A DNA stretch of 64,000 nucleotides, taken from a candidate division WOR-3 bacterium. Its GTDB lineage: Bacteria > Hydrothermota > Tepidihabitantia > Tepidihabitantales > Tepidihabitantaceae. Positions 1-64,000 of the stretch are shown piece after piece. The first letter of the stretch is position 1. Every line of letters begins with the position of its first letter. The position numbers and the translations under genes are program-made. The notes under the pieces are model-generated. The model had not been told where the DNA came from, did no database searches, and was given only the letters and a program-made list of their open reading frames with translations. The stretch is taken from contig VGIR01000001.1 in assembly GCA_016867815.1 (NCBI GenBank), forward strand, positions 1 to 64,000. The letters run 5' to 3'.

Positions 1-1
1 G

Positions 2-91
2 GCCCGATCCTACCTACGCAGCCGGCAACGCCAGCCAGAAGTGGTCAGGAGTTACTTTGCGGAAGAGCACGTCCGATATGCGGCAACATGA
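2..91 (+). CDS. possible 3' end of a gene entering from the left edge
   Basis: An open frame runs in from the window edge and stops with TGA at 89-91, giving 29 residues ending in VRYAAT. The composition looks protein-like (EVVRSYFAEEHV). A second plus-strand frame is also open here to base 115, so this is only a suggestion. No family is recognised. It would be convergent with the sialidase-like gene, whose own 3' end looks cut short a few bases away. Confidence 0.2.
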   Translation, partial: ARSYLRSRQRQPEVVRSYFAEEHVRYAAT

Positions 92-93
92 CC

Positions 94-1515
94 TCAAGCT
101 GTCAAACATTTAGTGCTCTCCGTAGTACCTGCTTCGCGCTTGCCCATGTCCACGGTCTTCAGAATGCGTCCGGTGGCGTCGAGCACGGCGAGGGTGAGCC
201 TGCGGGGCCTGAGTACGGCGAAGCTGACCGCTAGGGCAGAACCGTGCGCAATGGCGGGCAATTCGAGCGAGAGTTCCGGCAACCGTGTTACCTGCCACGG
301 ATTCTCTTGTAGACCGAGGTCGGTGAGGGCGGCCTCGGCGAAGAAGAGGTCGTTGTCGCCGCCGCGGCCGTCGGCCCAGATGGCGCGGGCATAGGTCGAG
401 TCGGTGACGATGATGTGGTACTCGCCGAGGAACGAGACCGGACTGGTGAATGTGGTGTCTGTGATCCTAATGCTGGACCTGATGGTCGCGCCGTAGTCGT
501 CGGAATACGTGTAGCGCATTGACCAGCGACTGGAAGATGAGGTCGGCCAGGATGGCGTATGGTACCACATGAAGTGCAGCCTGCCCGTGTAGTCGGCTGT
601 GACCCAGCCCTTGCACTGGCCGCCCGCAGATGAGTCAGGCAGCCGAGTGGTGGCGCTCCAGGTCTGGCCGCTGTCGGTTGAGCGGGAGTAGACGATGTCC
701 CAGTTACCGAGGCCGTCGTCAACCCAGGTGATGACCACATTGGAGTCGGTGGGTGCGGCAATGGAGGGTAGCGGGGCGCGGTCGCCATAGCCATCTGTGT
801 ACGAGCAGGTTGGGTCCACGGTCACCCACGGCGCCCAGGTTGTGCCCTGGTCGGTGGAACGCGTGCAGTAGACGCCGTCGCCGCCCCAGTAGCGGTTCAT
901 CAGGTAGATGATGCCGGAAGGGCTGAGACATATGCCGGTGATACCGGTCCGGGTAGAGTCGGCGACGGTGCGGTTCCAGGTGCGGCCCCGGTCGGTGGAC
1001 TTGGCGAAGACAATACCTTGCTGGGGAGCGTCCCACTGCTGCCAGGCGATGTAGATGTTGTTGCCGCGGACGACGCCCCAGGGCTTGTCGACTGTTCCGC
1101 TCGGGAGGAACTCCGACACATCTGAAGTGTCCGACCAGGTGACGCCGTGGTCGGTCGAGAGGTAGTGATTCAGCACGGTCGTCGAGAACTGGCAGTAGAG
1201 GTGAACGTAGTGAGAGTCGTCGACCATGATTAGTGGGTCTGTGTGCCAGTCGATGCCGACGGATGTGTCCTTCCAGACACTCGAGGTCCAGGTTGTGCCG
1301 CCGTTGGTCGAACGGCCATAGGTGAGTCCGGCGTAGCGGGACCGTTCGGCCCAGTTGCAGACGCAGTAGACGTAGTCACCATCAGAGGCGATGCAGGACT
1401 CGCCTTCATTGATGGTATCGCCGACGTCGGCGGCACGGACGTTCGCACCCCACGGCTGGTCAGCAAACGCCGCGGTCACCAGCAGCAGGGGAACTAGCAG
1501 AGCGAAGTACTTCAT
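94..1515 (-). CDS. secreted BNR/Asp-box (sialidase-like) protein with truncated T9SS C-terminal module
   Basis: This is an exported protein of 473 residues. The start is ATG at 1515, preceded by AGGAGG, so the longer frame to 1572 is not used. A signal peptide (KYFALLVPLLLVTAAFA) is followed by a beta-propeller with at least four Asp-boxes of the form S-x-D-x-G-x-T-W (STDHGVTW, STDRGRTW, STDQGTTW, STDSGQTW), as in sialidases and other BNR-repeat proteins. No catalytic residues can be assigned, so the substrate is unknown. The last 70 residues begin like a type A T9SS sorting domain (LAVLDATGRILKTVDMG) but stop at about two thirds of the usual module. The terminal AGVYFV and K-x-V-x-R strands seen in other cargo of this window are missing. 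It is divergent from the PorY/PorX-like pair. Confidence 0.85.
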   Translation of the reverse strand: MKYFALLVPLLLVTAAFADQPWGANVRAADVGDTINEGESCIASDGDYVYCVCNWAERSRYAGLTYGRSTNGGTTWTSSVWKDTSVGIDWHTDPLIMVDDSHYVHLYCQFSTTVLNHYLSTDHGVTWSDTSDVSEFLPSGTVDKPWGVVRGNNIYIAWQQWDAPQQGIVFAKSTDRGRTWNRTVADSTRTGITGICLSPSGIIYLMNRYWGGDGVYCTRSTDQGTTWAPWVTVDPTCSYTDGYGDRAPLPSIAAPTDSNVVITWVDDGLGNWDIVYSRSTDSGQTWSATTRLPDSSAGGQCKGWVTADYTGRLHFMWYHTPSWPTSSSSRWSMRYTYSDDYGATIRSSIRITDTTFTSPVSFLGEYHIIVTDSTYARAIWADGRGGDNDLFFAEAALTDLGLQENPWQVTRLPELSLELPAIAHGSALAVSFAVLRPRRLTLAVLDATGRILKTVDMGKREAGTTESTKCLTA

Positions 1516-1543
1516 CAGTCCTCCGGGTTGGTTTCTCGTATCT

Positions 1544-1572
1544 ATGCTAGGCCAGCATGTGCCGGATGTCAA
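1544..1572 (-). promoter_or_regulatory. promoter of the sialidase-like gene
   Basis: Reading the minus strand, TTGACA (1572-1567) is followed after 17 bp by TAGCAT (1549-1544), about 29 bases before the ATG. The AGGAGG site lies in the leader. It sits back to back with the kinase promoter. Confidence 0.6.
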
Positions 1573-1582
1573 ACCGGATAGC

Positions 1583-1610
1583 TTGACTTCGATACTGCGG
1601 TACTTACCAT
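1583..1610 (+). promoter_or_regulatory. promoter of the sensor kinase/PorX operon
   Basis: TTGACT (1583-1588), a 16-bp spacer and TACCAT (1605-1610). The predicted transcript begins about 12 bases before the TTG start codon and carries no Shine-Dalgarno sequence. Confidence 0.55.
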
Positions 1611-1629
1611 TACTCGAAACACAACGTTC

Positions 1630-2898
1630 TTGAACAAGTCTGGATTCAGATTCGGCGCCCGGCTGCTGCAGCTATACTTCACAATCGGGCTGCTGGCCTT
1701 GGCCGGTGTCTGGTTCTTCTACTCCCAGTATCTGCTTATCCGGCTGTCGCGGTCCTGGCAGGGGTATGTTTCGACCCTTTCGGCGCAGCTTGAGAGCGAC
1801 ACCCAGCTGCGATCGCGCATATATGCGAAGTTCATGTCCCGGGCGACCGAACCTTCCGAAGGCAGTTCACCGGAGCTCGACATTATCTTTGACGAGATCA
1901 TCAGGAAGATCGACTTCCCGGTGATAATAACCGACGCCAAGGGAAAGCCAACTTCATGGCGCAACCTGCCGGTTGAGACCCCTGACTCGGCGCGACTCAT
2001 CGGGCTAATGTACGTGCTGGACAGCGAGCACGAGCCGGTCCCGCTGGCAGTCGCCGAAGGCGACTCCCTGCGCAAGCTCGGTGAGATCCACTATGGGTTG
2101 TCGTCGTCGGCCGCGACGCTCCGCAAAGTGAACGCCAGCCTCGTGGGTTCGGTTCGCTCGCTGACCGTCTTCTCGGTGCTGCAGGTGCTGCTCCTGGTCG
2201 GATTCGTGATTGTCGGGATCTGGGGGATTCTCTCCTACAAACGTCGGGAGCAGGAGCACATCTGGACCGCCCTGGCCAAGGAGACCGCGCACCAGATGGC
2301 GACACCGCTCTCATCCTTCAGCGCCTGGCTGGATGTGCTTCGCCAGCGCGCACCGGACGTCACAGTGGAGATGGAGCAGGACCTGATAAGAATGAAGGAG
2401 GTCCTTGATCGTTTCAGCCGGATCGGCCTGCCGCCGGAACTCACCCCGCACCGGGTGGGCGAGGCGATCGAGCGATCGGTCGCATTCGTCCGGCGCAGAG
2501 CACCCAAGACCGTGGCATTCGTCGCCGAGGTCGTTGACGACGCGACGGTTCGCGTCGACGACGTTCTCTTCTCATGGATGCTGGAGAACCTGCTCAAGAA
2601 CAGCGTTGACGCAATCGGCACGAAGCTGGGTGAAGTCAGGGTTCGCTGCGCGCTTTCCGCGGACCGGAGGTTTCTGGAAATCGAGGTTACCGATTCCGGC
2701 GAAGGGGTTAAGACCGAACGGCTCTTCGAGCCGGGCGTCACGACCAAGAAGTATGGCTGGGGCGTTGGCCTGACTCTGGCTAAGAGAATCGTCGAGAGCT
2801 ATCACCAGGGAAAGCTGCTGCTGAAGGAATCCCAACCCGGGAGGACGGTCTTCTCAATATTCCTGCCGGTGAATCGCGGTGCGGAGAAGGAGTCCTAG
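1630..2898 (+). CDS. membrane sensor histidine kinase, PorY-like
   Basis: A two-component sensor kinase of 422 residues in the inner membrane. One membrane segment lies near residues 12-34 and a second near 176-200, with a short periplasmic domain between them. The phosphoacceptor helix is recognisable (ETAHQMATPLSSF, His about residue 221), followed by a HATPase_c domain with an N box (ENLLKNSVDAI), a G1 box (DSGEGV) and a G2 box (GWGVGLTLAKRIV). The start is TTG; no in-frame ATG or GTG lies before the first membrane segment. The next gene is a PorX-like response regulator 156 bases downstream, so it is probably the cognate PorY that controls T9SS expression. The stimulus cannot be read from the sequence. 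Confidence 0.88.
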   Translation: MNKSGFRFGARLLQLYFTIGLLALAGVWFFYSQYLLIRLSRSWQGYVSTLSAQLESDTQLRSRIYAKFMSRATEPSEGSSPELDIIFDEIIRKIDFPVIITDAKGKPTSWRNLPVETPDSARLIGLMYVLDSEHEPVPLAVAEGDSLRKLGEIHYGLSSSAATLRKVNASLVGSVRSLTVFSVLQVLLLVGFVIVGIWGILSYKRREQEHIWTALAKETAHQMATPLSSFSAWLDVLRQRAPDVTVEMEQDLIRMKEVLDRFSRIGLPPELTPHRVGEAIERSVAFVRRRAPKTVAFVAEVVDDATVRVDDVLFSWMLENLLKNSVDAIGTKLGEVRVRCALSADRRFLEIEVTDSGEGVKTERLFEPGVTTKKYGWGVGLTLAKRIVESYHQGKLLLKESQPGRTVFSIFLPVNRGAEKES

Positions 2899-2942
2899 CG
2901 CATCTCGCCGTCCTGGTCACAGAACCAACGCAGAGACTGAAG

Positions 2943-3021
2943 CCACGAAAGCACGAAAGGCACGAAGGATGTCTGAACGGAATACTTCGGATCGTCTCTT
3001 CCGGTTTCGTGTCTTCGTGGC
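2943..3021. repeat. CCACGAAG-type imperfect palindrome
   Basis: The left arm from 2943 carries CCACGAA, GCACGAA and GCACGAAG units. The right arm at 3001-3020 carries the complementary TTTCGTG and CTTCGTGG units. Related elements lie at 38068, 39374, 40286 and 51717. It fills the gap between kinase and regulator genes. Confidence 0.7.
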
Positions 3022-3054
3022 CATCTGCCTGGGAGTCGATGAGAAAGGACAGTC

Positions 3055-4566
3055 GTGAAGATACTCTGGATTGACGACGAGATAGACATGTTCCGGCCAT
3101 TCGTCTACGCGTTGAAGGACAAGGGCTATGAAGTCGAGACCGCGACCAACGGTCCGGACGGAATCGAGTTGGCCAAGGCTCGCGACTTCGACCTGGTACT
3201 GCTGGACGAGATGATGACCGGCATGGACGGGCTCGAGGTCTTACGTCGTCTGAAGCAGCTTGACCCGAGCCTGCTGGTGGCGATGGTCACCAAGTCCGAC
3301 CAGGAGGCGCTGATAGACGAAGCGTTCGGCAAGCTGGTGGATGACTTCGTCATCAAGCCGTTCACACCGGTGCAGTTGCTTGCGGTCATCAAGCGCCTGC
3401 TCGAGAAGAAACAGCTGGTGTCGAACCGAATCGCGCAGGAGTACATGGCGGCCATGAACCAGCAGCACGACCTCGGCTCGTGGGACGGTTGGGTCAGCTA
3501 CTACCGTCTGCTCGGAAACTGGCAGCGTCTCCTGGGGAGATACGCCGATACCGGCATGCGGGACGTAGAGATGGATCGCCGCCGCGACGCTGACGGAGAG
3601 TTCAACCGTTTCGTCGAGGGTGAGTACCAGGACTGGCTCGCGGGCCGGGGACCAGTCCTGTCGCACCAAGTTGTGGATCGGTTCGTCCGGCAGCATTGGA
3701 CCAGCCCGAATACCTTTCTCATCGTTCTGGACTCAATGCGCGCCGACCAATGGGATGCCATCGTCCCGCTGCTTGCCGACTACTTTGACGTCAGCAGTGA
3801 CTACTACTGCTCAATACTCCCGACCGCCACTCCGTACTCCCGGAACGCCATCTTCTCGGGCCTGCTGCCGCTCGAGATCCAGCGCCGCTACCCGAAGTAC
3901 TGGGTTTCCGAGGAAACCGGGCAGAACCGGTTCGAATCAGAGCTGCTGGCTGAGCAGTTGCGCCGGATGAGGTTCGATGGCCGCCATGCCTACCTGAAGA
4001 TCTCTCACGGCGACGAACTCGAAAATGCGCGAGCCGCGCTGCTCGACAAGAACGTCCGGTTTGCGGCCGTGGTGATCAACTTCCTCGACCTGCTCATCCA
4101 TTCGATCAAGACCACGAGGCTGCTGGATGAGATCATCCCGGACGACGCCGCGCTCGTCGGTATGACCCGGGTCTGGTTCTCATCCTCACCGGTGTTTGAG
4201 TTCCTGAAGACCCTGGCGAGGCGTGACTGCACGGTCATAGTCACGAGCGACCACGGTTTCATCCGGGTCAAACGCCCCACGCTCATCTACGGTTCCCGCG
4301 AGATATCGGCCAACCTAAGGTACAAACACGGCGCGGCAATCCGGGTCGAGGGCCGAGATGCTATCCTGCTCAACAACCCCGAGACCTTCATGCTGCCGTC
4401 CGACCACCTCGGTACGAAGTTCGCCATCGCCAAGAACGACTACTACTTCATCTATCCGACCAAGCCGCGCGAGTACGAGAAGGCCTACAAATTCACCTTT
4501 CAACACGGCGGCGTTTCGCTGGAAGAGATGGTCGTGCCCATCGCAACCCTCAAACCGCGTCGATAG
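3055..4566 (+). CDS. porX: response regulator with PglZ domain, PorX-like T9SS regulator
   Basis: A cytoplasmic response regulator of 503 residues. An N-terminal receiver domain (residues 1-120) has the acidic pair DD at 7-8, the phosphoacceptor Asp at about 51 (LVLLDEMM) and the conserved Lys in VIKPF. A helical linker follows, then a PglZ domain of the alkaline phosphatase superfamily (about 215-500) with metal-site motifs LDSMRADQW and TSDHGF. This receiver-PglZ architecture and length are those of PorX, the regulator of type IX secretion in Bacteroidota; the PglZ part there is a phosphodiesterase. The start is GTG with a GAAAGGA site seven bases upstream. The adjacent kinase is the expected partner. 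No T9SS structural genes are in the window, but several T9SS-type cargo genes are. Confidence 0.88.
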   Translation: MKILWIDDEIDMFRPFVYALKDKGYEVETATNGPDGIELAKARDFDLVLLDEMMTGMDGLEVLRRLKQLDPSLLVAMVTKSDQEALIDEAFGKLVDDFVIKPFTPVQLLAVIKRLLEKKQLVSNRIAQEYMAAMNQQHDLGSWDGWVSYYRLLGNWQRLLGRYADTGMRDVEMDRRRDADGEFNRFVEGEYQDWLAGRGPVLSHQVVDRFVRQHWTSPNTFLIVLDSMRADQWDAIVPLLADYFDVSSDYYCSILPTATPYSRNAIFSGLLPLEIQRRYPKYWVSEETGQNRFESELLAEQLRRMRFDGRHAYLKISHGDELENARAALLDKNVRFAAVVINFLDLLIHSIKTTRLLDEIIPDDAALVGMTRVWFSSSPVFEFLKTLARRDCTVIVTSDHGFIRVKRPTLIYGSREISANLRYKHGAAIRVEGRDAILLNNPETFMLPSDHLGTKFAIAKNDYYFIYPTKPREYEKAYKFTFQHGGVSLEEMVVPIATLKPRR

Positions 4567-4680
4567 GTGAATGCTGGCGGCGCGGGGCACAGTCCGTGGT
4601 CTTCAGTCGGTGGTCGGCCGCTTTCAGGACTCGTGCACGCAGGCGGCAGCAGTGGCCTACAGGTGTCACTCGATTGCCGG

Positions 4681-4708
4681 TTGACAGGCTGGATCCTCGG
4701 CCTACGAT
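4681..4708 (+). promoter_or_regulatory. promoter of the PEGA-type exported protein
   Basis: TTGACA (4681-4686), a 16-bp spacer, TACGAT (4703-4708). A leader of about 80 bases follows, ending with GGAGG before the ATG at 4796. The rest of the 4567-4795 gap holds degenerate repeat-like sequence and nothing else I can identify. Confidence 0.55.
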
Positions 4709-4795
4709 GGTTTCGTCGGGAGGCATAACCCGCCGACCGACGACGAGAGTCGGTGTGTGTTGAGGCGGTTGAGCTGCTATATGGAGGCATGAGTC

Positions 4796-5836
4796 ATGAA
4801 CCGGATCTTCGCGGCGCGTAGTCACATGCGCCCATTGGTGTTGCTGTGCCTGGCCGGTTCGCTGGCGTGGGCAGCGTCGTCGGGACGCTTCGTCAAGCTG
4901 ACGTTCAATCTCAACCCGGACCCGGACGGGATGTCGTTCAAGGACGGCGCGGAGACGTGGTATGAGTACCCCGTGCTGTGCCGGTGGTTGAGCGAATCCG
5001 AGCTGCGGGAGGGCAGGATTGAGCTGGGTACGCTCGTCGTCGCGAAGAAGCTGTACGTCGGGGGCGAGTTCAGTCTGCCGCCGATTGAGTTCGACCGGGC
5101 GCGACTGGACGCGTCGGCCTGGGAGGAGATGACCCCGCAGGACGCCGGGAGCGCGGAACCGGGCTGGGCGAACGACTCGCTTGAGGGCAAGCCGTACCTC
5201 GCGCGCTGGTACCGGTACAAGAAGCCGGTCGTTCTGGAGTGGGACCGGAAGCTGTACCTGACGGTGACCTCGGAGCCGCCGGGCGCGCGGGCGTATGTGG
5301 CTGGCAGGCTGGTAGGCGCGGTTCCGGCTACGGGATTGACGTTCTCCTACCCGCTTCGTTCTTCCGACTACAGGCGGGGCTACGTTCTGGGCGATTCGTT
5401 CACGCTCGTCCGCTACGGCTACCTGCCGAAGTCGTTTCAGTACCGTTTCGGACTTGACCCGGCGAAGGACCAGAGTCAGTCCGACATCCAGCGGTTCGAC
5501 TCCTTCAGGCTGGAAAGGGACCTGTCCGTTGCGGCTCTGTCGCTGATGCCGCCGGCCTACGCGCAGCCGTCCGGTCCACGGTATGACGCGGACAAGGCGC
5601 GGAAGTATGACGGCGCGTTGGCCGAGTGCGAGCAGGCGCTGGTCGAGTGGGAGGCGGCGATGCGGGGCTGCAGCCAACTCGGGCTCGATTCGAAGGCGAT
5701 AGACAAGTCGGCCGCGACCGCGCCGGGAACAACCCTCGGTTCGGAGGCGAAGGACGCGGCGGCGGCCCGTCTCAGAGCGGCGAGGATTGCGGTGGACCGG
5801 CTGATGGAACGGGTCCGGTCACTGGAAACGAAGTAG
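4796..5836 (+). CDS. exported protein with PEGA-like domain, function unknown
   Basis: A protein of 346 residues with a signal peptide (about residues 1-26, ending SLAWA). The middle holds a PEGA-like beta domain near residues 152-205, starting LYLTVTSEPPGARAYV, the P-P-G-A signature of surface-associated PEGA domains. The N-terminal part (LTFNLNPDPDGMSFKDGAETWY) and the alanine-rich, probably helical C-terminus (about 265-346) are not recognised. The start ATG has GGAGG nine bases upstream. It is transcribed alone and closed by a strong hairpin. A structural role in the envelope is plausible for PEGA proteins but is not shown. Confidence 0.75.
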   Translation: MNRIFAARSHMRPLVLLCLAGSLAWAASSGRFVKLTFNLNPDPDGMSFKDGAETWYEYPVLCRWLSESELREGRIELGTLVVAKKLYVGGEFSLPPIEFDRARLDASAWEEMTPQDAGSAEPGWANDSLEGKPYLARWYRYKKPVVLEWDRKLYLTVTSEPPGARAYVAGRLVGAVPATGLTFSYPLRSSDYRRGYVLGDSFTLVRYGYLPKSFQYRFGLDPAKDQSQSDIQRFDSFRLERDLSVAALSLMPPAYAQPSGPRYDADKARKYDGALAECEQALVEWEAAMRGCSQLGLDSKAIDKSAATAPGTTLGSEAKDAAAARLRAARIAVDRLMERVRSLETK

Positions 5837-5857
5837 CCGGGCCGGCCGGGCAGTGTT

Positions 5858-5879
5858 GCGGCCGGGGAGACCCGGCCGC
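5858..5879. terminator. hairpin terminator between converging genes
   Basis: A nine-base-pair GC stem (GCGGCCGGG / CCCGGCCGC) with a GAGA loop, followed on the plus strand by CTCTGTTTG. It lies between the PEGA-type gene and the convergent addA gene. Confidence 0.65.
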
Positions 5880-5895
5880 CTCTGTTTGCGCCGGG

Positions 5896-8800
5896 CTACT
5901 GTTTGGCGGGCTGGATAAGCGGCAGGGCGGTGAAGATGAGGAAGCTTGAGACCTTCCTGCCCGGCCATAGCCTGCTGCACGCCTTCTCGTAGTGCTTGAG
6001 CTGGCCGTCGTAGTACTTGCGGGCAAGTTCGGGGATGTCTTTCTTCCTGACGTCAAAGGTCTTGTAGTCGTAGAGCCGGACTTCGGTCTCGGTGACTATC
6101 ACGCGGTCGATGCGGCCGGTGAAGGTCGTGCCGGCATCGGTGTACATGATGGGGAGTTCGGCGTGAGACGAGGGCTGGGGCCTGATGACCTCCCAGACAG
6201 CGACTTCAGATTGCAGATTCGAGATTGCAGATTGCAGATTGGTGAACAAGGAGAGGTCCAAGCCTGCGAGGCGCAGGAGTCGTTGGATCTCAGCGGTGAG
6301 CGGCTGGGGAGCGGTGGTCAGCGTCCCGTTCGATATCTCCTCGAGTAGTCTGTGAATGAGGTCGCCGAGGCCGACCGAGTCTTCTCCGAAGCGTTGGAAG
6401 TCGATGGCGAGGTTGCGGGTGACGGAGCGGACGGAAGGAAGGGGTCTAGGGTTCAAGGGGGCAAGGGTTCCAGGGGCGGAGGGACGGAGAGGACTGAGCT
6501 TGCGGCTTGCGGCTTGTGGCTTGGGGCCTTCCTTGACCACGGGTGCGGCGGGCTGCACTTCGGGGATGTCGTCGGGCGTGATGCACGCGACGCCCGGGAG
6601 TGAGGGTTCGAGCGCGAAGCCATGCTCCGTTTCGTGCAGGCCTAGGCTCTGGACCAGCCATTCGAGCCGGGTCTTCTTCTGCGCCCGCTCGTTCCACGTA
6701 CCGGTCAGGAACAGGGCGTCGCGCGCGCGGGTGCAGGCGACGTAGAATACCCGCTTTTCCTCTTCGTACTCCTTGGCCACGAATTCCCGGTGCAGGGGAT
6801 GCTCGCGCCGTATGGCCGCGTCGGGTATGTAGGAGACCTGCACTTCGTCCTGGCTGACTTCCTCGACTACCAGCTTGTCACCGGACGAGCCGGCCGAGCG
6901 GATGCCCGCGTCGAGCCCGGGCAGGAATACGACCGGGAACTGGAGGCCCTTGGCCGCGTGGACCGTGAGGACCTGCACGCCGGATACGTCGTCGGCGCGG
7001 ACGTCGGCCTTGGCTTCGTCGGCTCCGGCCTGTTCTAGCGCGTTCAGGAGGCGGAGCGGGTGGTTGCCGTCCGCTTCCATATCCTCGATGATGGTGAGGA
7101 ACTTGCGGACGTTCGCCTCGCGCTGGGGTTCCCAGAACCGGGCCCAGACCTTGCGTTCGTCGAGGGCGTGGGAGAGGATGCGCGCGAGCGGCTCTTTGTG
7201 GACGCGGGCGAGCCAGTTATCGAGCGCGGCGACCGGTGCGGCAAGGTCGGGCAGGGCCGAGGAGCGGATGCGGTCCCACAGGAACTGGCGAACGTCGAGC
7301 GCCGAACTCCGAACGTCGAACGCGGACCCGCAATTGGCGAAGAAGAGGTCGCGTTCGGGAACGTCGAAGAACGGGCCGCGCAGGGTTACGTAGAGCGAGA
7401 CGTCGTCGGTCGGGTCGGCGAGGAAGCTGAGCAGGCTGCGCAGGTAGCGGACTTCGTCTTCTTCGTAGAACCCGGAGCCGCCGAGGACCAGGAACTGGAT
7501 GCCGGCGTCGCGCAGGGTCTGCTCGATGGCCGGGAGCTGGTTGCGGGAGCGGATGAGGATGGCGATGTCCCTGAGCGCGCACGCGCGGCCGACCTCCACG
7601 TCGCCTTCCTTGTCGTAGACGGTCAGGGGTCGGGGGTCAGGGGGCAAGGGTTGGGGTGAGGAAACGATGGAGAGGATGCGCTTGGCGATGAGCGCGGCTT
7701 CGAGCTTGCGGCGTTCCGCGACGTTCTCGTCCGAGCGCGCGAGTATCAGCTCGACCCGGCCCGGGTTGTCGTTCTTCCGTTCGCGGGTGAACGGCGCGTA
7801 GCGGGTCTGCCACGGACAGGGACTAGGGGCTGGGGATTGGGGGCTAGGAGAGGAAGCAGAAGGATGAAGGATGAGGGATGAAGGATGGAGCCCAGATGTG
7901 GAAGGAGGAGCGGAGGGTGAAGGCGGAATCTCGGAGGTCGGACTCATGAGCCGGGAGAACAGGGCGTTGTTGAAGTCGATGATGGACTGGAGGCTGCGGA
8001 AGTTCCTCGTCAGGGTCTCGCGCTCCAACTGGTCCTTGCCTACCCACAGTTCGATCTTGTCCGCGGCGGTGGCGAAGACTTCGACTTGGGCGTCGCGGAA
8101 CATGTATATCGACTGTTTTTCGTCGCCGACGATGAAGATGGTCGGCTTGATGCTGCGGTCCGTCTTGGCGCCTTCACCCGAGCGCCATTCCTCGGTCAGC
8201 TTGTCGATGATGCCCCACTGGAGGAAGCTGGTGTCCTGAAACTCGTCGACGAGGATGTGGTCGGTGTGCTCGTCGAACGCGTGGAGGATGTTCTGCCATT
8301 CCTCTTCGTTGCGCAGGACCTGCCATGCGAGGTACTCCATGTCGTCGTAGTCCACGAAGGCGGCGGCGCGCTTGGCCTGCGTGTAATGGGCGAGGAACCG
8401 CTGTTGGAACATCGCGAGGGCGCGGCCGAACTCGGCCTCCCACACCGCGGTGGCGACGAGGTCGCGGTATGCGCACATCTCCTGGTTCCACGCCTGCTCT
8501 TTCTCGTCGCAGCCGCGGATGCGCGGGGTGCCGGAGCCGGTGCGATAGACGTCGGCGTGCTCTTCGAGGAGTCGGAATACCTCGTCGAGCCCTGACCCTT
8601 CGAGCGAACGCGGGAACAGGCGCGAGTAGCCGTCGATCCTGGCCCGGCCGATCGGGTTGGCGCGGAGGCGCGACGCGGCTTCGGCGATGCCGGCTTCCGC
8701 TCCGACCATCCGTCCGCGCTGGACCGCGACCCGCTTGGCGAACAGGCTGTCCAGCAGCTCTGACAGCTTGCCCCAGCCCTGCATCTGGTTGCGGGTGACC

Positions 8801-9258
8801 AAGTCCACCAATTCCGCGTAGTCCTTCGAGCTGCGCTCGTCCTCAGCGACCCTCATCAGCACGTCGTACTTGGCGCTCTCCCACGCGGTCATGGTGTCGG
8901 ACAGGACGTCCACGCGCGGGTCGAGGTCGAGTAGGGGCGCGAAGCGCCTGACCAGCGAGAGGCAGAATGAGTGGATGGTCGAGATGCGCAGTTTGAGCAC
9001 GTCGTCGCGCAGGACCTTGTGCAGGGCCGGGTCTTCCTTTTCGAGACGGCCGAATATGCGCTCTTTCATCTCGGCGGCGGCCTTCTCGGTGAATGTCAAA
9101 GTGAGTATCCGCTCGGGCGCGACGCCGGACATGAGCAGGTCGATGTAGCGCTGGCTCAGCGCGTGGGTCTTGCCGGAGCCGGCCGGGGCGAAGACGACCC
9201 TGTGCTTCAAGGGAGTGTCGAAGCCCGAATTCCTAATGACGGATGGGGAGCCAGGCAC
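5896..9258 (-). CDS. addA: AddA-type helicase-nuclease (UvrD family with PD-(D/E)XK domain)
   Basis: This is the likely ATP-dependent helicase-nuclease subunit for double-strand break resection, 1120 residues. An SF1A helicase core starts with Walker A APAGSGKTHAL (about 24-34) and LTLTFTEKAAAEM. DEFQDT gives motif II and VGDEKQSIYMFRDA motif III. The last 100 residues form a PD-(D/E)XK nuclease (GRIDRV, then LYDYKTFDV). The GTG start directly follows the addB stop, so translation is coupled. Four stretches look like dispersed repeat DNA read in frame: about residues 443-483 (Pro/Ser-rich), 531-546, 908-945 and 1005-1018. They probably form surface loops. The residues PSVIRNSGF near the N-terminus also match a dispersed repeat. 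Confidence 0.9.
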   Translation of the reverse strand: MPGSPSVIRNSGFDTPLKHRVVFAPAGSGKTHALSQRYIDLLMSGVAPERILTLTFTEKAAAEMKERIFGRLEKEDPALHKVLRDDVLKLRISTIHSFCLSLVRRFAPLLDLDPRVDVLSDTMTAWESAKYDVLMRVAEDERSSKDYAELVDLVTRNQMQGWGKLSELLDSLFAKRVAVQRGRMVGAEAGIAEAASRLRANPIGRARIDGYSRLFPRSLEGSGLDEVFRLLEEHADVYRTGSGTPRIRGCDEKEQAWNQEMCAYRDLVATAVWEAEFGRALAMFQQRFLAHYTQAKRAAAFVDYDDMEYLAWQVLRNEEEWQNILHAFDEHTDHILVDEFQDTSFLQWGIIDKLTEEWRSGEGAKTDRSIKPTIFIVGDEKQSIYMFRDAQVEVFATAADKIELWVGKDQLERETLTRNFRSLQSIIDFNNALFSRLMSPTSEIPPSPSAPPSTSGLHPSSLILHPSASSPSPQSPAPSPCPWQTRYAPFTRERKNDNPGRVELILARSDENVAERRKLEAALIAKRILSIVSSPQPLPPDPRPLTVYDKEGDVEVGRACALRDIAILIRSRNQLPAIEQTLRDAGIQFLVLGGSGFYEEDEVRYLRSLLSFLADPTDDVSLYVTLRGPFFDVPERDLFFANCGSAFDVRSSALDVRQFLWDRIRSSALPDLAAPVAALDNWLARVHKEPLARILSHALDERKVWARFWEPQREANVRKFLTIIEDMEADGNHPLRLLNALEQAGADEAKADVRADDVSGVQVLTVHAAKGLQFPVVFLPGLDAGIRSAGSSGDKLVVEEVSQDEVQVSYIPDAAIRREHPLHREFVAKEYEEEKRVFYVACTRARDALFLTGTWNERAQKKTRLEWLVQSLGLHETEHGFALEPSLPGVACITPDDIPEVQPAAPVVKEGPKPQAASRKLSPLRPSAPGTLAPLNPRPLPSVRSVTRNLAIDFQRFGEDSVGLGDLIHRLLEEISNGTLTTAPQPLTAEIQRLLRLAGLDLSLFTNLQSAISNLQSEVAVWEVIRPQPSSHAELPIMYTDAGTTFTGRIDRVIVTETEVRLYDYKTFDVRKKDIPELARKYYDGQLKHYEKACSRLWPGRKVSSFLIFTALPLIQPAKQ
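6203..6241. repeat. in-gene CAGATTGCAGATT repeat (addA)
   Basis: Tandem degenerate units of GCAGATT/CGAGATT, read in frame in addA as NLQSAISNLQS. The same family recurs in non-coding DNA near 42577 and 44072. Confidence 0.75.
6425..6530. repeat. in-gene low-complexity repeat block (addA)
   Basis: Degenerate units (GGGTCTAGGG, TTGCGGCTTG, TGCGGCTTGTGG) lie inside addA and encode a Pro/Ser/Arg-rich loop. The TTGCGGCTTG units recur in intergenic DNA at 40818 and 46900. Confidence 0.7.
7622..7905. repeat. two in-gene repeat blocks (addA)
   Basis: Block 7622-7665 consists of GGGGTCAGGG-like units. Block 7815-7905 consists of GGGGCTGGGGATT and GGATGAAGGATGAGG units. Both are read in frame and encode Pro/Ser-rich segments (for example SPSPQSPAPSP) between helicase motifs. 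Normal helicase sequence lies between the two blocks. Confidence 0.7.
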
Positions 9259-12192
9259 CTAGGATTCCCTGGTTTCGCGGAGGCCGCAGGTGTGGCCGAG
9301 GCCGCAGTACTCGCAGGCGTTGTCGTCGTCGGGTAGGGCCGGGAACCGGCCCGAGCGTATCTTGCCGACCACTCCGACCGCGTTGGCGACCGCGGCCTCG
9401 ATGAGCTGCCTGACGTCGTACTTCTTGCCCGCGAACCAGTAAACGCCCGGGTCGCGCAGCCCATAGATGCCGAAGTTGTCCGCCTGCGCCTGCTTGTTGC
9501 CGTGCTCGTACATCCACGCGTAGAGCGGGAGCTGGAGGTGGTTGCCTTCGAGCACCGCCTTGCCGCCGTAGATGCGCGGGGCGCCGGTCTTGTAGTCAAG
9601 GACGCGGAACAGCTTGCCCGCGGTGTCCACGCGGTCGGCACGGCCCTTCAGATTGACATCCTTGCCCAGCCTGCCCTTGAGCTTGAGCTCGGCCCGGCCC
9701 GGCATGAACCCGCCTTCACGCAACTCTTCCTCGGTGCGGACGATCTCGGGCAGCAGCCCGGCAAAGACGCGGCGGGCAACCTCGGTCCAGAATGGGGGCA
9801 GGTCCACTTCTTTGAGCGTGGCGTCGAGCGCCTTGCGCGCGGCTGGCTCCAGCTTGTTGACGGCCACTGGCCCGTCCGCGTACAGCTTCTCCATCACGAG
9901 GTGGATGACGAGACCCCACTGGCGCGCGTCGATGTCGTAGCGCGGTTCCGTGGGCGTCTCGATGCCGAGCACGTGGTCGATGTAGAACTCGTACGGGCAG
10001 CGCTGGTAGTTCTCCAGCCGCGTGACCGATACCGGCCGCGCCGGGCCGAAGCTCTTCGCCAGTTCGGCCAGTACCTCCTTGTCGTCTTTGAAGTCCACCT
10101 CATGCGCGGCCTCGGCGAACGGCTTGCCTGCCGCCCTGCCCTGCGCTACCTGTGCTTCGGCGTCTGAGAAGAAGGCGTCCGGCCGTTTCACCTTCTCGGG
10201 CTTGAAGGCGAGGAACGGCGAGGGGAGGACCGGCTGGCCGTCCCGCGAGGAGTGGAAACTCAGGACCGGCGGCGTGGGCGAGGACTCGAGGGTGCGGCGG
10301 AAGTGGAACCGCTCGTGGTCGCGGTGCCAGTCCACGTCGGGCATCCCTAGCGCCTTACGCACGCGGTCGGGCAGAATCGGGTCGGGTGAGTACGGCGAGG
10401 GCAGGTTTTTCTCGGTCAGGCCGCAGAAGAAGAGCTTCGGTGGGTGGATGCCCAGCGTTTCGGTCATGTCCACGACCGTGACGCCGGACGGGTCGTGGTT
10501 TGTGGTCCGCATCGAGTTTTCGACGAGGTAGGTCAGGGTCTTGATGAGCCGGGAGCGCGGCTCCTCGCGGCCGCCGAACTGGGTCCCGAAGTCGGCCAGC
10601 GTATCGAGGACGTCGTACAGCGACTTGCGGTCAGCGAGCAGGTCGGCTTCGGTTCCAACGGCCGGGTCTACATTGCTCAGGAAGCCGGCGCGGCCGAGCA
10701 ACTGCTTCAGGTTGTGCGCGAACGCGCCGGGCGTGTCCTTGGCCTTGATAGTCTCGTCCAGCAGGCTAAGCGCGTGCCGGACCCGGGACTGGATGTCGAG
10801 CAGGAACTTCCGTTCCTCAGCGTCGAGTTCGTACTCCTCGGTTGCCTGCACGCCGTCGGCGATACGCCACCAGTCGCGGCGACCCTTGATGATGCGGCCT
10901 TTGCGCGAGTAGTGGTTGAGCGCGGCGGCGCAGCGGTCGCGGGCCGCCGAGTCTTTGTCCGCTTCGAGCGCGAGCAGGCCGGGCAGGTACGGCGAACCGA
11001 ATGCGGCGGCGGTGGCGATGCGCTCATATCCGGTGTCGTGGGCGCGGAGCAACTCGAGCACCGCTACTACCGGCGGCGAAATGGCGAGGCTGTTCTCCGG
11101 GTATACGGTCACGTCTACTCCGTATGCCTCGAACACGCGCTTGATGAGCGGGGCGAAGTCAGCCAGCCTGGGAACCGCGACGAACGTCTCTCGCGCGCCG
11201 TCGCCTTGGGTGATGATGGCGCGGCAGACGGCTTTGACTTCTTCCTCGATATCCGGGTACTCGTGGAACGATGGCAATACCGGCGCCGGTTCGGGCAGGT
11301 GCTCGATCTCGAACCGGCCGCAGGACAAGATGAACTCCGCGAACTTGCCTGGCAGCGCGTAGTCGGGGTCTTTCGGGTCGCCCGCGTGGCCGAGCACGAG
11401 GCACGACTCCGACTTCTCGATGAGCGCCCGGAGGAGGTCGGATTCGAGCCGGTTGGGTGCGACGAAGCTGTCGAGCACCAGTACGCCCGGCAGGTCGGCC
11501 CTGGCCACGAGCCGCGCTGCCTCGGCCATGATTCCCTCGTCGTCGATCCAGTCGAGCCGGGCCAGCTCGGACTCGTAGCGGTCCAGGCAGTCGAGGCACT
11601 CGAGCAGGCGAGCCAGTGGTTTTGGAAAGCCCTCGAGCAGTCGCTCCACTCGCTGGCGCAGGGTTGCGCGCTCCGTGGCTGGGACGTAGCGCCGGACCTC
11701 GGTGATGAACCCGGCGACGGCGCGGGAGTAGCCGATGGAGGGCAAGGGATGAGGGACTTGGGAGGAAGGAGCAAAGGCGCGCTTCCCGCCCGCGGCTTGA
11801 GGATTGGGGCTAGCGGTTTCCGCAGCCAGTAGTTGCTGGACAAAGAGGGGCTTGATTTCGGGCAGAAGGCGCCGGGCTGTGCCAAGGCGGTCGTGGATGT
11901 CGCGCGCGAGCTGGGTCAGGCTCGCGAAGCGCGGTGGGACTACCGCGTCCTTGCTGAGGCGGCCGAGCAGTTCGGCCTCGGCCAGTCGGAGCCGGCGCGG
12001 GTTGGGGCAGAGGTAGAGGATCTCGGCGGGCACGACGCCGGTCCCGAGGGCTGCATCGAGCAACCGCTCGCCGACGTCGTGCACACCGAACGGCGCGAGA
12101 AAGAGCTTTCTCACCTGTGGCCAGGCCGGATCGAAGCCGGCCGGTTCGGGATCAGGACTTGGGTTTGGCTTTGGCCGCCAGCTTGCGCGCAT
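9259..12192 (-). CDS. addB: AddB-type helicase-like nuclease subunit
   Basis: Partner of AddA, 977 residues in the longest frame. It resembles the inactivated helicase subunit AddB. A C-terminal PD-(D/E)XK nuclease has LKGRADRVD and FRVLDYKTGAPR. Cysteines for a 4Fe-4S cluster are split between YQRCPYEFY and CEYCGLGHTC, as in AddB. A helicase-type Walker A is not apparent. The start is uncertain: the ATG at 12192 overlaps the 36-residue gene by 41 bases, and the GTG at 12114 (VRKLFLAPFG) suits the family better, but neither has a clear ribosome site. Residues about 124-152 (NPQAAGGKRAFAPSSQ) come from a dispersed-repeat block at 11735-11820. Confidence 0.85.
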   Translation of the reverse strand: MRASWRPKPNPSPDPEPAGFDPAWPQVRKLFLAPFGVHDVGERLLDAALGTGVVPAEILYLCPNPRRLRLAEAELLGRLSKDAVVPPRFASLTQLARDIHDRLGTARRLLPEIKPLFVQQLLAAETASPNPQAAGGKRAFAPSSQVPHPLPSIGYSRAVAGFITEVRRYVPATERATLRQRVERLLEGFPKPLARLLECLDCLDRYESELARLDWIDDEGIMAEAARLVARADLPGVLVLDSFVAPNRLESDLLRALIEKSESCLVLGHAGDPKDPDYALPGKFAEFILSCGRFEIEHLPEPAPVLPSFHEYPDIEEEVKAVCRAIITQGDGARETFVAVPRLADFAPLIKRVFEAYGVDVTVYPENSLAISPPVVAVLELLRAHDTGYERIATAAAFGSPYLPGLLALEADKDSAARDRCAAALNHYSRKGRIIKGRRDWWRIADGVQATEEYELDAEERKFLLDIQSRVRHALSLLDETIKAKDTPGAFAHNLKQLLGRAGFLSNVDPAVGTEADLLADRKSLYDVLDTLADFGTQFGGREEPRSRLIKTLTYLVENSMRTTNHDPSGVTVVDMTETLGIHPPKLFFCGLTEKNLPSPYSPDPILPDRVRKALGMPDVDWHRDHERFHFRRTLESSPTPPVLSFHSSRDGQPVLPSPFLAFKPEKVKRPDAFFSDAEAQVAQGRAAGKPFAEAAHEVDFKDDKEVLAELAKSFGPARPVSVTRLENYQRCPYEFYIDHVLGIETPTEPRYDIDARQWGLVIHLVMEKLYADGPVAVNKLEPAARKALDATLKEVDLPPFWTEVARRVFAGLLPEIVRTEEELREGGFMPGRAELKLKGRLGKDVNLKGRADRVDTAGKLFRVLDYKTGAPRIYGGKAVLEGNHLQLPLYAWMYEHGNKQAQADNFGIYGLRDPGVYWFAGKKYDVRQLIEAAVANAVGVVGKIRSGRFPALPDDDNACEYCGLGHTCGLRETRES
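11735..11820. repeat. in-gene repeat block (addB)
   Basis: Units such as GGGATGAGGGACTTGGGAGG, GCGGCTTGAGG and ATTGGGGCTAG resemble the intergenic repeats near 46740-46780. They are read in frame within addB as a Pro/Ser/Ala-rich segment. Confidence 0.65.
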
Positions 12193-12262
12193 CCTTGCGG
12201 CGCCTGGCTTTGACTATCCGGCGATGGCGCATGCGGCGGACCTTGATTTTGCTTCTTGGCAT
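12152..12262 (-). CDS. 36-residue highly basic protein, possible small ribosomal protein
   Basis: The protein starts MPRSKIKVRRMRHRRIVKA and is rich in Arg and Lys throughout. The ATG at 12262 has a strong AAGGAG site five bases upstream. It resembles in size and charge the tiny ribosome-associated proteins of the AURKAIP1/COX24 (bS22-like) type, but the match is by eye only and the family is not certain. It lies between asnS and addB on the same strand, and its 3' end overlaps the longest possible addB frame. Such genes are usually missed by ORF callers because of their length. Confidence 0.6.
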   Translation of the reverse strand: MPRSKIKVRRMRHRRIVKARRRKDARKLAAKAKPKS

Positions 12263-12366
12263 GTTTCTCCTTGTTGCTTCCTTGACCTTCGAAGGCCTAT
12301 CTAATCAGCATCTCTCTGTGCTCCGGGCCGGACAGGAGCGCCGGAAGAGGTCTACGCCCGACTTGG

Positions 12367-13656
12367 TTACGGGTACACCTTCTCCAGCATCCGCGGAAAC
12401 GGTATCGTTTCGCGGATGTGCTTGAGACCGCAAATCCAGGACACAGTGCGTTCCAGCCCGAGCCCGAATCCTGAATGAGGGAAGGAACCGTAACGGCGTA
12501 CGTCCAGGTACCAACCGTAGGCCTGGAGGGGAAGTCGGTTCTCTTCGATACGCTTCTCCATCTCCTTGAGGTCGTCCTCCCGCTCGGATCCGCCGACAAT
12601 CTCACCGTAGCCTTCCGAGGCAATCATGTCAAAGCACTGGGCCAGCGACGGGTCTGCAGAGTCCCGTTTCATGTAGAAGGCCTTGATTGCCGCCGGATAG
12701 TGGTGGATCATCACCGGCCGGTCGAACGACTCGCCCAGCAGGGTTTCCTCGTCGCCGCCGAAGTCGTCGCCGAGCTTGACTTCCTTCCCCTTGGACTGGA
12801 GCAGTTCAATCGCCTCCTTGTAGGAGATGCGGTGGAATGGCACCTTGACCGCCTCCAGCTTAGTAAGGTCACGTTCGAGTACGGCCAGTTCGGGCTGGCG
12901 CTTTGCGAGCACGCGCTGTACCGTGTAGGCGACCAGCTCTTCGGCCAATGTCATGTCGCCGGCGAGGTCGAGGAATGCGACCTCGGGCTCGAGCATCCAA
13001 AACTCCATCAGGTGGCGGCGGGTCTTCGACTTCTCGGCGCGGAAGGTCGGGCCGAAGCAGTATGTCTTGCGCACCGAAGCGGCAATCGCCTCGTTGTAGA
13101 GCTGGCCGGTCTGCGCCAGGTAGACCTGCTCGCCGTAGTAGTCCACCGGAAAGAGCGTGGTGGTGCCTTCGCCAGCGGCCGGGGTCAGGATGGGCGTATC
13201 TCCGAGTATGAACCCGTTCTCGTCGAGGTAGTCGCGCATCGCCTTGACGATTTCGGAGCGGATGCGGAGAACGGCGTTCTGCCGGGCCGAGCGCAGCCAA
13301 AGGTGACGATGTTCCATCAGGAACTCGATCCCGTGTTCCTTGGGCGTGATCGGGTACGGTTCGGCAATCTGGATGAGTTTCAAGTTCGTGGCGGTCAGCT
13401 CGTACCCGCCAGGAGCACGTTTCTCCTCGCGCACCGTGCCTGAGATCGCAACTGATGATTCCTGCGTAACCGAGTCGGCCAGTTCGAAGGCCGCCTCCGG
13501 CACCTGGTTCTTGAGGAATACGCACTGGATGATGCCGGTTCCGTCGCGCAGAATCACGAACCTGACCTTGCCCGAAGACCGCTTGTTGTAGACCCAGCCG
13601 GTGAGAGTCACTTCCTGGCCGGTTGAGGTGCCGATTCGCTCTATCACTGTATCCAC
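12367..13656 (-). CDS. asnS: asparaginyl-tRNA synthetase
   Basis: A class IIb aminoacyl-tRNA synthetase of 429 residues, the usual AsnS length. The N-terminal OB-fold anticodon-binding domain spans about 1-105 (VTLTGWVYNKRSSGKVRFVI). The catalytic core has motif 2 (FRAEKSKTRRHLMEFWMLE) and motif 3 (SGFGLGLERTV). The short length, without the insertion domain of bacterial AspRS, favours Asn over Asp. The GTG start lies six bases after the TAGAAT -10 box and there is no Shine-Dalgarno site, so translation should be leaderless. It is divergent from mlaE and probably co-transcribed with the small basic gene and addBA. Confidence 0.92.
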   Translation of the reverse strand: MDTVIERIGTSTGQEVTLTGWVYNKRSSGKVRFVILRDGTGIIQCVFLKNQVPEAAFELADSVTQESSVAISGTVREEKRAPGGYELTATNLKLIQIAEPYPITPKEHGIEFLMEHRHLWLRSARQNAVLRIRSEIVKAMRDYLDENGFILGDTPILTPAAGEGTTTLFPVDYYGEQVYLAQTGQLYNEAIAASVRKTYCFGPTFRAEKSKTRRHLMEFWMLEPEVAFLDLAGDMTLAEELVAYTVQRVLAKRQPELAVLERDLTKLEAVKVPFHRISYKEAIELLQSKGKEVKLGDDFGGDEETLLGESFDRPVMIHHYPAAIKAFYMKRDSADPSLAQCFDMIASEGYGEIVGGSEREDDLKEMEKRIEENRLPLQAYGWYLDVRRYGSFPHSGFGLGLERTVSWICGLKHIRETIPFPRMLEKVYP

Positions 13657-13662
13657 AGACGG

Positions 13663-13690
13663 ATTCTAGGGCGCGAGTCAGTCAAGTCAA
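13663..13690 (-). promoter_or_regulatory. asnS promoter (leaderless)
   Basis: On the minus strand TTGACT (13690-13685), a 16-bp spacer and TAGAAT (13668-13663). Six bases later comes the GTG start codon, so the predicted transcription start coincides with the start codon. Confidence 0.7.
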
Positions 13691-13720
13691 GCGCCGAGGG
13701 CGGCAAGCCGCGGCCGTCGG

Positions 13721-13754
13721 CATCGCCGCCGGTAGGACATCGCCGCCGGTAGGA
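13721..13754. repeat. 17-bp perfect tandem repeat at the mlaE promoter
   Basis: Two identical copies of a 17-bp unit beginning CATCGCCGCC and ending GGTAGGA occupy 13721-13737 and 13738-13754. The second ends flush against the mlaE -35 box. This is a possible operator or a local duplication. Confidence 0.85.
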
Positions 13755-13782
13755 TTGACTTGGCCGCGCCTCGAGCTAGCAT
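13755..13782 (+). promoter_or_regulatory. mlaEFD promoter (leaderless)
   Basis: TTGACT (13755-13760), a 16-bp spacer, TAGCAT (13777-13782), then seven bases to a GTG. The TTG at 13760 that would give the longest frame is part of the -35 box, so it cannot be the start codon. Confidence 0.7.
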
Positions 13783-13789
13783 ACCGCTG

Positions 13790-14530
13790 GTGAGCCCTTT
13801 GCTTGCGCCAGTCGACTATCTTGCATTCCTGGCAAGGTGTTTGGTGGGTTCGTGGGATCTGCGGCGTACCTGGCCTCGGTTCATCGCTCAGCTGTCGATG
13901 CACGGTGTCGGAGCGCTGCCGGTCGTCATAGTCACTTCCATCTTCATTGGTCTGACAACCGCGGTCCAGACCACCTATCAGCTGATGGGCGTGGTGCCCA
14001 AGTACTTCGTCGGTATGGGTGTGGGCCGACTGGTGCTGATCGAGCTGGCCCCGGTCCTGACCGGGTTCATAGTCGCCGGTCGCTCGGCCTCGGCCATCGC
14101 CGCGGAGCTGGGTGCAATGCGCGTATCCGAGCAGATTGATGCGCTCGACGTCATGGGAGTGGATCCGTACCGCTACCTGTGCCTGCCGAGGATCCTCGCG
14201 ACGACTATCGGCCTGCCCGTGTTGGTGGTCGTGACCGAAGTCGTGGCTGTGTTCACCGCCCTCTACATCTCGTCGAGCATGCTCAACGTGCCGGCTGCTT
14301 CATTCACGTACGGCGTCACGCACTTCTTCATGCTGCGTGACTTCACCGGCGGTATCGTGAAGGCCGTCCTGTTCGGCCTCCTCATCGGTAACAGCGGCTG
14401 CTACTACGGGTTCGGCGTTCACGGCGGGGCCGAGGCAGTGGGACAGGCAACGACCCGCGCGGTCGTTCTGTCCGCAGTGCTGATTCTACTGGTTGACTTC
14501 GTCATTGCGTTCTTCTTCTTCAGAATATGA
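13790..14530 (+). CDS. mlaE: MlaE-type ABC transporter permease (lipid transport)
   Basis: An inner-membrane permease of 246 residues in an Mla-type transporter, which moves phospholipids between inner and outer membranes. The conserved MlaE core is clear: VTSIFIGLTTAVQ, LAPVLTGFIVAGRSASAIAAELG and a run of hydrophobic segments up to the end. The start is taken as GTG 13790 because the promoter's -10 box ends seven bases before it. The stop overlaps the ATG of the next gene by four bases, so mlaE, mlaF and mlaD form one operon. No mlaB, mlaC or mlaA is seen nearby. Confidence 0.9.
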   Translation: MSPLLAPVDYLAFLARCLVGSWDLRRTWPRFIAQLSMHGVGALPVVIVTSIFIGLTTAVQTTYQLMGVVPKYFVGMGVGRLVLIELAPVLTGFIVAGRSASAIAAELGAMRVSEQIDALDVMGVDPYRYLCLPRILATTIGLPVLVVVTEVVAVFTALYISSSMLNVPAASFTYGVTHFFMLRDFTGGIVKAVLFGLLIGNSGCYYGFGVHGGAEAVGQATTRAVVLSAVLILLVDFVIAFFFFRI

Positions 14531-15225
14531 TCCGAGTCGAGGCGGTCAGCAAGCGTTTCAGGGAGAGAGTCGTGCTCGATCATGTGAGCCTCGACGTCTC
14601 GGACGGTGCCACGACCGTGATTCTCGGTCCGTCAGGTATCGGCAAGACCGTGCTGTTGAAGATAATGGCCGGCTTGGTGAGGCCGGATGAGGGGCGCGTC
14701 TTCCACGACGGCCGCCGTGTTCACTTCGGGCGGTTCGCGGACAAGCAGGAACCGAGCGGCGGGCTAGGGTACGTGTTCCAGGGCGGGGCGCTGTTTGATT
14801 CACTGACCGTGGCCGAGAACGTGGCCCTGGTTCTTGAGGAGACTACTCGACTGGCCCAGACGGAAATCTGTGAACGGACCGATGCGGCTTTGCGGCGTGT
14901 GGGCATGGTCGAACACTCAGGTCTCTATCCGCGAGCCCTCTCCGGTGGAATGACGCGGCTCGTGGCCATCGCGCGCGCGCTGGTCGGGGATCCGCGCTGC
15001 GTCTTCTTCGATGAGCCCACTACCGGACTGGATCCGGCAGTACGTGAGCGGGTCTACCAGATGATGACCGAGCTTCGCGAGCGCAGCGACCGCTCTCTGG
15101 TAGTGGTTACGCATGACCTTGAAGCCGCAGGCCTGCTTGCCGACTGCACGTACATGCTCCGCGCCGGCAAGCTGGTTCGGGCAGACAGCGTGAGAAAGGA
15201 ACATTATGAGCAGGCGCATTCGTGA
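14527..15225 (+). CDS. mlaF: MlaF-type ABC transporter ATPase
   Basis: The ATPase subunit of the Mla-type transporter, 232 residues. It has Walker A GPSGIGKTVLL (about 37-47), signature LSGGMTRLVAIARAL, Walker B CVFFDEPTTGLDP and the switch His in VVVTHD. The start overlaps the mlaE stop (ATGA). The signature reads LSGGM rather than LSGGQ, as is normal for MlaF-type proteins. The next gene overlaps by 20 bases. Confidence 0.92.
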   Translation: MIRVEAVSKRFRERVVLDHVSLDVSDGATTVILGPSGIGKTVLLKIMAGLVRPDEGRVFHDGRRVHFGRFADKQEPSGGLGYVFQGGALFDSLTVAENVALVLEETTRLAQTEICERTDAALRRVGMVEHSGLYPRALSGGMTRLVAIARALVGDPRCVFFDEPTTGLDPAVRERVYQMMTELRERSDRSLVVVTHDLEAAGLLADCTYMLRAGKLVRADSVRKEHYEQAHS

Positions 15226-15952
15226 CGTGGTTGTGGCGTCATTCGTTCTAGGCGGCATCGGGCTCGCGGTCTTCTCCTACTTCTGGTTCTCCGGCCGACT
15301 CACCGGACGCGGCCGCAACATCTATACCGTCAAGTTTCGTGACATTGCCGGGCTTAGGATCGGAGACCCGGTGCAGGTTCTCGGCATCGAGAAGGGAAGA
15401 GTGACCAAGATCTACCTCGCCAGTAACCACGTTGAAGTCCAGGTCCTTCTGGACCGTGACTACCAGCCTGCGCTGGATACGCGGTTCGCGATCCGTTCGG
15501 TCAGCTACCTCGGTGGGGACCGCTACCTTATGGTCACGCCGGGTGACTCGGGTGCGGCCGCACCGAACCACGTGTTCCGGGGAGTGAATGAATCGCTCGA
15601 ACTGGAGACGACATTCCTCAAACTCGACCGACTTCTGGCCGAGCTCAACCCGACCGAACTGAGCCGCGCCCTGAGCAAATCGGCCAGCGACCTTGTCGGC
15701 ACCATCCGTACCGAACTCGCAACTGTCACAGGTGACTTCACAAACACGGCGGGCAATCTGAGTCGGCTCGCGGCCCGGCTCGACACTTTCGTTCAGCTGG
15801 TCGACGCAAGTTCGACCGCAGGCAAGCTCGTGCGCTCCGACTCGCTATACGAAGAAGTCCGCCAGACCAACATCGAGCTGCATGACCTGATTGCTGACAT
15901 AAGGGCCCATCCCGACAAGTACGTGAAGGTGAAGTTCAGCCTGTTCAAGTAG
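15206..15952 (+). CDS. mlaD: MlaD-type MCE-domain protein
   Basis: The substrate-binding MCE protein of the Mla-type transporter, 248 residues. It is anchored by an N-terminal membrane helix (about 8-28). The MCE domain spans about 35-115 (FRDIAGLRIGDPVQVLGIEKGRV). A helical C-terminal part extends to about 230, as in single-MCE-domain proteins that form periplasmic hexamers. It ends at residues VKVKFSLFK, the usual type of tail. It is the last gene of the operon. The 15953-16208 gap after it shows no feature I can identify. Confidence 0.9.
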   Translation: MSRRIRDVVVASFVLGGIGLAVFSYFWFSGRLTGRGRNIYTVKFRDIAGLRIGDPVQVLGIEKGRVTKIYLASNHVEVQVLLDRDYQPALDTRFAIRSVSYLGGDRYLMVTPGDSGAAAPNHVFRGVNESLELETTFLKLDRLLAELNPTELSRALSKSASDLVGTIRTELATVTGDFTNTAGNLSRLAARLDTFVQLVDASSTAGKLVRSDSLYEEVRQTNIELHDLIADIRAHPDKYVKVKFSLFK

Positions 15953-16208
15953 GTCAGAGAATCTCCTGAGGCACTTCTGCGCGGGCAGCCGCTGGCGGCG
16001 TGTTGTCAACGTGAGCCAGCTGAGTTCGACCGGCACAGCCAATTCAGACTACGCAAGGGCAACCCGGCCCGCGATTGAACCCTTCCTGGCAGCCATTACG
16101 GTGTCCGGCGAGGCAGCTGCAGGGAGGTCACCAGAGAAGCTGCGACAGCCAGGCACTCCCCACGCAACCCGCGAATGAAGCGACACCGGCGCGACGGGCG
16201 TGCCTCGG

Positions 16209-16236
16209 TTGACTCTTGTCAAGCGTGTGCTATCTT
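16209..16236 (+). promoter_or_regulatory. promoter of the MBL hydrolase (leaderless)
   Basis: TTGACT (16209-16214), a 16-bp spacer, TATCTT (16231-16236). Eight bases later is GTG at 16245, the first good start codon. Confidence 0.65.
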
Positions 16237-16244
16237 CTGTCGCC

Positions 16245-17138
16245 GTGGACAACATATCCGGCGACCGGATGGTCATACTTGGCTCGGGCGGAGCCAGGAT
16301 TGTTGTCGCCAAGCAGTTGCGGGCCTCGGGTGGCATCTGGTTCTCGCTTGGGGGAACGCGTTTCCTTTTGGATCCGGGGCCGGGTTCGCTGGTGCGGATG
16401 ACCGGCTCTCGCCACCACCTCAACCCGACGGAGCTGTCGGGCATACTCCTTTCTCATCGCCATCTCGATCACTCCGGAGACGTGAACAACATGATCGAGG
16501 CAATGACGATGGGCGGGACCGAGCCGCGCGGAGCCTTGTTCGCGCCTTCGGATGCGCTTGTTGGTGACGATCCGGTCGTGCTCAAGTACGTGCGGCCGTT
16601 CCTCGAGAGGACGGTCACAATCGAGGAGGGCGGTTCGTACGAACTGGGCAGTGTCAGGTTCATCTGTCCGGTTAGGCATCAGCACCGGGGCGAAGTGTAC
16701 GGGTTCAGGTTCAGCGTCGACCGAGCTCAGAAGTCAGAAGTCAGAGTGCAGAATGCAGAAGTGAGGACGAGCGGTCAGCCACTTGATCCCTCGATCTCTC
16801 GATCCCTTGATCCCTTCCTCACCATTTCGTACATCGCGGATACGAGGTACTTTCCCGAGCTCGCCGAGCACTACAGGGCCGACGTTTTGATCATGAACGT
16901 GGTGCGGCCTCAGCCGTCGGGTCTCGACCACCTGCACGCACCTGACGCAGAGGAACTGGTCAAGGCAATACGACCGAAACTGGCCCTGCTCACTCACTTC
17001 GGGATGCGGATGCTGGCTGCCAAACCGTGGGTCGTCGCGCGGGAGATGAGTGAGAGGACCGGGTGCAAGGTGGTGGCGGCGGCGGACGGAATGCTGATAG
17101 ACCTTGAGCCGCTCAAGGCTACAATTCCCAACTCCTAA
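16245..17138 (+). CDS. metallo-beta-lactamase fold hydrolase (RNase Z-like)
   Basis: A cytoplasmic MBL-fold protein of 297 residues. The metal motif reads SHRHLDHSGD (HxHxDH), after an N-terminal strand MVILGSGGARI and FLLDPGPG, which is the layout of RNase Z/ElaC-like and Lactb2-like hydrolases. Further ligands are probably the His of PVRHQHRGE, the Asp of YIADTRYF and the His of LLTHFGMRM. The reaction cannot be named. The start is GTG 16245, set by the promoter; MVILGSGG (16269) is a possible alternative. Residues about 161-190 (SEVRVQNAEVRTSGQ...) are dispersed-repeat sequence inserted in frame. mutL follows 30 bases downstream. Confidence 0.82.
   Translation: MDNISGDRMVILGSGGARIVVAKQLRASGGIWFSLGGTRFLLDPGPGSLVRMTGSRHHLNPTELSGILLSHRHLDHSGDVNNMIEAMTMGGTEPRGALFAPSDALVGDDPVVLKYVRPFLERTVTIEEGGSYELGSVRFICPVRHQHRGEVYGFRFSVDRAQKSEVRVQNAEVRTSGQPLDPSISRSLDPFLTISYIADTRYFPELAEHYRADVLIMNVVRPQPSGLDHLHAPDAEELVKAIRPKLALLTHFGMRMLAAKPWVVAREMSERTGCKVVAAADGMLIDLEPLKATIPNS
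16727..16818. repeat. in-gene repeat block (MBL hydrolase)
   Basis: Units CAGAAGTCAGAAGTCAGAG and TCGATCTCTCGATCCC are read in frame as a polar, low-complexity loop. The same units appear between genes elsewhere (for example near 46801). Confidence 0.75.
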
Positions 17139-17168
17139 TTGACAATGCCTAAATCGGGGGCGGCGTAG

Positions 17169-18779
17169 GTGAGTGAGCGCAGGCGGGTTAAGCTGCTGCC
17201 CGAGGAAACGGTGAGGCGGATTGCGGCGGGAGAGGTGATTGTCCGGCCGGCCAATGCCATCAAGGAACTGATTGAGAATTCGCTGGATGCAGGATCAACC
17301 GAAATCCGGATTGAGGTGAAGCAGGGCGGAAAGAACCTGATCAAGGTCAGTGACAACGGCTGCGGGATGACGCGCGATGACGTCAGGCTGGCAGTCGCGC
17401 GGCATGCCACCAGCAAGCTGAACACTGCCGAGGACCTGACGCGGATTACCACCTACGGTTTCCGCGGCGAGGCGCTGGCTTCCATCGGTGCGGTCACGCG
17501 ACTGACCATCGAGACGAACGCGGACGAGGCCGGTCCGGGAACGCAGGTCGAGGTCGAGGGCGGGGAGACAAAGGGCATCAACGAGATTGCCCGGCCGCGC
17601 GGCACTACCATCACTTCCCGGATGCTCTTCTTCAACCTGCCGGTGCGCCGGGCGTTCATGAAGTCGGACAACTATGAGTCTCGGTTGGTCGTGGAGGCGG
17701 TGCGCAACTACGCGATTGCCTTTCCCACGGTCGGGTTCACGCTGATATCAAACGACCGCGAGGTGATGCGCCTCGGCCTGGCCGCGAGCGTGAAGGATCG
17801 CATCAAGGCGCTGTTCGAGAAGCGGGTGGTCGAGCGCCTGGTCGAGATGAAGATCGATAACCCGCTGCTCTCGCTCACCGGGTTCCTCGCCGAGCCGACC
17901 CGGTCGCGCAGCTTCTACGAGGTGCAGGCGATATTCATGAACAAGCGCCCGGTGCGGAATCCGACCGTTGTGCGCGCGGTGTACGAAGGCTACGGTCCGG
18001 TGCTTACCGGCAACAACCCGGACTTCGTGCTCTTCATTGAGACCGACCCATCGAGGCTCGACGTGAATCTGCACCCGACCAAGCAGGAGATCAGGTTCGC
18101 GGACGAACGATTCCTGTTCGATTTCGTATCCGAGGCGGTCAGGCAGGGACTCGGAATCCAGCGTGGCAAGGAGACCGCGGATGCCGACTTCCTCTACCAG
18201 CGAGGATTCGTGCCCGAGGACGCGGCGCCCCAGGAGTTCTGGCAACTGCACAACACCTACATCCTCGCGCAGGTGACCTCCGGGTACGTGATAGTGGACC
18301 AGCATGCTGCCCACGAGCGGATCTTGTTCGAAGAGGTGATGAAGGGCCGGGAAGACGTCGCGCCGCAAGGGCTCCTGTTCCCGATCACCCTCGAACTCAC
18401 GGCAGAGGAGTTCGAAGCCTACGAGCGGGCAAAGGACCGGCTGGCGAAGATGGGCGTCGAGGTCGCACCCTACAGCGGCCGCACCGTGGCTGTTGAGACG
18501 GTTCCGGCCGGGTCATTCATGGGCAGGGAGGAGGTGCAGGAGCTGTTCGCCAACCTCGCCAAGGTGAAACCGGGCGATGCCGGATTCGGAACCGAGCTGG
18601 CCAAGGTCATTGCCTGCAAGGGCGCGGTGAAGGCTGGCCAGCGGCTGACCACCCCGGAGATGGAGTCAATCATCAACCGGCTCTTCGCCTGCAAAGAGCC
18701 GTACTTCTGTCCGCACGGCCGGCCGGCGATTATCAAGATCACGGTTGGAGAGCTGGAACGCAGGTTCGGCAGAACCTAG
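17169..18779 (+). CDS. mutL: DNA mismatch repair protein MutL (endonuclease type)
   Basis: A GHKL ATPase of 536 residues that links MutS mismatch recognition to strand incision. The N-terminal ATPase has IAAGEV, ELIENSLDAGST, DNGCGM and YGFRGEALASI. A short linker leads to the dimerisation domain. That domain carries DQHAAHERILFEE (about 377-389), ACKGAVKAG and CPHGRP, the metal-binding endonuclease motifs of MutL from organisms without MutH. The start is GTG, without a convincing ribosome site. It is shorter than the roughly 600 residues common in other bacteria, because of the short linker. miaA follows on the same strand. No mutS is present here. Confidence 0.93.
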   Translation: MSERRRVKLLPEETVRRIAAGEVIVRPANAIKELIENSLDAGSTEIRIEVKQGGKNLIKVSDNGCGMTRDDVRLAVARHATSKLNTAEDLTRITTYGFRGEALASIGAVTRLTIETNADEAGPGTQVEVEGGETKGINEIARPRGTTITSRMLFFNLPVRRAFMKSDNYESRLVVEAVRNYAIAFPTVGFTLISNDREVMRLGLAASVKDRIKALFEKRVVERLVEMKIDNPLLSLTGFLAEPTRSRSFYEVQAIFMNKRPVRNPTVVRAVYEGYGPVLTGNNPDFVLFIETDPSRLDVNLHPTKQEIRFADERFLFDFVSEAVRQGLGIQRGKETADADFLYQRGFVPEDAAPQEFWQLHNTYILAQVTSGYVIVDQHAAHERILFEEVMKGREDVAPQGLLFPITLELTAEEFEAYERAKDRLAKMGVEVAPYSGRTVAVETVPAGSFMGREEVQELFANLAKVKPGDAGFGTELAKVIACKGAVKAGQRLTTPEMESIINRLFACKEPYFCPHGRPAIIKITVGELERRFGRT

Positions 18780-18780
18780 G

Positions 18781-18862
18781 CAGCGAATTCCCAATTGCCA
18801 GTTCCTAATGGTCCGGCCTTCGCATTTGATTCGTCACTAAGGCTTCGTCATTCGTCACTGAC
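18781..18862. repeat. degenerate AATTCCTAATG / ATTCGTCACT repeat block
   Basis: Short imperfect units (ATTCCCAATTGCCAGTTCCT, TTCGTCATTCGTCACT) fill the mutL-miaA gap. The same words occur at 9228-9245, 17126-17150, 51232 and 53335. Confidence 0.65.
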
Positions 18863-18883
18863 CAGCGATAGATACAGGACAAC

Positions 18884-19831
18884 ATGACCAGCGCAGACAG
18901 GCTTGACGGCAGGACCCAGCTCAAGGTTCTTGTGCTATGTGGTCCTACCGGCGTCGGCAAGACCGAGGTCGCGGTTGAGTTGGCGCGGAAGTACAAGCTC
19001 GAGATCATCTCGGCTGATTCGCGTCAAGTCTACTCCTGGCTCGACATCGGCACAGCCAAGCCGAGTCCTGAACTGCGCCGAGAAGTCGGCATTCATATGG
19101 TCGATATGGTCGAGCCGAACCGAGTCTACTCGGCCGCTGATTTCGCTCGCGATGCCCTGGTAGTGATGAGACATCTGCGGCGGGACGGGAAGCGGTTCAC
19201 TGTCGTTGGAGGCGCCGGCATGTATCTGAAGGCGCTGTTCGAGCCTTTCTTCGAGGCACCGAAGCCCGACCCGGTGCTGCGGCAGCGGCTGGAGGCCGAA
19301 TCGTCATTCCTGCTACACGACCGTCTGAAGCAGATCGACCCGGAGCGGGCGGCCAAGCTGCATCCGAACGATCGGCAGCGCGTAATCAGGGCGCTGGAGG
19401 TATACGAGTCCACCAACAAGACCATGACCGAACTCAGCAGGGCGACAAGACCCAAAACTGAGTTCGAGCCGGTCTACGTTGTTCTGACCATGGAGCGTGA
19501 AACGCTGCGCCAGCGGCTGGACGAGCGGTTCGATACGATGATGCGCACGGGCTTGCTGGATGAGGTCCGCCGTTTGCGCGAGTCGGGCTTCGGCCGGGAT
19601 ACCTACGTGGCCAATGCCTACGGCTACGCTGAGTTGTTGCGGCACTTGGAGGGAGAGCTGGTCTTGGAGCGGGCGGTGGCCGAAGCCAAGGCCAAGACCC
19701 GGGCCTATGCCAAGCGTCAGATGACATGGTTCCGTTCGCTCAAGGACGCGTGTTGGTTCGAGTGCAAGGATACCGCCGATGCTGTGCGTCTGGTAGGGCC
19801 GTTGCTGCAGCAGGTGCTCGCGGAGCACTAG
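18884..19831 (+). CDS. miaA: tRNA dimethylallyltransferase
   Basis: MiaA adds a dimethylallyl group to N6 of A37 in tRNAs reading UNN codons. It has 315 residues, the usual length. The P-loop is CGPTGVGKTEVAVELA (about 19-34), followed by IISADSRQVY and IGTAKPS, with the substrate loop VGGAGMYLKALFEP and the C-terminal TRAYAKRQMTWFR. A weak AGGA site precedes the ATG. It is often near mutL (and hfq) in bacteria, and here it follows mutL. Confidence 0.93.
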   Translation: MTSADRLDGRTQLKVLVLCGPTGVGKTEVAVELARKYKLEIISADSRQVYSWLDIGTAKPSPELRREVGIHMVDMVEPNRVYSAADFARDALVVMRHLRRDGKRFTVVGGAGMYLKALFEPFFEAPKPDPVLRQRLEAESSFLLHDRLKQIDPERAAKLHPNDRQRVIRALEVYESTNKTMTELSRATRPKTEFEPVYVVLTMERETLRQRLDERFDTMMRTGLLDEVRRLRESGFGRDTYVANAYGYAELLRHLEGELVLERAVAEAKAKTRAYAKRQMTWFRSLKDACWFECKDTADAVRLVGPLLQQVLAEH

Positions 19832-20079
19832 GCAAGCTCCAAGTCCAAAGCTCGAATGAGGATCGAAACACGAATGATCAGAACACGAACGGCCGCGCAC
19901 CATCGCGTGGCTGCGAGTCGTTCATTCGGGTTTCGCAGCGGAATCGGACTGCGGGATTCGTGCTTCGGGCTTCGGACTCTGTCTGCCTGACTTGACCGCG
20001 CTTGGCAGTTGGGTAATATACACATTCTGAGCCCAGAAGCTATTCTGTCGAGACTTCCCACTAGAGGAGGATTGGTCTG
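19832..20079. repeat. intergenic degenerate repeats before metK
   Basis: The gap holds imperfect units such as GCTCGAATGAGG, CGAAACACGAATGATC and inverted forms TTCATTCGGG and ATTCGTGCTTCGGGCTTCGG up to about 19980. The metK promoter and ribosome site lie at the end. No SAM riboswitch fold is apparent. Confidence 0.6.
19992..20019 (+). promoter_or_regulatory. metK-ahcY promoter
   Basis: TTGACC (19992-19997), a 16-bp spacer, TAATAT (20014-20019), then a leader of about 55 bases with AGAGGAGGA before the ATG at 20080. Confidence 0.65.
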
Positions 20080-21267
20080 ATGCGCACAACTTTCACTTCC
20101 GAGTCGGTGACCGAGGGCCATCCGGACAAGGTCTGTGACCGGATTTCGGATGCGGTGCTGGATGAGGTCCTGCGCCAGGACCCGCATGGCCGGGTAGCCT
20201 GTGAGACGTTTGTCACCGTCGGCATGGTGCTGGTCGGCGGTGAGATCACGACCCATGCATGGGTCGACCTGCCGCGGCTGGTTCGAGGCGTGCTCCGCGA
20301 TATCGGCTATGTTACGGCGCAGAGCGGTCTTTCCTGCGATAGCTGCGCGGTATTGAATGCCATTGGCAAGCAGTCTCCCGATATCAAGCAGGGCGTTGAT
20401 ACCGGTGGGGCAGGAGATCAGGGCGTGATGTTCGGCTACGCCTGCAAGGAGACCGACGAGTTGATGCCGCTCCCGATGGTGCTGTCGCACAAGCTCGCCC
20501 AACGCCTCGCCTACGTGCGCAAGCATGGTACCCTGCCCTATCTCCGCCCGGACGGGAAGTCCCAGGTAACGGTTGTGTACGACAACGGCCTGCCGGTGCG
20601 AGTGGACAGCGTCGTCATCGCGGCCCAGCACGACGAGTCGATTCTCGACAAGACCGGCCACCACATCACCAAGTCGGCAAGGCAGGAACTCATTGATACC
20701 GTGGCGCGACACGTGGTACCTGTCCAGTACATCGACCGGAACACCAAGTTCTACGTCAACGAGACCGGTAAATTCGTGGTCGGCGGTCCGCAGTCCGACA
20801 CAGGGATGACCGGCCGCAAGATAATCGTCGATACCTACGGCGGTAGGATCGCTCACGGCGGTGGCGCGTTCTCGGGTAAGGATCCCAGCAAGGTGGACCG
20901 TTCGGCGACGTACATGGCACGGTACATCGCCAAGAACTGCGTGGCTGCGGGGCTCTGCAAGGAGATCGTCGTCCGTCTGGCCTACGTTATCGGGGTGGCG
21001 GAGCCTACCGACGTGTCGGTCGACACCTTCGGCACCGGCTTGATAGAAGACGAGAAACTGGTGAGACTGATTCGAGACGTTTTTCCGCTGAGACCCAGGG
21101 AGATGATCCGTCACCTGAATCTGCTGAAGCCGATATACCAGGCTACGTCCGCCTACGGCCACTTCGGCCGCGAACCACAGGTGAAGAAGGCTGGCAAGCA
21201 GACGTGGGAGTTCTTCAACTGGGAAAAGACCGACAAGACCGCTGAGTTGCGCCGGGCGCTCAAGTGA
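20080..21267 (+). CDS. metK: S-adenosylmethionine synthase
   Basis: MetK makes SAM from methionine and ATP in the cytoplasm. It has 395 residues, the normal length. Motifs: [20 protein letters not shown] at the N-terminus, then [12 protein letters not shown] (the GAGDQG signature), and [18 protein letters not shown] (the [10 protein letters not shown]-loop-like signature). A GAGGAGGA site precedes the ATG. ahcY begins nine bases downstream, so SAM synthesis and product recycling are co-expressed. Confidence 0.96.
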
Positions 21268-21276
21268 GGAGATGAC

Positions 21277-22533
21277 ATGGATTGTGATGTCAGGGATCTG
21301 AGTCTGGCCAGGACGGGAAAGACGAAGATTGAATGGGCCGGGCGGTTCATGCCGGTCCTGGCTGAGATCAGGAAGCGATTCGAGAGGCAGCTTCCCCTCA
21401 AGGGCGTGAAGATGAGCTGCTGCCTGCACGTTACCTCGGAGACCGCGAACCTGATCCTGACGCTCAAGGCCGGCGGCGCGGACGTGCGTCTATGCGCGTC
21501 AAATCCGCTCTCGACTCAGGACGCGGTGGCAGCTTCGCTCGCGAGGGACTACCGCATCCCGGTATTCGCGGTGAATGGCGAGGACCGGACTACCTATTTC
21601 CGGCACATCGAGCAGGCGCTCTCGCACGGGCCGGTGATTACTACCGACGACGGCGCTGACCTGATATCGACGCTGCACAAGGAGAAGGGGAAGCGGCTCG
21701 CATCCGTCCTCGGTGGCACCGAAGAGACGACGACCGGCGTTATCCGCCTGCGCAGCATGGAGAAGGATGGAGTTCTCGCATTCCCCGTAGTCGCGGTCAA
21801 CGATTCAGAAACCAAGTTCATGTTCGACAACCGCTACGGAACCGGCCAGTCGTCGCTTGATGGCATCCTGCGGGCAACAAATGTGCTCTTCGCCGGCTCG
21901 ACGCTCGTGGTGTGCGGCTACGGCTGGTGCGGCCGCGGTGTCGCGTCCCGTGCGAAGGGTCTGGGCGCGGACGTCATCGTGACCGAGGTGAACCCGGTGC
22001 GAGCGCTGGAAGCGCGGATGGACGGGTTCCGGGTGATGCGACTCATCGAGGCCTGCAAGACGGGGGATGTGTTCATAACTGTGACGGGTGACATCAACGT
22101 AGTTGACCGGCAGCACCTGCTGGCGATGAAGGATGGTGCCATAGTCTGTAACTCCGGCCACTTCGACGCAGAGATCAACAAAGCCGCCTTGGACGAGATG
22201 GCTAAGTCGAGACGCGAACTGCGTCCGTCATGTATCGAGTACACGCTCAGCAACGGCCGCAGGCTGATTCTCCTGGCCGAGGGCAGACTCGTGAACCTGG
22301 CCGCGGCCGAAGGCCACCCGGCGATGGTGATGGACATGTCATTCGCCAACCAGGCTCTGGCCGCCGAGTACATCCTGGGGAGCAAAGGCAAGCTGCAGAA
22401 CCGTGTCTACAAGCTGCCTGAGGAGCTCGACAGGAGTATCGCCGAGGTCAAGCTAAGGACGCTCGGGATCAAGATAGACAAGCTGACTGCCGAGCAGGCC
22501 GCATACATATCTTCTTGGCAGCACGGAACATAG
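21277..22533 (+). CDS. ahcY: adenosylhomocysteinase
   Basis: AhcY hydrolyses S-adenosylhomocysteine to adenosine and homocysteine and so relieves product inhibition of methyltransferases. It has 418 residues. Motifs include SCCLHVTSETANL, CASNPLSTQDAVAASLA, GGTEETTTGVIRL, the NAD-binding VCGYGWCGRGVASRAKGLGA and ICNSGHFDAEI. It lacks the roughly 40-residue insertion found in plant and many proteobacterial enzymes. It is the second gene of the metK operon. Confidence 0.95.
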   Translation: MDCDVRDLSLARTGKTKIEWAGRFMPVLAEIRKRFERQLPLKGVKMSCCLHVTSETANLILTLKAGGADVRLCASNPLSTQDAVAASLARDYRIPVFAVNGEDRTTYFRHIEQALSHGPVITTDDGADLISTLHKEKGKRLASVLGGTEETTTGVIRLRSMEKDGVLAFPVVAVNDSETKFMFDNRYGTGQSSLDGILRATNVLFAGSTLVVCGYGWCGRGVASRAKGLGADVIVTEVNPVRALEARMDGFRVMRLIEACKTGDVFITVTGDINVVDRQHLLAMKDGAIVCNSGHFDAEINKAALDEMAKSRRELRPSCIEYTLSNGRRLILLAEGRLVNLAAAEGHPAMVMDMSFANQALAAEYILGSKGKLQNRVYKLPEELDRSIAEVKLRTLGIKIDKLTAEQAAYISSWQHGT

Positions 22534-22557
22534 GCCGGGCAGGAGTTTGTGAAGGGG

Positions 22558-22576
22558 ACGGGGCCTGTGGCCCCGT
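22558..22576. terminator. hairpin terminator after ahcY
   Basis: An eight-base-pair stem (ACGGGGCC / GGCCCCGT) with a TGT loop, followed by TCTGTTCTTGG. It ends the metK-ahcY unit. Confidence 0.7.
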
Positions 22577-22661
22577 TCTGTTCTTGGCCGACTTGTCCTT
22601 GCGTCCGAGGAAGGGGTACCAGGGCTGCCGGTGCAGGGATGACGGCTGCTGGGGAACGGGC

Positions 22662-23528
22662 CTAGAGCGGGAGGATCTTGCTTCGGAACTCGGCCGCCTC
22701 GTCTTCATCGGTTGCTAGGGCGTTGACAAAGCGCTCAATTCCCGACTGACCAAGGGAGTAGTCTTCTCCGATGAGCAGGAGTCCCTGGCGAAGCCAGGTC
22801 CGGATCTGATGCACGTCGCGGACGGCCTGCTGATAGTGGCCAACATCCAGAAGCGGACGCATGGTATCCTCGCTCAGGGCAAATGCGTTCAAGATGAACG
22901 GGTAGCTGCGAAGGGAGATTCTGACCGAAGGCGGGTTGCCTCTTCCACCCGGCAGCGGCATCACGGCGACGATGTTGTCCTTCTCTATGAGGCCTTCTGT
23001 GGCCAGCGCGGGCCGAAACCCTAGCCTGGCAGCGATTACGCCCACCCCAATGCTGTTGATCTCGGTGTCGTTTGCGTGAGGATTGACCGAACGGGCCATG
23101 CGGATACGGAAGGTCGCTGATTCCTGCATGGCCAACAACTCACGGAACGCGCACCACGTCATTATCGCTGCCAGGCCGCCACGCCGATAACGCAGGCCAA
23201 CTGCTGAGTTTGCGAGAGTCACGCCCTTGCTTGATGGGGAGCGCTCCACGCTTATCATGCCGGCAAAGTTCCCATCCTCGCGCAGCCGGACAACTGCGTT
23301 GTCTGCTTGAATGTCGGTGACTACCTCGAAGCGGCGTTCCGACAGCCGTCCATCCACTATCAGTATGTGGCCATGGTCGAGCCATGCGAAACGGGGACCG
23401 ATACGGTGAGGAGACCAGACTTGCGACTCCGTACTCTGGAGTTGACCAGCCGAGAGTTGCGAGGAGGAGTTGTCGCGGGACCATTCGTGGTGAGGCATGC
23501 GCACTGCAATGTGCACGCCGTGTGCCAC
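22662..23528 (-). CDS. protein of unknown function, possible GNAT-like fold
   Basis: A protein of 288 residues from the GTG at 23528. No family is recognised with confidence. The middle (GLRYRRGGLAAIMTWCAFREL, about 132-152) resembles the acetyl-CoA-binding loop and helix of GNAT enzymes, and IAARLGFRPALATEG resembles the GNAT C-terminal segment. The C-terminal 80 residues look helical. There is no clear ribosome site, and the upstream DNA (23529-23767) is more AT-rich than the surrounding genes. A box TACAAT lies eight bases before the GTG but without a convincing -35. The unusual composition may indicate transfer. Confidence 0.65.
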   Translation of the reverse strand: MAHGVHIAVRMPHHEWSRDNSSSQLSAGQLQSTESQVWSPHRIGPRFAWLDHGHILIVDGRLSERRFEVVTDIQADNAVVRLREDGNFAGMISVERSPSSKGVTLANSAVGLRYRRGGLAAIMTWCAFRELLAMQESATFRIRMARSVNPHANDTEINSIGVGVIAARLGFRPALATEGLIEKDNIVAVMPLPGGRGNPPSVRISLRSYPFILNAFALSEDTMRPLLDVGHYQQAVRDVHQIRTWLRQGLLLIGEDYSLGQSGIERFVNALATDEDEAAEFRSKILPL

Positions 23529-23767
23529 GGGGCATCATTGTATCCCTTGCCGTAATTTACTATAGAATAACGCTTTAAATACTGCGACAATTCATCGTGT
23601 CGCGTTGTTGCGGCAGCACGCATACCCTCTCGTTTTGTCGACTGCCGTATTGTGCGGCACTTGCTCTTGACTGGCTATGAGTTTAGTGTGTCACGTCGTA
23701 GCGCGCGATAATCTCGCGTGACAGGCGATTCGGTTGTGCGGTCGCCTGTGGTAGGCCGGCAACAGGG

Positions 23768-26539
23768 CTACTGCGACAACACCAGCTTCACGATTTGTGT
23801 ATAACTTGCGGTCTGCATTCGGCAGAAGTACGTCCCTGGCTTCACGGGCGATCCACGCTCATCGGTACCATTCCATCGGGCGTGGTGAAACCCTGCCCGC
23901 AGTTCAGACGCATTCAGAGTGCGGACGAGTGCTCCTGCCGCGTCGTACACCTGCAACAGGACGCGCGAGCTCCTCGGCAACGCAAATGGTACGTGGATTC
24001 GGCCCACAAAGGGATTGGGACGAGGGGAGCCAAGGGAGTACTCCCGAGGAATCACGGAGATTTCGTCGGGACTCTCGATTCCCGGCGCTGGTCTTACTAC
24101 CACCTGTCGCTGTGTGAAATCGTTGGAGGGATTGCTGTCTCCCGCCAGCATGGTGGAGCACCGGACAAGATGGGTGCCGACCTGGTTGGCAGTCCATTGT
24201 GCGAATTCGGCAGTATCGATGCTACCGATGGGCAGGATCATTACGGTTTCGCGGCTGAAGAAGGAGCCGACGGCAAAACGGATGCGGAAGCTGTCTCTGG
24301 CACCGCCGAAGTTCGTGATGACCGCGCGAGGCGCTATGACGGAGCCCGAGTCAACGGTGTCGGGCGGGGCGAGAATTGCCGAAGCGCCGACATCGTGACG
24401 CGGTCGGCGCACGACCAGCAGGGCGATAGCCGTGTCGTTGGCTGGGCCATCATCCAGTATGGCTGAGAATGCCTTCATGAGGTAGGTGTCTTGTGGAGCG
24501 GCCAACCAGGAAGCGAAAGACACATTTGTGCTCTCCTGCGGGCTCAGGGTGATGGTGTCCGCGTCCTCGTACACCTGCGCCACCTTCCCGGCAGTGAGCG
24601 ATCGCGCCCTCCTTCTAGTGTCCCCGCAGGCGGCCCGGGCTGCTGTCTCGATCCGGAACCAGACCGGGAACGTCTGCGTTGTGGTGCCAAGGTTCTTGAA
24701 ACGGGCTGTCGGCGTGACACTGGTTCCTGAATCGAGCGGCCCTACCGGCGCTACTATCTGCCTGCAGGCGACATCGATCGGAATCACCTGCACGGTGTCG
24801 GTGAAGAAGTCGTTGGACGGAACGGTGTCGCCCTCGACCTCTATGCTGCAGCGTACCTGCACGAGCCCGGTCGGGTGTGCGGCCCATGGTTTGAAGGAAA
24901 CGACCGCCGACTGCCCCGGAGCCGGGCCGTCGAAGACCTGGATTGTATCGCCGTAGGGCAGGCCGATGTACATAAACGCGTTGACCGGAGGAATGACATC
25001 ACCGTTGTTCTTGATGCGGGCGCGCGGAATCACTGTGTCGTAGTGATCAAAGGAGCCCTGCGGAGCGACGATTGCGTTCACTTCCATTTCCGGACGGCCG
25101 TAGCGGAGCCGGGCGGTGTAGATGCTGGTCCACCCGCCAGTGTGCGAGACCTCGCCCGATACAAAGACATGGTCGGTGTCGGAAGCGCAGATGGTCGTTC
25201 CGAAGTCGATCATCTGGTCGTTGCCATCGAAGCGATAGGTCCAGAGTGTATCTTTGCTGGCAGCGTTGGTCGCGGTGTAGCCGAGAACGATGATGTCGTT
25301 GCCACTTCGGCCAGCGACATAGACACGTCCCTTGCGGTAGAATACCGAGTACCCCCGGTCGTCGGCAGTGGAGCCGAACGTGGCGCCGGCCGTGCCCCAG
25401 CGCGACGTCAGAGTGCTGTTGAACTTCATGGTCGACACCTGTTCATTCAGGGGATACGGATACGCCAGGGTACCGGTTACGTAGACGTTCTGTGTGGACG
25501 AGTCGTCGAGCGTGACTGAGAAAGCATAGTCGTCGCCGTGCTCCGATGCAACGTTGAGGCTGCGATAGTTTAGTCGGCTGCCGGATGGGCTGTAGCGGAC
25601 AACGGCATAGTTGTAACCCTGAGAGGTTGAGCCATTGTCTTGGTAGTCGAAACCAACAGCGTAGATGTCACCGTTCTTTGCCACCTTGACGTCGAAAGCG
25701 ACGTCATCGTCGCCGTTGTCCATTGTTGTCGTCGGGTTGTGGTAGACGGCGGCCCACGACCGAACTCCCGAGGGAGTGAACCTCATGGTCCACCACTCCA
25801 GCATCCAGTCAAAATCCGATCCGTGGCCGGTGGTCACGATGCCGCTGTCCGGGCACGCGGCCAACGAAACAGCCGCATTGTCATAGAGGCTGTAGTCGTC
25901 GAAGTAGTCGGGGTGGAGGTCCTTTCCCCGGTTCCTCCGGGCGAACGCCGTTGTGTCGAGGACATAGGTTCGCGTCCAGAGCGTATCGCCGCTGGATGGG
26001 TTGATGCGAGCCACCATGTATCCGGTCAGGAATCCGTACCCGGAGTCGGAACCGCAGATGTAGACATCACCCGACTTGCCGATGGCAATGTCGAAGGCTT
26101 CGTCATCGCCACCGAGCCCCGAGTATCTGTGCCAGAGCTCCACGCCGTTCGAGTCATACTTGGCCCAGGCGGCGTCGTCGTGGCCAGTGTTGTTCGCCCT
26201 GCCCGCGATGTAGATGTTGCCGGCCGAGTCGACGGCAACGGCCTGCGCAATGTCCCCGGAACTGGTGCCGGTGCCGCTGAAACCGCTCACCCAGGCACGG
26301 GTTCCATCCGGCCGGTACTTCATCACCACCAAATCAAGCCCGTTGGGATTGCCGGCCAGCTCGCCGGCTCCGACGACAAGAAGGTTGCCGGTCAGGGTGT
26401 CAAGGTAGCTGTCTGTCGCTTCGTTGAACTGGCTCTGACTGGGGCCGACATAGTGCTTGATCCAGGCCGGGTTGACGCCTCCGGCAGCAGCAACCGCCGC
26501 GAGTAGCGATAGGACCGCGAATAACCTGCAAGTGCGCAT
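23768..26539 (-). CDS. large secreted beta-propeller protein with CARDB-like domains and T9SS C-terminal domain
   Basis: An exported cargo protein of 923 residues. The start is ATG 26539, four bases after AGGAGG; the TTG at 26542 is too close to that site. A signal peptide (LFAVLSLLAAVAAAG) leads into a propeller with SBBP-like repeats (VAVDSAGNIYIAGRA, IGKSGDVYICGSD, VKVAKNGDIYAVGFD). Three Ig-like CARDB-type repeats follow from about 500 (IVAPQGSFDHYDTVIPRARI, IVAPVGPLDSGTSVTPTARF, ILAPPDTVDSGSVIAPRAVI). The C-terminal 90 residues form a FlgD-like T9SS type A module with SPRPNPF, LQVYDAAGALVRTL and KPGTYFCRM, ending VKLVLSQ. It is likely anchored or released at the cell surface. The ligand is unknown. 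Confidence 0.88.
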   Translation of the reverse strand: MRTCRLFAVLSLLAAVAAAGGVNPAWIKHYVGPSQSQFNEATDSYLDTLTGNLLVVGAGELAGNPNGLDLVVMKYRPDGTRAWVSGFSGTGTSSGDIAQAVAVDSAGNIYIAGRANNTGHDDAAWAKYDSNGVELWHRYSGLGGDDEAFDIAIGKSGDVYICGSDSGYGFLTGYMVARINPSSGDTLWTRTYVLDTTAFARRNRGKDLHPDYFDDYSLYDNAAVSLAACPDSGIVTTGHGSDFDWMLEWWTMRFTPSGVRSWAAVYHNPTTTMDNGDDDVAFDVKVAKNGDIYAVGFDYQDNGSTSQGYNYAVVRYSPSGSRLNYRSLNVASEHGDDYAFSVTLDDSSTQNVYVTGTLAYPYPLNEQVSTMKFNSTLTSRWGTAGATFGSTADDRGYSVFYRKGRVYVAGRSGNDIIVLGYTATNAASKDTLWTYRFDGNDQMIDFGTTICASDTDHVFVSGEVSHTGGWTSIYTARLRYGRPEMEVNAIVAPQGSFDHYDTVIPRARIKNNGDVIPPVNAFMYIGLPYGDTIQVFDGPAPGQSAVVSFKPWAAHPTGLVQVRCSIEVEGDTVPSNDFFTDTVQVIPIDVACRQIVAPVGPLDSGTSVTPTARFKNLGTTTQTFPVWFRIETAARAACGDTRRRARSLTAGKVAQVYEDADTITLSPQESTNVSFASWLAAPQDTYLMKAFSAILDDGPANDTAIALLVVRRPRHDVGASAILAPPDTVDSGSVIAPRAVITNFGGARDSFRIRFAVGSFFSRETVMILPIGSIDTAEFAQWTANQVGTHLVRCSTMLAGDSNPSNDFTQRQVVVRPAPGIESPDEISVIPREYSLGSPRPNPFVGRIHVPFALPRSSRVLLQVYDAAGALVRTLNASELRAGFHHARWNGTDERGSPVKPGTYFCRMQTASYTQIVKLVLSQ

Positions 26540-26666
26540 CAAGCCTCCTACTAGCCGGTAAGGTTCACGCCGGAGTCAAGCTCCCTTGGGTGTTGTTGTG
26601 CGGCACCTTGGGGCCTGTGCGACCCGGGCACAATAGACCACAGGGTCGCGGATTCCGGCCTGAGAA

Positions 26667-26695
26667 ACAATACCAGTCGGGCGCGGTAGAGTCAA
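26667..26695 (-). promoter_or_regulatory. promoter of the large propeller protein
   Basis: On the minus strand TTGACT (26695-26690), a 17-bp spacer and TATTGT (26672-26667). The leader is about 120 bases and ends in AGGAGG. Confidence 0.5.
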
Positions 26696-26740
26696 GGAAG
26701 CGGAGCAGAGAGCGCGTTCTGATGCTCGGTTGGCGATTGT

Positions 26741-26768
26741 TTGACAGGGATGGAGTGAAGGCTATCCT
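26741..26768 (+). promoter_or_regulatory. promoter of the GNAT gene (leaderless)
   Basis: TTGACA (26741-26746), a 16-bp spacer, TATCCT (26763-26768), then five bases to ATG 26774. The TTG at 26768 overlaps the -10 box and is not used. Confidence 0.7.
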
Positions 26769-26773
26769 TGGCA

Positions 26774-27721
26774 ATGGAGATCAGGTCTATCCGGCCCGAG
26801 GAGCTCGAGGCATGCTGTGCCTTTGGCGGTACCGGCTGGCTGGCCAACGTGGTCGGGAGAATCTGGGAAGAGGGGACGAGTTCGCCCGAGCTTTCCTTCG
26901 TCGCCGAAGACGGCGGCAGGCCGGTGGGCAGGGTCTTCTTTCACCGCCGTTCGTCACCCACCGAGATGGCCATGTTCGGAACGCACATCGGCTCGTCAGT
27001 CGATTTCTTTGCGACCGGTACTTTTCTGTTGAACGGGGCGCTGGCCAGGTTGAGTGAGAGGGGAGTAGCCGGGGTCGAGTACGCCATCCATGATGTCTAC
27101 GACCCTGACCCGACACTGTACAAGGCGCTCGTTGAGGCGGTCGGGTTCAGACAGCGCCAGGAGAAGAAGCGCTATGTCTGGCAGAACACCGGCTCCGCAC
27201 TCCGGGTTCGGCTCAGGCTTGAGTTCAGGCCCATGTCCGACGAAGGCGAGGACGCATTCGCCGCCGCAGTCGGACGGGTTACTGTAGGCACGCTTGATCG
27301 TCAGGATAGAGTCCGCATCAGGAAACACGGCGCGGCGGAGACGGCCCGCTGGTACATGCGGATTCTAAGGGAAGGGGAGTTCAAACCGTCCGAGTGGCTG
27401 CTCGGCTATCTTGCCGACGGAAGACTCTGCGGGTTGGTGGTACCGAAGCGGATGGACAAAAGGGAAGGAACGATTGAATACATCGGCGTGGTTCCGGAAC
27501 TGCGTGGTCACGGGTACGGATTTGATCTGCTCGTGAAGGGGACGGCAATGCTCCAGCAGAACGGATTCGGCACAGTCGTGGCCGAGACAGATTCGGAGAA
27601 CCTGCCATTCTGCGCGGAGCTCGAACGGGCCACGTACGTGCATCGCGGCACGCTGCGTAGTTTCCGTTGTGACCTCGGGCGCGGGGCGGGCGGCTGTTCG
27701 CCAACACCGGGAGAGGCATGA
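26774..27721 (+). CDS. GNAT-family N-acetyltransferase
   Basis: A cytoplasmic protein of 315 residues with two GNAT-like halves. The C-terminal half (about 175-300) has the clear acetyl-CoA site IEYIGVVPELRGHGYGFDLLVKG. The N-terminal half (MEIRSIRPEELEACCAFGG) looks like a degenerate GNAT unit. The acceptor substrate is unknown. The start is ATG 26774, set by a promoter whose -10 box ends five bases upstream, with no ribosome site. The GWxTD operon begins 135 bases downstream with its own promoter. Confidence 0.82.
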   Translation: MEIRSIRPEELEACCAFGGTGWLANVVGRIWEEGTSSPELSFVAEDGGRPVGRVFFHRRSSPTEMAMFGTHIGSSVDFFATGTFLLNGALARLSERGVAGVEYAIHDVYDPDPTLYKALVEAVGFRQRQEKKRYVWQNTGSALRVRLRLEFRPMSDEGEDAFAAAVGRVTVGTLDRQDRVRIRKHGAAETARWYMRILREGEFKPSEWLLGYLADGRLCGLVVPKRMDKREGTIEYIGVVPELRGHGYGFDLLVKGTAMLQQNGFGTVVAETDSENLPFCAELERATYVHRGTLRSFRCDLGRGAGGCSPTPGEA

Positions 27722-27820
27722 CCGAGCATCGGTGACCGGTTCTTGACTGGTAACTGGAGGCTGGGAGACGATTGGCAGCGGGGTTCGCGACCGGCTGCTC
27801 TCGTTCGGCGGGTTGGCAGC

Positions 27821-27848
27821 TTGACTTCCAGAGGCTGGTGCATACACT
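27821..27848 (+). promoter_or_regulatory. promoter of the GWxTD-ricT-thiC operon (leaderless)
   Basis: TTGACT (27821-27826), a 16-bp spacer, TACACT (27843-27848), then eight bases to ATG 27857. This fixes the start; the frame open upstream to 27743 is not used. Confidence 0.68.
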
Positions 27849-27856
27849 TTACGCCC

Positions 27857-29059
27857 ATGTGGTTTGTGCCGTTTCTGCTCCTGTCCGCGCTTTCGCTGCA
27901 AGGGGACCTCAAGTTGACATTGGAGCAGTACTCCTACCCGGTCGATGATTCTGCTACGATGCTTGAGATATCTTACGAGATACCCAATACTTCCCTCGCA
28001 TTCCTGCGGGAGGGCAGCGACTTTGCCGCCCGCTACCAGATTGGCGTTCAAGCGTCCGACAAGCGAAGAGATGTGGTGGCCGGAGACCTCTGGCAAGGAG
28101 TGGTGCGGACGCAGGGCTACGGCCCGACCGTGGCTCGTGATTCGGTCGAGGCCGGGACGGTGAGGTTGGTCGTGCCCAGCAGGGCACTTGACGTGCGGGT
28201 CGAAGTCAACGATCTCGGAAGCGAACGGTCGGCGCTGGCCAGGTTTGGGATTGAGCGGTCTAGCGGCGGTATCACCGCAAGGCTCTACCGCTCGGGCAAG
28301 CCGGTCGCGGTGCGCAAGTACCAGATCGGTGACACGCTGGTGGCGGTGGCCGAAGCGACCAGTCACCAGGATCGGATGGACAGCTGCAGGTTTGTGCTGA
28401 AGCGCGACCGGCACGTTGTGACCGGCGCGACTGTCCAAACGACTATGAAGGAAGTTCCGGCCGCGAGTGGAAGCAGCGAAGAGGTTCGACTCGCGAGGCC
28501 GGAGGCGCGGTTCGAGTACATAGTCGGGGATTCGGCTGGCATGGCGCGCCTGGGAGGCGGCAGTTACGTGCTGGAGGTCACTGGATTCGGCGCGGCGCGG
28601 GAACTGCACGCGACGGTGGGATTTCGAATCGAGGTTCCGTTCTTTCTGGATGATTCCGCGTACCTGCAGCGGGTAGAGCAGCTGGTGTACGTGGCAGGAA
28701 GCGAGGACCTGAGACGCCTCCGCCTGGTGTCGCGCAGCGAGCGGCAGCGGGAGTGGAGCGATTTCTGGAAGCAGAAGGCACAGTCTCCGATCAAAGGGCG
28801 TTACGTGACCGAGGCTGAGTATTTCGAGCGGATAGAGTATGCGCAGCAGCAGTTCGGGCACGGAGACCGGGGGTACTCCAGCGACCGTGGTCACGTCTAC
28901 GTGATCTACGGATCGCCCGACCAGGTCGAGTCGCGGCCATTCGACATCGATTCGCCGGCTGTCGAGATCTGGTACTACTACCAGACCAATAAAGAGTTCT
29001 ACTTCATAGACAAGTTCGGAGCAGGGCAGTACGTCCTGCGGAACCGCGAGGAACTTTGA
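27857..29059 (+). CDS. GWxTD domain-containing exported protein
   Basis: A protein of 400 residues. A short signal peptide (WFVPFLLLSALSLQG) is followed by beta-rich sequence. The C-terminal 130 residues match the GWxTD domain: EWSDFWKQK, EYFERIEYAQQQFG, SDRGHVYVIYGSPDQVE, VEIWYYYQTNKEFYFIDKFGAG. This domain is found in FCB-group bacteria and Acidobacteria; its biochemical role is not established. The named motif itself is degenerate here. A second GWxTD protein follows 40 bases downstream, so the two probably work together. Confidence 0.85.
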   Translation: MWFVPFLLLSALSLQGDLKLTLEQYSYPVDDSATMLEISYEIPNTSLAFLREGSDFAARYQIGVQASDKRRDVVAGDLWQGVVRTQGYGPTVARDSVEAGTVRLVVPSRALDVRVEVNDLGSERSALARFGIERSSGGITARLYRSGKPVAVRKYQIGDTLVAVAEATSHQDRMDSCRFVLKRDRHVVTGATVQTTMKEVPAASGSSEEVRLARPEARFEYIVGDSAGMARLGGGSYVLEVTGFGAARELHATVGFRIEVPFFLDDSAYLQRVEQLVYVAGSEDLRRLRLVSRSERQREWSDFWKQKAQSPIKGRYVTEAEYFERIEYAQQQFGHGDRGYSSDRGHVYVIYGSPDQVESRPFDIDSPAVEIWYYYQTNKEFYFIDKFGAGQYVLRNREEL

Positions 29060-29099
29060 CAATCGCCTGCAGCGAACAGCTTCCAGAGAGGCTACGGCG

Positions 29100-30389
29100 A
29101 TGAGCACGAGCCTCATTCTTTGTCTGGCTTTCACCGGGGCGCTCGATTTCAGCGTCGACTGGTCGGCATTCAGGGAGAGGGTGGATTCCAGTCGGGTTGA
29201 GTTCTTCTACGCGATACCCTACGACCAGTTGCTGTATACCCAGACTGCTGACAGCGGACTGGTGGCCGAGTTCAGTGTGCGGCTTGAATTCGCGGGTCTG
29301 GACAACAGCTTCCGCCAGGAGGGCACGGTTCTGAAGCGGGCTCGCATCCGGAGTTTCCAGGAGGCGTTTGCGGCGCAGCGCAACTTCGTCGATGGTTTCA
29401 GCGTAACCGCGCCCCCGGGTAGGTACCGGTTCACGGTAGCAGTTGCCGAAACGAGTTCGTCCGGTCAGACCGATGGCATCCGTGAGGATACCATCCTGCT
29501 GGAGGGATTCAGCGGCGGTCTCGCCCTGGGTTCGCTGCAGGTCGGCTCTACCGCTCTGACCGACACCGCCACGGGCGCGGTCTCGGTCATACCCAATCCC
29601 ACGCGCAGGTTTTCGGACAAGGGGCTCGAGGCGCTGTACGTCTACTACGAAGGCTATGACCTGAGTCCCGAGAGCGCAACCTATCGAGTCAGGGCGGCAA
29701 TCTTTCGCAGCCGGGAGGGCAAAGAGGACACGTTGGTCGAGACCCCGCTCTTGTCAAAGCCGAAGCAGGGAACGGCTGTAGCATATGCGCTGGGGGTGAG
29801 CGTGGCGGGCGTAGACCCCGGAGCCTACACTCTTGGTCTTGAGTTGACTGATGTCGCTACCCGGCGTTCCGTGACCGCCAGCCGGGAGTTTGTCATCGGC
29901 TCGTTGGCGCCGGAGACAGGTGTGTCCGGGCCAGGCCTCGACAGCCTGGGTCCGTACGAACGCAAGTACTACGACCAGATCCAGTACCTGGCGACTCCAA
30001 AACAGGTAGCATACTACAAGGCGTTGTCGGATACGGGCAAGATGTCATACCTGGCGAAGTTCTGGGGCGTTCGAAACCTGAAGGAGTTCAGTCGGCGGAT
30101 GGAGACGGCTGCGGGCAGATTCCAGCAGCCCAAGGTCGCCGGCTACAATACCGACCGCGGCCGGGTCTACGTCAAGTATGGAGAGCCGGATGCGGTCGAG
30201 CAGAAGGTGGTTGAGGCCGAGACGCGACCCCGCGAGTACTGGCACTACTACAACACAGGCAGTGTTTTCGTCTTCATTGACATCCGGGGTGATGCCAACT
30301 ATCGGCTGGCCTGGACCAATGCCAAAGACGAACCGAAGACCGGTTTGGAGTCCTACCTGACTCCGGAAGAACAGAGCCAGTTCAAGTAG
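29100..30389 (+). CDS. second GWxTD domain-containing protein
   Basis: A protein of 429 residues, related to the preceding one. The N-terminus (MSTSLILCLAFTGALDF) looks like a signal peptide. The beta-rich middle leads to a GWxTD region from about 310: YLAKFWGVRN, EFSRRMETAAGRF, TDRGRVYVKYGEPDAVE, REYWHYYNTGSVFVFIDIRGD. A GAGAGG site lies upstream of the ATG. The pair differs most at the N-terminal half. ricT follows eight bases after the stop, so an envelope pair and a cytoplasmic regulator share one transcript. Confidence 0.85.
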   Translation: MSTSLILCLAFTGALDFSVDWSAFRERVDSSRVEFFYAIPYDQLLYTQTADSGLVAEFSVRLEFAGLDNSFRQEGTVLKRARIRSFQEAFAAQRNFVDGFSVTAPPGRYRFTVAVAETSSSGQTDGIREDTILLEGFSGGLALGSLQVGSTALTDTATGAVSVIPNPTRRFSDKGLEALYVYYEGYDLSPESATYRVRAAIFRSREGKEDTLVETPLLSKPKQGTAVAYALGVSVAGVDPGAYTLGLELTDVATRRSVTASREFVIGSLAPETGVSGPGLDSLGPYERKYYDQIQYLATPKQVAYYKALSDTGKMSYLAKFWGVRNLKEFSRRMETAAGRFQQPKVAGYNTDRGRVYVKYGEPDAVEQKVVEAETRPREYWHYYNTGSVFVFIDIRGDANYRLAWTNAKDEPKTGLESYLTPEEQSQFK

Positions 30390-30397
30390 TCTCAGAT

Positions 30398-31195
30398 ATG
30401 GCAGTGGTGCTGGTCGAGACACATCCATTCAGGTCCGAACTGTGCGACATACCGGACGGAGTCGCGGTCAGACCGGGCGACGCTGTCGTGGTGCAGGACG
30501 AGGATGGTGAGGACGTCGGCCGGATTGTCTCGTACGAGGATTCGGATGAGAGTCGGAGCGTGGTGCTGCGGGCCGCCACCGATGATGACCTCCGGCGCCG
30601 TCGGGAACTCGACGCCGAAACCGGCAAGGCCCTGGCCGTCTTCTGCCGGCTCAAGCATGAGTACGGGCTCGGCATGCGCGTGGTGGGAGCCCACTGGCGC
30701 CTTGACCGGAAGAAGATATGCTTCTTCTTTGCCTCCGAGGAACGCTTCGACTTCCGGGCGCTGCACAAGGCAGTATCCACCGCGTTGGACACGCGCGTCT
30801 CCATCAAGCAGATAGGGGTGCGAGACCACGCCCGTCTTCTGGGCGGGCTCGGACCTTGCGGCCGGGACCTCTGTTGCCGCAGTTTCGTGCGTGAGCTGAA
30901 GCCGATCGCACTGCGTATGGCGAGGCAACAGAACCTGTTTGTGGAACCGGCAAAGATCTCGGGTGTGTGCGGCAAGCTCCTGTGCTGCCTGGCGTTTGAG
31001 GACCAGAGCTACCAGCAGTGGTTGAAGGAAATGCCGTCGAACGGGATCACTGTCAAGACCGAACACGGTCCGGCCGTGGTAACAAGTCATGACGCAATCA
31101 AGCGCCGCGTCACCGTGCGCTATGAGGATGGCACCGAGCAATCGGTCGCGCTTGAGGAGTTGGTGCCGGGGCGAGAGGCGGGGCATTCAAGATGA
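30398..31195 (+). CDS. ricT: PSP1 C-terminal domain protein, RicT/YaaT family
   Basis: A cytoplasmic protein of 265 residues. The two diagnostic cysteine clusters are present: LGPCGRDLCCRSF (about 150-163) and SGVCGKLLCCLAFE (about 188-201). In Bacillus, RicT (YaaT) forms a complex with RicA and RicF that carries 4Fe-4S clusters and affects RNase Y-dependent mRNA processing. The role outside Firmicutes is not settled. The stop overlaps the thiC ATG by four bases (ATGA). Confidence 0.87.
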   Translation: MAVVLVETHPFRSELCDIPDGVAVRPGDAVVVQDEDGEDVGRIVSYEDSDESRSVVLRAATDDDLRRRRELDAETGKALAVFCRLKHEYGLGMRVVGAHWRLDRKKICFFFASEERFDFRALHKAVSTALDTRVSIKQIGVRDHARLLGGLGPCGRDLCCRSFVRELKPIALRMARQQNLFVEPAKISGVCGKLLCCLAFEDQSYQQWLKEMPSNGITVKTEHGPAVVTSHDAIKRRVTVRYEDGTEQSVALEELVPGREAGHSR

Positions 31196-32493
31196 AGCAA
31201 GCAAGCCAGAGGCCGGCCTGGCTCACCAAGGTCGCGGCGCAGGAGCAGGTCAGCCCCGAGCTGATTGCGAAGCACTGCGCCGAGGGCAAGGTGACGATCC
31301 TCCGTTCCAGGCACCGGCGTATCGCACCGCTGGCAGTCGGCAAGGGCATGACCGTGAAAGTCAATGCCAACATCGGTACTTCACCAGACGCCAGCGACCT
31401 GAAGAATGAGCTGGCTAAACTGGGCGCGGCAGTCGCAGCCGGTGCGGACACCGTCATGGACCTGTCGGTAGGCGGAGATGTCGATGAGGTGCGCGCGGCC
31501 GTAGTTGCCGAGTCGCCGATTCCAGTCGGAACCGTGCCCGTGTACCAGACGGCGCTTGATGCCCGTCGTCGGGGCAAGTCTTTTGTCGACGCCAGCGCCC
31601 GGGAGATGCTCGCCGGGGTGGAAAAACACCTGCGCGACGGAGTCGATTTCGTCACGGTCCATTGCGGCATTACCCGGCAGAACGTGGAAATCCTAACCAA
31701 GGCCCGCCGGGTATGCGGAGTCGTCAGCCGCGGCGGATCGATGACCATCGAGTGGATGCGGCGTAACCGCAAAGAGAACCCCCTCTACGAGTACTACGAC
31801 GAGCTGCTCGCGATGGCTCGCGACCACGGTGCCGCGCTCTCTATCGGGGACGGGCTGCGTCCGGGAGCCCTGGCGGACGCAACCGATACCGCACAGGTAG
31901 CGGAGCTTCTGACAATCGGCGAACTCGTTGCGCGGGCCCGGGCCGCCGGTGTGCAGGCGATGGTCGAGGGGCCGGGACACGTCCCGTTGGACCAGATCGA
32001 GGCCAACGTCAAGCTGGAGAAGGCCGTCTGTGACGGGGCGCCTTTCTACCTTCTCGGTCCTCTGGTGACCGACGTCGGGTGCGGTTACGACCACATCACG
32101 GGCGCAATCGGCGGCGCCCTGGCAGCCTGGCACGGGGCGGACTTCCTCTGCTACGTGACGCCCTCTGAGCATCTCGGACTGCCGACCATCGAAGACGTGC
32201 GGCAGGGAGTTGTTGCTTCGAGGATTGCCGCCCATGCCGCGGATGTGGCACGCCATCATCCGGGCGCGGTCCTTTGGGACCTGAAGGTGTCCAAAGCCCG
32301 GGCCGCGTTGGACTGGAAGGGAATGATCGCCGGCTGCGTTGACCCGCAGCGCGCCCAGGCTGTGTTTTCGGCCGCCCGCTCACATACCGAGGGCGCCTGT
32401 ACGATGTGCGGGGAGTTCTGTGCGATCCGTCGCATGGCGCCGCCCGGCACGAGTCCGAAGCGGGCCCGACGCAGGGGTAGAACACGAAGATGA
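31192..32493 (+). CDS. thiC: phosphomethylpyrimidine synthase ThiC
   Basis: A radical SAM enzyme of 433 residues that converts aminoimidazole ribotide to HMP-P, the pyrimidine part of thiamine. Conserved blocks include VNANIGTSPD, DLSVGGD, HCGITRQNVE, SIGDGLRPG, EGPGHVPLDQIE and YDHITGAIGG. The C-terminal cluster motif is CTMCGEFC (CxxCxxxxC). It is of the shorter type without the long N-terminal domain of enterobacterial ThiC. I see no TPP riboswitch, which fits its position inside an operon. A basic tail (SPKRARRRGRTRR) follows the cluster motif. No other thiamine gene is in the window. Confidence 0.95.
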   Translation: MKQASQRPAWLTKVAAQEQVSPELIAKHCAEGKVTILRSRHRRIAPLAVGKGMTVKVNANIGTSPDASDLKNELAKLGAAVAAGADTVMDLSVGGDVDEVRAAVVAESPIPVGTVPVYQTALDARRRGKSFVDASAREMLAGVEKHLRDGVDFVTVHCGITRQNVEILTKARRVCGVVSRGGSMTIEWMRRNRKENPLYEYYDELLAMARDHGAALSIGDGLRPGALADATDTAQVAELLTIGELVARARAAGVQAMVEGPGHVPLDQIEANVKLEKAVCDGAPFYLLGPLVTDVGCGYDHITGAIGGALAAWHGADFLCYVTPSEHLGLPTIEDVRQGVVASRIAAHAADVARHHPGAVLWDLKVSKARAALDWKGMIAGCVDPQRAQAVFSAARSHTEGACTMCGEFCAIRRMAPPGTSPKRARRRGRTRR

Positions 32494-32511
32494 ACATAGG
32501 AGGTTCGAGTC

Positions 32512-33612
32512 ATGGTTAGACCCAAGTACAAACTCTACACACCCGGGCCGGTCGACGTGCCGCAGGAGTTCCTGAAAGAGCTCGCGAGCGGCCTGGTCTA
32601 CCACCGGGAAGCCTCGTTCGCAGCCATCTACGAGTCGGTCCGGAGCGGTCTGCAGAAGATGATGCTCACCAAGGGTGAGGTCCACGTGCTGACCGCGTCC
32701 GGTACCGGGGCAATGGAGGCAGCGGTATCAAATCTGATCAGCCCGGACGAGAAGGTGCTGGTGGCAACCGCGGGCCGTTTCGGCGAGCGGTGGCGGGAGA
32801 TAAACCTGCGGTTCGGGGCCTTTGTCGACGAACTGAGTCGGCCTTACGGAGAGTCGATCCCGCCCGAGGAGTTGGAGCGGAGGCTTCTTGCCAACGACTC
32901 GGCCCGTTGTGTCTTCACGACCCTGACCGAGACCTCTACCGGCGTTCTGCACGACGTACGGGCATTCGGTGAGATATGCCACCGGCTCAACCGCATTCTC
33001 GTCGTCGACGCGGTTGCCGGTCTCGGGGCCGACGAGCTGCGGATGGATGATTGGCATGTCGACGTCGTGGTGGGCGGAAGCCAGAAGGGGCTGGCGGTGC
33101 CTCCCGGCGTGTCGTTCGTTGCTCTCAGCCAGCGCGCGGCCGAGCGAGTCGATCGGGCCAGAGCGCCGCGCTACTACTTTGATCTGCGTATCGCTCGACG
33201 CTACGCGGCCAAGGGACAGACTTCCTGGACCCCGGCTATCTCCATCATCTACGCTCTGGACCTGAGTCTCAAGCGCTTGAATCGAACCGGCATGCAGAAG
33301 TACTGGAAGGCTCACCGGGAGATCGGCGATTTGATGCGGGCAAAGGCAACGGCCCTCGGCCTCGAGCTTTTCCCCAAGCGGGCCTCGAACTCCCTGACCG
33401 TGATGAAGATGCCCCAGGGCGTAGACGGCGTCAAGGTCGTTGACATCTGCAAGAAGCGCGACAAGATACTGCTGGCCAACGGTCAGGGCGACATGCGCGG
33501 CAAGATTGTAAGAATCGGGCATATGGGACCGGTCACAAAAGTGGAGATGGCCAAAGTGTTCGGTTGTTTCCAGCGTGCGCTGAAACAAGTCCGAGGCCGC
33601 GCCAAGAAGTAG
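32512..33612 (+). CDS. class V aminotransferase (alanine-glyoxylate / serine-pyruvate type)
   Basis: A PLP enzyme of 366 residues. The N-terminal YTPGPVDVP and LTASGTGAMEAA, the VVDAVAGLGADEL segment and the PLP lysine in GGSQKGLAVPPG identify the alanine-glyoxylate/serine-pyruvate aminotransferase family. The amino donor cannot be told from the sequence. AGGAGG lies 8-13 bases before the ATG. It is the last gene of the operon started at 27857, which is closed by a long hairpin. Confidence 0.9.
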   Translation: MVRPKYKLYTPGPVDVPQEFLKELASGLVYHREASFAAIYESVRSGLQKMMLTKGEVHVLTASGTGAMEAAVSNLISPDEKVLVATAGRFGERWREINLRFGAFVDELSRPYGESIPPEELERRLLANDSARCVFTTLTETSTGVLHDVRAFGEICHRLNRILVVDAVAGLGADELRMDDWHVDVVVGGSQKGLAVPPGVSFVALSQRAAERVDRARAPRYYFDLRIARRYAAKGQTSWTPAISIIYALDLSLKRLNRTGMQKYWKAHREIGDLMRAKATALGLELFPKRASNSLTVMKMPQGVDGVKVVDICKKRDKILLANGQGDMRGKIVRIGHMGPVTKVEMAKVFGCFQRALKQVRGRAKK

Positions 33613-33657
33613 ACCCAGGTTTCCGGCCGGGCGCCACGCCCGTGCCGTTTCGATGCC

Positions 33658-33683
33658 GCCGCCCGGGCGAAAGCCCGGGCGGC
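33658..33683. terminator. bidirectional hairpin terminator
   Basis: An 11-bp perfect GC stem (GCCGCCCGGGC / GCCCGGGCGGC) with a GAAA tetraloop. It lies between the convergent aminotransferase and CDP-alcohol transferase genes; the plus-strand tail is TACTGTGTCTC. Confidence 0.75.
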
Positions 33684-34306
33684 TACTGTGTCTCTTCGCC
33701 GGGGAGGCGGAATCGCACCATCCGGCGGAGGAAGACCGTGAGGTAGTTCAGGAACGACACAACGACAAGCACCGTCACGACGAAATCGACCGCCGACTTG
33801 TACTGCACGAGCGGCGTGACCTCCAGTGTGTAGAAGACGATCATCAGGGCAAAGGCGAACCCGGTTATCTTGCCGACGACATCGGATTGGACAAACAGGC
33901 CCCGGGCTTTCATGATGACGCCGCTGCCGGCCAGTATCAGGAGGTCGCGCAGGATGACGGCCGCGGCGAGGTAGAAGGGCAGGTTGCGGATGTACACGAG
34001 CGTCACCAGTACCGAGCCCACCCAGACTTTGTCTACCAGGTGATCGAGGACGCGGCCGAGATTCGAGACCTGGCCCAGCTTGCGGGCGATGTAGCCGTCG
34101 AGCGCGTCGGTGGTCCACGAAACCGCCATGACCGCGACCGCGGCCACGTTCTGGCGTTTGAAGAGCAGGAGCAGCACGATCGGCAGCAAGACTATGCGCG
34201 ACACGCTGAGTATGTTCGGGACGGTGACGATGCGGGCCGCGGTCGGGTGGCCGTTCTTGCTGTGTTCGGGTAGCCGGTCTGCCGATGCGGGTGGCTGGTC
34301 AGTCAT
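33683..34306 (-). CDS. CDP-alcohol phosphatidyltransferase
   Basis: An integral membrane enzyme of 207 residues that transfers a phosphatidyl group from CDP-diacylglycerol to an alcohol. The family signature D-G-x2-A-R-x8-G-x3-D-x3-D is present in DALDGYIARKLGQVSNLG followed by RVLDHLVDK. Several hydrophobic helices follow. It may be PgsA (phosphatidylglycerophosphate synthase), but the acceptor is not proven. The start is placed at MTDQPPAS (34306); the frame open up to 34387 is built from repeat DNA. It is probably the last gene downstream of recN. Confidence 0.82.
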   Translation of the reverse strand: MTDQPPASADRLPEHSKNGHPTAARIVTVPNILSVSRIVLLPIVLLLLFKRQNVAAVAVMAVSWTTDALDGYIARKLGQVSNLGRVLDHLVDKVWVGSVLVTLVYIRNLPFYLAAAVILRDLLILAGSGVIMKARGLFVQSDVVGKITGFAFALMIVFYTLEVTPLVQYKSAVDFVVTVLVVVSFLNYLTVFLRRMVRFRLPGEETQ

Positions 34307-34312
34307 GTGCAC

Positions 34313-34440
34313 CAGGAGAAGAGCGAGGAGTGAAGAGAGAGGAGTGAAAGCAGACCGGGTAGGATTCAAGACAGAGGAGAGAAGCACGCAAGGCGGGGCT
34401 GGGATTTCTTCCTTTTCTATTCACCATTCTCTATTCTCGA
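34313..34440. repeat. purine-rich degenerate repeat block
   Basis: GAGAAGAGCGAGGAGTGAAG-like units and TTCTATTCACCATTCTC units fill the recN-CDP-transferase gap. They are similar in style to the dispersed repeats elsewhere. Confidence 0.5.
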
Positions 34441-36188
34441 AGAGAGCCGGTGGATTCGAGCATCTCGCGGGCGTGGGCAAGGCTGGCCTTGGTGACCGTC
34501 GCGCCGCTGGTCATGCGGGCGAGTTCTTCTACCCGGGAGTCAGGGTCGAGCGTTCGTATTGACGTCAGGGTCCGGTTGCCGCGGACCGACTTGGCGACGA
34601 GTAGATGGCGTTCGGCGTACTTCGCGATCTGGGGCAGGTGCGTGATGCAGATGACCTGGTGGTTCTTGCCGAGCCGGGCGAGGCGTTTGCCGACGGCCTC
34701 AGCGACCTTGCCGCCGATGCCGACGTCTATTTCGTCAAATACGAGTGTCGCAACTCCTCCGCTTGGGACACGATCCGAAATGTCGGACATTTCCGTCATG
34801 TCCCGCGCTCGGGTGAGCGCGCTCTTCAGGGCGAGCATGATGCGCGAGAGCTCGCCGCCCGAGGCGACCTTGCGCAAGGGACGCAGCTCCTCGCCCGGGT
34901 TCGCGGAGAAGAGGAACTCAGCAGTATCAACGCCGGCCGGCGTCATCCGGAAGCGCTCGTTGCCGCGTTGGTGGACGCCGTCCGGGTCGAGAACGCGCCC
35001 GATGCTGACGGAGAGCACGGCTTTGCCGAGTCCCAGAGCCTCGAACTCCGTGCTCAGCCGTTTCTCGAGCTCGGTCCGGGCCCGGCCGCGCTTGCGGGAG
35101 AGCGCATCCGCGCGCGCCATCAAATCCTGCCTGAGCGCGGACAGTTCCGCGACCATCTCTTCCCGGTGCGAGGCGCCAAGCTCGATTGAGTCGAGCTCGG
35201 CCCTCAGTCTGGCTTCGAGGGAGGCGAGTTCGTCGGCGCGAAGCCCGTACTTGCGTTCCAGCTTCTCGATCAGGAACAGGCGCGAGTTGACCTCCTCCAT
35301 TCGCTCCGGCGAGAATTCTATCGACTCTCGATAGCGGACAAGTTCGCGCCACAGATCGTCGGCGCCGGCGCGAGCCTCGCTGAGCAGGGCGCGGCGCTCG
35401 GCCAGGCCCGGGTCCAGTTCCGCGAGTTCGTTCAGGGTCTTGCCGGCGATCCCGAGCAGGCCGATGATTGAACCCTCCTGTTCTGAAAGCAGTTCTTCAA
35501 GCTGCCGGGCAAGGGTGAACCTCCGCTCGGCACTCTGCAGCAGTTCCCGTTCGCGGCTCAGCCCGGCAAGCTCACCGGACTTCACTGCCGCACCGCCCAA
35601 CTCCTTCAACTGGAACTCGGTCAGTTCCTGCCGGGATCTGCGTTCGGCGAGCTGCTGGTCGAGCCGGGCGAGTTCTGCCGACTTCTCGTCGAAGGCGTGG
35701 AACCGCTCGGCGAAGCCATCGCGTTCGGAACTGAGCCCGGCGTACTCATCGAGAATGTCGAGGTGAATTTCAGGTTTCAGCAGCAGTTGGTGCTGGTGCT
35801 GGCCGTGCAAATCCACGAGCCGGTCACCGAGTCTCTGCAGCGCGGCGATGGTGATGCCGGAGTCGTTGGCGTAGGCTGCCCCGCGGCCGCTGCGCTCGGC
35901 ACGACGGCGCAGGAGCAGAGCCCCATCTTCGGTCAGCGGAATGCCGAGGGCGGTGCACTCAGCGGCCAGTTGCTTGCCAGCGTCAAACCGGCCCTCGACC
36001 TGGGCGGTATCTGCACCGGCGCGGATCATGTCCGCGTCCGGCTTGTCGCCGAGCAGAAGCGATAGCGCGCCGATGATGATAGACTTGCCGGCTCCGGTCT
36101 CGCCCGAGAGTACGTTCAGACCGGGGCTGAACTGGACCGTGAGGTCTTCAATCAGGGCGTAGTTGCGGATTCTAAGTTCGGAGAGCAT
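34431..36188 (-). CDS. recN: DNA repair protein RecN
   Basis: An SMC-like ATPase of 585 residues used in double-strand break repair. Walker A is GETGAGKSII (about 31-40). A long coiled coil occupies about 160-370. The ABC signature KVASGGELSRIMLALKSAL and Walker B TLVFDEIDVGIGGK follow, then CITHLPQIAKYAERH. It is slightly longer than E. coli RecN (553). It is downstream of nadK, a common bacterial order. The gap to nadK (134 bases) holds degenerate repeats. Confidence 0.94.
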   Translation of the reverse strand: MLSELRIRNYALIEDLTVQFSPGLNVLSGETGAGKSIIIGALSLLLGDKPDADMIRAGADTAQVEGRFDAGKQLAAECTALGIPLTEDGALLLRRRAERSGRGAAYANDSGITIAALQRLGDRLVDLHGQHQHQLLLKPEIHLDILDEYAGLSSERDGFAERFHAFDEKSAELARLDQQLAERRSRQELTEFQLKELGGAAVKSGELAGLSRERELLQSAERRFTLARQLEELLSEQEGSIIGLLGIAGKTLNELAELDPGLAERRALLSEARAGADDLWRELVRYRESIEFSPERMEEVNSRLFLIEKLERKYGLRADELASLEARLRAELDSIELGASHREEMVAELSALRQDLMARADALSRKRGRARTELEKRLSTEFEALGLGKAVLSVSIGRVLDPDGVHQRGNERFRMTPAGVDTAEFLFSANPGEELRPLRKVASGGELSRIMLALKSALTRARDMTEMSDISDRVPSGGVATLVFDEIDVGIGGKVAEAVGKRLARLGKNHQVICITHLPQIAKYAERHLLVAKSVRGNRTLTSIRTLDPDSRVEELARMTSGATVTKASLAHAREMLESTGSLRE

Positions 36189-36189
36189 G

Positions 36190-36320
36190 AGTGAAGGCTA
36201 GGCTCGGATGAGAAAGCTCGAAGTCCGGTTCAAGCTTGAATGGAGGCAAACGAGCAATCCAAGGGTTTGGAGTTTAGGCTCACTCGCGTTTCGTGCTTCG
36301 AGTTCCGGATCTGAAGTCCT
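36190..36320. repeat. degenerate repeats between recN and nadK
   Basis: Units such as CGAAGTCCGGTTCAAGCTTG, AAGGGTTTGGAGTTTAGG and TCGTGCTTCGAGTTCCGG fill the gap, similar to the block before metK. Confidence 0.5.
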
Positions 36321-36322
36321 CG

Positions 36323-37183
36323 TCAGCGCTGGCTGCCGGTCCACTTCAGCTTGTCGCGCAGAATCTGGAAATAGGTCTTGTCCTTCGGGGTTACGAGTCG
36401 GATCGTGAAATCGGCGCGGCTGATGTGGAGAGGCCGGCCGGGCCTGACTATCCAGCGCTCCTGGCCGTCGAGGTTGAGGATGGCCGACTCGGAGCGCCGG
36501 CTCAGTTCCAGTTCTACCTTCGCGTCAGGGGGCAGGATCATCGGCCTCGATGCGAGCGCGTGAGGGGAGAGGGGGGTCAGGAGAATCGCCTGCATCGTCG
36601 GGTAGACAACCGGGCCGCCGGCCGCAAGTGAGTAAGCAGTAGAGCCGGTAGGGGTCGCCACCACCACGCCGTCGCCGATGTACCGAGTGACCAGCACACC
36701 GCCGGAGCTGGCCACGAGTTCGATGGCGCGGTTGGCTGTGCCCATGTTGACCGCGATATCATTCAGCGCAAAGCCCGACTTGCGGCCGTACCGGCAGGCA
36801 AGGACCATCCGGCGCTCCTCGGAGTGGGCGCCACGGCAGAAGTCTTCGATGCCGGCCTGTGCCTCTGCGGTCGAGAACTCGGTCAGGAATCCCAGGCCGC
36901 CGAGGTTGACGCCCATTATCGGCACGTCTCGACTGCCGACCAGTCGCGCTGCCCGGAGCAGCGTTCCGTCGCCGCCGCAGGCAACGACCAGGTCGGCTTT
37001 CTCAGCCAGCTTTGCGGCGGGGCCGCATTCGGCCGTGACTCGGAGCAGCTTCGCGGTGCCCGCAGACAGGAGCGGCACGTGCCCGGCAGCACGAAGCCAA
37101 CGTACGAGGTCAGGAACCAGTTTCGTTGCGAGAGGCTTGTCCCGGTTGACCATGAACCCGATGCGCTTGCTGTTACTGGACAT
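36323..37183 (-). CDS. nadK: NAD kinase
   Basis: A cytoplasmic enzyme of 286 residues that phosphorylates NAD to NADP. The GGDGT motif is in VACGGDGTLLRAARLVG (about 69-85) and the NE/D motif in FALNDIAVNMG. The glycine-rich YIGDGVVVATPTGSTAYSLA and PLSPHALASRP segments follow. The expected NE motif reads ND here, which also occurs in some NadK proteins. It is in a run with prfA and prmC upstream. Confidence 0.94.
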   Translation of the reverse strand: MSSNSKRIGFMVNRDKPLATKLVPDLVRWLRAAGHVPLLSAGTAKLLRVTAECGPAAKLAEKADLVVACGGDGTLLRAARLVGSRDVPIMGVNLGGLGFLTEFSTAEAQAGIEDFCRGAHSEERRMVLACRYGRKSGFALNDIAVNMGTANRAIELVASSGGVLVTRYIGDGVVVATPTGSTAYSLAAGGPVVYPTMQAILLTPLSPHALASRPMILPPDAKVELELSRRSESAILNLDGQERWIVRPGRPLHISRADFTIRLVTPKDKTYFQILRDKLKWTGSQR

Positions 37184-37218
37184 TGGTCTCCTGACTCCTA
37201 ACTGCTAGCACCTGACCG

Positions 37219-38124
37219 CTAGCTCCTCCTCAGGAAGGCGTAGCGGACTCTTCCCGCGAGGTCACGCTCGACCTCGGTATGGGGGGCCAGCTTGCGGACG
37301 GCTGACTCGTGGGTCGCGTCGACCTCGACTGCCAGCAGCCCACCGGGCTTGAGCAATGTGGGGCCGTGCGCAACCAACATCGCGACAATATTAGCCCCTT
37401 TTGGCCCTCCATCAAGTGCCAGCCGTGGCTCCCGGCGGACGCTCGGTTGCAGTCGCGCCAGCCGGCGGGTGGGTATGTAGGGCGGGTTGGAGATGAGCAG
37501 GTCGAGTCGTCCGCGCAGTCGTGACAGGATTCGGTCATCCATGTTTCGCGCCTGCGCCAGCCTGACCTTGTCGCCGAGGCTGTGCCGAACGACGTTCCGT
37601 CTTGCGACAGCGAGCGCGGCCACTGAAGCATCAACTGCCAGGATGCTTGCCTGCGGAAGCGCCCGGGCCAGCGCAATCGCGATGCACCCTGACCCGGTTC
37701 CGAAGTCCACCGCCATGGTCCTGGCCTTTGGCTTCCGGCTTCTGGCTTCTGACTTGAGTTTGGACAAAGTCCTGGCTACAAGTTCTTCTGTCTCGGGTCG
37801 CGGTATGAGGACGCGATGGTCTACCTGAACCTGGAAATCGAGGAAAGGGGCAGAGTGGGTCAGGTACTGGACCGGTTCGCCGCTGCGGGCCAGAGAAACC
37901 AGGCGTCGAAAGCGCGCCGCCTCCCTTGCCGTGACGGGGCGTCGAAGATACAGCTCATGACGCGGAACCTGGAGCAGATGCATCAGTAAGTACTCCGCGT
38001 CCGACCGGGGAATCGCCCCGGACGCTTCTTTCAGGAGTTCGGCTGAGTCGATCCGGACTTCGGGCCCTTTGTGTCTTGGTGGTTTGGTGGCTAGATTCCG
38101 AGTTCTGCGGCTCGGCTCGCTCAC
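37219..38124 (-). CDS. prmC: release factor glutamine methyltransferase PrmC (HemK)
   Basis: PrmC methylates the glutamine of the GGQ motif in release factors. It has 301 residues. The catalytic NPPY is in LLISNPPYIPTRRL, and the SAM site is MAVDFGTGSGCIAIALA. An N-terminal domain (about 28-100) contains PVQYLTHSAPF and LIPRPETEELV. The GTG start overlaps the prfA stop, so enzyme and substrate genes are coupled. Two repeat intrusions are visible. The first 20 residues (RNLATKPPRHKG) are read from a CCACCAA-type repeat, and residues about 120-132 (KSEARSRKPKA) come from GGCTTCCGGCTTCTGG units just before the SAM site. Confidence 0.92.
   Translation of the reverse strand: MSEPSRRTRNLATKPPRHKGPEVRIDSAELLKEASGAIPRSDAEYLLMHLLQVPRHELYLRRPVTAREAARFRRLVSLARSGEPVQYLTHSAPFLDFQVQVDHRVLIPRPETEELVARTLSKLKSEARSRKPKARTMAVDFGTGSGCIAIALARALPQASILAVDASVAALAVARRNVVRHSLGDKVRLAQARNMDDRILSRLRGRLDLLISNPPYIPTRRLARLQPSVRREPRLALDGGPKGANIVAMLVAHGPTLLKPGGLLAVEVDATHESAVRKLAPHTEVERDLAGRVRYAFLRRS
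38068..38091. repeat. half of a CCACGAAG-type element inside prmC
   Basis: TTTGTGTCTTGGTGG followed by TTTGGTGGC. It is the right-arm type of the palindromes at 2943, 39374 and 40286, here forming the 5' coding end of prmC. Confidence 0.6.
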
Positions 38125-39194
38125 TCGATTGCGGCTTCGGCCTTCTCGAGCGTCGTGAACAGCGCGTCGAGCTCGCCTTCGATGACCGAGTCGAGGTTGT
38201 GCACGGACACGCCGTTGCGGTGGTCGGTTAGCCGGTTCTGCGGGAAATTGTAGGTTCGGGTCTTCTCGCTGCGGTCGCCACCGCCAATCTGCTTGCGTCG
38301 GGTCGCGGTCATCTTTGATTGGTCCTGGAGATTTCTGGCTTCGAGCAGGCGCGCGGCCAGCACCTTCATCGCCTTTGCCTTGTTCCGTTGCTGCGACCGC
38401 TCATCCTGACACTGGGCGACCAGGCCGGTCGGGATGTGGGTGATGCGCACGGCCGACTCGGTCTTGTTGACGCCCTGGCCGCCGTGCCCGCCCGCGCGGT
38501 AGACGTCCACGCGCAGGTCGTCGGGGTTGATGATCATCTCGACTTCCTCGGGTTCGGGCAGCACGGCAACAGTGACCGTGGACGTGTGAATCCGGCCCGA
38601 GGCTTCGGTCTCGGGTACCCGCTGGACCCGGTGGACTCCGCTTTCGAAGCGGAAGTAGCGGTAGGGTTCGTCGCCTTCGACCGCGAACACGATTTCCTTG
38701 AAGCCCTTCAGTTCACTCGGGCGGGAGTCCATGACCTCGATCTTCAGGCCGTGCTTCTCGGCATAGTGCGAGTACATCCGGAACAGATCGCCCGCGAAGA
38801 GAGCTGCTTCCTCGCCGCCGGCGGCGGCCCGGATTTCGACGATGCAGCCCTTGTCCCAATCCGGGGAGCGGGGGCGGAGCACGGCCTCCAGCGAGGTGCT
38901 GAGCGCTTCTATGCGCTGGTTCAGGTCGGCGAGTTCCTTATGGGCCAGTTCCTTCATTTCCGCGTCATCGGCTCCCCGGGCCATCTCATCCGCTTCCTGT
39001 GCTTCCTTCTCTATGCGTTCGTACTCCCGCAACTGCTCCAGTGCCGCCGTCGCCGTCCGGAACTCGCGCGTCAGAGTCTTCAGCAGCGGAATGTCGGACG
39101 TCACCTTCGGGTCGCCGAGTTGCTGCTCCAGTTCCGCTGCCCGCAGGCGCATCGGCTCCAGCCTGCGCTTGAACTCAAAGGATGGTGTGGGCAT
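38121..39194 (-). CDS. prfA: peptide chain release factor 1
   Basis: RF1 ends translation at UAA and UAG codons. It has 357 residues, the usual length. The GGQ motif is in YRAGGHGGQGVNKTES (about 228-243). The stop-codon recognition loop PET is in QRVPETEASGRIHTST, which marks RF1 rather than RF2. The ATG at 39194 has no clear ribosome site. It is the first gene of the prfA-prmC-nadK-recN-CDP-transferase run. A promoter with a 16-bp spacer lies about 117 bases upstream. Confidence 0.95.
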   Translation of the reverse strand: MPTPSFEFKRRLEPMRLRAAELEQQLGDPKVTSDIPLLKTLTREFRTATAALEQLREYERIEKEAQEADEMARGADDAEMKELAHKELADLNQRIEALSTSLEAVLRPRSPDWDKGCIVEIRAAAGGEEAALFAGDLFRMYSHYAEKHGLKIEVMDSRPSELKGFKEIVFAVEGDEPYRYFRFESGVHRVQRVPETEASGRIHTSTVTVAVLPEPEEVEMIINPDDLRVDVYRAGGHGGQGVNKTESAVRITHIPTGLVAQCQDERSQQRNKAKAMKVLAARLLEARNLQDQSKMTATRRKQIGGGDRSEKTRTYNFPQNRLTDHRNGVSVHNLDSVIEGELDALFTTLEKAEAAIE

Positions 39195-39310
39195 GGATGG
39201 AAAGCTGTCGGGCTAGAGGAGGGTCGAACGACGTCTCGTGACCGACGAGCGCCGCGAACGGCCACTGGTCAATCGCAAAGGGGCAAGCGTCTGTCTACTG
39301 ACCACGGGCC

Positions 39311-39338
39311 ATTATCCCGGCCTTTCCGCGACTGTCAA
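39311..39338 (-). promoter_or_regulatory. promoter of the prfA-prmC operon
   Basis: On the minus strand TTGACA (39338-39333), a 16-bp spacer and GATAAT (39316-39311). Five bases later a GTG (39305) opens a 30-codon frame ending TAG upstream of prfA, which might be a leaderless leader peptide. Confidence 0.6.
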
Positions 39339-39373
39339 GCAGTTCGGACAGAAGCCGGAAAGGACCGGAGTCT

Positions 39374-39437
39374 ACCACAAAGACACAAAGGCACAGAGAG
39401 AGGGGATCGGGCGCGGTCTTCTTCGTCTCTTCGTGGC
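39374..39437. repeat. CCACAAAG-type imperfect palindrome
   Basis: The left arm has ACCACAAAGACACAAAGG; the right arm at 39420-39437 has CTTCGTCTCTTCGTGG. It lies between the prfA promoter and the convergent-side toast-rack gene. Confidence 0.65.
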
Positions 39438-39460
39438 CAGTCCCTGAGTCCGCTGCCCTG

Positions 39461-40201
39461 CTAGATGCTCCCGCCGGCGGGGTCGCCGACAAGCCGCATC
39501 TCAACTTCACCGATGCCGCCCTGGACCTCGACCCGCACCGACGTCCTGGTCTTGCCCCACGCCTCGTTGACCCAGGCATCGCCGTCAGCTCTGAGCCCGT
39601 CCGAGTTCACGTGTCCCAGACCGGCCTGAGCCTTGACCCGGACTCCGACATCGGAGGGCAGGACCAGAGTCAGCTTGCCGACTCCGGCCTGGATGGTCGC
39701 CTCGAGGTCGGACGGCCGCGGGCCTGACAGGTCTATCGTACCCTCGCCGACTCCGGCATCGAGGCTGAACCGGCGCAGACTAAGGCCCTTCAGGTCGACC
39801 TCGCTCTTGCCGACGCCCATGTCGACCTCCAGCTCCAGCGGCAGGCCGGAATTCAGCTTCAGTTCCCAGTCGTAGCGGACGCTGCCCGGCCAGGCCGCAC
39901 CGACGACCCGCGAAGGCTGCTCGACGAGGAGCCGTCCCCGGCCGTCCTCGACCCTGTAGGACACGGCAGGCTTCCAGTCCGGGATGTTGTACTCAAACCG
40001 GGCGTCGAGCAGAGAGTCGGCACCGCCCGCCAGCTTCAGCTTGCCTACACCGAGCGTGACGGATACGCTGACTGACTCAGCTCCGGCAAGGCCAACCTTC
40101 TCTTGGGCGATCTCGGTCTTTGTGAGTTTCGGGCTCGGGACATAGCAGCCGGCTATGGTCAGCACAAGAACCACGGACAGTAAGGCGAAGTGTCTAGTCA
40201 T
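39461..40201 (-). CDS. toast-rack (LiaF-like) lipoprotein
   Basis: A predicted lipoprotein of 246 residues. The signal ends in a lipobox (LTIAGC, Cys about residue 18). The rest is a regular beta-rich pattern of repeated units (VTLGVGKLKLAGG, VDMGVGKSEVDLKG, LDAGVGEGTIDLSG, IQAGVGKLTLVLP), as in the toast_rack and LiaF/YvqF-like C-terminal domains that form elongated beta solenoids. The function is unknown; LiaF-like domains are linked to cell-envelope stress in Firmicutes. AAGGAG lies five bases before the ATG. It is probably transcribed alone. Confidence 0.82.
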   Translation of the reverse strand: MTRHFALLSVVLVLTIAGCYVPSPKLTKTEIAQEKVGLAGAESVSVSVTLGVGKLKLAGGADSLLDARFEYNIPDWKPAVSYRVEDGRGRLLVEQPSRVVGAAWPGSVRYDWELKLNSGLPLELEVDMGVGKSEVDLKGLSLRRFSLDAGVGEGTIDLSGPRPSDLEATIQAGVGKLTLVLPSDVGVRVKAQAGLGHVNSDGLRADGDAWVNEAWGKTRTSVRVEVQGGIGEVEMRLVGDPAGGSI

Positions 40202-40285
40202 GATACTCCTTGGCTACATCAGATGGGACGAACCGCCGCGGCCAAATGTTGCGGTCCCCGCGCCGCCAGAACTAGAACGGAAGTC

Positions 40286-40359
40286 TACCACCAAGGTACC
40301 AAGGTTCGGACTGACATGAGCAGATGGAGAGGCTTTCGATCCTCTTTGTGTCTTGGTGG
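40286..40359. repeat. CCACCAAGG-type imperfect palindrome
   Basis: The left arm is TACCACCAAGGTACCAAGG; the right arm at 40342-40359 is TCTTTGTGTCTTGGTGGC. It sits between the toast-rack gene and the cupin promoter. Confidence 0.65.
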
Positions 40360-40396
40360 CTAGCTACGAATCCGGCTTCCCTGGTCTTGCTCGACC

Positions 40397-40425
40397 TTGG
40401 CTGCGGGTCTTGCATGTGGTACAAT
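40397..40425 (+). promoter_or_regulatory. promoter of the cupin gene (leaderless)
   Basis: TTGGCT (40397-40402), a 17-bp spacer, TACAAT (40420-40425), then five bases to ATG 40431. Confidence 0.55.
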
Positions 40426-40430
40426 GGTCT

Positions 40431-40769
40431 ATGCTGACAGGACATTTCACCGAAGTCAAGGAAGAGCAGCCGCATCTGGCCGGGATGCAGGCGACCATCC
40501 GCTGGCTCATTGCCGCCAAGGACGGGGCGCCCCACTTCGCCATGCGGGTAATCGAGATCAAGCGCAACGGAGAGAAGATACCGCTGCACCACCACGACTA
40601 CGAGCACGAGGTATTCATCATCGAGGGAAAGGGAAACATAGTCAGCCCGGACGGTGTGAAGCCGGTTGCCTACGGCAACTTCGCGTACATTCCCGCGGGC
40701 GAAGAGCACGGATTCGAGAACACCGGCGACAGGCCTTTCCGCTTCATCTGCGTGATTCCGAAGCAGTAG
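40431..40769 (+). CDS. small cupin-domain protein
   Basis: A single-domain cupin of 112 residues. The metal-binding motif 1 is LHHHDYEHEVFIIEGKG and motif 2 IPAGEEHGFEN, both complete (His, His, Glu and His). Such small cupins bind a metal and often sense or isomerise small molecules; no substrate can be assigned. The start is ATG 40431 because the -10 box TACAAT ends five bases before it. The in-frame extension to 40353 includes the promoter and is not coding. Confidence 0.85.
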   Translation: MLTGHFTEVKEEQPHLAGMQATIRWLIAAKDGAPHFAMRVIEIKRNGEKIPLHHHDYEHEVFIIEGKGNIVSPDGVKPVAYGNFAYIPAGEEHGFENTGDRPFRFICVIPKQ

Positions 40770-40773
40770 GGCC

Positions 40774-40945
40774 GGCAGCGGGCAGCCGGCTTGAGCTTGC
40801 GCCTGGGCTGGCTGGATGCTTGCGGCTTGGGGCAGTCAGCCGGACAGCTGCTACCTGCTACCTTCCTGACTGCTAACTCGCTGCCTGCGGCAGCGCGATG
40901 TCCCGAAGCTCCCCGAAATGGGGAGCCTGTCTCTCTTCCCATTGA
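40774..40945. repeat. composite intergenic repeat, copy A
   Basis: It contains TGCGGCTTGGGGC, CTGCTACCTGCTACCTTCCT, GACTGCTAACTCGCTGCC, GCAGCGCGATGTCCCGAAGC and CCCGAAATGGGGAGCCTGTC. About 100 bases match copy D near 46900-47005 closely. Confidence 0.8.
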
Positions 40946-40998
40946 CGCGCCTCCGAGACAACCATTCCCTGCTCTGGTTGCCACGGGCCACTCGCTTG

Positions 40999-41454
40999 TC
41001 AGCGCGCCGGCTTCTCCATCCGGATGTGCGTGCCGTCTGCACCGGCACCGCGGAAACCCAGCCGGCAGTAGAACTCAACCGCCCGCCGGTTCACCTTCAG
41101 AACCTGCAGCCGCACGGGCAAGCCGTGGCTGGCCGCCTGCGCGATGACTCGGCTCATGCAGGCCGTGCCGATTCCCTTGCCCTGGTGCTCGGGCAGCAGA
41201 AGGAGCTGGTTGACCTTCAGGCAGCCAGGTTCGTGGGAGAGGGCGAGGATGCCGATTTTGCACCCTGATGACTCGATGACCTGGAAATCCTGAGACCCGA
41301 ACCGTCTGTCGTGCAGCCGGCGCTGCTCCTGTTCATCCCAGCCCCAAACCTGGCGCACGTAGCCGCCCAGCGTCAGCTTCTTCACTTCGAATGCGAACTC
41401 ACTGTCGTCGCAGGTGGCCTGACGCAGGCTGAACACCACCCCCGGTGCGGTCAT
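40999..41454 (-). CDS. GNAT-family N-acetyltransferase
   Basis: A cytoplasmic acetyltransferase of 151 residues. The acetyl-CoA-binding motif is QLLLLPEHQGKGIGTACMSRV (about 80-100), and the C-terminal NRRAVEFYCRLGFRGAG is the usual GNAT ending. The acceptor is unknown. The ATG at 41454 lies six bases after a TGGAAT -10 box with no ribosome site, so it is leaderless. Confidence 0.87.
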   Translation of the reverse strand: MTAPGVVFSLRQATCDDSEFAFEVKKLTLGGYVRQVWGWDEQEQRRLHDRRFGSQDFQVIESSGCKIGILALSHEPGCLKVNQLLLLPEHQGKGIGTACMSRVIAQAASHGLPVRLQVLKVNRRAVEFYCRLGFRGAGADGTHIRMEKPAR

Positions 41455-41460
41455 GGCCCG

Positions 41461-41488
41461 ATTCCAGACGGAGATGAGCCGGCGTCAA
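41461..41488 (-). promoter_or_regulatory. promoter of the GNAT gene (leaderless)
   Basis: On the minus strand TTGACG (41488-41483), a 16-bp spacer, TGGAAT (41466-41461), then six bases to the ATG. Confidence 0.6.
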
Positions 41489-41595
41489 ACGTGCGCGGAG
41501 TAGTGGTCGGCATCAGCCGGCCGGAATCTGTGGTGGGCAGTCTCGACATCGCCGACCGGAAATTCCATGCTGCGACCCCGGAACTCCCCGACAAC

Positions 41596-42266
41596 TCAGC
41601 CAGTGAATGCATAGAGGGCGGGCAGCCAGTGATGCCCGGGATGGCAGACTCCGAGAGCATCGACCAGCCAGCGTCGCTGGCCGGCAGTCAGCGCCTCGAC
41701 GACCGCGGCGAAGTCCTCTTCGCCAGCCGCCGAAGGATGAGCGGCCTTGTAGAGCAGCACCACCTCCGGCGTCAAGTAGGGAGTGTCCGGTTGCGCCAGC
41801 CTGCCCAGGCCTGACCGCGGGAGCGTGACTCCGGGATTGCGGCGGAAGACCCAGTTCTCCTCCCTGGATTCGTTGAGAAGTTCTCGACTTCCGGGTCTCC
41901 GCCCGGACCCCGGGCATGGACTTCGTGGACGGGCAGGCTGAGCCACTCGCGCTCGTCCCATGATTCGAGCATGTGGCTGCGGCGCTTGACTACCTTCTGG
42001 AACTGCCAGCCTGCGAGATGGTCGCGCAACCTGATCTGGTCTTCTCGAAAGATCGCCACATCGATGTCATGGTGCTTTCTCGTGACGCGTCCGAGGAACA
42101 AGTCCAGCGCCCACCCGCCGGCAACGTACCAAGGCCTTGTGAACGTGGAGAACAGGTCGGCAACCGGGCACAAGGCCTCGAATCCCCTCGATAGGCTGTT
42201 GCTGGCGGGGAGTTTGCGGGAACGCGCCCGCGTTTCGTCTCCGCCCAGGTGGCGTCGAGCCTTCAT
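41596..42266 (-). pseudogene. frameshifted nucleotidyltransferase (aminoglycoside-2''-adenylyltransferase-like)
   Basis: Two overlapping frames together make one protein of about 220 residues. The 5' part from ATG 42266 carries PWYVAGGWALDLFLGR and KHHDIDVAIFREDQ, the nucleotidyltransferase core of the aminoglycoside-2''-adenylyltransferase-like family. After GGDPEVE near 41885 the sense continues in another frame as LLNESREENWVFRRNPGVTL, then DTPYLTPEVVLLYKAAH and a C-terminus ending LYAFTG at 41596. A single-base indel near 41875-41890 would restore the frame. It may be a true pseudogene or a sequencing/assembly error. The promoter is intact and leaderless. The family also includes proteins that do not act on antibiotics. 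Confidence 0.75.
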
Positions 42267-42273
42267 CGCGGAG

Positions 42274-42301
42274 ATGATAGACTCGCGGGCGGGGCAGTCA
42301 A
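42274..42301 (-). promoter_or_regulatory. promoter of the frameshifted nucleotidyltransferase
   Basis: On the minus strand TTGACT (42301-42296), a 16-bp spacer, TATCAT (42279-42274), then seven bases to ATG 42266. Confidence 0.65.
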
Positions 42302-42772
42302 GCCGCAGGGTCACCCCAAGGGGTTACAGGTGCACGTGCGGCGACCAAAGGAAGCCGCGTACACCGCCTTAGGGGCGGAGCCCCTGAGGAGCGGGGTTTG
42401 GGGTGAACCGAAGCGGGCGCGGGTGTCAAATCAGAGGGGAGATGGACCAAGGGATCAAGGCAGCAAGGGAACGAGTGGCTGGAAGCGGTCAGCCGGTTCG
42501 GGCCTGCGCTTGGGCTAGCTTGATACTCGCAGCTTGAGGCTAGCGGGCTACGCCCGCGCCAATCTGCAATCTGCAGTCAGCAATCTGAAGTGCCTCGTGG
42601 GAGCTTCCCGAAATGGAGTGCCCGTCCCTGCTTCCGTCCGTCAACCTCCAGCTCCGCGGCGCAGCCGCTCGGGTGTCCCGAGGCTTCCCGAAACTGCGTG
42701 CCTGTCCGTCATACTTGGCTTCCAGACCGCGGGTCAAACCAGGTTCGACATTGCCGAGATTCCTCCTGGCGA
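42302..42772. repeat. gene-free repeat region, composite copy B
   Basis: There is no gene. From about 42455 it holds composite-repeat words shared with copies A, C and D: GGAAGCGGTCAGCCGG, GGGCTAGCTTGATACTCG, AATCTGCAATCTGCAGTC, GTGGGAGCTTCCCGAAATGG. Before that are only a short GC-rich inverted segment near 42370 (GGGGCGGAGCCCC) and unremarkable sequence. Confidence 0.7.
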
Positions 42773-43960
42773 TCATCTCAAGTGGCCCCAGAGCTTCCGG
42801 ACGTCGGCCGCTTGTGCGATGCGGGCGTTGAACTCCGAGGCAGTGAGTTGCCGCCAGTCCGGATTCGGAGACTGCGCGCGCGCCCGCTCCAGGTTTCCCG
42901 CATTGATCCAGCCCTGGATGGGAGTCACGCCCTGGTTCGATGAGATCGGCTGGGTGTAGATCCAGCCATCGCAGAACATCGACGGACGGAAGTCATCGTA
43001 GCCTCTCGCATAGAGGGCATTCCTGACCCGCAGGTTCCCGAACGGGGACCCGGCAAGATCGAATCCGACTGCACGCGGTCCCGATGGCAGGCCCTGCATG
43101 AGCGCGTCGATCACGCCGTCGGCGGCGCAGACCCACCTGTCGTCCATTCCCTTTGGACCCGGCCACGGCGCGTGCAGGAACACAGTGACCGCCCGCTTGC
43201 CGAGCTTCCGGTAGACGAAGTTGCCCATGCGCCGATCCTCGAAGCGCACGAACTTGCCGTCGATGACAATCGGGTGCAGGAAGCCGCTGAGCGCGTGGTG
43301 GATGCCGGAATAGACCAGCACCTTCTCGCCCGCGCCGACCGCGTCGAGGATGACCTGGGCCCAGTGCTCTTCACCGCCGCCGCGCCAAACCTTGGCCTTG
43401 AGCGAGTCCACATCCATGTCCGCGCGTGTCCGGAAGTAGCTCCAATCCGGCGAGTCATTTACGCCCAGGATTCGGAATCGCGGCGCGCCTGGCGCGAGCT
43501 TCCGATTCAGCTCCCAGCCGGCCCGGAACAGGTCCACGTACTCCTGGTAGCCCCAGAGCACGAACTGGCTGAAGACGATCGTGCGCGCGAGCCCCTCGTC
43601 CCACGTCGGCTTGGCAAGGAGCGAATCGATCAAGGCCTGGTCCTCCCGGCGGGCGAACTCGGTGGCGAAGGTGCGAACACCGGCCCGGTAGAGCGGCTCG
43701 AATAGCGACTGGACGAAGAGCAGATCGTGCTTCAGGTAGTGCGCCTCACCCAGGAAGACAACATCGTGGCTGCCGAAGAGACCGACGACGTAGTCCGTGG
43801 GAGGCTTACTGTGCTCGGCCAGCCACGACGCGAGCGACGCCTTCAGTGCCGGATCGATCGGCGGCGCGCTCCTGTCTCCACACCCCAGCAAACAGAGAGC
43901 CGCAAGCGCGCAGGCAAACAACACTCGGATTGGCATCATGGAGTCGGTTCGCATCTTCAT
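42773..43960 (-). CDS. ChaN-like lipoprotein
   Basis: A predicted lipoprotein of 395 residues. The signal ends in a lipobox (ALCLLGC). A GEAH motif in VVFLGEAHYLKHDLLFVQSL resembles the start of the ChaN/Tiki fold (EreA/ChaN-like), as do VRTFATEFARREDQ, ILGVNDSPDW and GEKVLVYSGIHHALSG. The overall relation is by eye. ChaN-type proteins bind haem or act as metal hydrolases; the activity here is unknown. The start is ATG 43960, seven bases after the -10 box. The longer frame up to 44083 is made of repeat DNA. Confidence 0.75.
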   Translation of the reverse strand: MKMRTDSMMPIRVLFACALAALCLLGCGDRSAPPIDPALKASLASWLAEHSKPPTDYVVGLFGSHDVVFLGEAHYLKHDLLFVQSLFEPLYRAGVRTFATEFARREDQALIDSLLAKPTWDEGLARTIVFSQFVLWGYQEYVDLFRAGWELNRKLAPGAPRFRILGVNDSPDWSYFRTRADMDVDSLKAKVWRGGGEEHWAQVILDAVGAGEKVLVYSGIHHALSGFLHPIVIDGKFVRFEDRRMGNFVYRKLGKRAVTVFLHAPWPGPKGMDDRWVCAADGVIDALMQGLPSGPRAVGFDLAGSPFGNLRVRNALYARGYDDFRPSMFCDGWIYTQPISSNQGVTPIQGWINAGNLERARAQSPNPDWRQLTASEFNARIAQAADVRKLWGHLR

Positions 43961-43967
43961 TGGCGGG

Positions 43968-43996
43968 ATTCTAGGACTGGCGGGCGGGGGTGTCAA
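43968..43996 (-). promoter_or_regulatory. promoter of the ChaN-like gene (leaderless)
   Basis: On the minus strand TTGACA (43996-43991), a 17-bp spacer, TAGAAT (43973-43968), then seven bases to ATG 43960. Confidence 0.68.
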
Positions 43997-44027
43997 ATGG
44001 AAGGGGAGAGGGGTCGAGGAATCCAGT

Positions 44028-44185
44028 GGTCTAGTGATCCAGTGGTCAAGTGGTCGGCTGCTGACGGTCTGGCCAATCTGCAATCTGCAGTCTGCAATCC
44101 GAAATGCCTCGTGGGAGCTTCCCGAAATGGGGAGCCTGTCCCTGGCTCACTGATGCCGAATAGGTGACTGTCCCTCATCTCTCGT
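44028..44185. repeat. composite intergenic repeat, copy C
   Basis: Starts with CCAGTGGTCTAGTGATCCAG units, then AATCTGCAATCTGCAGTCTG, GTGGGAGCTTCCCGAAATGG, and GCCGAATAGGTGACTGTCCC. The last word also ends copy D. The sequence from 44186 to 44339 shows nothing further that I can identify. Confidence 0.75.
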
Positions 44186-44339
44186 TACACATCGTGTCCC
44201 CATTTCTCCGCAGCCAGCTGGTGGCCTATGGCCTGCGTCTGCGCCAGGCGCAAAGAGAGTCACGGCCAGCTCAGTATCGCGGCAATGTCTGAGACCGAGC
44301 CGCTTATCTGATACCGGGCTGCCGTGCTCTCAAGATGGC

Positions 44340-46661
44340 TTAGTGCTGGACGATGACCTTATCTTTGGTCCTGTTTCGGCCCACTTCGAGGCTGACGAAA
44401 TAGACCCCGGCCGGCACCGATTTCAGGTCGACGTTGAGCGTCGCAGACCGGGCAACCGACAGCAGTCGGATCAGCCTGCCGGCCACGTCGTGCACGGTCA
44501 GGCTGCCCGTCTGGCCGGGCGGAATCTGGAGTCGCACCTTGACCCCGCTTCTGGCGGGATTGCCGAGTACGGACAGCATCGGCCCCAGGACTCCGGGTTT
44601 CTGTTCCTCGATACTATATGGGTCGTCGCGGTAGACGTAGAGCCTGCTTGTGGTCGCCTTGAACACACGGTTGTCGATGGCGTCCCACGCCATGCTGCGA
44701 GAATTGATGGGGTCAAGCCGGGTCACGACCGAGTCGTAGCGACAATCCACGACCGCGCCGTATCTGAGGTAGAGCTTGTCGTTCCGGTCGTCCATCAGGC
44801 CTGAGTAGGTGAATCCGGCATCGATCGTATCGACGATTGCGCCCAGGGCACAGTCGAAGACCAGAGTCTGGCTGCTGCCGCACATGTAGAGCTTGCCCAG
44901 CCGTCGGTTCAGGAACATGGCGTCGACGATCCAGGGCAGGATCTCGGATGAGATGACCGAGTCCCCCAGCACATCGATGGTGAACATCATCGTCGGCGAC
45001 TGGTCGATGTAATAGAGCAGGCCGAGGTCGAGATTCAAGGTCATCTTACCACGATAGGAGCCGCCCACAAGGTCGAAGGTCTTGACCACAGAGTCGCCCA
45101 CCGGGTCAAGGGCGCGTACAGTCGGCTTGTCCCCGCAGGCAAAGAAAACTCGGTTGGAGCGCGGGTCGTAGACCGCGCAAGGAACGTGGTCGTCCAGCTC
45201 GAAGAGCGGGATCGCGGTGTCCCGCAGGCAGTCGTAGGCGTATACCGAGTCGGCATCGGAGCCGTCGAAGATGTACATCTTGTTGAGGTACGGGACCATC
45301 ACCGGCCTGGGGCGGTCGATGGCGGCCATCGCCAGGGTCCTGACCAGGCTGTCAGCGTTGCAGTCGATGATTCGGAGCGTGCCGTAGTCAGCCACGTAGA
45401 GACGGTTGAGGGCCGGGTTCAGCACCGGCTGGGCGTATGTGCCGTAGACCCCGCCGGGAATGTGCTTCGGCGTACCGAATGTGCTGTCAAGGATGAGGAC
45501 CTCATCGTGCCCAGTGCAGAGCAGGTAGAGCTTGTTGCCGGCCGGGTTGTGGACCATCTGCCGGGGTAGATAGGCAGCGTAGTTCACAGTGCCCACGACC
45601 GAGTCGACCGCGGCGTCGATGGCGAAGGCGAGATCGCCCGGGGATGTCACTCCGTATACTTCATTGCTGTTTGGCCAAAATGCAAGGGCCACGATGTCGT
45701 GAGTGGGTACGGTTGGGATGGGAACCACAGCCGCAAGGTGGTCGTTCGAGTCCGTCACAAGCACCTCGGTAGGATCGTACCAGCCCAGATAGGTACTTCC
45801 GTTCGCCGTATTGACCGCGACGGACGAGAGCGATCCTGCAGCTAGGGTTCGTGTCGAATCGGTTTGGCAATCTATCACGCACAACGAGTCAGTGACCAGA
45901 CACGCCAACCGGTCAGTGAATGGGTTGTAGACCAGCGCCAGAAGCTCATCCAGCTCGAGCGCCGGTGTCACGCCGATTACCTTCAGCGAATCAGTGCTCA
46001 CTATGGTCAGCCCGGTGTCCCCGGCCACGCAGTAGAGCTTGTGCGAAACGGTGCTCAGTGCCAGCTTTGATACGTCGTCGTTTCCGACCGGAACACTCGC
46101 CAGCAAAGTATCGGCGGTGCAGTCGACCACGCTGAGTGAATTCGACTGGGTTCCGACGTACAGCCGATTCCAGGCTGAATCCCATAGCAGAGCCGAGACG
46201 TCGGCTCCTATTCCAACGGCGGTCAGCACGGAATCGCCGTCGGGGTCGAACACGAAGAGCGTCTCCGAGGACGTCGACCCCAGGTAGAGCCGGTCGGACG
46301 CCGGGCTGTATGCGAGTGAACTCGGTCTGAAGGGCAGAGCAGTCACGCTCAGGACCGTGTCCGCAGCGGCATCGAGTATGACTGCCGAATCCCGCAACAC
46401 ATACCCCTTGCCGCTCGGCGGACAGAAAATCACCAAGCCCGTCGAGCCGGGGCCGCGAATCTTCTCCATGGTTACGGGGCTGAATACCTGTATGGGGCTG
46501 GACTCGATGTAGACGTTGCCGGATATCGGGTTGACGACGATGCCGCCGGTCAGGCTGATGCCGCCGAGGGTGTCGCCGATCACGACTTGGCGCTCCAGCC
46601 ACTGGCCGGAGCAAATGGATGTAACCGCGATGACGAAAACGAGCAGTGCGCTTCTCTTCAT
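44340..46661 (-). CDS. secreted YVTN/beta-propeller protein with T9SS C-terminal domain
   Basis: An exported cargo protein of 773 residues. A signal peptide (SALLVFVIAVTSICSGQ) is followed by a long array of propeller strands in which N-x(1-3)-LY and ATDSV-type blades recur (SDRLYLGSTSSETLFVFDP, WNRLYVGTQSNSLSVVDC, NGSTYLGWYD, NKLYLLCTGHDEVLILDS). The C-terminal 85 residues are a T9SS type A module: LTVHDVAGRLIRLLSV, SVPAGVYFVSLEVG, ending KVIVQH. The ATG has AAGGAGG six bases upstream. It is probably a surface or released protein with unknown ligand. Confidence 0.88.
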   Translation of the reverse strand: MKRSALLVFVIAVTSICSGQWLERQVVIGDTLGGISLTGGIVVNPISGNVYIESSPIQVFSPVTMEKIRGPGSTGLVIFCPPSGKGYVLRDSAVILDAAADTVLSVTALPFRPSSLAYSPASDRLYLGSTSSETLFVFDPDGDSVLTAVGIGADVSALLWDSAWNRLYVGTQSNSLSVVDCTADTLLASVPVGNDDVSKLALSTVSHKLYCVAGDTGLTIVSTDSLKVIGVTPALELDELLALVYNPFTDRLACLVTDSLCVIDCQTDSTRTLAAGSLSSVAVNTANGSTYLGWYDPTEVLVTDSNDHLAAVVPIPTVPTHDIVALAFWPNSNEVYGVTSPGDLAFAIDAAVDSVVGTVNYAAYLPRQMVHNPAGNKLYLLCTGHDEVLILDSTFGTPKHIPGGVYGTYAQPVLNPALNRLYVADYGTLRIIDCNADSLVRTLAMAAIDRPRPVMVPYLNKMYIFDGSDADSVYAYDCLRDTAIPLFELDDHVPCAVYDPRSNRVFFACGDKPTVRALDPVGDSVVKTFDLVGGSYRGKMTLNLDLGLLYYIDQSPTMMFTIDVLGDSVISSEILPWIVDAMFLNRRLGKLYMCGSSQTLVFDCALGAIVDTIDAGFTYSGLMDDRNDKLYLRYGAVVDCRYDSVVTRLDPINSRSMAWDAIDNRVFKATTSRLYVYRDDPYSIEEQKPGVLGPMLSVLGNPARSGVKVRLQIPPGQTGSLTVHDVAGRLIRLLSVARSATLNVDLKSVPAGVYFVSLEVGRNRTKDKVIVQH

Positions 46662-46677
46662 CGCACCTCCTTAAACC

Positions 46678-46705
46678 ATGATACTACACTCCTGATGTTT
46701 GTCAA
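46678..46705 (-). promoter_or_regulatory. promoter of the YVTN cargo gene
   Basis: On the minus strand TTGACA (46705-46700), a 16-bp spacer, TATCAT (46683-46678), then a short leader with AAGGAGG. Confidence 0.68.
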
Positions 46706-46734
46706 TTCTGCACGTATCAGAGTCGAGTCAAGCT

Positions 46735-47065
46735 GGCAGAGGGCTGGGGACGAGGGATTGGGGGCTGGGGATTAGGGACGGCGGTCTGAGGCAGACGATG
46801 TCAGAAGCCAGATTGAAGAAGTCAGAAGCACAGGGGATAGGATCGAGTGGCCGGAAGCCGTCAGCCGGCTCGGACCTGCGCCTGGGCTAGCTTGATGCTT
46901 GCGGCTTGAAGCTGTAAGCCGGACAACTGCTCACTGCTACCTTCCTAACTGCTAACTCGCTGCCTGCGGCAGCGCGATGTCCCGAAGCTTCCCGAAATGG
47001 GGTGCGTGGCCGTGGTTCACTGTTGCCGAATAGGTGACTGTCCCTCATTTCTCCTCATTTCTCCC
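46735..47065. repeat. repeat-filled intergenic region, composite copy D
   Basis: The 46735-46800 part holds GGGGATTGGGGGCTGGGGA units, like those inside addA. From 46845 the composite repeat runs through GGAAGCCGTCAGCCGGCTCG, TGCTTGCGGCTTGAAGC, CTGCTACCTTCCTAACTGC, GCAGCGCGATGTCCCGAAGC and GCCGAATAGGTGACTGTCCC. No gene is seen. Confidence 0.8.
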
Positions 47066-47098
47066 ATTGTGGAGTGAGAGACTAGCACCGCCAGGCTC

Positions 47099-47179
47099 TT
47101 ACTTCTGTTTCGCTGGCTTCGGCGTGGGAGTAGGTGCTGGTTTCGGCTTGGGCTTCGGGGACTGCTGTCTAGTCTTCAC
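47099..47179 (-). CDS. 26-residue Lys/Pro-rich small ORF
   Basis: The GTG at 47179 has AAGGA five bases upstream and overlaps the end of the preceding gene. The product starts MKTRQQSPKPKPKPAPTP and ends AKQK. It may be a real small gene at the end of the AIPR operon, or chance. It is too short for homology by eye. Confidence 0.3.
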   Translation of the reverse strand: MKTRQQSPKPKPKPAPTPTPKPAKQK

Positions 47180-47561
47180 GGTGTTCCTTGACTCCGGAAG
47201 TGGTAGTTGAGGCAGTCATCTGCCTCGGCTTCTTCTTCTTGGACTGGCGAGAAGGGATGTGAGACGGGAGAGACGCGAGACGACACATTTCCGCGCGGAA
47301 TCCCAGAAGCATGGAGTCGCCGCAGATATCTGAAGGCACCCTCGGGCCCAGCACTTGTCTGAGTATCACACGGACGGCATTTGCCTCAGCCGGCATGCCG
47401 GCTCTTATCAGAGCGCGATGTGCTTGCTCCAGTCGGACGCGCGCCAATTTGACGCTGGCGACCCTGCCCGAAGGTGCGGGACGCCTCTTCACCTTTGCCT
47501 GCTTGGTCACTCCGCCGGTCGGTGTCCTCTTGCGGGCACGATGACTAGGGTTGCGTGGCAT
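47169..47561 (-). CDS. basic protein of unknown function in the AIPR operon
   Basis: A protein of 130 residues, strongly basic at both ends (PRNPSHRARKR; SRQSKKKKPRQ). The middle (SVKLARVRLEQAHRALIRAG, AEANAVRVILRQVLG) looks helical. No family is recognised. The ATG at 47561 has GGAG six bases upstream and overlaps the preceding gene by 17 bases, so it is translated from the same message. Its charge would suit nucleic-acid binding, but that is only an inference from composition. Confidence 0.65.
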   Translation of the reverse strand: MPRNPSHRARKRTPTGGVTKQAKVKRRPAPSGRVASVKLARVRLEQAHRALIRAGMPAEANAVRVILRQVLGPRVPSDICGDSMLLGFRAEMCRLASLPSHIPSRQSKKKKPRQMTASTTTSGVKEHRED

Positions 47562-48303
47562 TTGTGCTCCTTTCCAATCGGTCAACTAAGCGGTGAAGTC
47601 GTGAGGCCGTCCACCCGACTTCGTTGGCTTCGCCTTCGCTCTTCCCGAACAGGCTCCTTCGACCTGCCTTGACATGAGTGTAGATCAGCACGGTGTCGAC
47701 GTTGTCCGCTAGCAGAACATCGAACTGCCTGTCGTCCGATTCATTGGGTTCTAGCCTCATGTAGCGCAGTCCTGGTGCGGCGAGCTCCTTCTCGTAGAGC
47801 AAGGGCCAGTCGATCTCGCTCTCTTGGTCAGCAACCAGATCCGCGTTGGGCGCTTGGCCGAGTTCCGCGGCGGGCCAGGGCAGAACCTGCTGCACCCACA
47901 CTAACATACGGCTGGGCGCGAGGGTAACGTTGCCCTTGTTCTCCAACTGGACTCCGACCCGTAGTAGGCGCATGTGGTCGGTCAGACGGACATGGGACAC
48001 CTTCAGGGATACATTCGCCTGTGGGTAGTTCGCTCTCTTTCGTACAAAGAGGAAGTACGTCCAGATGCCGCCTACCGACAGGGCCAGTATCGTAGAGATG
48101 TCGACTATCGGCTTAGTGATGTCCGCGAACGCCTTAGCAACTTCAACGAGCGACGCGCCCGGCGGCTCCGTCGAATGGGGTACGCACAGCGGTGGCAGAG
48201 GCACCAGCGAGTGACGCCATGCCCAGTAGTTCAGGCCAAGCATCGCGGCCGGTAGCAGTAGGATCCACCAGTTCCGCCTGATGTAGGCTAGCATCTTGCG
48301 CAT
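47545..48303 (-). CDS. two-helix membrane protein of unknown function
   Basis: A protein of 252 residues with a membrane helix at about 11-30 (WWILLLPAAMLGLNYWAW) and a second near 65-87 (STILALSVGGIWTYFLFV). A beta-rich soluble domain (about 95-230) follows, with ANVSLKVSHVRLTDHMRLLRV and VQLENKGNVTLAPSRM. The family is not recognised. It lies between the AIPR gene with its small companion upstream and the basic protein downstream. A membrane partner is common in abortive-infection systems, so it could be an effector or anchor here; this is speculative. Confidence 0.7.
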   Translation of the reverse strand: MRKMLAYIRRNWWILLLPAAMLGLNYWAWRHSLVPLPPLCVPHSTEPPGASLVEVAKAFADITKPIVDISTILALSVGGIWTYFLFVRKRANYPQANVSLKVSHVRLTDHMRLLRVGVQLENKGNVTLAPSRMLVWVQQVLPWPAAELGQAPNADLVADQESEIDWPLLYEKELAAPGLRYMRLEPNESDDRQFDVLLADNVDTVLIYTHVKAGRRSLFGKSEGEANEVGWTASRLHRLVDRLERSTNATQP

Positions 48304-48318
48304 GGCCCTTCTAGTGCG

Positions 48319-48468
48319 TCACTTGCCGCCTCGTATGGATGGCTCGCGGCTCAGTTTCATCCTAAGTAGATCGAGCGGCCCTCCTGGCTGGAGGATGGGC
48401 TCTGCCAAGCCAAGCACGTAGCTCGCGAACCTCGTGCAGGAGCATAGAAGTGGGCCGTTCTTCACCAT
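48319..48468 (-). CDS. 49-residue ORF downstream of the AIPR gene
   Basis: The ATG at 48468 begins ten bases after the AIPR stop. The peptide starts MVKNGPLLCSCTRFASY and ends IRGGK, with two Cys near the start. No ribosome site is obvious. It may be a small gene of the operon or an open gap. It is too short to identify. Confidence 0.35.
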   Translation of the reverse strand: MVKNGPLLCSCTRFASYVLGLAEPILQPGGPLDLLRMKLSREPSIRGGK

Positions 48469-48478
48469 CGCGGCCACG

Positions 48479-50563
48479 TTATGGCATGCTGTCCAGGAAC
48501 GTCTTGCCTTGTGTCTTCCATTCCTCGGTCAGCCTCGCTGACCTCTGGTTCAGGGCGCGGAGTTCTTGCTTCATGTGTTGTATGGTCTCCTCACGGTGCA
48601 GGTATCTGATCTTGCGTTCCGCCATCAGATATGCGTCCCGGTACTTGCCAAGGAAGTTGTACATGGCCGTTCGGATGAACTCATATATAGCGTACAGTAG
48701 GTTGTCTGGCGAGCGGTGCTTTCCGTCCTGCACCTCCTTGGCGTAGCCGCCGAAGTCGGGTGACTCCGCTAGCCGAGCATAGCAGGGACTCTTAAGAAGT
48801 CTCTGGGCGAGGTTACCATCGATAGGGCCAAACTTCCACACGTACACCGTTGCGTAGAGCCCGACCAAGACTTCCTTCATGTTGGCGAGCATCTGATTCA
48901 CCAGGAACTCGTCATCAGACTTCAGCTTTTCATCCACCTTGTCGGGGTCAAACCCTCCGCCTTCTGATGGCAGGCCTAGCCCGAGTCGTTCGATCGCCAG
49001 CTCCCGGTTCAGGCGATTAGACAACGTATATCTCTTGACGAACTGGCTGGTTAGGTAGCTCAACAGGTACATAGCTGCCGTAGGAGTTGCGACCTGGTAG
49101 TCGTCTTCCTTGTACTTGTATTGCATCGCCGGGTCAGCGATATCCTTCCAAGTTGCCGCGAGTGGCACTCTCTTGAAGATCCGGTCGTAGTGAGGTTCTC
49201 CATCTTCAAACAGCTTGGCTCTCTCGGATGCCAGGGACGAGAAGCCCGAGAATCCGTACCAAGCCCTGGCCACTTCTTCATTATCCGCTATGCGCTTGCG
49301 GTTACCAGCGTCTTCGAACACCTTCTTCCTGAAGCTCTGCGGCGGAAAGTGCCAGAGGCTGTCGCTTTCCCCGTCCTTTCTTTGATAGAACCACGCAGGG
49401 CTAAGGGCCTTGAACTGCGCCGTGATGGACTTCTGAACGCCTTCGTTCGACTTCAGGTTCCGCGCTGTCATCGGATTCTGGTTGTTCGTGCTTACGACCA
49501 AGTCGCCTATGAAGCTCTGGTCATCTGTCTTGATAAGCCGTACTTGCGTGCAACAGTGCTTGCGGAATCCCTCTTGTTCCTCAGGGGACATGCTCCGGTG
49601 AGCTCGGTATATCGATAGTACGGTCTGGCAGCCATTTATTACTTGAGGTTTCGAAACCGTCACCACACGCCCCTTCTGAGATGATTCTGACACCTTGAAT
49701 GAGCTGCAGGTTATCGTAACGCCGTTGTTGAGGTGGTGAAAGTTGCGCTGCGACTTGGCGTGCTTGAGGCTGTCGATGATCTTCTGATTTACTGGAGACT
49801 GCCTCAGTTCGTGCCGAACGTTGAGGTCGAACAGGGCGAATCGGTTTCTTTCGAAGGCATCCAGCAGGTCAACTGAAGGCGCTAGCAGGTAGGCCCAATC
49901 GCTCCGCGAGAGAATCTCTCCTTCGGAGTAGTGGAGCGTCACCTCCTGAGGGAGAATTGCCTCAGAGAACGGTGCCGTGAGCTCGGCGGTGATTCTGTCC
50001 CAGAGACGCAACTCTATGCTGACACGATCGTTGGACCTGTAGGCCTTCAGAAGTCGTTCATACACATCCAGACCATCCCTGTTGAGGTTGCTGAACAGGC
50101 TGAGCACGAACCGCACATGCGTACGCTCCGGCTCTAAGGCCATGTCTTGGTGGAACTTCGAACGGAGCTCGCGGACCGCCGCGTTTCCCGAGTTTGGCTC
50201 CGAGTCACTCAGCATGTACTCGATGGTCTCCCTTAGCTCTAGGACCGCCTGAGAATCTAGCAGCATGGGAGACGGGTTCCTCTTCAGTGTCGCGACTCCC
50301 GGCATCTTACACTGGTAGACCGCATAGTCGGTATCACGTTTCACGTAGAAATCAACGCCCTTGTCGCCTTTGGCGTCCGTGAACGTGAAGTACAGCGGGT
50401 CGGTCGTCTCGAATAGGTCGGCCACGAGGAAGTCGAATGCGTGATGCTCATTGGATACGTCGTCAGCGTACGTATCCATGCAATCGCTCAGTCTAGACTC
50501 CAGCAGCTGCACGGCTTCCGCGTAGCTAGCTGCCTTCAGCGCGGCATTCGCGAGTTGTCTCAT
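48479..50563 (-). CDS. AIPR-family protein (abortive infection phage resistance)
   Basis: A protein of 694 residues matching the AIPR family (abortive phage resistance). The core motifs are NFHHLNNGVTITCSSF (about 273-288) and PQVINGCQTVLSIYRAH (about 302-318), followed by VVSTNNQNPMTARNL. The N-terminus carries a restriction-endonuclease-like segment GDKGVDFYVKRDTDYAVYQC followed by K (about 66-88), with the acidic and QxK residues of a PD-(D/E)XK fold. The ATG at 50563 has AAAGGAGG seven bases upstream. Codons are less GC-rich at third positions than in the housekeeping genes nearby, which suggests horizontal transfer. Downstream genes on the same strand are unknown proteins, so this may be a multi-gene defence operon. 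Confidence 0.82.
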   Translation of the reverse strand: MRQLANAALKAASYAEAVQLLESRLSDCMDTYADDVSNEHHAFDFLVADLFETTDPLYFTFTDAKGDKGVDFYVKRDTDYAVYQCKMPGVATLKRNPSPMLLDSQAVLELRETIEYMLSDSEPNSGNAAVRELRSKFHQDMALEPERTHVRFVLSLFSNLNRDGLDVYERLLKAYRSNDRVSIELRLWDRITAELTAPFSEAILPQEVTLHYSEGEILSRSDWAYLLAPSVDLLDAFERNRFALFDLNVRHELRQSPVNQKIIDSLKHAKSQRNFHHLNNGVTITCSSFKVSESSQKGRVVTVSKPQVINGCQTVLSIYRAHRSMSPEEQEGFRKHCCTQVRLIKTDDQSFIGDLVVSTNNQNPMTARNLKSNEGVQKSITAQFKALSPAWFYQRKDGESDSLWHFPPQSFRKKVFEDAGNRKRIADNEEVARAWYGFSGFSSLASERAKLFEDGEPHYDRIFKRVPLAATWKDIADPAMQYKYKEDDYQVATPTAAMYLLSYLTSQFVKRYTLSNRLNRELAIERLGLGLPSEGGGFDPDKVDEKLKSDDEFLVNQMLANMKEVLVGLYATVYVWKFGPIDGNLAQRLLKSPCYARLAESPDFGGYAKEVQDGKHRSPDNLLYAIYEFIRTAMYNFLGKYRDAYLMAERKIRYLHREETIQHMKQELRALNQRSARLTEEWKTQGKTFLDSMP

Positions 50564-50875
50564 GGAACCTCCTTTCGGGTATCTGTTGCTTCTCACTCAA
50601 CCCAATTACGTCAAGGTCGCTGGTTTGTATTCCGTCGTGGGGATGGAAGCGGACATGGCTCTCATGCCAGGGGCAGAAACGGGGACGCATTACTTATCTC
50701 ACTTCCGTCAATGCTGGGGTGAATCCGACATCCATCGTTCCTGAGGATAGTCATTACAGACCCGCAGTCAAGCCGAGAGCCACAGCCGTTGTCCGGTTCT
50801 GCAGGCGGCAGGAACCGAGGTCCTGTCAAATGTTGTGGAAATAGCTGGGCGGTGTCTTGCGGTCTCGGACAGGGC
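50564..50875. other. gap upstream of the AIPR gene and minisatellite
   Basis: It contains the AIPR ribosome site and a weak minus-strand promoter candidate (TTGGGT, 16 bp, GATACC). The rest holds no gene I can support. A TTG-started open frame from 50789 runs into the minisatellite. Confidence 0.5.
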
Positions 50876-51160
50876 CAGATGCCCTCCCAGATACCGGGAG
50901 AGATGCCCTCCCAGATGCCCTCCCAGATACCGAGGGAGATGCCCTCCCAGATGCCGGGGGAGATGCGGGCAGAGTTCCCCTCCGAGATGCTAGGGGAGAT
51001 TCCCACCGGGATACGGGGAGAGTACCCTGCCCAGTGCCTGAGTCCGATTCCCGGAGAGATGCCCTCCCAGATGCCGGGAGGGATGCCGGGACAGATGCCC
51101 AGCCAGATGCACGGAGATATGCCCCCGGATATGCAGGGAGAGTCTCCGGGGGAGTATCCC
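50876..51160 (+). repeat. 12-bp minisatellite, alternating CTCCCAG and GGGAGAG units
   Basis: About 24 degenerate units of 12 bp, such as ATGCCCTCCCAG and ATGCCGGGAGAG. The CTCCC and GGGAG words are complementary, so neighbouring units can pair as short hairpins. In the plus frame that includes it (open 50789-51211) every unit reads as a tetrapeptide of the MPSQ/MPGE type. First positions vary among Met, Ile, Phe and Tyr, and fourth positions among Gln, Glu and Asp. Confidence 0.85.
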
Positions 51161-51211
51161 CCCCAGCGACCCCTGGACGTGGAATGCGTGACTTACGCGA
51201 TGTCGCTTTGA
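50879..51211 (+). CDS. possible MP(S/G)(Q/E) tetrapeptide-repeat protein
   Basis: If translated, the frame gives about 110 residues. It consists almost only of tetrapeptides of hydrophobic-Pro-small-Gln/Glu pattern (MPSQIPGEMPSQMPSQIPRE), then a short unique tail PLDVECVTYAMSL. Variation between units keeps the residue classes, which would fit selection on a protein. It could equally reflect the DNA repeat itself, because other frames are open too. No ribosome site is seen. It lies just upstream of the sigma-factor cluster on the same strand. Confidence 0.3.
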   Translation: MPSQIPGEMPSQMPSQIPREMPSQMPGEMRAEFPSEMLGEIPTGIRGEYPAQCLSPIPGEMPSQMPGGMPGQMPSQMHGDMPPDMQGESPGEYPPQRPLDVECVTYAMSL

Positions 51212-51279
51212 CCAAAACCGACGGAAACCCGCAATTCCTTAGTGACGGCAATCTACTGAGCCGTGCAAAGGAGTGAACC

Positions 51280-51819
51280 GTGAACCAGATCGAACTGAAT
51301 CAGCGGGCGCGTGACCTGCTGGACCGGGTGCGGCACAAGCGTAAGGTGTTGTCGCTCTTCGACATGCCTTCCGACCTGGCCGAAGCGGCGGTGTGGGAGA
51401 TCGGCCGGACCATACTAGACCACCAGGGCCTTCGGCTCGTGGAGCAGAACGCCTATCGTTGGTATCTGCGGGAGTTGTCCCGGCTGCTCCGTACCAGGAC
51501 CGGCTGGGACCTGGCACTTGAGCTCGAGATCTGTCTGCGGAAGTGGGCCGGGTACAAGCTGGATTCGGAGCTGCTGCAGGCGCTGCTGAGCGAATGCTAC
51601 GAGCACATTGCGGTGATGACGCCGGAGGCGATAGAGGAAAGCCCGCACTGTCAGACAGGGGCAGCGGCCAAGTCCGAAGCGCGAATGACGATTGAAGCTC
51701 GAAACCCGAACGTACCGCCACGAAAGCACGAAGGACACGAGACTCGAAGCCCGAATGCTCCGAACAGCGGACGAAGCGCGAGGGACGAGGTGGCAGCGGT
51801 GGGAGGAGGCGATGAGTAG
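51280..51819 (+). CDS. unknown helical protein, first gene of the sigma-factor cluster
   Basis: A protein of 179 residues from GTG 51280 with AAGGAG upstream. Residues 1-120 look helical (NQRARDLLDRVRHKRKVLSL, WYLRELSRLLRTR, ELEICLRKWAGYKLDSELLQ). The stretch LRKWAGYKLDSELLQAL resembles the KW-x(2)-RGL motif of its three neighbours. The last 60 residues (AKSEARMTIEARNPN, PPRKHEGHETRSPN) are dispersed-repeat DNA read in frame, including a CCACGAAAGCACG element at 51717. No known family. The next gene overlaps its stop. Confidence 0.7.
   Translation: MNQIELNQRARDLLDRVRHKRKVLSLFDMPSDLAEAAVWEIGRTILDHQGLRLVEQNAYRWYLRELSRLLRTRTGWDLALELEICLRKWAGYKLDSELLQALLSECYEHIAVMTPEAIEESPHCQTGAAAKSEARMTIEARNPNVPPRKHEGHETRSPNAPNSGRSARDEVAAVGGGDE
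51665..51780. repeat. in-gene repeat block with CCACGAAG element
   Basis: Units AAGTCCGAAGCGCGAATGAC, GAAGCTCGAAACCCGAACG, CCACGAAAGCACGAAGGACA and GAAGCCCGAATGC. They form the 3' coding part of the first cluster gene. Confidence 0.7.
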
Positions 51820-52198
51820 CAGGATGAGGGGGCGGCAGCCGCACCGGCATTCGGGGGAGATGCTGCGCGAGGTGGTGAGCGCCGTCGTGCCGGAGGAGGA
51901 GCAGGAGCGGTATCTGGTGTTTGCTCGCGAGCTGTACGCGACGCTGCGGCATGCCCGAACGTCGGAAAGTGCAGAGTCCAGAATCCAGAGACCAGAGCCC
52001 AGAGTGAGGACCGGAGACCATCCGCAGGTTACACAGATTAGACAGATCGTGCCGTTCCCGGACTTCACGCGAAGAACCAAGCGGGTGGTGTTGAAGTGGT
52101 TTCGGAGGGGGCTGCGCGGGAACCTGATGTGGCGGATTGGGGTCGGGTTGCTCGGGAGGCGCTTTCACGACTCCGCCACCGGCAAGGTAGCGGACTAG
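51812..52198 (+). CDS. unknown protein with KWFRRGL motif
   Basis: A protein of 128 residues from ATG 51812, with GGAGG five bases upstream and overlapping the previous stop. Residues 1-50 look helical (EMLREVVSAVVPEEEQERYL). Residues about 50-70 (SESAESRIQRPEPRVR) come from CCAGAGACCAGAGCCC-type repeat DNA. The C-terminal half contains RRTKRVVLKWFRRGLRGNLM, the motif shared with the two larger neighbours. No known family or activity. Confidence 0.65.
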   Translation: MSSRMRGRQPHRHSGEMLREVVSAVVPEEEQERYLVFARELYATLRHARTSESAESRIQRPEPRVRTGDHPQVTQIRQIVPFPDFTRRTKRVVLKWFRRGLRGNLMWRIGVGLLGRRFHDSATGKVAD

Positions 52199-52210
52199 AG
52201 GAGGGATAAG

Positions 52211-52639
52211 ATGAGCCGTTTGGATCGGATGGTGGGCAACTATGAAGTGATGCTGCGGCTGGGGTCCGCAGGCCGTCTGACTGAGCGTGTTATCCAGACC
52301 AGAGTGGCGCGGTTCAGCATCTCTGCGGCGCGCGACGAGAGCATGCTGAACCAGACCCGCGCGGTGCTCTGTCTGCACGGGGTGCATACGATCATCTTTC
52401 CGGCCTACCATGCCTTCAGTCGGGAGCTGGGCAAGCTGACGCGCGAGGAGACGTCGCTGGAGAGGCAGCAGCGGGAGATGATGTGGAGGGTGGATAAGTG
52501 GGTGATGCGGGGGCTGAGCCGCGAGGTGCTCTTGGACATCGCGACCAACGTCTTCAATCTCCCGCCACTGCTCGAGTCCCGGAACCAGGAAGCGGCGGCA
52601 AGACCCATTGACAGAGGGCGCATGGCAAGCGATACTTAG
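52211..52639 (+). CDS. unknown protein, KW-x(2)-RGL family, copy 1
   Basis: A protein of 142 residues with GAGGAGGG before the ATG. The segment HGVHTIIFPAYHAFSRELGK, then LTREETSLERQQREM and RVDKWVMRGLSREVLLDIAT and NVFN, aligns by eye with the product of the gene at 53407. The two are paralogues of a family I do not recognise. Predicted all-helical apart from the TIIFP strand. It lies directly before the sigma-factor gene. Confidence 0.75.
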   Translation: MSRLDRMVGNYEVMLRLGSAGRLTERVIQTRVARFSISAARDESMLNQTRAVLCLHGVHTIIFPAYHAFSRELGKLTREETSLERQQREMMWRVDKWVMRGLSREVLLDIATNVFNLPPLLESRNQEAAARPIDRGRMASDT

Positions 52640-52726
52640 GCACGGGGGCCGGTCAACTGAACCGGGCATCGCCGGGTGGGCAGGTGCGGGCTCCCGGATC
52701 GGGAAAGGAAGACGAAGGAGGGCCAT

Positions 52727-53410
52727 ATGGCCGCTGACGCGAAGACGCGCGACCGTTCCGCCGGCAACCGGCGGGACGCCGACCTCGCCCTGAGAGCAAG
52801 GGCATGGGATATCGCCGCGCAAGTGGAGCTCTATCACCGTTATCACAACATCTTCAGGAACTGGGTCCGGCGCTGGCTCCGGTTCGACGCCTGGGAGAAG
52901 GAGTGCGTCGACTTCATGCTGGCGACGCTCTTCGAGGAACTGCCCAAGTACCGTCCCGAGGGTTCGGCGTTCTGCTCCTGGGCGCACATGGTCTGCCGTT
53001 CGGCGCTGATCAAGCACATCCATGATCTGAGCCTGGACCGGGCGGACTTCCCCTACGACGAGATCGTCGCGGACATGCTGCCGGCGCTGACCGAGCCGAT
53101 GGACGACTACGTCGTGGGCCGCATCCAGGAGGAGGTGGCGAACCTGGAGGCAGAGCAGCGGGCGGCGGTCACCGGGCACTACTATGAGGACCGGACCGAC
53201 GATGAGATCGCCGCCGGGCAGGGGATGCCGCGCCGGCGGGTCTGCTATCGCCGCCACCAGGGCGAACAGAACCTGCGGCGTCGACTCAATGACGTGGCTT
53301 TCACGTGGATTCGACCACAAACCGCCTTTTTCCGCAATTCCTTTGTAATGACGGATGCAAGAGAGAAGATTGCGGCCCTGCTGGGCGGAGAGGAAGGTGA
53401 TTGTTCATGA
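52727..53410 (+). CDS. RNA polymerase sigma factor, sigma-70/ECF-like
   Basis: A protein of 227 residues from ATG 52727 with AAGGAGGG upstream. Region 2 is in YHRYHNIFRNWVRRWLRF, ECVDFMLATLFEELPKY and FCSWAHMVCRSALIKHI (about 28-100). Region 4 is in LEAEQRAAVTGHYYEDRTDD and EIAAGQGMPRRRVCYRRHQG (about 143-185). It resembles ECF-type factors, although divergent. The last 40 residues (PQTAFFRNSFVMTDAREKIA) are an unusual tail. Their DNA shares about 40 bases with the sequence just upstream of the gene at 51280. The stop overlaps the next ATG (ATGA). No anti-sigma factor is recognised, so the neighbours are candidates. Confidence 0.78.
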   Translation: MAADAKTRDRSAGNRRDADLALRARAWDIAAQVELYHRYHNIFRNWVRRWLRFDAWEKECVDFMLATLFEELPKYRPEGSAFCSWAHMVCRSALIKHIHDLSLDRADFPYDEIVADMLPALTEPMDDYVVGRIQEEVANLEAEQRAAVTGHYYEDRTDDEIAAGQGMPRRRVCYRRHQGEQNLRRRLNDVAFTWIRPQTAFFRNSFVMTDAREKIAALLGGEEGDCS

Positions 53411-53778
53411 ATGACCCCGCAAGAAGGATCGAGAACTGGGATGCGGCGTACGACACCACGACCATCAAGACGAGGCTCGACAAGAAGCGGCCGAAGATGC
53501 TCGAGCACGTCAGTTCGGTGCAGCCGATGCTGACCGCGATGGAGCTGCAGGTCAAGCAGGTCTGCGATGGTGCCGGGGTATCTACCATCCAGTTGCCGTT
53601 CTACCTCTGCTTCGGCCGGGAGATGTGGGCGCTGACGCGCAAGGACATCTCCGGCGAAACGATGTCGAAGGAAGCGGCGGTGCTGGTGGCGAAGTGGAAG
53701 GCGCGCGGCCTGACCGAGGCCGTGCTGCAGGCCATCCGTACCGACGTCTTCAACGTGGTAGCGCCGGTTGCTCCGTGA
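53407..53778 (+). CDS. unknown protein, KW-x(2)-RGL family, copy 2
   Basis: A protein of 123 residues from ATG 53407, overlapping the sigma-factor stop; GGAAGG lies upstream. It is a paralogue of the gene at 52211: GVSTIQLPFYLCFGREMWAL, TRKDISGETMSKEAAVL, VAKWKARGLTEAVLQAIRTD and VFNVV match position by position. Coupling to the sigma gene suggests a linked function, possibly regulation of the sigma factor, but nothing in the sequence proves this. Confidence 0.75.
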   Translation: MNDPARRIENWDAAYDTTTIKTRLDKKRPKMLEHVSSVQPMLTAMELQVKQVCDGAGVSTIQLPFYLCFGREMWALTRKDISGETMSKEAAVLVAKWKARGLTEAVLQAIRTDVFNVVAPVAP

Positions 53779-53857
53779 CGGCTCGGTCTGCGATGCGGGC
53801 GGGGTTCCGTTGCCGGACCTCGCCCGCGCTCGGCGGAGGCCGGAACTCGACTTGGCA

Positions 53858-53885
53858 TTGACAAGACACGGTAGCGGCCGATAAT
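53858..53885 (+). promoter_or_regulatory. promoter of the YVTN cargo gene at 53905
   Basis: TTGACA (53858-53863), a 16-bp spacer, GATAAT (53880-53885). A short leader with GGGAGG precedes the ATG at 53905. Confidence 0.68.
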
Positions 53886-53904
53886 TGACCACTCGGGAGG
53901 TACT

Positions 53905-55188
53905 ATGAAGTGTGCTATCGTGCTGCTTGCGTTGGGCTGCCTTGTGACAGCCGTCGATGCCCAGTGGCTGGAGACGACGATCCAATTGGACTCCGGTGCC
54001 ACTCCTTTGTCGCTCTGCTACAACTCGCAGAACGACAAGGTGTACAGCGCGAACAAGAATGCCAACAGCGTCACTGTGATTGACGCAGCGACCAATGAAG
54101 TCATCACCACGATCGGAGTCGGGGAGCACCCGTACAGCATCTGCTACAACGCGCTGCTCAATAAGGTGTACTGCAGTGGCAGCACGGGCAGCTTCATCGC
54201 GGTCATCGATGGTTCGACTGACTCGGTTGTCGCCAGGATCGACGACGCCGGCGGGCTGTATGTCGTGTACTATGACCCGCTGAACAACAAGGTCTATGGT
54301 GGCCGCGATGCTCCGAACGTCACCGTCGTGGATTGCGCAGGTGACTCCGTGCTTGCCACCGTCCCAGCCTGGGGGTCGCCCCTGGCCTTCTGTCACAACT
54401 CGCAGAACAACAAGGTCTACTACGCGTCACAATTCGGCGATCACGTCGGTGTCGTCGACGGCGCGACCGACTCGCTCCTGGCCGAGATCGCCCTGGAACC
54501 GGGGAGCAATCCTCAGGCTTTGTGCTACAACCCGACGAACAACAAGGTCTACTGCTCGGCCTCTAGCGGACACGCGGTCACGGTGATTGATGGCGACTCC
54601 GACTCGATTGTCGGCGAAGTGAACGTAGAACACACGTACGAGCTCTGCTACAGCCAGTCGGGGAACAAGGTCTACGTGACCCAGATCTACGGCGGTGTCA
54701 GCGTGATAGACTGCGCGACGGATTCGGTCGTGGCCGCGGTTCCTTCTCATCATGGTCCTGAGGCCATCCTCTTCAACGCGAAGAGCAACAAGGTTTTCTG
54801 TGCCGGACTCACGGAGGTCGCGGTGATAGACGCTGCCGCAGACACTCTATTGCGGACCATCGAGGTCGGCCGCTATCCAGCCGACCTGTGCTACAGCCCG
54901 GCGCACAACCGCGTCTACGTAGCGAGTTCATACAACTCAACGATTTCGGTTCTGCGCGACTCGGTGTCGGGTGTCGAGGAAATTACGGGTAGCGAGTGGC
55001 GAATGGTGAACGGCGGAGCGACGGTTCTGTCCGGAGCGTCAGGCGTCGGGCGTCTGGCATCCAGCGTGGTCTTCGACGCGATGGGGCGGAGGGTGGCGAA
55101 CCCGAGGTCCGGCGTCTTCTTCGTGCGTCAGGCGTCTGGCGTTGAGCGTGATGCGCCAAGCGTCACCAAGGTCGTCATCCAGCGCTAG
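53905..55188 (+). CDS. secreted YVTN-type beta-propeller protein with degenerate T9SS tail
   Basis: An exported protein of 427 residues. A signal peptide (CAIVLLALGCLVTAVDAQ) is followed by about eight repeats of roughly 40 residues with N-x-KVY and VIDxATDSV words (NDKVYSANKNANSVTVIDAA, NKVYCSGSTGSFIAVIDGST), the YVTN propeller pattern. The C-terminal 80 residues are a shortened T9SS-type tail (VFDAMGRRVANPRSGVFFVR, ending TKVVIQR). The linker and tail contain GTCAGGCGTCTGGCG-type repeat DNA in frame. A propeller with about seven blades is likely. The ligand is unknown. Confidence 0.86.
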   Translation: MKCAIVLLALGCLVTAVDAQWLETTIQLDSGATPLSLCYNSQNDKVYSANKNANSVTVIDAATNEVITTIGVGEHPYSICYNALLNKVYCSGSTGSFIAVIDGSTDSVVARIDDAGGLYVVYYDPLNNKVYGGRDAPNVTVVDCAGDSVLATVPAWGSPLAFCHNSQNNKVYYASQFGDHVGVVDGATDSLLAEIALEPGSNPQALCYNPTNNKVYCSASSGHAVTVIDGDSDSIVGEVNVEHTYELCYSQSGNKVYVTQIYGGVSVIDCATDSVVAAVPSHHGPEAILFNAKSNKVFCAGLTEVAVIDAAADTLLRTIEVGRYPADLCYSPAHNRVYVASSYNSTISVLRDSVSGVEEITGSEWRMVNGGATVLSGASGVGRLASSVVFDAMGRRVANPRSGVFFVRQASGVERDAPSVTKVVIQR

Positions 55189-55211
55189 TCACCTGAGCTA
55201 ACAATCAGCTG

Positions 55212-55258
55212 GCGGGGCTTGGTTGTCGAGCCTCGCTCGCTTTCGCCCCAAGCCCCGC
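55212..55258. terminator. long stem-loop after the YVTN cargo gene
   Basis: Eleven-base arms (GCGGGGCTTGG / CCAAGCCCCGC) with a 25-base loop. Its place 24 bases after the stop codon suggests a terminator. Confidence 0.5.
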
Positions 55259-55443
55259 ACCTTAGGGGCTATCGCCCTGCCGCGGAAGACAGGGGACAGT
55301 CCCTGGGAGTCGCAAAGGGCCCTGCGAAGTTACAGTCCCCGTTTTCCGCACGTGCACCCGTCACCCCGTTGGGGCGAAAGCCGTCCTGCGGACTCGCTGC
55401 TGAACCCCGCCCGCTTTCTGGGAGACAGAGTGAAGTCCCTGAC
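55259..55443. other. gene-free sequence with GGGGACAGTCCC words
   Basis: Contains GGGGACAGTCCCTGGG and TACAGTCCCCGTTTTCC near 55293-55350, similar to words in composite copies C and D. No gene is seen. Confidence 0.5.
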
Positions 55444-55471
55444 TTGACAGCGGGTGGAGGGGGGCTATACT
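55444..55471 (+). promoter_or_regulatory. promoter of the 907-residue cargo gene
   Basis: TTGACA (55444-55449), a 16-bp spacer, TATACT (55466-55471). The leader to ATG 55672 is about 195 bases, unusually long for this window. It contains a second AAAGGAGG at 55491 without a following gene. Confidence 0.65.
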
Positions 55472-55671
55472 CCCTGCGGTCTGAAGCACCAAAGGAGGTC
55501 CTGAGCCGATAGTCTGAATGTGTTGTGAGACTCACGACACAGTCCGCAAGTCCGAGCCGGTCAGAATCCACTCCCTCCGACAATCACCCGTTCGGTCGTG
55601 CGCGGCGCGGCGGCGTCGGGCGAAGCCGTAGTCTCGAGGTTCGGTTCAGCAGTCAGCAAAAGGAGGTCACG

Positions 55672-58395
55672 ATGTTCAGTAGGGCGGCAGCCTGCGTGGC
55701 GCTCTTGTGCGCCATGTTCGTTCCTGCCATTGCCGGCAAGGCCAGAGCGCTTCCCGGCAGGCATCAGCAGTTGGTCAATCAACACTCGCAGCTCAGCCGG
55801 AGCGCGCGGCCCCTTCCGGTCAGGGCACGGAGATCCGCGTGGCCGCCGGCGAGGCCCAACCTGAAGCAGATAAGCGCTCATTCGGACCGGGCCGGAGTCG
55901 ACGGACGACTGGGTGATGCGTTCATGGTGGACACCGGAATCGTGCCGACTCCGCTCTCTTGGGGTATGAGCTTCTCGTACGGCGCGGCAACGAATGACTC
56001 CGGCTGGCGGGTCTTCTGGTCGGACGACAACGCCCAGGCGGTCTACACCAGCGGTGTCGGGTCGGATGGTTCCGCGACCGATGCCATAGGCAACCGCGTC
56101 GGCTACGAGTACCAGTCAATGCAGAATAATGGCATCTCCCGGGCGATCGTCGGCACCGGCTCCGGCTTCACCGCGGTCTGGGTCGCGGGCGACAACCGCA
56201 GCCTGTGGTCGGCCCGGCTCGACTCGGCCGGGAACGTCATCGATTCGCTGCTCGTGTATGACAGCGACCAGGGCCAGGCACTGCCGGCCGTCGCATTCGA
56301 TGGCGATTCGACCTGCCTGGTGGTCTGGACCGACAACACCGTAGAACAGAATGCCGACATCTACGCTGCGCGTCTGACAACCGGCGGCCGGCTGCTCGAC
56401 TCGGTACCAATCCCGGTTGCCGTGAGCCGCACAGATTCCGATATCTTCCCTGCGGCTGCATTCGGCCGCGGCGTCTATCTCGTGGCCTGGATGGCGATGG
56501 ACACGCTTGGGATTACGGCTACAGTGAAGGCGACAAGAGTGTCGGCGGGCGGCGTGGTACTGGATACAGCCATCTTCTTGCGCCACGATGCCGGCGCGAT
56601 ACAGGCACTCCCAAGCGTCGCGTTCGGGGACACATGCTTCCTCGCGACGTGGGCAGAGGGCATGGAGCAGCCGGATATCTTCGCGGCGCGGGTCTCGGCA
56701 TCAGGGGACATCATGGACACGGTCGCCATCCAGTTGTGCAGCGACCCGAACATGGACGTGTTTCCGTCCATTGCCTACGACGGGACCAACTACCTGGTGA
56801 TGTGGGAAGAGGATGAGGAGTCCTGGCCTTCGGGCGCGCTTTGCGGACTGAGGCTCAGCGCTGAAGCAGTGCCGCTCGACTCCACTTTCATCCGGCCGCG
56901 GCTCAGGGACTATGTGTGCAACGGCCCGAGCGTGTCAGCGGACCGGGACAATTTCTTCGTGGCCGGCTGCTTCACTGATACCTTCACGTACAACATGGGC
57001 GTCATCTGCACGCGCATCAGCCCGCAAGGGGCGGTGCTCGATTCCGGCATCGTCCTGCCGCAGGGCGCGGACTGGCAGCACGGGCCGAGTGGCGCGTCGG
57101 ACGGGACAGACTTCCTTGCCGTCTGGGCCGAGGACCGAGGCGGGGTGTTCGGTGCGGTCAGCGCCTCGCGGATTGCCGCTGACGGAACCGTGCTGGACCC
57201 GGTCGGATTCCCGGTTGACACGACTCTCACCGGCAAGTGGCAGACGGCTGCCGTTTTCGGCGATTCCATCTACCTCGTGGCGTGGTCTGACGTTCGCGAT
57301 TCTACCGGGGCGGACATCTACTGCGCGAGGGTCGGCACGGACGGAAGCGTGTTCGACCCGGGCGGCATCGCGGTGTGCCGTGAGGCCTTCGACCAGGACT
57401 ACCCGGACATCAGCTTCGACGGGACGAACTTCCTTGTCGTGTGGCACGACAACCGCACGGACATGCGCGGCAACGTCTTTGCGGCGCGGGTCAGCCAGGC
57501 CGGAACCGTGCTCGACCCGAACGGCTTCGCGGTGGCGGCCTCCGACTCGTTTGACGACGCATTGCCGGCCGTCTGCTTCAGCGGCAGCGACTACCTGGTG
57601 GTCTGGCAGGGATATCACTACAACGCGTCGGACGACAACATCTATGGTGCGCTGGTCAGTCCGGCCGGATCCATCACCCGGCCGAGGTACCTCGTGGGCG
57701 CGACGGTGCACGGCTACCCGCCGCCCGTGTCGGTTGCACGCGCCGACGGGAACTCGCTGGTCGCCTGGGTGCAGGACGACGGCGCGATCTACGCGGCCCG
57801 GGTCAAGGCCGACGGTACGGTCCTCGACACGAATGCCCTGCTCGTGGACAAGACGAACGAGTACAACGAGCTTCCCCGTGTCACCGCTGATGCCGAAGGC
57901 TTCCGAGTCCTCTGGGGCTATTGGGGCTACATGGACTCAACGTACTTCGCGGTTGCGAGGATTGACACGGCCGGGAACCTGGTCCGCAAGGATGAGTGGT
58001 TTGCGGCGCCCGGCTACCAGCTCGGGTTCGATGCGGTGTACGGCGGTGGCCCGGAACTGCTCCTGCTCTTTAGTTGCTGGACTGAAGCCGCGCTCGGCCA
58101 ACGCTACAGCGCCTACCGGCTGTGGGGCAGACTGGGCGACGTGCCGGGAATTGAGGAAGCCGGCGGTCGGCAGGAGCCACGTGTAGCGTCAGGGGCCAGC
58201 ATCGTGCGCGGCGTGCTGTACCTGACGGAAGCCGCAAGCCGCAAGCTGTCCGCTGCAAGCCTCGTGAACATCGCCGGGCAGAAGGTGATGGACCTGCAGA
58301 ACGGGGCGAATGACGTGAGCCGGCTCGCACCCGGCGTCTACTTCGTGCGTGACCCGCAGTCGCAGGCGGCGCGCAGAATCGTGATCCAGCGCTAG
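55672..58395 (+). CDS. large secreted beta-propeller protein with T9SS-type tail
   Basis: An exported protein of 907 residues. The ATG at 55672 is preceded by AAAGGAGG; the open frame upstream to 55525 is leader. The signal peptide is AAACVALLCAMFVPAIAG. About a dozen blades carry the word YLVVW or FLVVW with a following D-N/D-R (LVVWTDNTVEQNADIYAARL, FLVVWHDNRTDMRGNVFAAR, YLVVWQGYHYNASDDNIYGA). The tail AASLVNIAGQKVMDLQNGAN, then DVSRLAPGVYFVRD and RIVIQR, is a type A-like sorting module. The linker holds AAGCCGCAAGCTG repeat words (EAASRKLSAAS). It is probably surface exposed. Confidence 0.86.
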   Translation: MFSRAAACVALLCAMFVPAIAGKARALPGRHQQLVNQHSQLSRSARPLPVRARRSAWPPARPNLKQISAHSDRAGVDGRLGDAFMVDTGIVPTPLSWGMSFSYGAATNDSGWRVFWSDDNAQAVYTSGVGSDGSATDAIGNRVGYEYQSMQNNGISRAIVGTGSGFTAVWVAGDNRSLWSARLDSAGNVIDSLLVYDSDQGQALPAVAFDGDSTCLVVWTDNTVEQNADIYAARLTTGGRLLDSVPIPVAVSRTDSDIFPAAAFGRGVYLVAWMAMDTLGITATVKATRVSAGGVVLDTAIFLRHDAGAIQALPSVAFGDTCFLATWAEGMEQPDIFAARVSASGDIMDTVAIQLCSDPNMDVFPSIAYDGTNYLVMWEEDEESWPSGALCGLRLSAEAVPLDSTFIRPRLRDYVCNGPSVSADRDNFFVAGCFTDTFTYNMGVICTRISPQGAVLDSGIVLPQGADWQHGPSGASDGTDFLAVWAEDRGGVFGAVSASRIAADGTVLDPVGFPVDTTLTGKWQTAAVFGDSIYLVAWSDVRDSTGADIYCARVGTDGSVFDPGGIAVCREAFDQDYPDISFDGTNFLVVWHDNRTDMRGNVFAARVSQAGTVLDPNGFAVAASDSFDDALPAVCFSGSDYLVVWQGYHYNASDDNIYGALVSPAGSITRPRYLVGATVHGYPPPVSVARADGNSLVAWVQDDGAIYAARVKADGTVLDTNALLVDKTNEYNELPRVTADAEGFRVLWGYWGYMDSTYFAVARIDTAGNLVRKDEWFAAPGYQLGFDAVYGGGPELLLLFSCWTEAALGQRYSAYRLWGRLGDVPGIEEAGGRQEPRVASGASIVRGVLYLTEAASRKLSAASLVNIAGQKVMDLQNGANDVSRLAPGVYFVRDPQSQAARRIVIQR

Positions 58396-58413
58396 CCGTT
58401 CCGGCTGTAGATG

Positions 58414-58443
58414 GCGGGCGGGAACCGGTTGGTTCCCGCCCGC
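58414..58443. terminator. long hairpin terminator between converging genes
   Basis: Thirteen-base arms (GCGGGCGGGAACC / GGTTCCCGCCCGC) with a GGTT loop, then GATTGTCTG. It separates the cargo gene from the convergent iorB. Confidence 0.75.
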
Positions 58444-58474
58444 GATTGTCTGCCTGAGCTGCTGCCGGCCCGGT

Positions 58475-59056
58475 CTAGGGGCAGGCGGAGATGGCTTGGC
58501 CGACCGCGAAGGCCTTGAGGTTGAGCTCCCGGGCCGCCGGCTTCACCAACTCGGTCAGGGACTGTTTGATAGACTCGTCCGGGAAGCCGAGGCAGCTTGA
58601 GACCGCCCCGAGCATCACCGTATTCTGTACCCGGACGTTGCCCAGTTCGAGAGCGGTCTTGAAGGCCGGCACCATCTGCCGTCGGGGCGCGCGGGCCGCG
58701 AGGCGGGCCTCGATCTGGTCGTCAGGCACTCTTTCCGCCGTGCCGATTGAGACCGGGAGCGGGTCGATGCGGTGCGAGTCGTAGAAGAGGCGTCCGGACG
58801 GACACAGGAAGTGGACGTAGCGGAGCGCCTCGAGCCTCTCGAAAGCCACCACCGCGTCGGCCGTACCTTCTTCGATGAGCGGCGAATAGACCTTGGGGCC
58901 GAAGCGGATGTGGCTGGTCACGCTGCCGCCGCGCTGGGCCAGTCCGTGCACTTCCGACTTCTTGACGTCCAGGCCGTTCCGGAGCGCGAGGTTGGAGATG
59001 ATGTCGGAGAAGAGCAGCACTCCCTGGCCGCCCACGCCGCAGACAAGGATGTTCAT
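58475..59056 (-). CDS. iorB: indolepyruvate:ferredoxin oxidoreductase, beta subunit
   Basis: The small subunit of 193 residues. The start is ATG 59056 (MNILVCGVGGQGVLLFSDII, the typical gamma/beta-type 2-oxoacid oxidoreductase opening). The open frame beyond it is repeat DNA. SEVHGLAQRGGSVTSHIRFG is also characteristic. The ATG overlaps the iorA stop by four bases. With IorA it oxidises aryl pyruvates (indolepyruvate, phenylpyruvate) to aryl-acetyl-CoA, reducing ferredoxin, in the cytoplasm. Confidence 0.92.
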   Translation of the reverse strand: MNILVCGVGGQGVLLFSDIISNLALRNGLDVKKSEVHGLAQRGGSVTSHIRFGPKVYSPLIEEGTADAVVAFERLEALRYVHFLCPSGRLFYDSHRIDPLPVSIGTAERVPDDQIEARLAARAPRRQMVPAFKTALELGNVRVQNTVMLGAVSSCLGFPDESIKQSLTELVKPAARELNLKAFAVGQAISACP

Positions 59057-60825
59057 GAGGGACTCCCAGCAGAGGACTTTGGACTTTGGACATTGGACTT
59101 GGGACTTGCGGAGATGGCTCCTTCGGGGCAGACGTCGGCGCACATGCCGCAGCCGACGCAGGTGGTCGCGGTGATGTGGGCCTTGCCGTTATCGAATGAC
59201 AGGGCCGGGCAGCCGAGCCGGATGCAAGTCTTGCAGCCGTCGCACTTCTCCGGGTCCACTTTGAACGGCGGGTTGTGGAGCCGGATGTGCAGGGCGCAGG
59301 CGCGGCGGTTGACAATCACCGCCGGTTCTTTCTTGGCGAGCAGTTCGCGCACGACCTTGCGCGTTTCCTTTACTTTGTAGGGGTCGACAACGACCACGGT
59401 CTTGACTCCGCAGGCCTTGGCGATCTCCTCGGGTTTGATGATGGTCCCGAAGCTGCCCATCAGGGTCTGTCCGGTGCCGGGGTGGTTCTGGTGTCCGGTC
59501 ATGCCGGTGGTGCGGTTGTCACTGATGATGGTGATGACGTTCGACTTGTTGTAGACGGTGTTGATGAGACCGGTGACGCCGGAGTGGAAGAAAGTTGAGT
59601 CGCCGATGATGGCGACGTGCGGCCGCTGGTCGGTGGCACCGAGCGCTTTGTCGGTCCCGTGGGCGACGGTGATGGACGCGCCCATGTCGACGCAGGTGTC
59701 CATGCCCGAGTGCGGCGGCATCACCCCGAGCGTGTAGCAGCCGATGTCGCCGCCGATGAAGGCTTTCTGATTCTGCAGGGCGAAGTAGATGCCGGTGTGC
59801 GGGCAGCCGGGGCAGAGCGCCGGGGGCCGGGCGGTCACGCCGGTTTCCGGTTCGGCTTTCTCCGCAGGCAGACCCATGCTCAGGCGCAGCGCCCGTTGGC
59901 TCATTTCGTTGGTGCGCGGCAACCGGTCTTTTCCTGTCACCTTGAGCCCGAGCGCCCTGACCTGCAGTTCGATGAAAGGGTCGACTTCCTCGACCACGAG
60001 CAGTTCCTTGACTGTGGCGGCGAACCGGCGCACGGTCTCACCGGGGAACGGCCAGACCATACCCAGTTTCAGGAATGAGGCGTCGGGGTAGACCTCACGC
60101 GCATAATGGTAGCAGACACCATCGCTTATGATTCCCAGGTCAACGCTGCCCGGTTCGATGCGGTTGAACTCATCCTGCAGGCTGAGAGCGGCGACCCGGT
60201 CGATGCGCTTCTCCAGGTCGACGTGCCTGACTTTGGCGAACGCGGGCAGGATAGCGTTCTTGGTCACTTTCTTCTCGTAGGGCTTGAGCGGAACTTCGGT
60301 CCGCTCGCCAACCTCGACGATGCCGCTGGAGTGGGCGACGCGGGTGGTGAGGCGGATGAGGACCGGCAGGTCGAACTCCTCGGAGATGGCAAAGGCCCGC
60401 ATGGTGTAGTCGCGGCACTCCTGGCTGTTCGACGGGCAGAGGACCGGCACCCTGGCCATGAGACCGTAGAAGCGGTTGTCCTGCTCGTTCTGCGAGGAGT
60501 GCAGGCCCGGGTCATCGGCCGTCACGATCACGAAGCCGCCGAGCGCGCCGATGTAGGCGGCGGAGAAGAACGGGTCCGCGGCAACGTTCAGGCCGACATG
60601 CTTCATCGCTGCCAGAGCCCGCGCCCCGGATATCGAGGCGCCGAGCGCGACTTCGAGCGCCACCTTCTCGTTGGTCGACCACTCGGAGTAGATATCTTTG
60701 TAGGTCGAGATGGCTTCGAGGATTTCGGTCGATGGTGTGCCTGGGTAGGCGGCAGCCACGCGGCACCCTGCCTCCCAGGCTCCCCGGGCTACGGCTTCAT
60801 CCCCGGAGAGCAGTTTCCTTGTCAT
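59053..60825 (-). CDS. iorA: indolepyruvate:ferredoxin oxidoreductase, alpha subunit
   Basis: The large subunit of 590 residues. The N-terminal pyrimidine-binding domain starts LLSGDEAVARGAWEAGCRVA. The thiamine-diphosphate domain has LCPGCPHTGIYFAL, GGDIGCYTLG and IGDSTFFHSG. Two 4Fe-4S motifs close the protein: CDGCKTCIRLGCP and CVGCGMCADVCP. The final residues (SPKSNVQSPKSSAGS) are read from the dispersed repeat at 59062-59105 and were probably added by it. The start codon ATG 60825 overlaps the end of the butyrate kinase gene by 29 bases, so the three genes are one operon. Confidence 0.94.
   Translation of the reverse strand: MTRKLLSGDEAVARGAWEAGCRVAAAYPGTPSTEILEAISTYKDIYSEWSTNEKVALEVALGASISGARALAAMKHVGLNVAADPFFSAAYIGALGGFVIVTADDPGLHSSQNEQDNRFYGLMARVPVLCPSNSQECRDYTMRAFAISEEFDLPVLIRLTTRVAHSSGIVEVGERTEVPLKPYEKKVTKNAILPAFAKVRHVDLEKRIDRVAALSLQDEFNRIEPGSVDLGIISDGVCYHYAREVYPDASFLKLGMVWPFPGETVRRFAATVKELLVVEEVDPFIELQVRALGLKVTGKDRLPRTNEMSQRALRLSMGLPAEKAEPETGVTARPPALCPGCPHTGIYFALQNQKAFIGGDIGCYTLGVMPPHSGMDTCVDMGASITVAHGTDKALGATDQRPHVAIIGDSTFFHSGVTGLINTVYNKSNVITIISDNRTTGMTGHQNHPGTGQTLMGSFGTIIKPEEIAKACGVKTVVVVDPYKVKETRKVVRELLAKKEPAVIVNRRACALHIRLHNPPFKVDPEKCDGCKTCIRLGCPALSFDNGKAHITATTCVGCGMCADVCPEGAISASPKSNVQSPKSSAGSPS
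59062..59105. repeat. GGACTTTGGACTTTGG repeat at the iorA end
   Basis: Tandem degenerate eight-base units (GGACTTTG, GACATTGG) encode the tail of iorA just before the iorB start. Confidence 0.75.
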
Positions 60826-61885
60826 AGCTTAGTTCCTTTTCTTTGCCGGATAGGACAGCGATAAGGCGGGAGGCCAGCGCCGACATCTCCTCCTCGCCCG
60901 GAAACACGAACAGCTTGAGTTTGAGTGGGGCAAGCCACTTCTTGAGGTCGGTGACAAACCGCTCCGAGAGAGTCAGGCCACCGGTCAGGACTATCGCGTC
61001 GGGCGTGCCTTCGCAGGCAACGACGTAGGCGCCGATCTCTTTCGCGACCTGGTAGACGAGGGCCCGGTAGACCAGTTCGGCTGACTTGTTGCCGCCGGCA
61101 ACCGCCTTTTCGACCCGGCGGATGTCGTCGGTCGCGAGATAGGATACCAGCCCGCCCTTGTTGTTGAACAGGCTCAGGATGGCTGCCTCGGTGTACTTGC
61201 CGGAGTAGCAGGCGCGGACGATTCCGGACAGGGGAAGTGACCCCGCCCGCTGCGGGGAGAACGGACCGTCGTCGTTCGCGTTGTTGGCGTCGACCTGCTT
61301 GCCGCCGACATGAGCGGCCACGGTGATGCCCGTGCCGAGGTGAGCGATCACCAGTCGGCATTTCTGGTACGGTTTCTTCAGTTTCTTCGCCGCCGCCTGC
61401 GCCACGGTGCGGCAGCTCAGGGCATGCGATATCGCTACCCGGTGGATGCCTTTGAATCCGGAGACTCGCGCGATATCGCGGAATTCGTCGGTGGACTCCG
61501 GGTCTACGAAGTACGCGGGGATACCAAGCTCCCGGGAGAGCTCGAACCCGATGAGCGGGCCGAGGAGAGATGCGTGCAACGTCTGGTACTCCCCGTGGCG
61601 GATGTCAGCGGCTACCCGCGGCGTTATCCGGTAAACTCCACCCGGAAGCGGCCGGAGAGGACCGCCGCGCGTGGCGATTGCCTGCAACCTGGTCCGGTCG
61701 AACTTGTGCTGGTCGAGAACCGATAGAACGGCGGACTTGCGCATCTCGTACTGGTCAAGCACATGGCCGAACCGGACGAGCTGGTTGGGTGGGTGCTCGA
61801 CGGTCTCGGAAAGGGCTGTCTTCGGGCCGTCGAAGATCGCCACTTTCGTGGACCCGCCGCCCGGGTTGATGGCCAGAATCAGCAT
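60797..61885 (-). CDS. buk: butyrate kinase
   Basis: An acetokinase-family kinase of 362 residues that makes ATP from butyryl phosphate (or related acyl phosphates). The N-terminal phosphate loop is ILAINPGGGSTKVAIFD, as in Buk. Further motifs are VYRITPRVAADIRHGEYQTL, VIAHLGTGITVAAHVGGKQV and IVLTGGLTLSERF. The start is ATG 61885 because the -10 box TAGACT ends seven bases before it; the frame open up to 62191 is not coding. The operon with iorAB suggests energy conservation from amino-acid fermentation, where the acyl phosphate may be aromatic or branched. No phosphotransacylase gene is nearby. Confidence 0.92.
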   Translation of the reverse strand: MLILAINPGGGSTKVAIFDGPKTALSETVEHPPNQLVRFGHVLDQYEMRKSAVLSVLDQHKFDRTRLQAIATRGGPLRPLPGGVYRITPRVAADIRHGEYQTLHASLLGPLIGFELSRELGIPAYFVDPESTDEFRDIARVSGFKGIHRVAISHALSCRTVAQAAAKKLKKPYQKCRLVIAHLGTGITVAAHVGGKQVDANNANDDGPFSPQRAGSLPLSGIVRACYSGKYTEAAILSLFNNKGGLVSYLATDDIRRVEKAVAGGNKSAELVYRALVYQVAKEIGAYVVACEGTPDAIVLTGGLTLSERFVTDLKKWLAPLKLKLFVFPGEEEMSALASRLIAVLSGKEKELSYDKETALRG

Positions 61886-61892
61886 GTCCTTC

Positions 61893-61921
61893 AGTCTATC
61901 GCCGCTGCCTAGGCAAGTCAA
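61893..61921 (-). promoter_or_regulatory. promoter of the buk-iorAB operon (leaderless)
   Basis: On the minus strand TTGACT (61921-61916), a 17-bp spacer, TAGACT (61898-61893), then seven bases to ATG 61885. GAAGG overlaps this interval but is too close to the ATG for a usual ribosome site. Confidence 0.55.
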
Positions 61922-62246
61922 ACCGCGTGCCCGGCACCAGAGCTCAAACGGAGGCCCCGAAAGCAATAGACGGATTCGAGCTCCACCGCCAAGACAAAAG
62001 AGGGCCGGGAAAACGTGGCTGTACCGAATGAGGATAGGGATGCTGTCGCGGCGCTCGTTTGTGCGATGCTCCAGGCGCGGCCCGCGCAGCCGCATCGAGG
62101 TGGTGTCCCTCATTCTCCGGCGCTCCGGAGGACTTTTCTCTCTTTTCCCAAACTCGAATTGCGTACCGTTGTGCCGGGATGCAGAGGCCAATGGTGTACA
62201 TCGCCCGATACGATGCTGTTCGCGGCCGCATGTTCGCGGACGCGGG
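61922..62246. other. gene-free divergent region
   Basis: I see no gene, RNA or repeat here. Open frames on both strands are GC-driven and lack start signals or family features. Confidence 0.5.
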
Positions 62247-62274
62247 TTGACAAGCCCCGAATGGGGTCTATTAT
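62247..62274 (+). promoter_or_regulatory. promoter of the last cargo gene
   Basis: TTGACA (62247-62252), a 16-bp spacer, TATTAT (62269-62274). The spacer contains a perfect CCCC-GAAT-GGGG inverted repeat, so a repressor or activator could bind there. The leader carries AAAAGGAGG before GTG 62314. Confidence 0.72.
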
Positions 62275-62313
62275 TGCATCGTTATACTCGCCCCGGCGCG
62301 AAAAGGAGGAACT

Positions 62314-63642
62314 GTGGTTCGCATGCGATTCACGCCCATCATGGCCGCGTTCGTGGCGGCCGCGATTCTCATACCCGCAACCCTGGCGGCTCACACCACC
62401 TTTCAACGCACATTTGGCGGTCCTGGCAGAGACTCCGGTTGCTCCGTCCGGCAGACTGCGGACGGCGGTTACGTCATTGCCGGGACCACCGAAAGCTATG
62501 GAGCGGGCAGGCAAGACGTCTATCTGGTAAGGACCGACTCCAGCGGCAACGTGCTTTGGAGCTGTACCTACGGCGGCGAGTCGCTCGACTACGGGAATTC
62601 CGTGAGCCAGACGAGTGACGGTGGGTTCATCGTTGCCGGCAGCACGGAGTCGTACGGGGCCGGCTACGCTGACATGTATCTCATTCGAACCGATGCCCAC
62701 GGCGAAACACTTTGGACCAGGACGCTCGGGGGCCCACACGATGATGAGGCGACCTCCGTCCTGCAGACCCCCGACGGCGACTTCACGATCGGAGGTTCCT
62801 CCGTTTCCTACTCCGGTTGGAGCGACGCCGACCCGTGTCTCGCTAGTACCGACTCAAGTGGTAGTGTTCACTGGGTGAAGGCCCACGACATATTCAACTG
62901 GGACTACGGCTACTCCATGGAGAGGACTAGGGGCGGAAACTACGTCATTGCCGGCGGAGCATACGGCTTTATCGGAGGCCGAGCCTACGTTCTCATGGCG
63001 GACGACAAGGGCGACGAAATGTGGACGACCAGCTACGGCCCGGAATACAGCCGAGGCCAAGCCGTGCTGGAGGCGGCCGACGGTGGGATTGCAGTGGTCG
63101 GTGGCGACGCATCGGCTGACCGCGGCAGTGTGAGTCTGGTCAAGTTCGGGGCAAACGGCGAGTCGCTCTGGGGAAGGAAGTACGGCGACGGCATGGGGTA
63201 CGCGGCTATCGAGACCGATGACAGCGGGTTCGTCATTGCCGGCTGCACCGGTGCGGGCACCGACGCCTATCTCGTCAGGACCAATGCCAGTGGCGACCCG
63301 AAGTGGATGAGGATATTCGGCGGTCCCGACAACGAAGTCCTGCAGTCCGTCCAGCCGACCGCCGATGGCGGTTACATCATGACCGGGACCACACGCTCCT
63401 ACGGTGCGGGCGGCAGCGACGTCTATCTCATCAAGACCGACGCTGATGGCAACGTTGGCGTGGCCGATGGGACCCAAAAGCCGCAAGCCACCAGCCGTAG
63501 GCTGTCCACCACGGTCGTTCGCAGTCTGCCGGAGGGCTCAACCGTCTTCGACCCCATGGGGCGGAGGGTAGCTAGCCCGAAGGCGGGAATCTACTTCGTT
63601 CGACAGTCGTCAGCCGTAACCAAGGTCGTTGTGCCGAGGTAA
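62314..63642 (+). CDS. secreted repeat beta-propeller protein with degenerate T9SS tail
   Basis: An exported protein of 442 residues. The start is GTG 62314, four bases after AGGAGGA; ATG 62323 is an alternative. The signal peptide is AAFVAAAILIPATLAA. Repeats of about 50 residues follow, with the pattern TxDGGYVIAGxTxSYGAGxxD and V-x-LVRTD (ADGGYVIAGTTESYGAGRQD, SDGGFIVAGSTESYGAGYAD, ADGGYIMTGTTRSYGAGGSD). The C-terminal 60 residues are a short T9SS-like tail (TVFDPMGRRVASPKAGIYFV, ending TKVVVPR). The linker GTQKPQATSRRLSTT is repeat-derived. Probably surface displayed. Confidence 0.86.
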   Translation: MVRMRFTPIMAAFVAAAILIPATLAAHTTFQRTFGGPGRDSGCSVRQTADGGYVIAGTTESYGAGRQDVYLVRTDSSGNVLWSCTYGGESLDYGNSVSQTSDGGFIVAGSTESYGAGYADMYLIRTDAHGETLWTRTLGGPHDDEATSVLQTPDGDFTIGGSSVSYSGWSDADPCLASTDSSGSVHWVKAHDIFNWDYGYSMERTRGGNYVIAGGAYGFIGGRAYVLMADDKGDEMWTTSYGPEYSRGQAVLEAADGGIAVVGGDASADRGSVSLVKFGANGESLWGRKYGDGMGYAAIETDDSGFVIAGCTGAGTDAYLVRTNASGDPKWMRIFGGPDNEVLQSVQPTADGGYIMTGTTRSYGAGGSDVYLIKTDADGNVGVADGTQKPQATSRRLSTTVVRSLPEGSTVFDPMGRRVASPKAGIYFVRQSSAVTKVVVPR

Positions 63643-63676
63643 GGAGCAGTCAGCAGCGAGGAGCCAGCAACAACCG

Positions 63677-63694
63677 GGCGGGCGAATGCCCGCC
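63677..63694. terminator. hairpin terminator after the last cargo gene
   Basis: A seven-base-pair stem (GGCGGGC / GCCCGCC) with a GAAT loop, then TCTGCTATTC. Confidence 0.65.
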
Positions 63695-63757
63695 TCTGCT
63701 ATTCGGGGTCGTCTCTACGAGAAATCGGGAACGCCTGACAGGCCGGATGGTCTTGGG

Positions 63758-64000
63758 CTATGGTTTCGCCGCGATGAGAGCTTTGTGCAAGTGGAGATGC
63801 AGCAGGGCAGGATTGAGGCCGGCGCGGCGAAGCAGCCGGAAGTAGGGTTCGAGCGCGAGCGGATGCTCGTGGTCCGGGCTGCGCGGGTCAATGAACTGGT
63901 CGGAGAACTGGCCGGAGCGGACGCCGTGAAGGTGCTGGAGCCGACTAAGAACGCTCCGCAGTTGCCGGCCGAACCCGGCCCGGTCTAGCGCGATCCGGTC
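63758..64000 (-). CDS. C-terminal part of a gene running off the right edge
   Basis: An uninterrupted minus-strand frame of 80 codons enters from the right edge and ends with TAG (63760-63758). Its codons are well behaved and the product looks like a real protein end (DRIALDRAGFGRQLRSVLSR; EPYFRLLRRAGLNPALLHLH; ending KALIAAKP). The family is not recognised. It contains no in-frame ATG, so the true start lies outside the window. It is convergent with the cargo gene. The opposite-strand frame here is a shadow. Confidence 0.65.
   Translation of the reverse strand, partial: DRIALDRAGFGRQLRSVLSRLQHLHGVRSGQFSDQFIDPRSPDHEHPLALEPYFRLLRRAGLNPALLHLHLHKALIAAKP

Follow-up and report, generated by a model that had tools for sequence, protein, structure and literature searches.

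PorX and PorY in described systems

PorX and PorY have been termed "orphan" proteins because their genes lie apart (PMC11320123, PMC8050853). In P. gingivalis, the genes for PorX (PGN_1019) and PorY (PGN_2001) are separated by about 1000 genes (PMC5005315; also described as apart in PMC8050853), and the F. johnsoniae PorX and PorY locus tags (Fjoh_2906 and Fjoh_1592) are likewise far apart (PMC5445135). The pairing itself has been doubted on the grounds that porY deletion does not mimic porX deletion (PMC11320123, PMC8050853). PorX has phosphodiesterase activity and co-occurs with T9SS genes (PMC10951265), and its structures have no DNA-binding fold (PMC11320123). DNA binding by PorX is disputed, with reports against it (PMC5005315) and for it, at the porT promoter (PMC8050853). 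Published PorY is a 395-aa protein with helices at residues 14 to 36 and 149 to 173 and a histidine at position 193 (PMC5005315).

We analyzed a 64,000-nucleotide stretch of DNA (the window) in which, unlike in P. gingivalis and F. johnsoniae, the two genes are adjacent; they share a conserved promoter and belong to a phylum other than Bacteroidota. An earlier note on this DNA had described a two-helix sensor kinase and a receiver-PglZ regulator in one operon, and we recovered both on the same strand (422 and 503 aa); its statement that the genes lie apart in Porphyromonas and Flavobacterium agrees with the published accounts and locus tags. The features of the locus are as follows.

1 to 127, strand not given: edge of a high-copy repeat found at about 20 contig ends in the genome
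94 to 1515, minus strand: divergent BNR-repeat exported protein, with its C-terminal sorting domain lost at the contig edge
1544 to 1572, minus strand: predicted sigma70-like promoter of the divergent gene (TTGACA-17-TAGCAT), common to congener G114 only
1583 to 1610, plus strand: predicted sigma70-like promoter of the kinase-regulator operon (TTGACT-16-TACCAT), conserved in relatives
1630 to 2898, plus strand: PorY-like sensor histidine kinase with two predicted membrane helices, a putative extracytoplasmic PAS/Cache-like domain, H221, and HATPase
2928 to 3048, strand not given: dispersed hairpin element that lies between the kinase and regulator genes of the window species only
3055 to 4566, plus strand: PorX by sequence, with a receiver, a helical linker, and a PglZ/alkaline-phosphatase-like domain (residue roles from PMC10951265 and PMC11320123)

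Both proteins are of known kinds. As far as the open-access literature reaches (subscription papers and preprints being outside the scope), two points are new: that the genes form an operon outside Bacteroidota and that the pair occurs across this phylum. In that literature, we found neither porXY linkage nor PorXY from this phylum reported. The linkage is relevant to a question that the literature states as open, the two proteins being described there as orphans (PMC11320123). Retention of the operon in several phyla provides independent genomic support for the PorX-PorY pairing, and linked pairs offer natural minimal systems for biochemistry.

Identity of the regulator and the kinase

On sequence grounds, the regulator is PorX. 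It consists of a Pfam Response_reg domain followed by a PglZ domain and passed the NCBI PorX equivalog model NF052313 (540.7 bits; cut-off, 300). Its best solved relative was F. johnsoniae PorX (8ted, 8p6f), which aligned end to end (residues 2 to 501; 368 bits), as did the solved P. gingivalis PorX (349 bits), a protein with the same full-length receiver-PglZ layout and the same catalytic and phosphorylation residues. The receiver phosphorylation residues (D8, E9, D51, T79, and K101) and the two-zinc/catalytic residues (D226, T259, D345, H349, D399, H400, and H484) were invariant among 27 PorX proteins of the phylum, and the latter set was unchanged even in PorX members at 30% identity. The window protein has a phenylalanine (F98) where F. 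johnsoniae PorX has its switch tyrosine (Y101). A Pfam domain search detected no DNA-binding domain in the regulator. In the host genome, which was searched family by family, the regulator was the sole PglZ protein found, and PorX-like full-length matches were present in most genomes of the phylum.

The kinase starts with TTG at 1630 and has hydrophobic stretches at about residues 12 to 37 and 183 to 201 (i.e., the two predicted membrane helices), which enclose an extracytoplasmic domain of about residues 38 to 182. The phosphoacceptor H221 sits in the motif LAKETAHQMATP. Layout, size, and histidine position agree with published PorY, so the kinase is PorY-like, as the earlier note had proposed; P. 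gingivalis PorY, likewise with two helices, resembles it in length and layout, although the window kinase has the longer extracytoplasmic domain of the two. Because the AlphaFold model of this sensor domain had a pLDDT of 76.7 and the PAS/Cache-type matches were weak (best E value, 0.018), we assign it, with moderate confidence, to a fold class only, a PAS/Cache-like arrangement.

A kinase family profile was built from 28 kinases, all from porX loci. Of 27 genomes searched with it, 25 had a single full-length copy, and one other had a partial copy (229 aa; E value, 5e-59). The full-length copies had best E values of 1e-90 to 1e-130, while the next best kinase-domain matches were at about 1e-38 or weaker. 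The Bacteroidota copy of this family is mostly 382 to 413 aa long, with the histidine at 184 to 210, and is located away from porX. The genome with the PorX nearest to that of P. gingivalis (G255; 79% identical) encodes a single copy, on a contig other than that of porX. Family, copy number, and layout thus strongly indicate that the kinase is a PorY ortholog, a match made by these features and not by direct alignment with PGN_2001 or Fjoh_1592.

At two Latescibacteria loci (L101 and L110), the kinase upstream of porX is about 600 aa long, and its enlarged extracytoplasmic region looks repeated.

Linkage of the kinase and porX across genomes

We gathered 120 porX loci, 112 of which were scorable for kinase adjacency; the sample is uneven because the 80 named loci are the best matches to the window PorX. 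In 41 of the 112 loci, the kinase gene immediately preceded porX, and in the other 71 it did not. The linked loci comprised 29 of the own-phylum set, two further WOR-3, three Zixibacteria, two Latescibacteria, one Gemmatimonadota, one Ignavibacterium, and three further bacteria. Linkage was found in most of the phylum of the window, candidate division WOR-3 (placed via named relatives), while nine own-phylum loci had PorX with no kinase adjacent. No kinase adjoined porX in any of the 39 scorable Bacteroidota loci or in five Cloacimonadota and four Calditrichota loci.

On the unrooted PorX tree, the linkage label required six changes, versus 33 with shuffled labels, and was thus clustered. The kinase tree follows the same groups, and kinase and PorX distances were correlated (r = 0.80 over 64 pairs), as shared species history would also produce. 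That the linkage is ancestral is plausible, but no more than that on an unrooted tree in which the genes lie apart in some deep WOR-3 families. Since published work calls the two proteins orphans with genes apart, their linkage here counts as real evidence that they pair. The earlier note had drawn this conclusion from one locus, and conservation in several phyla upholds it. Neither of the two outcomes that the note had named as fatal to its assignment appeared: the receiver that neighbors the kinase is PorX and not a different one, and the regulator does not group with BREX-type PglZ proteins.

Three WOR-3 loci with a nonadjacent kinase (L064, L066, and L068) carry a small exported lamin-tail-like protein directly upstream of porX, ending in SWGKIKAIF or a close variant.

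Promoters, operon gap, and contig edge

The plus-strand promoter consists of TTGACT (1583 to 1588) and TACCAT (1605 to 1610), and the minus-strand promoter consists of TTGACA (1572 to 1567) and TAGCAT, ending at 1544. The opposed -35 boxes are exactly 10 bases apart in the window, as previously noted, and 15 apart in G114. Upstream of the kinase start, TTGAC-N16/17-TAnnnT occurred within 60 bp in all 14 loci, against an expectation of 0.005 per locus, so that the kinase promoter is not a chance match, and in five congeners its hexamers hardly vary.

Kinase and regulator are separated by 156 bp in the window, a gap of this length because the hairpin element (CCACGAAAGCACGAAA ... TTTCGTGTCTTCGTGG) lies in it. 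Four congeners have the element absent and a gap of about 18 to 36 bp, and the two genes overlap in many other loci. We do not claim the intergenic fold as an attenuator; it is a dispersed element with 33 matches in the genome.

The sequence at positions 1 to 127 recurs with 100% identity where about 20 further contigs of the genome end. The assembly thus breaks at the edge of a repeat that is present in high copy number and is probably a mobile element. The divergent frame runs into it and, as assembled, has lost about 32 C-terminal residues relative to the G114 copy. Its tail scored 15.9 bits with FlgD_ig (cut-off, 27), and the sorting tail is under Pfam thresholds in both the window species and G114. 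The T9SS cargo gene that the earlier note had placed beside the pair is thus not intact as assembled.

Probable T9SS in the host and proposed mechanism

The host genome encodes the SprA/Sov translocon (3.0e-20) and has 111 matches to type A sorting tails (TIGR04183), from which we consider a T9SS likely present; SprA was found in 31 of 31 genomes of relatives. GldL (PorL) is a known contact of PorX, and GldM (PorM) is its motor partner. The GldL/GldM models had no match in the phylum; as they also miss most non-Bacteroidota and G255, whose PorX is the nearest to that of P. gingivalis, we do not claim that the motor is absent. The window encodes two further exported proteins, one with a T9SS-type sorting tail (Por_Secre_tail) at 44340 to 46661 and one with a FlgD_ig tail at 23768 to 26542, both on the minus strand.

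What the sequences show (the families of both proteins, unbroken sets of catalytic and phosphotransfer residues, a linkage and a promoter that are both conserved, and a genome with SprA and numerous sorting tails) is best explained by a PorY/PorX-type cognate pair in which phosphotransfer would lead to T9SS control, a reading that we regard as probable. The extracytoplasmic PAS/Cache-like domain would sense an envelope signal, and the kinase would autophosphorylate on H221 and transfer the phosphate to PorX at D51. If the solved PorX proteins are a guide, the phosphorylated regulator may dimerize, and the dimer may couple to a two-zinc phosphodiesterase, the activity being presumed here. The output in this host would be control of T9SS gene expression or activity.

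An extension of this reading, which we offer tentatively and consider rather doubtful, is that a linked porY-porX was ancestral and that the genes came apart later in Bacteroidota, giving the orphan layout. In WOR-3, the same switch would control a T9SS with no recognizable GldL/GldM motor proteins, so that PorX would need a target other than PorL.

Alternative explanations

A pair genuinely descended from PorX and PorY may instead have an output other than T9SS, with PorX cleaving linear or cyclic oligonucleotides as a phosphodiesterase under phosphorylation control and so tuning a general nucleotide signal. The invariance of the two-zinc residues at 30% identity, the reported activity (PMC10951265), the silence of the GldL/GldM models in the phylum, and a regulator free of a DNA-binding domain all fit this idea; however, SprA and the many sorting tails in the genome, together with the published co-occurrence of PorX with T9SS genes (PMC10951265), make it unlikely.

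The earlier note had favored direct control of the divergent cargo gene (i.e., PorX binding to the 1516 to 1629 intergenic region). The closely opposed promoters, both kept in G114, and the reported binding to the porT promoter (PMC8050853) are compatible with this, as are, post hoc, other sorting-tail genes upstream of the kinase at three loci (L043, L044, and L045). However, G114 is the only congener in which the cargo gene faces the kinase as it does in the window. In G116 and G117, a different sequence takes its place while the kinase promoter is retained, and the contig of G118 ends at this point; the neighbor is thus kept in one of three checkable congeners. The altered -35 spacing in G114, the truncation of the gene in the window, the failure of others to find direct PorX binding (PMC5005315), and PorX structures that have no DNA-binding fold (PMC11320123) also count against direct control, which we consider highly improbable. 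The divergent secreted-protein gene is only a local neighbor of the pair.

A BREX-type PglZ carrying an additional receiver, next to an unrelated kinase, can be dismissed as a reading of the pair: the regulator has the PglZ fold in common with BREX PglZ proteins and matches their models weakly, but the BREX-3 PglZ model (NF033449) reached 80.4 bits against a cut-off of 250 and aligned to the PglZ part only, leaving the receiver uncovered, whereas the PorX model was passed, the regulator did not group with BREX PglZ proteins, and the linkage is conserved across phyla.

Other features of the window

An AddAB-like pair occupies 5896 to 12192 on the minus strand, comprising a UvrD-type helicase with a PD-(D/E)XK nuclease domain (5896 to 9258) and a large frame (9259 to 12192). 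An AIPR family protein (Pfam PF10592; E value, 3.7e-36), of a family often linked to phage defense, is encoded at 48479 to 50596. At 50841 to 51166, 12-bp tandem repeats adjoin an open frame of 693 aa that matched nothing in Pfam.
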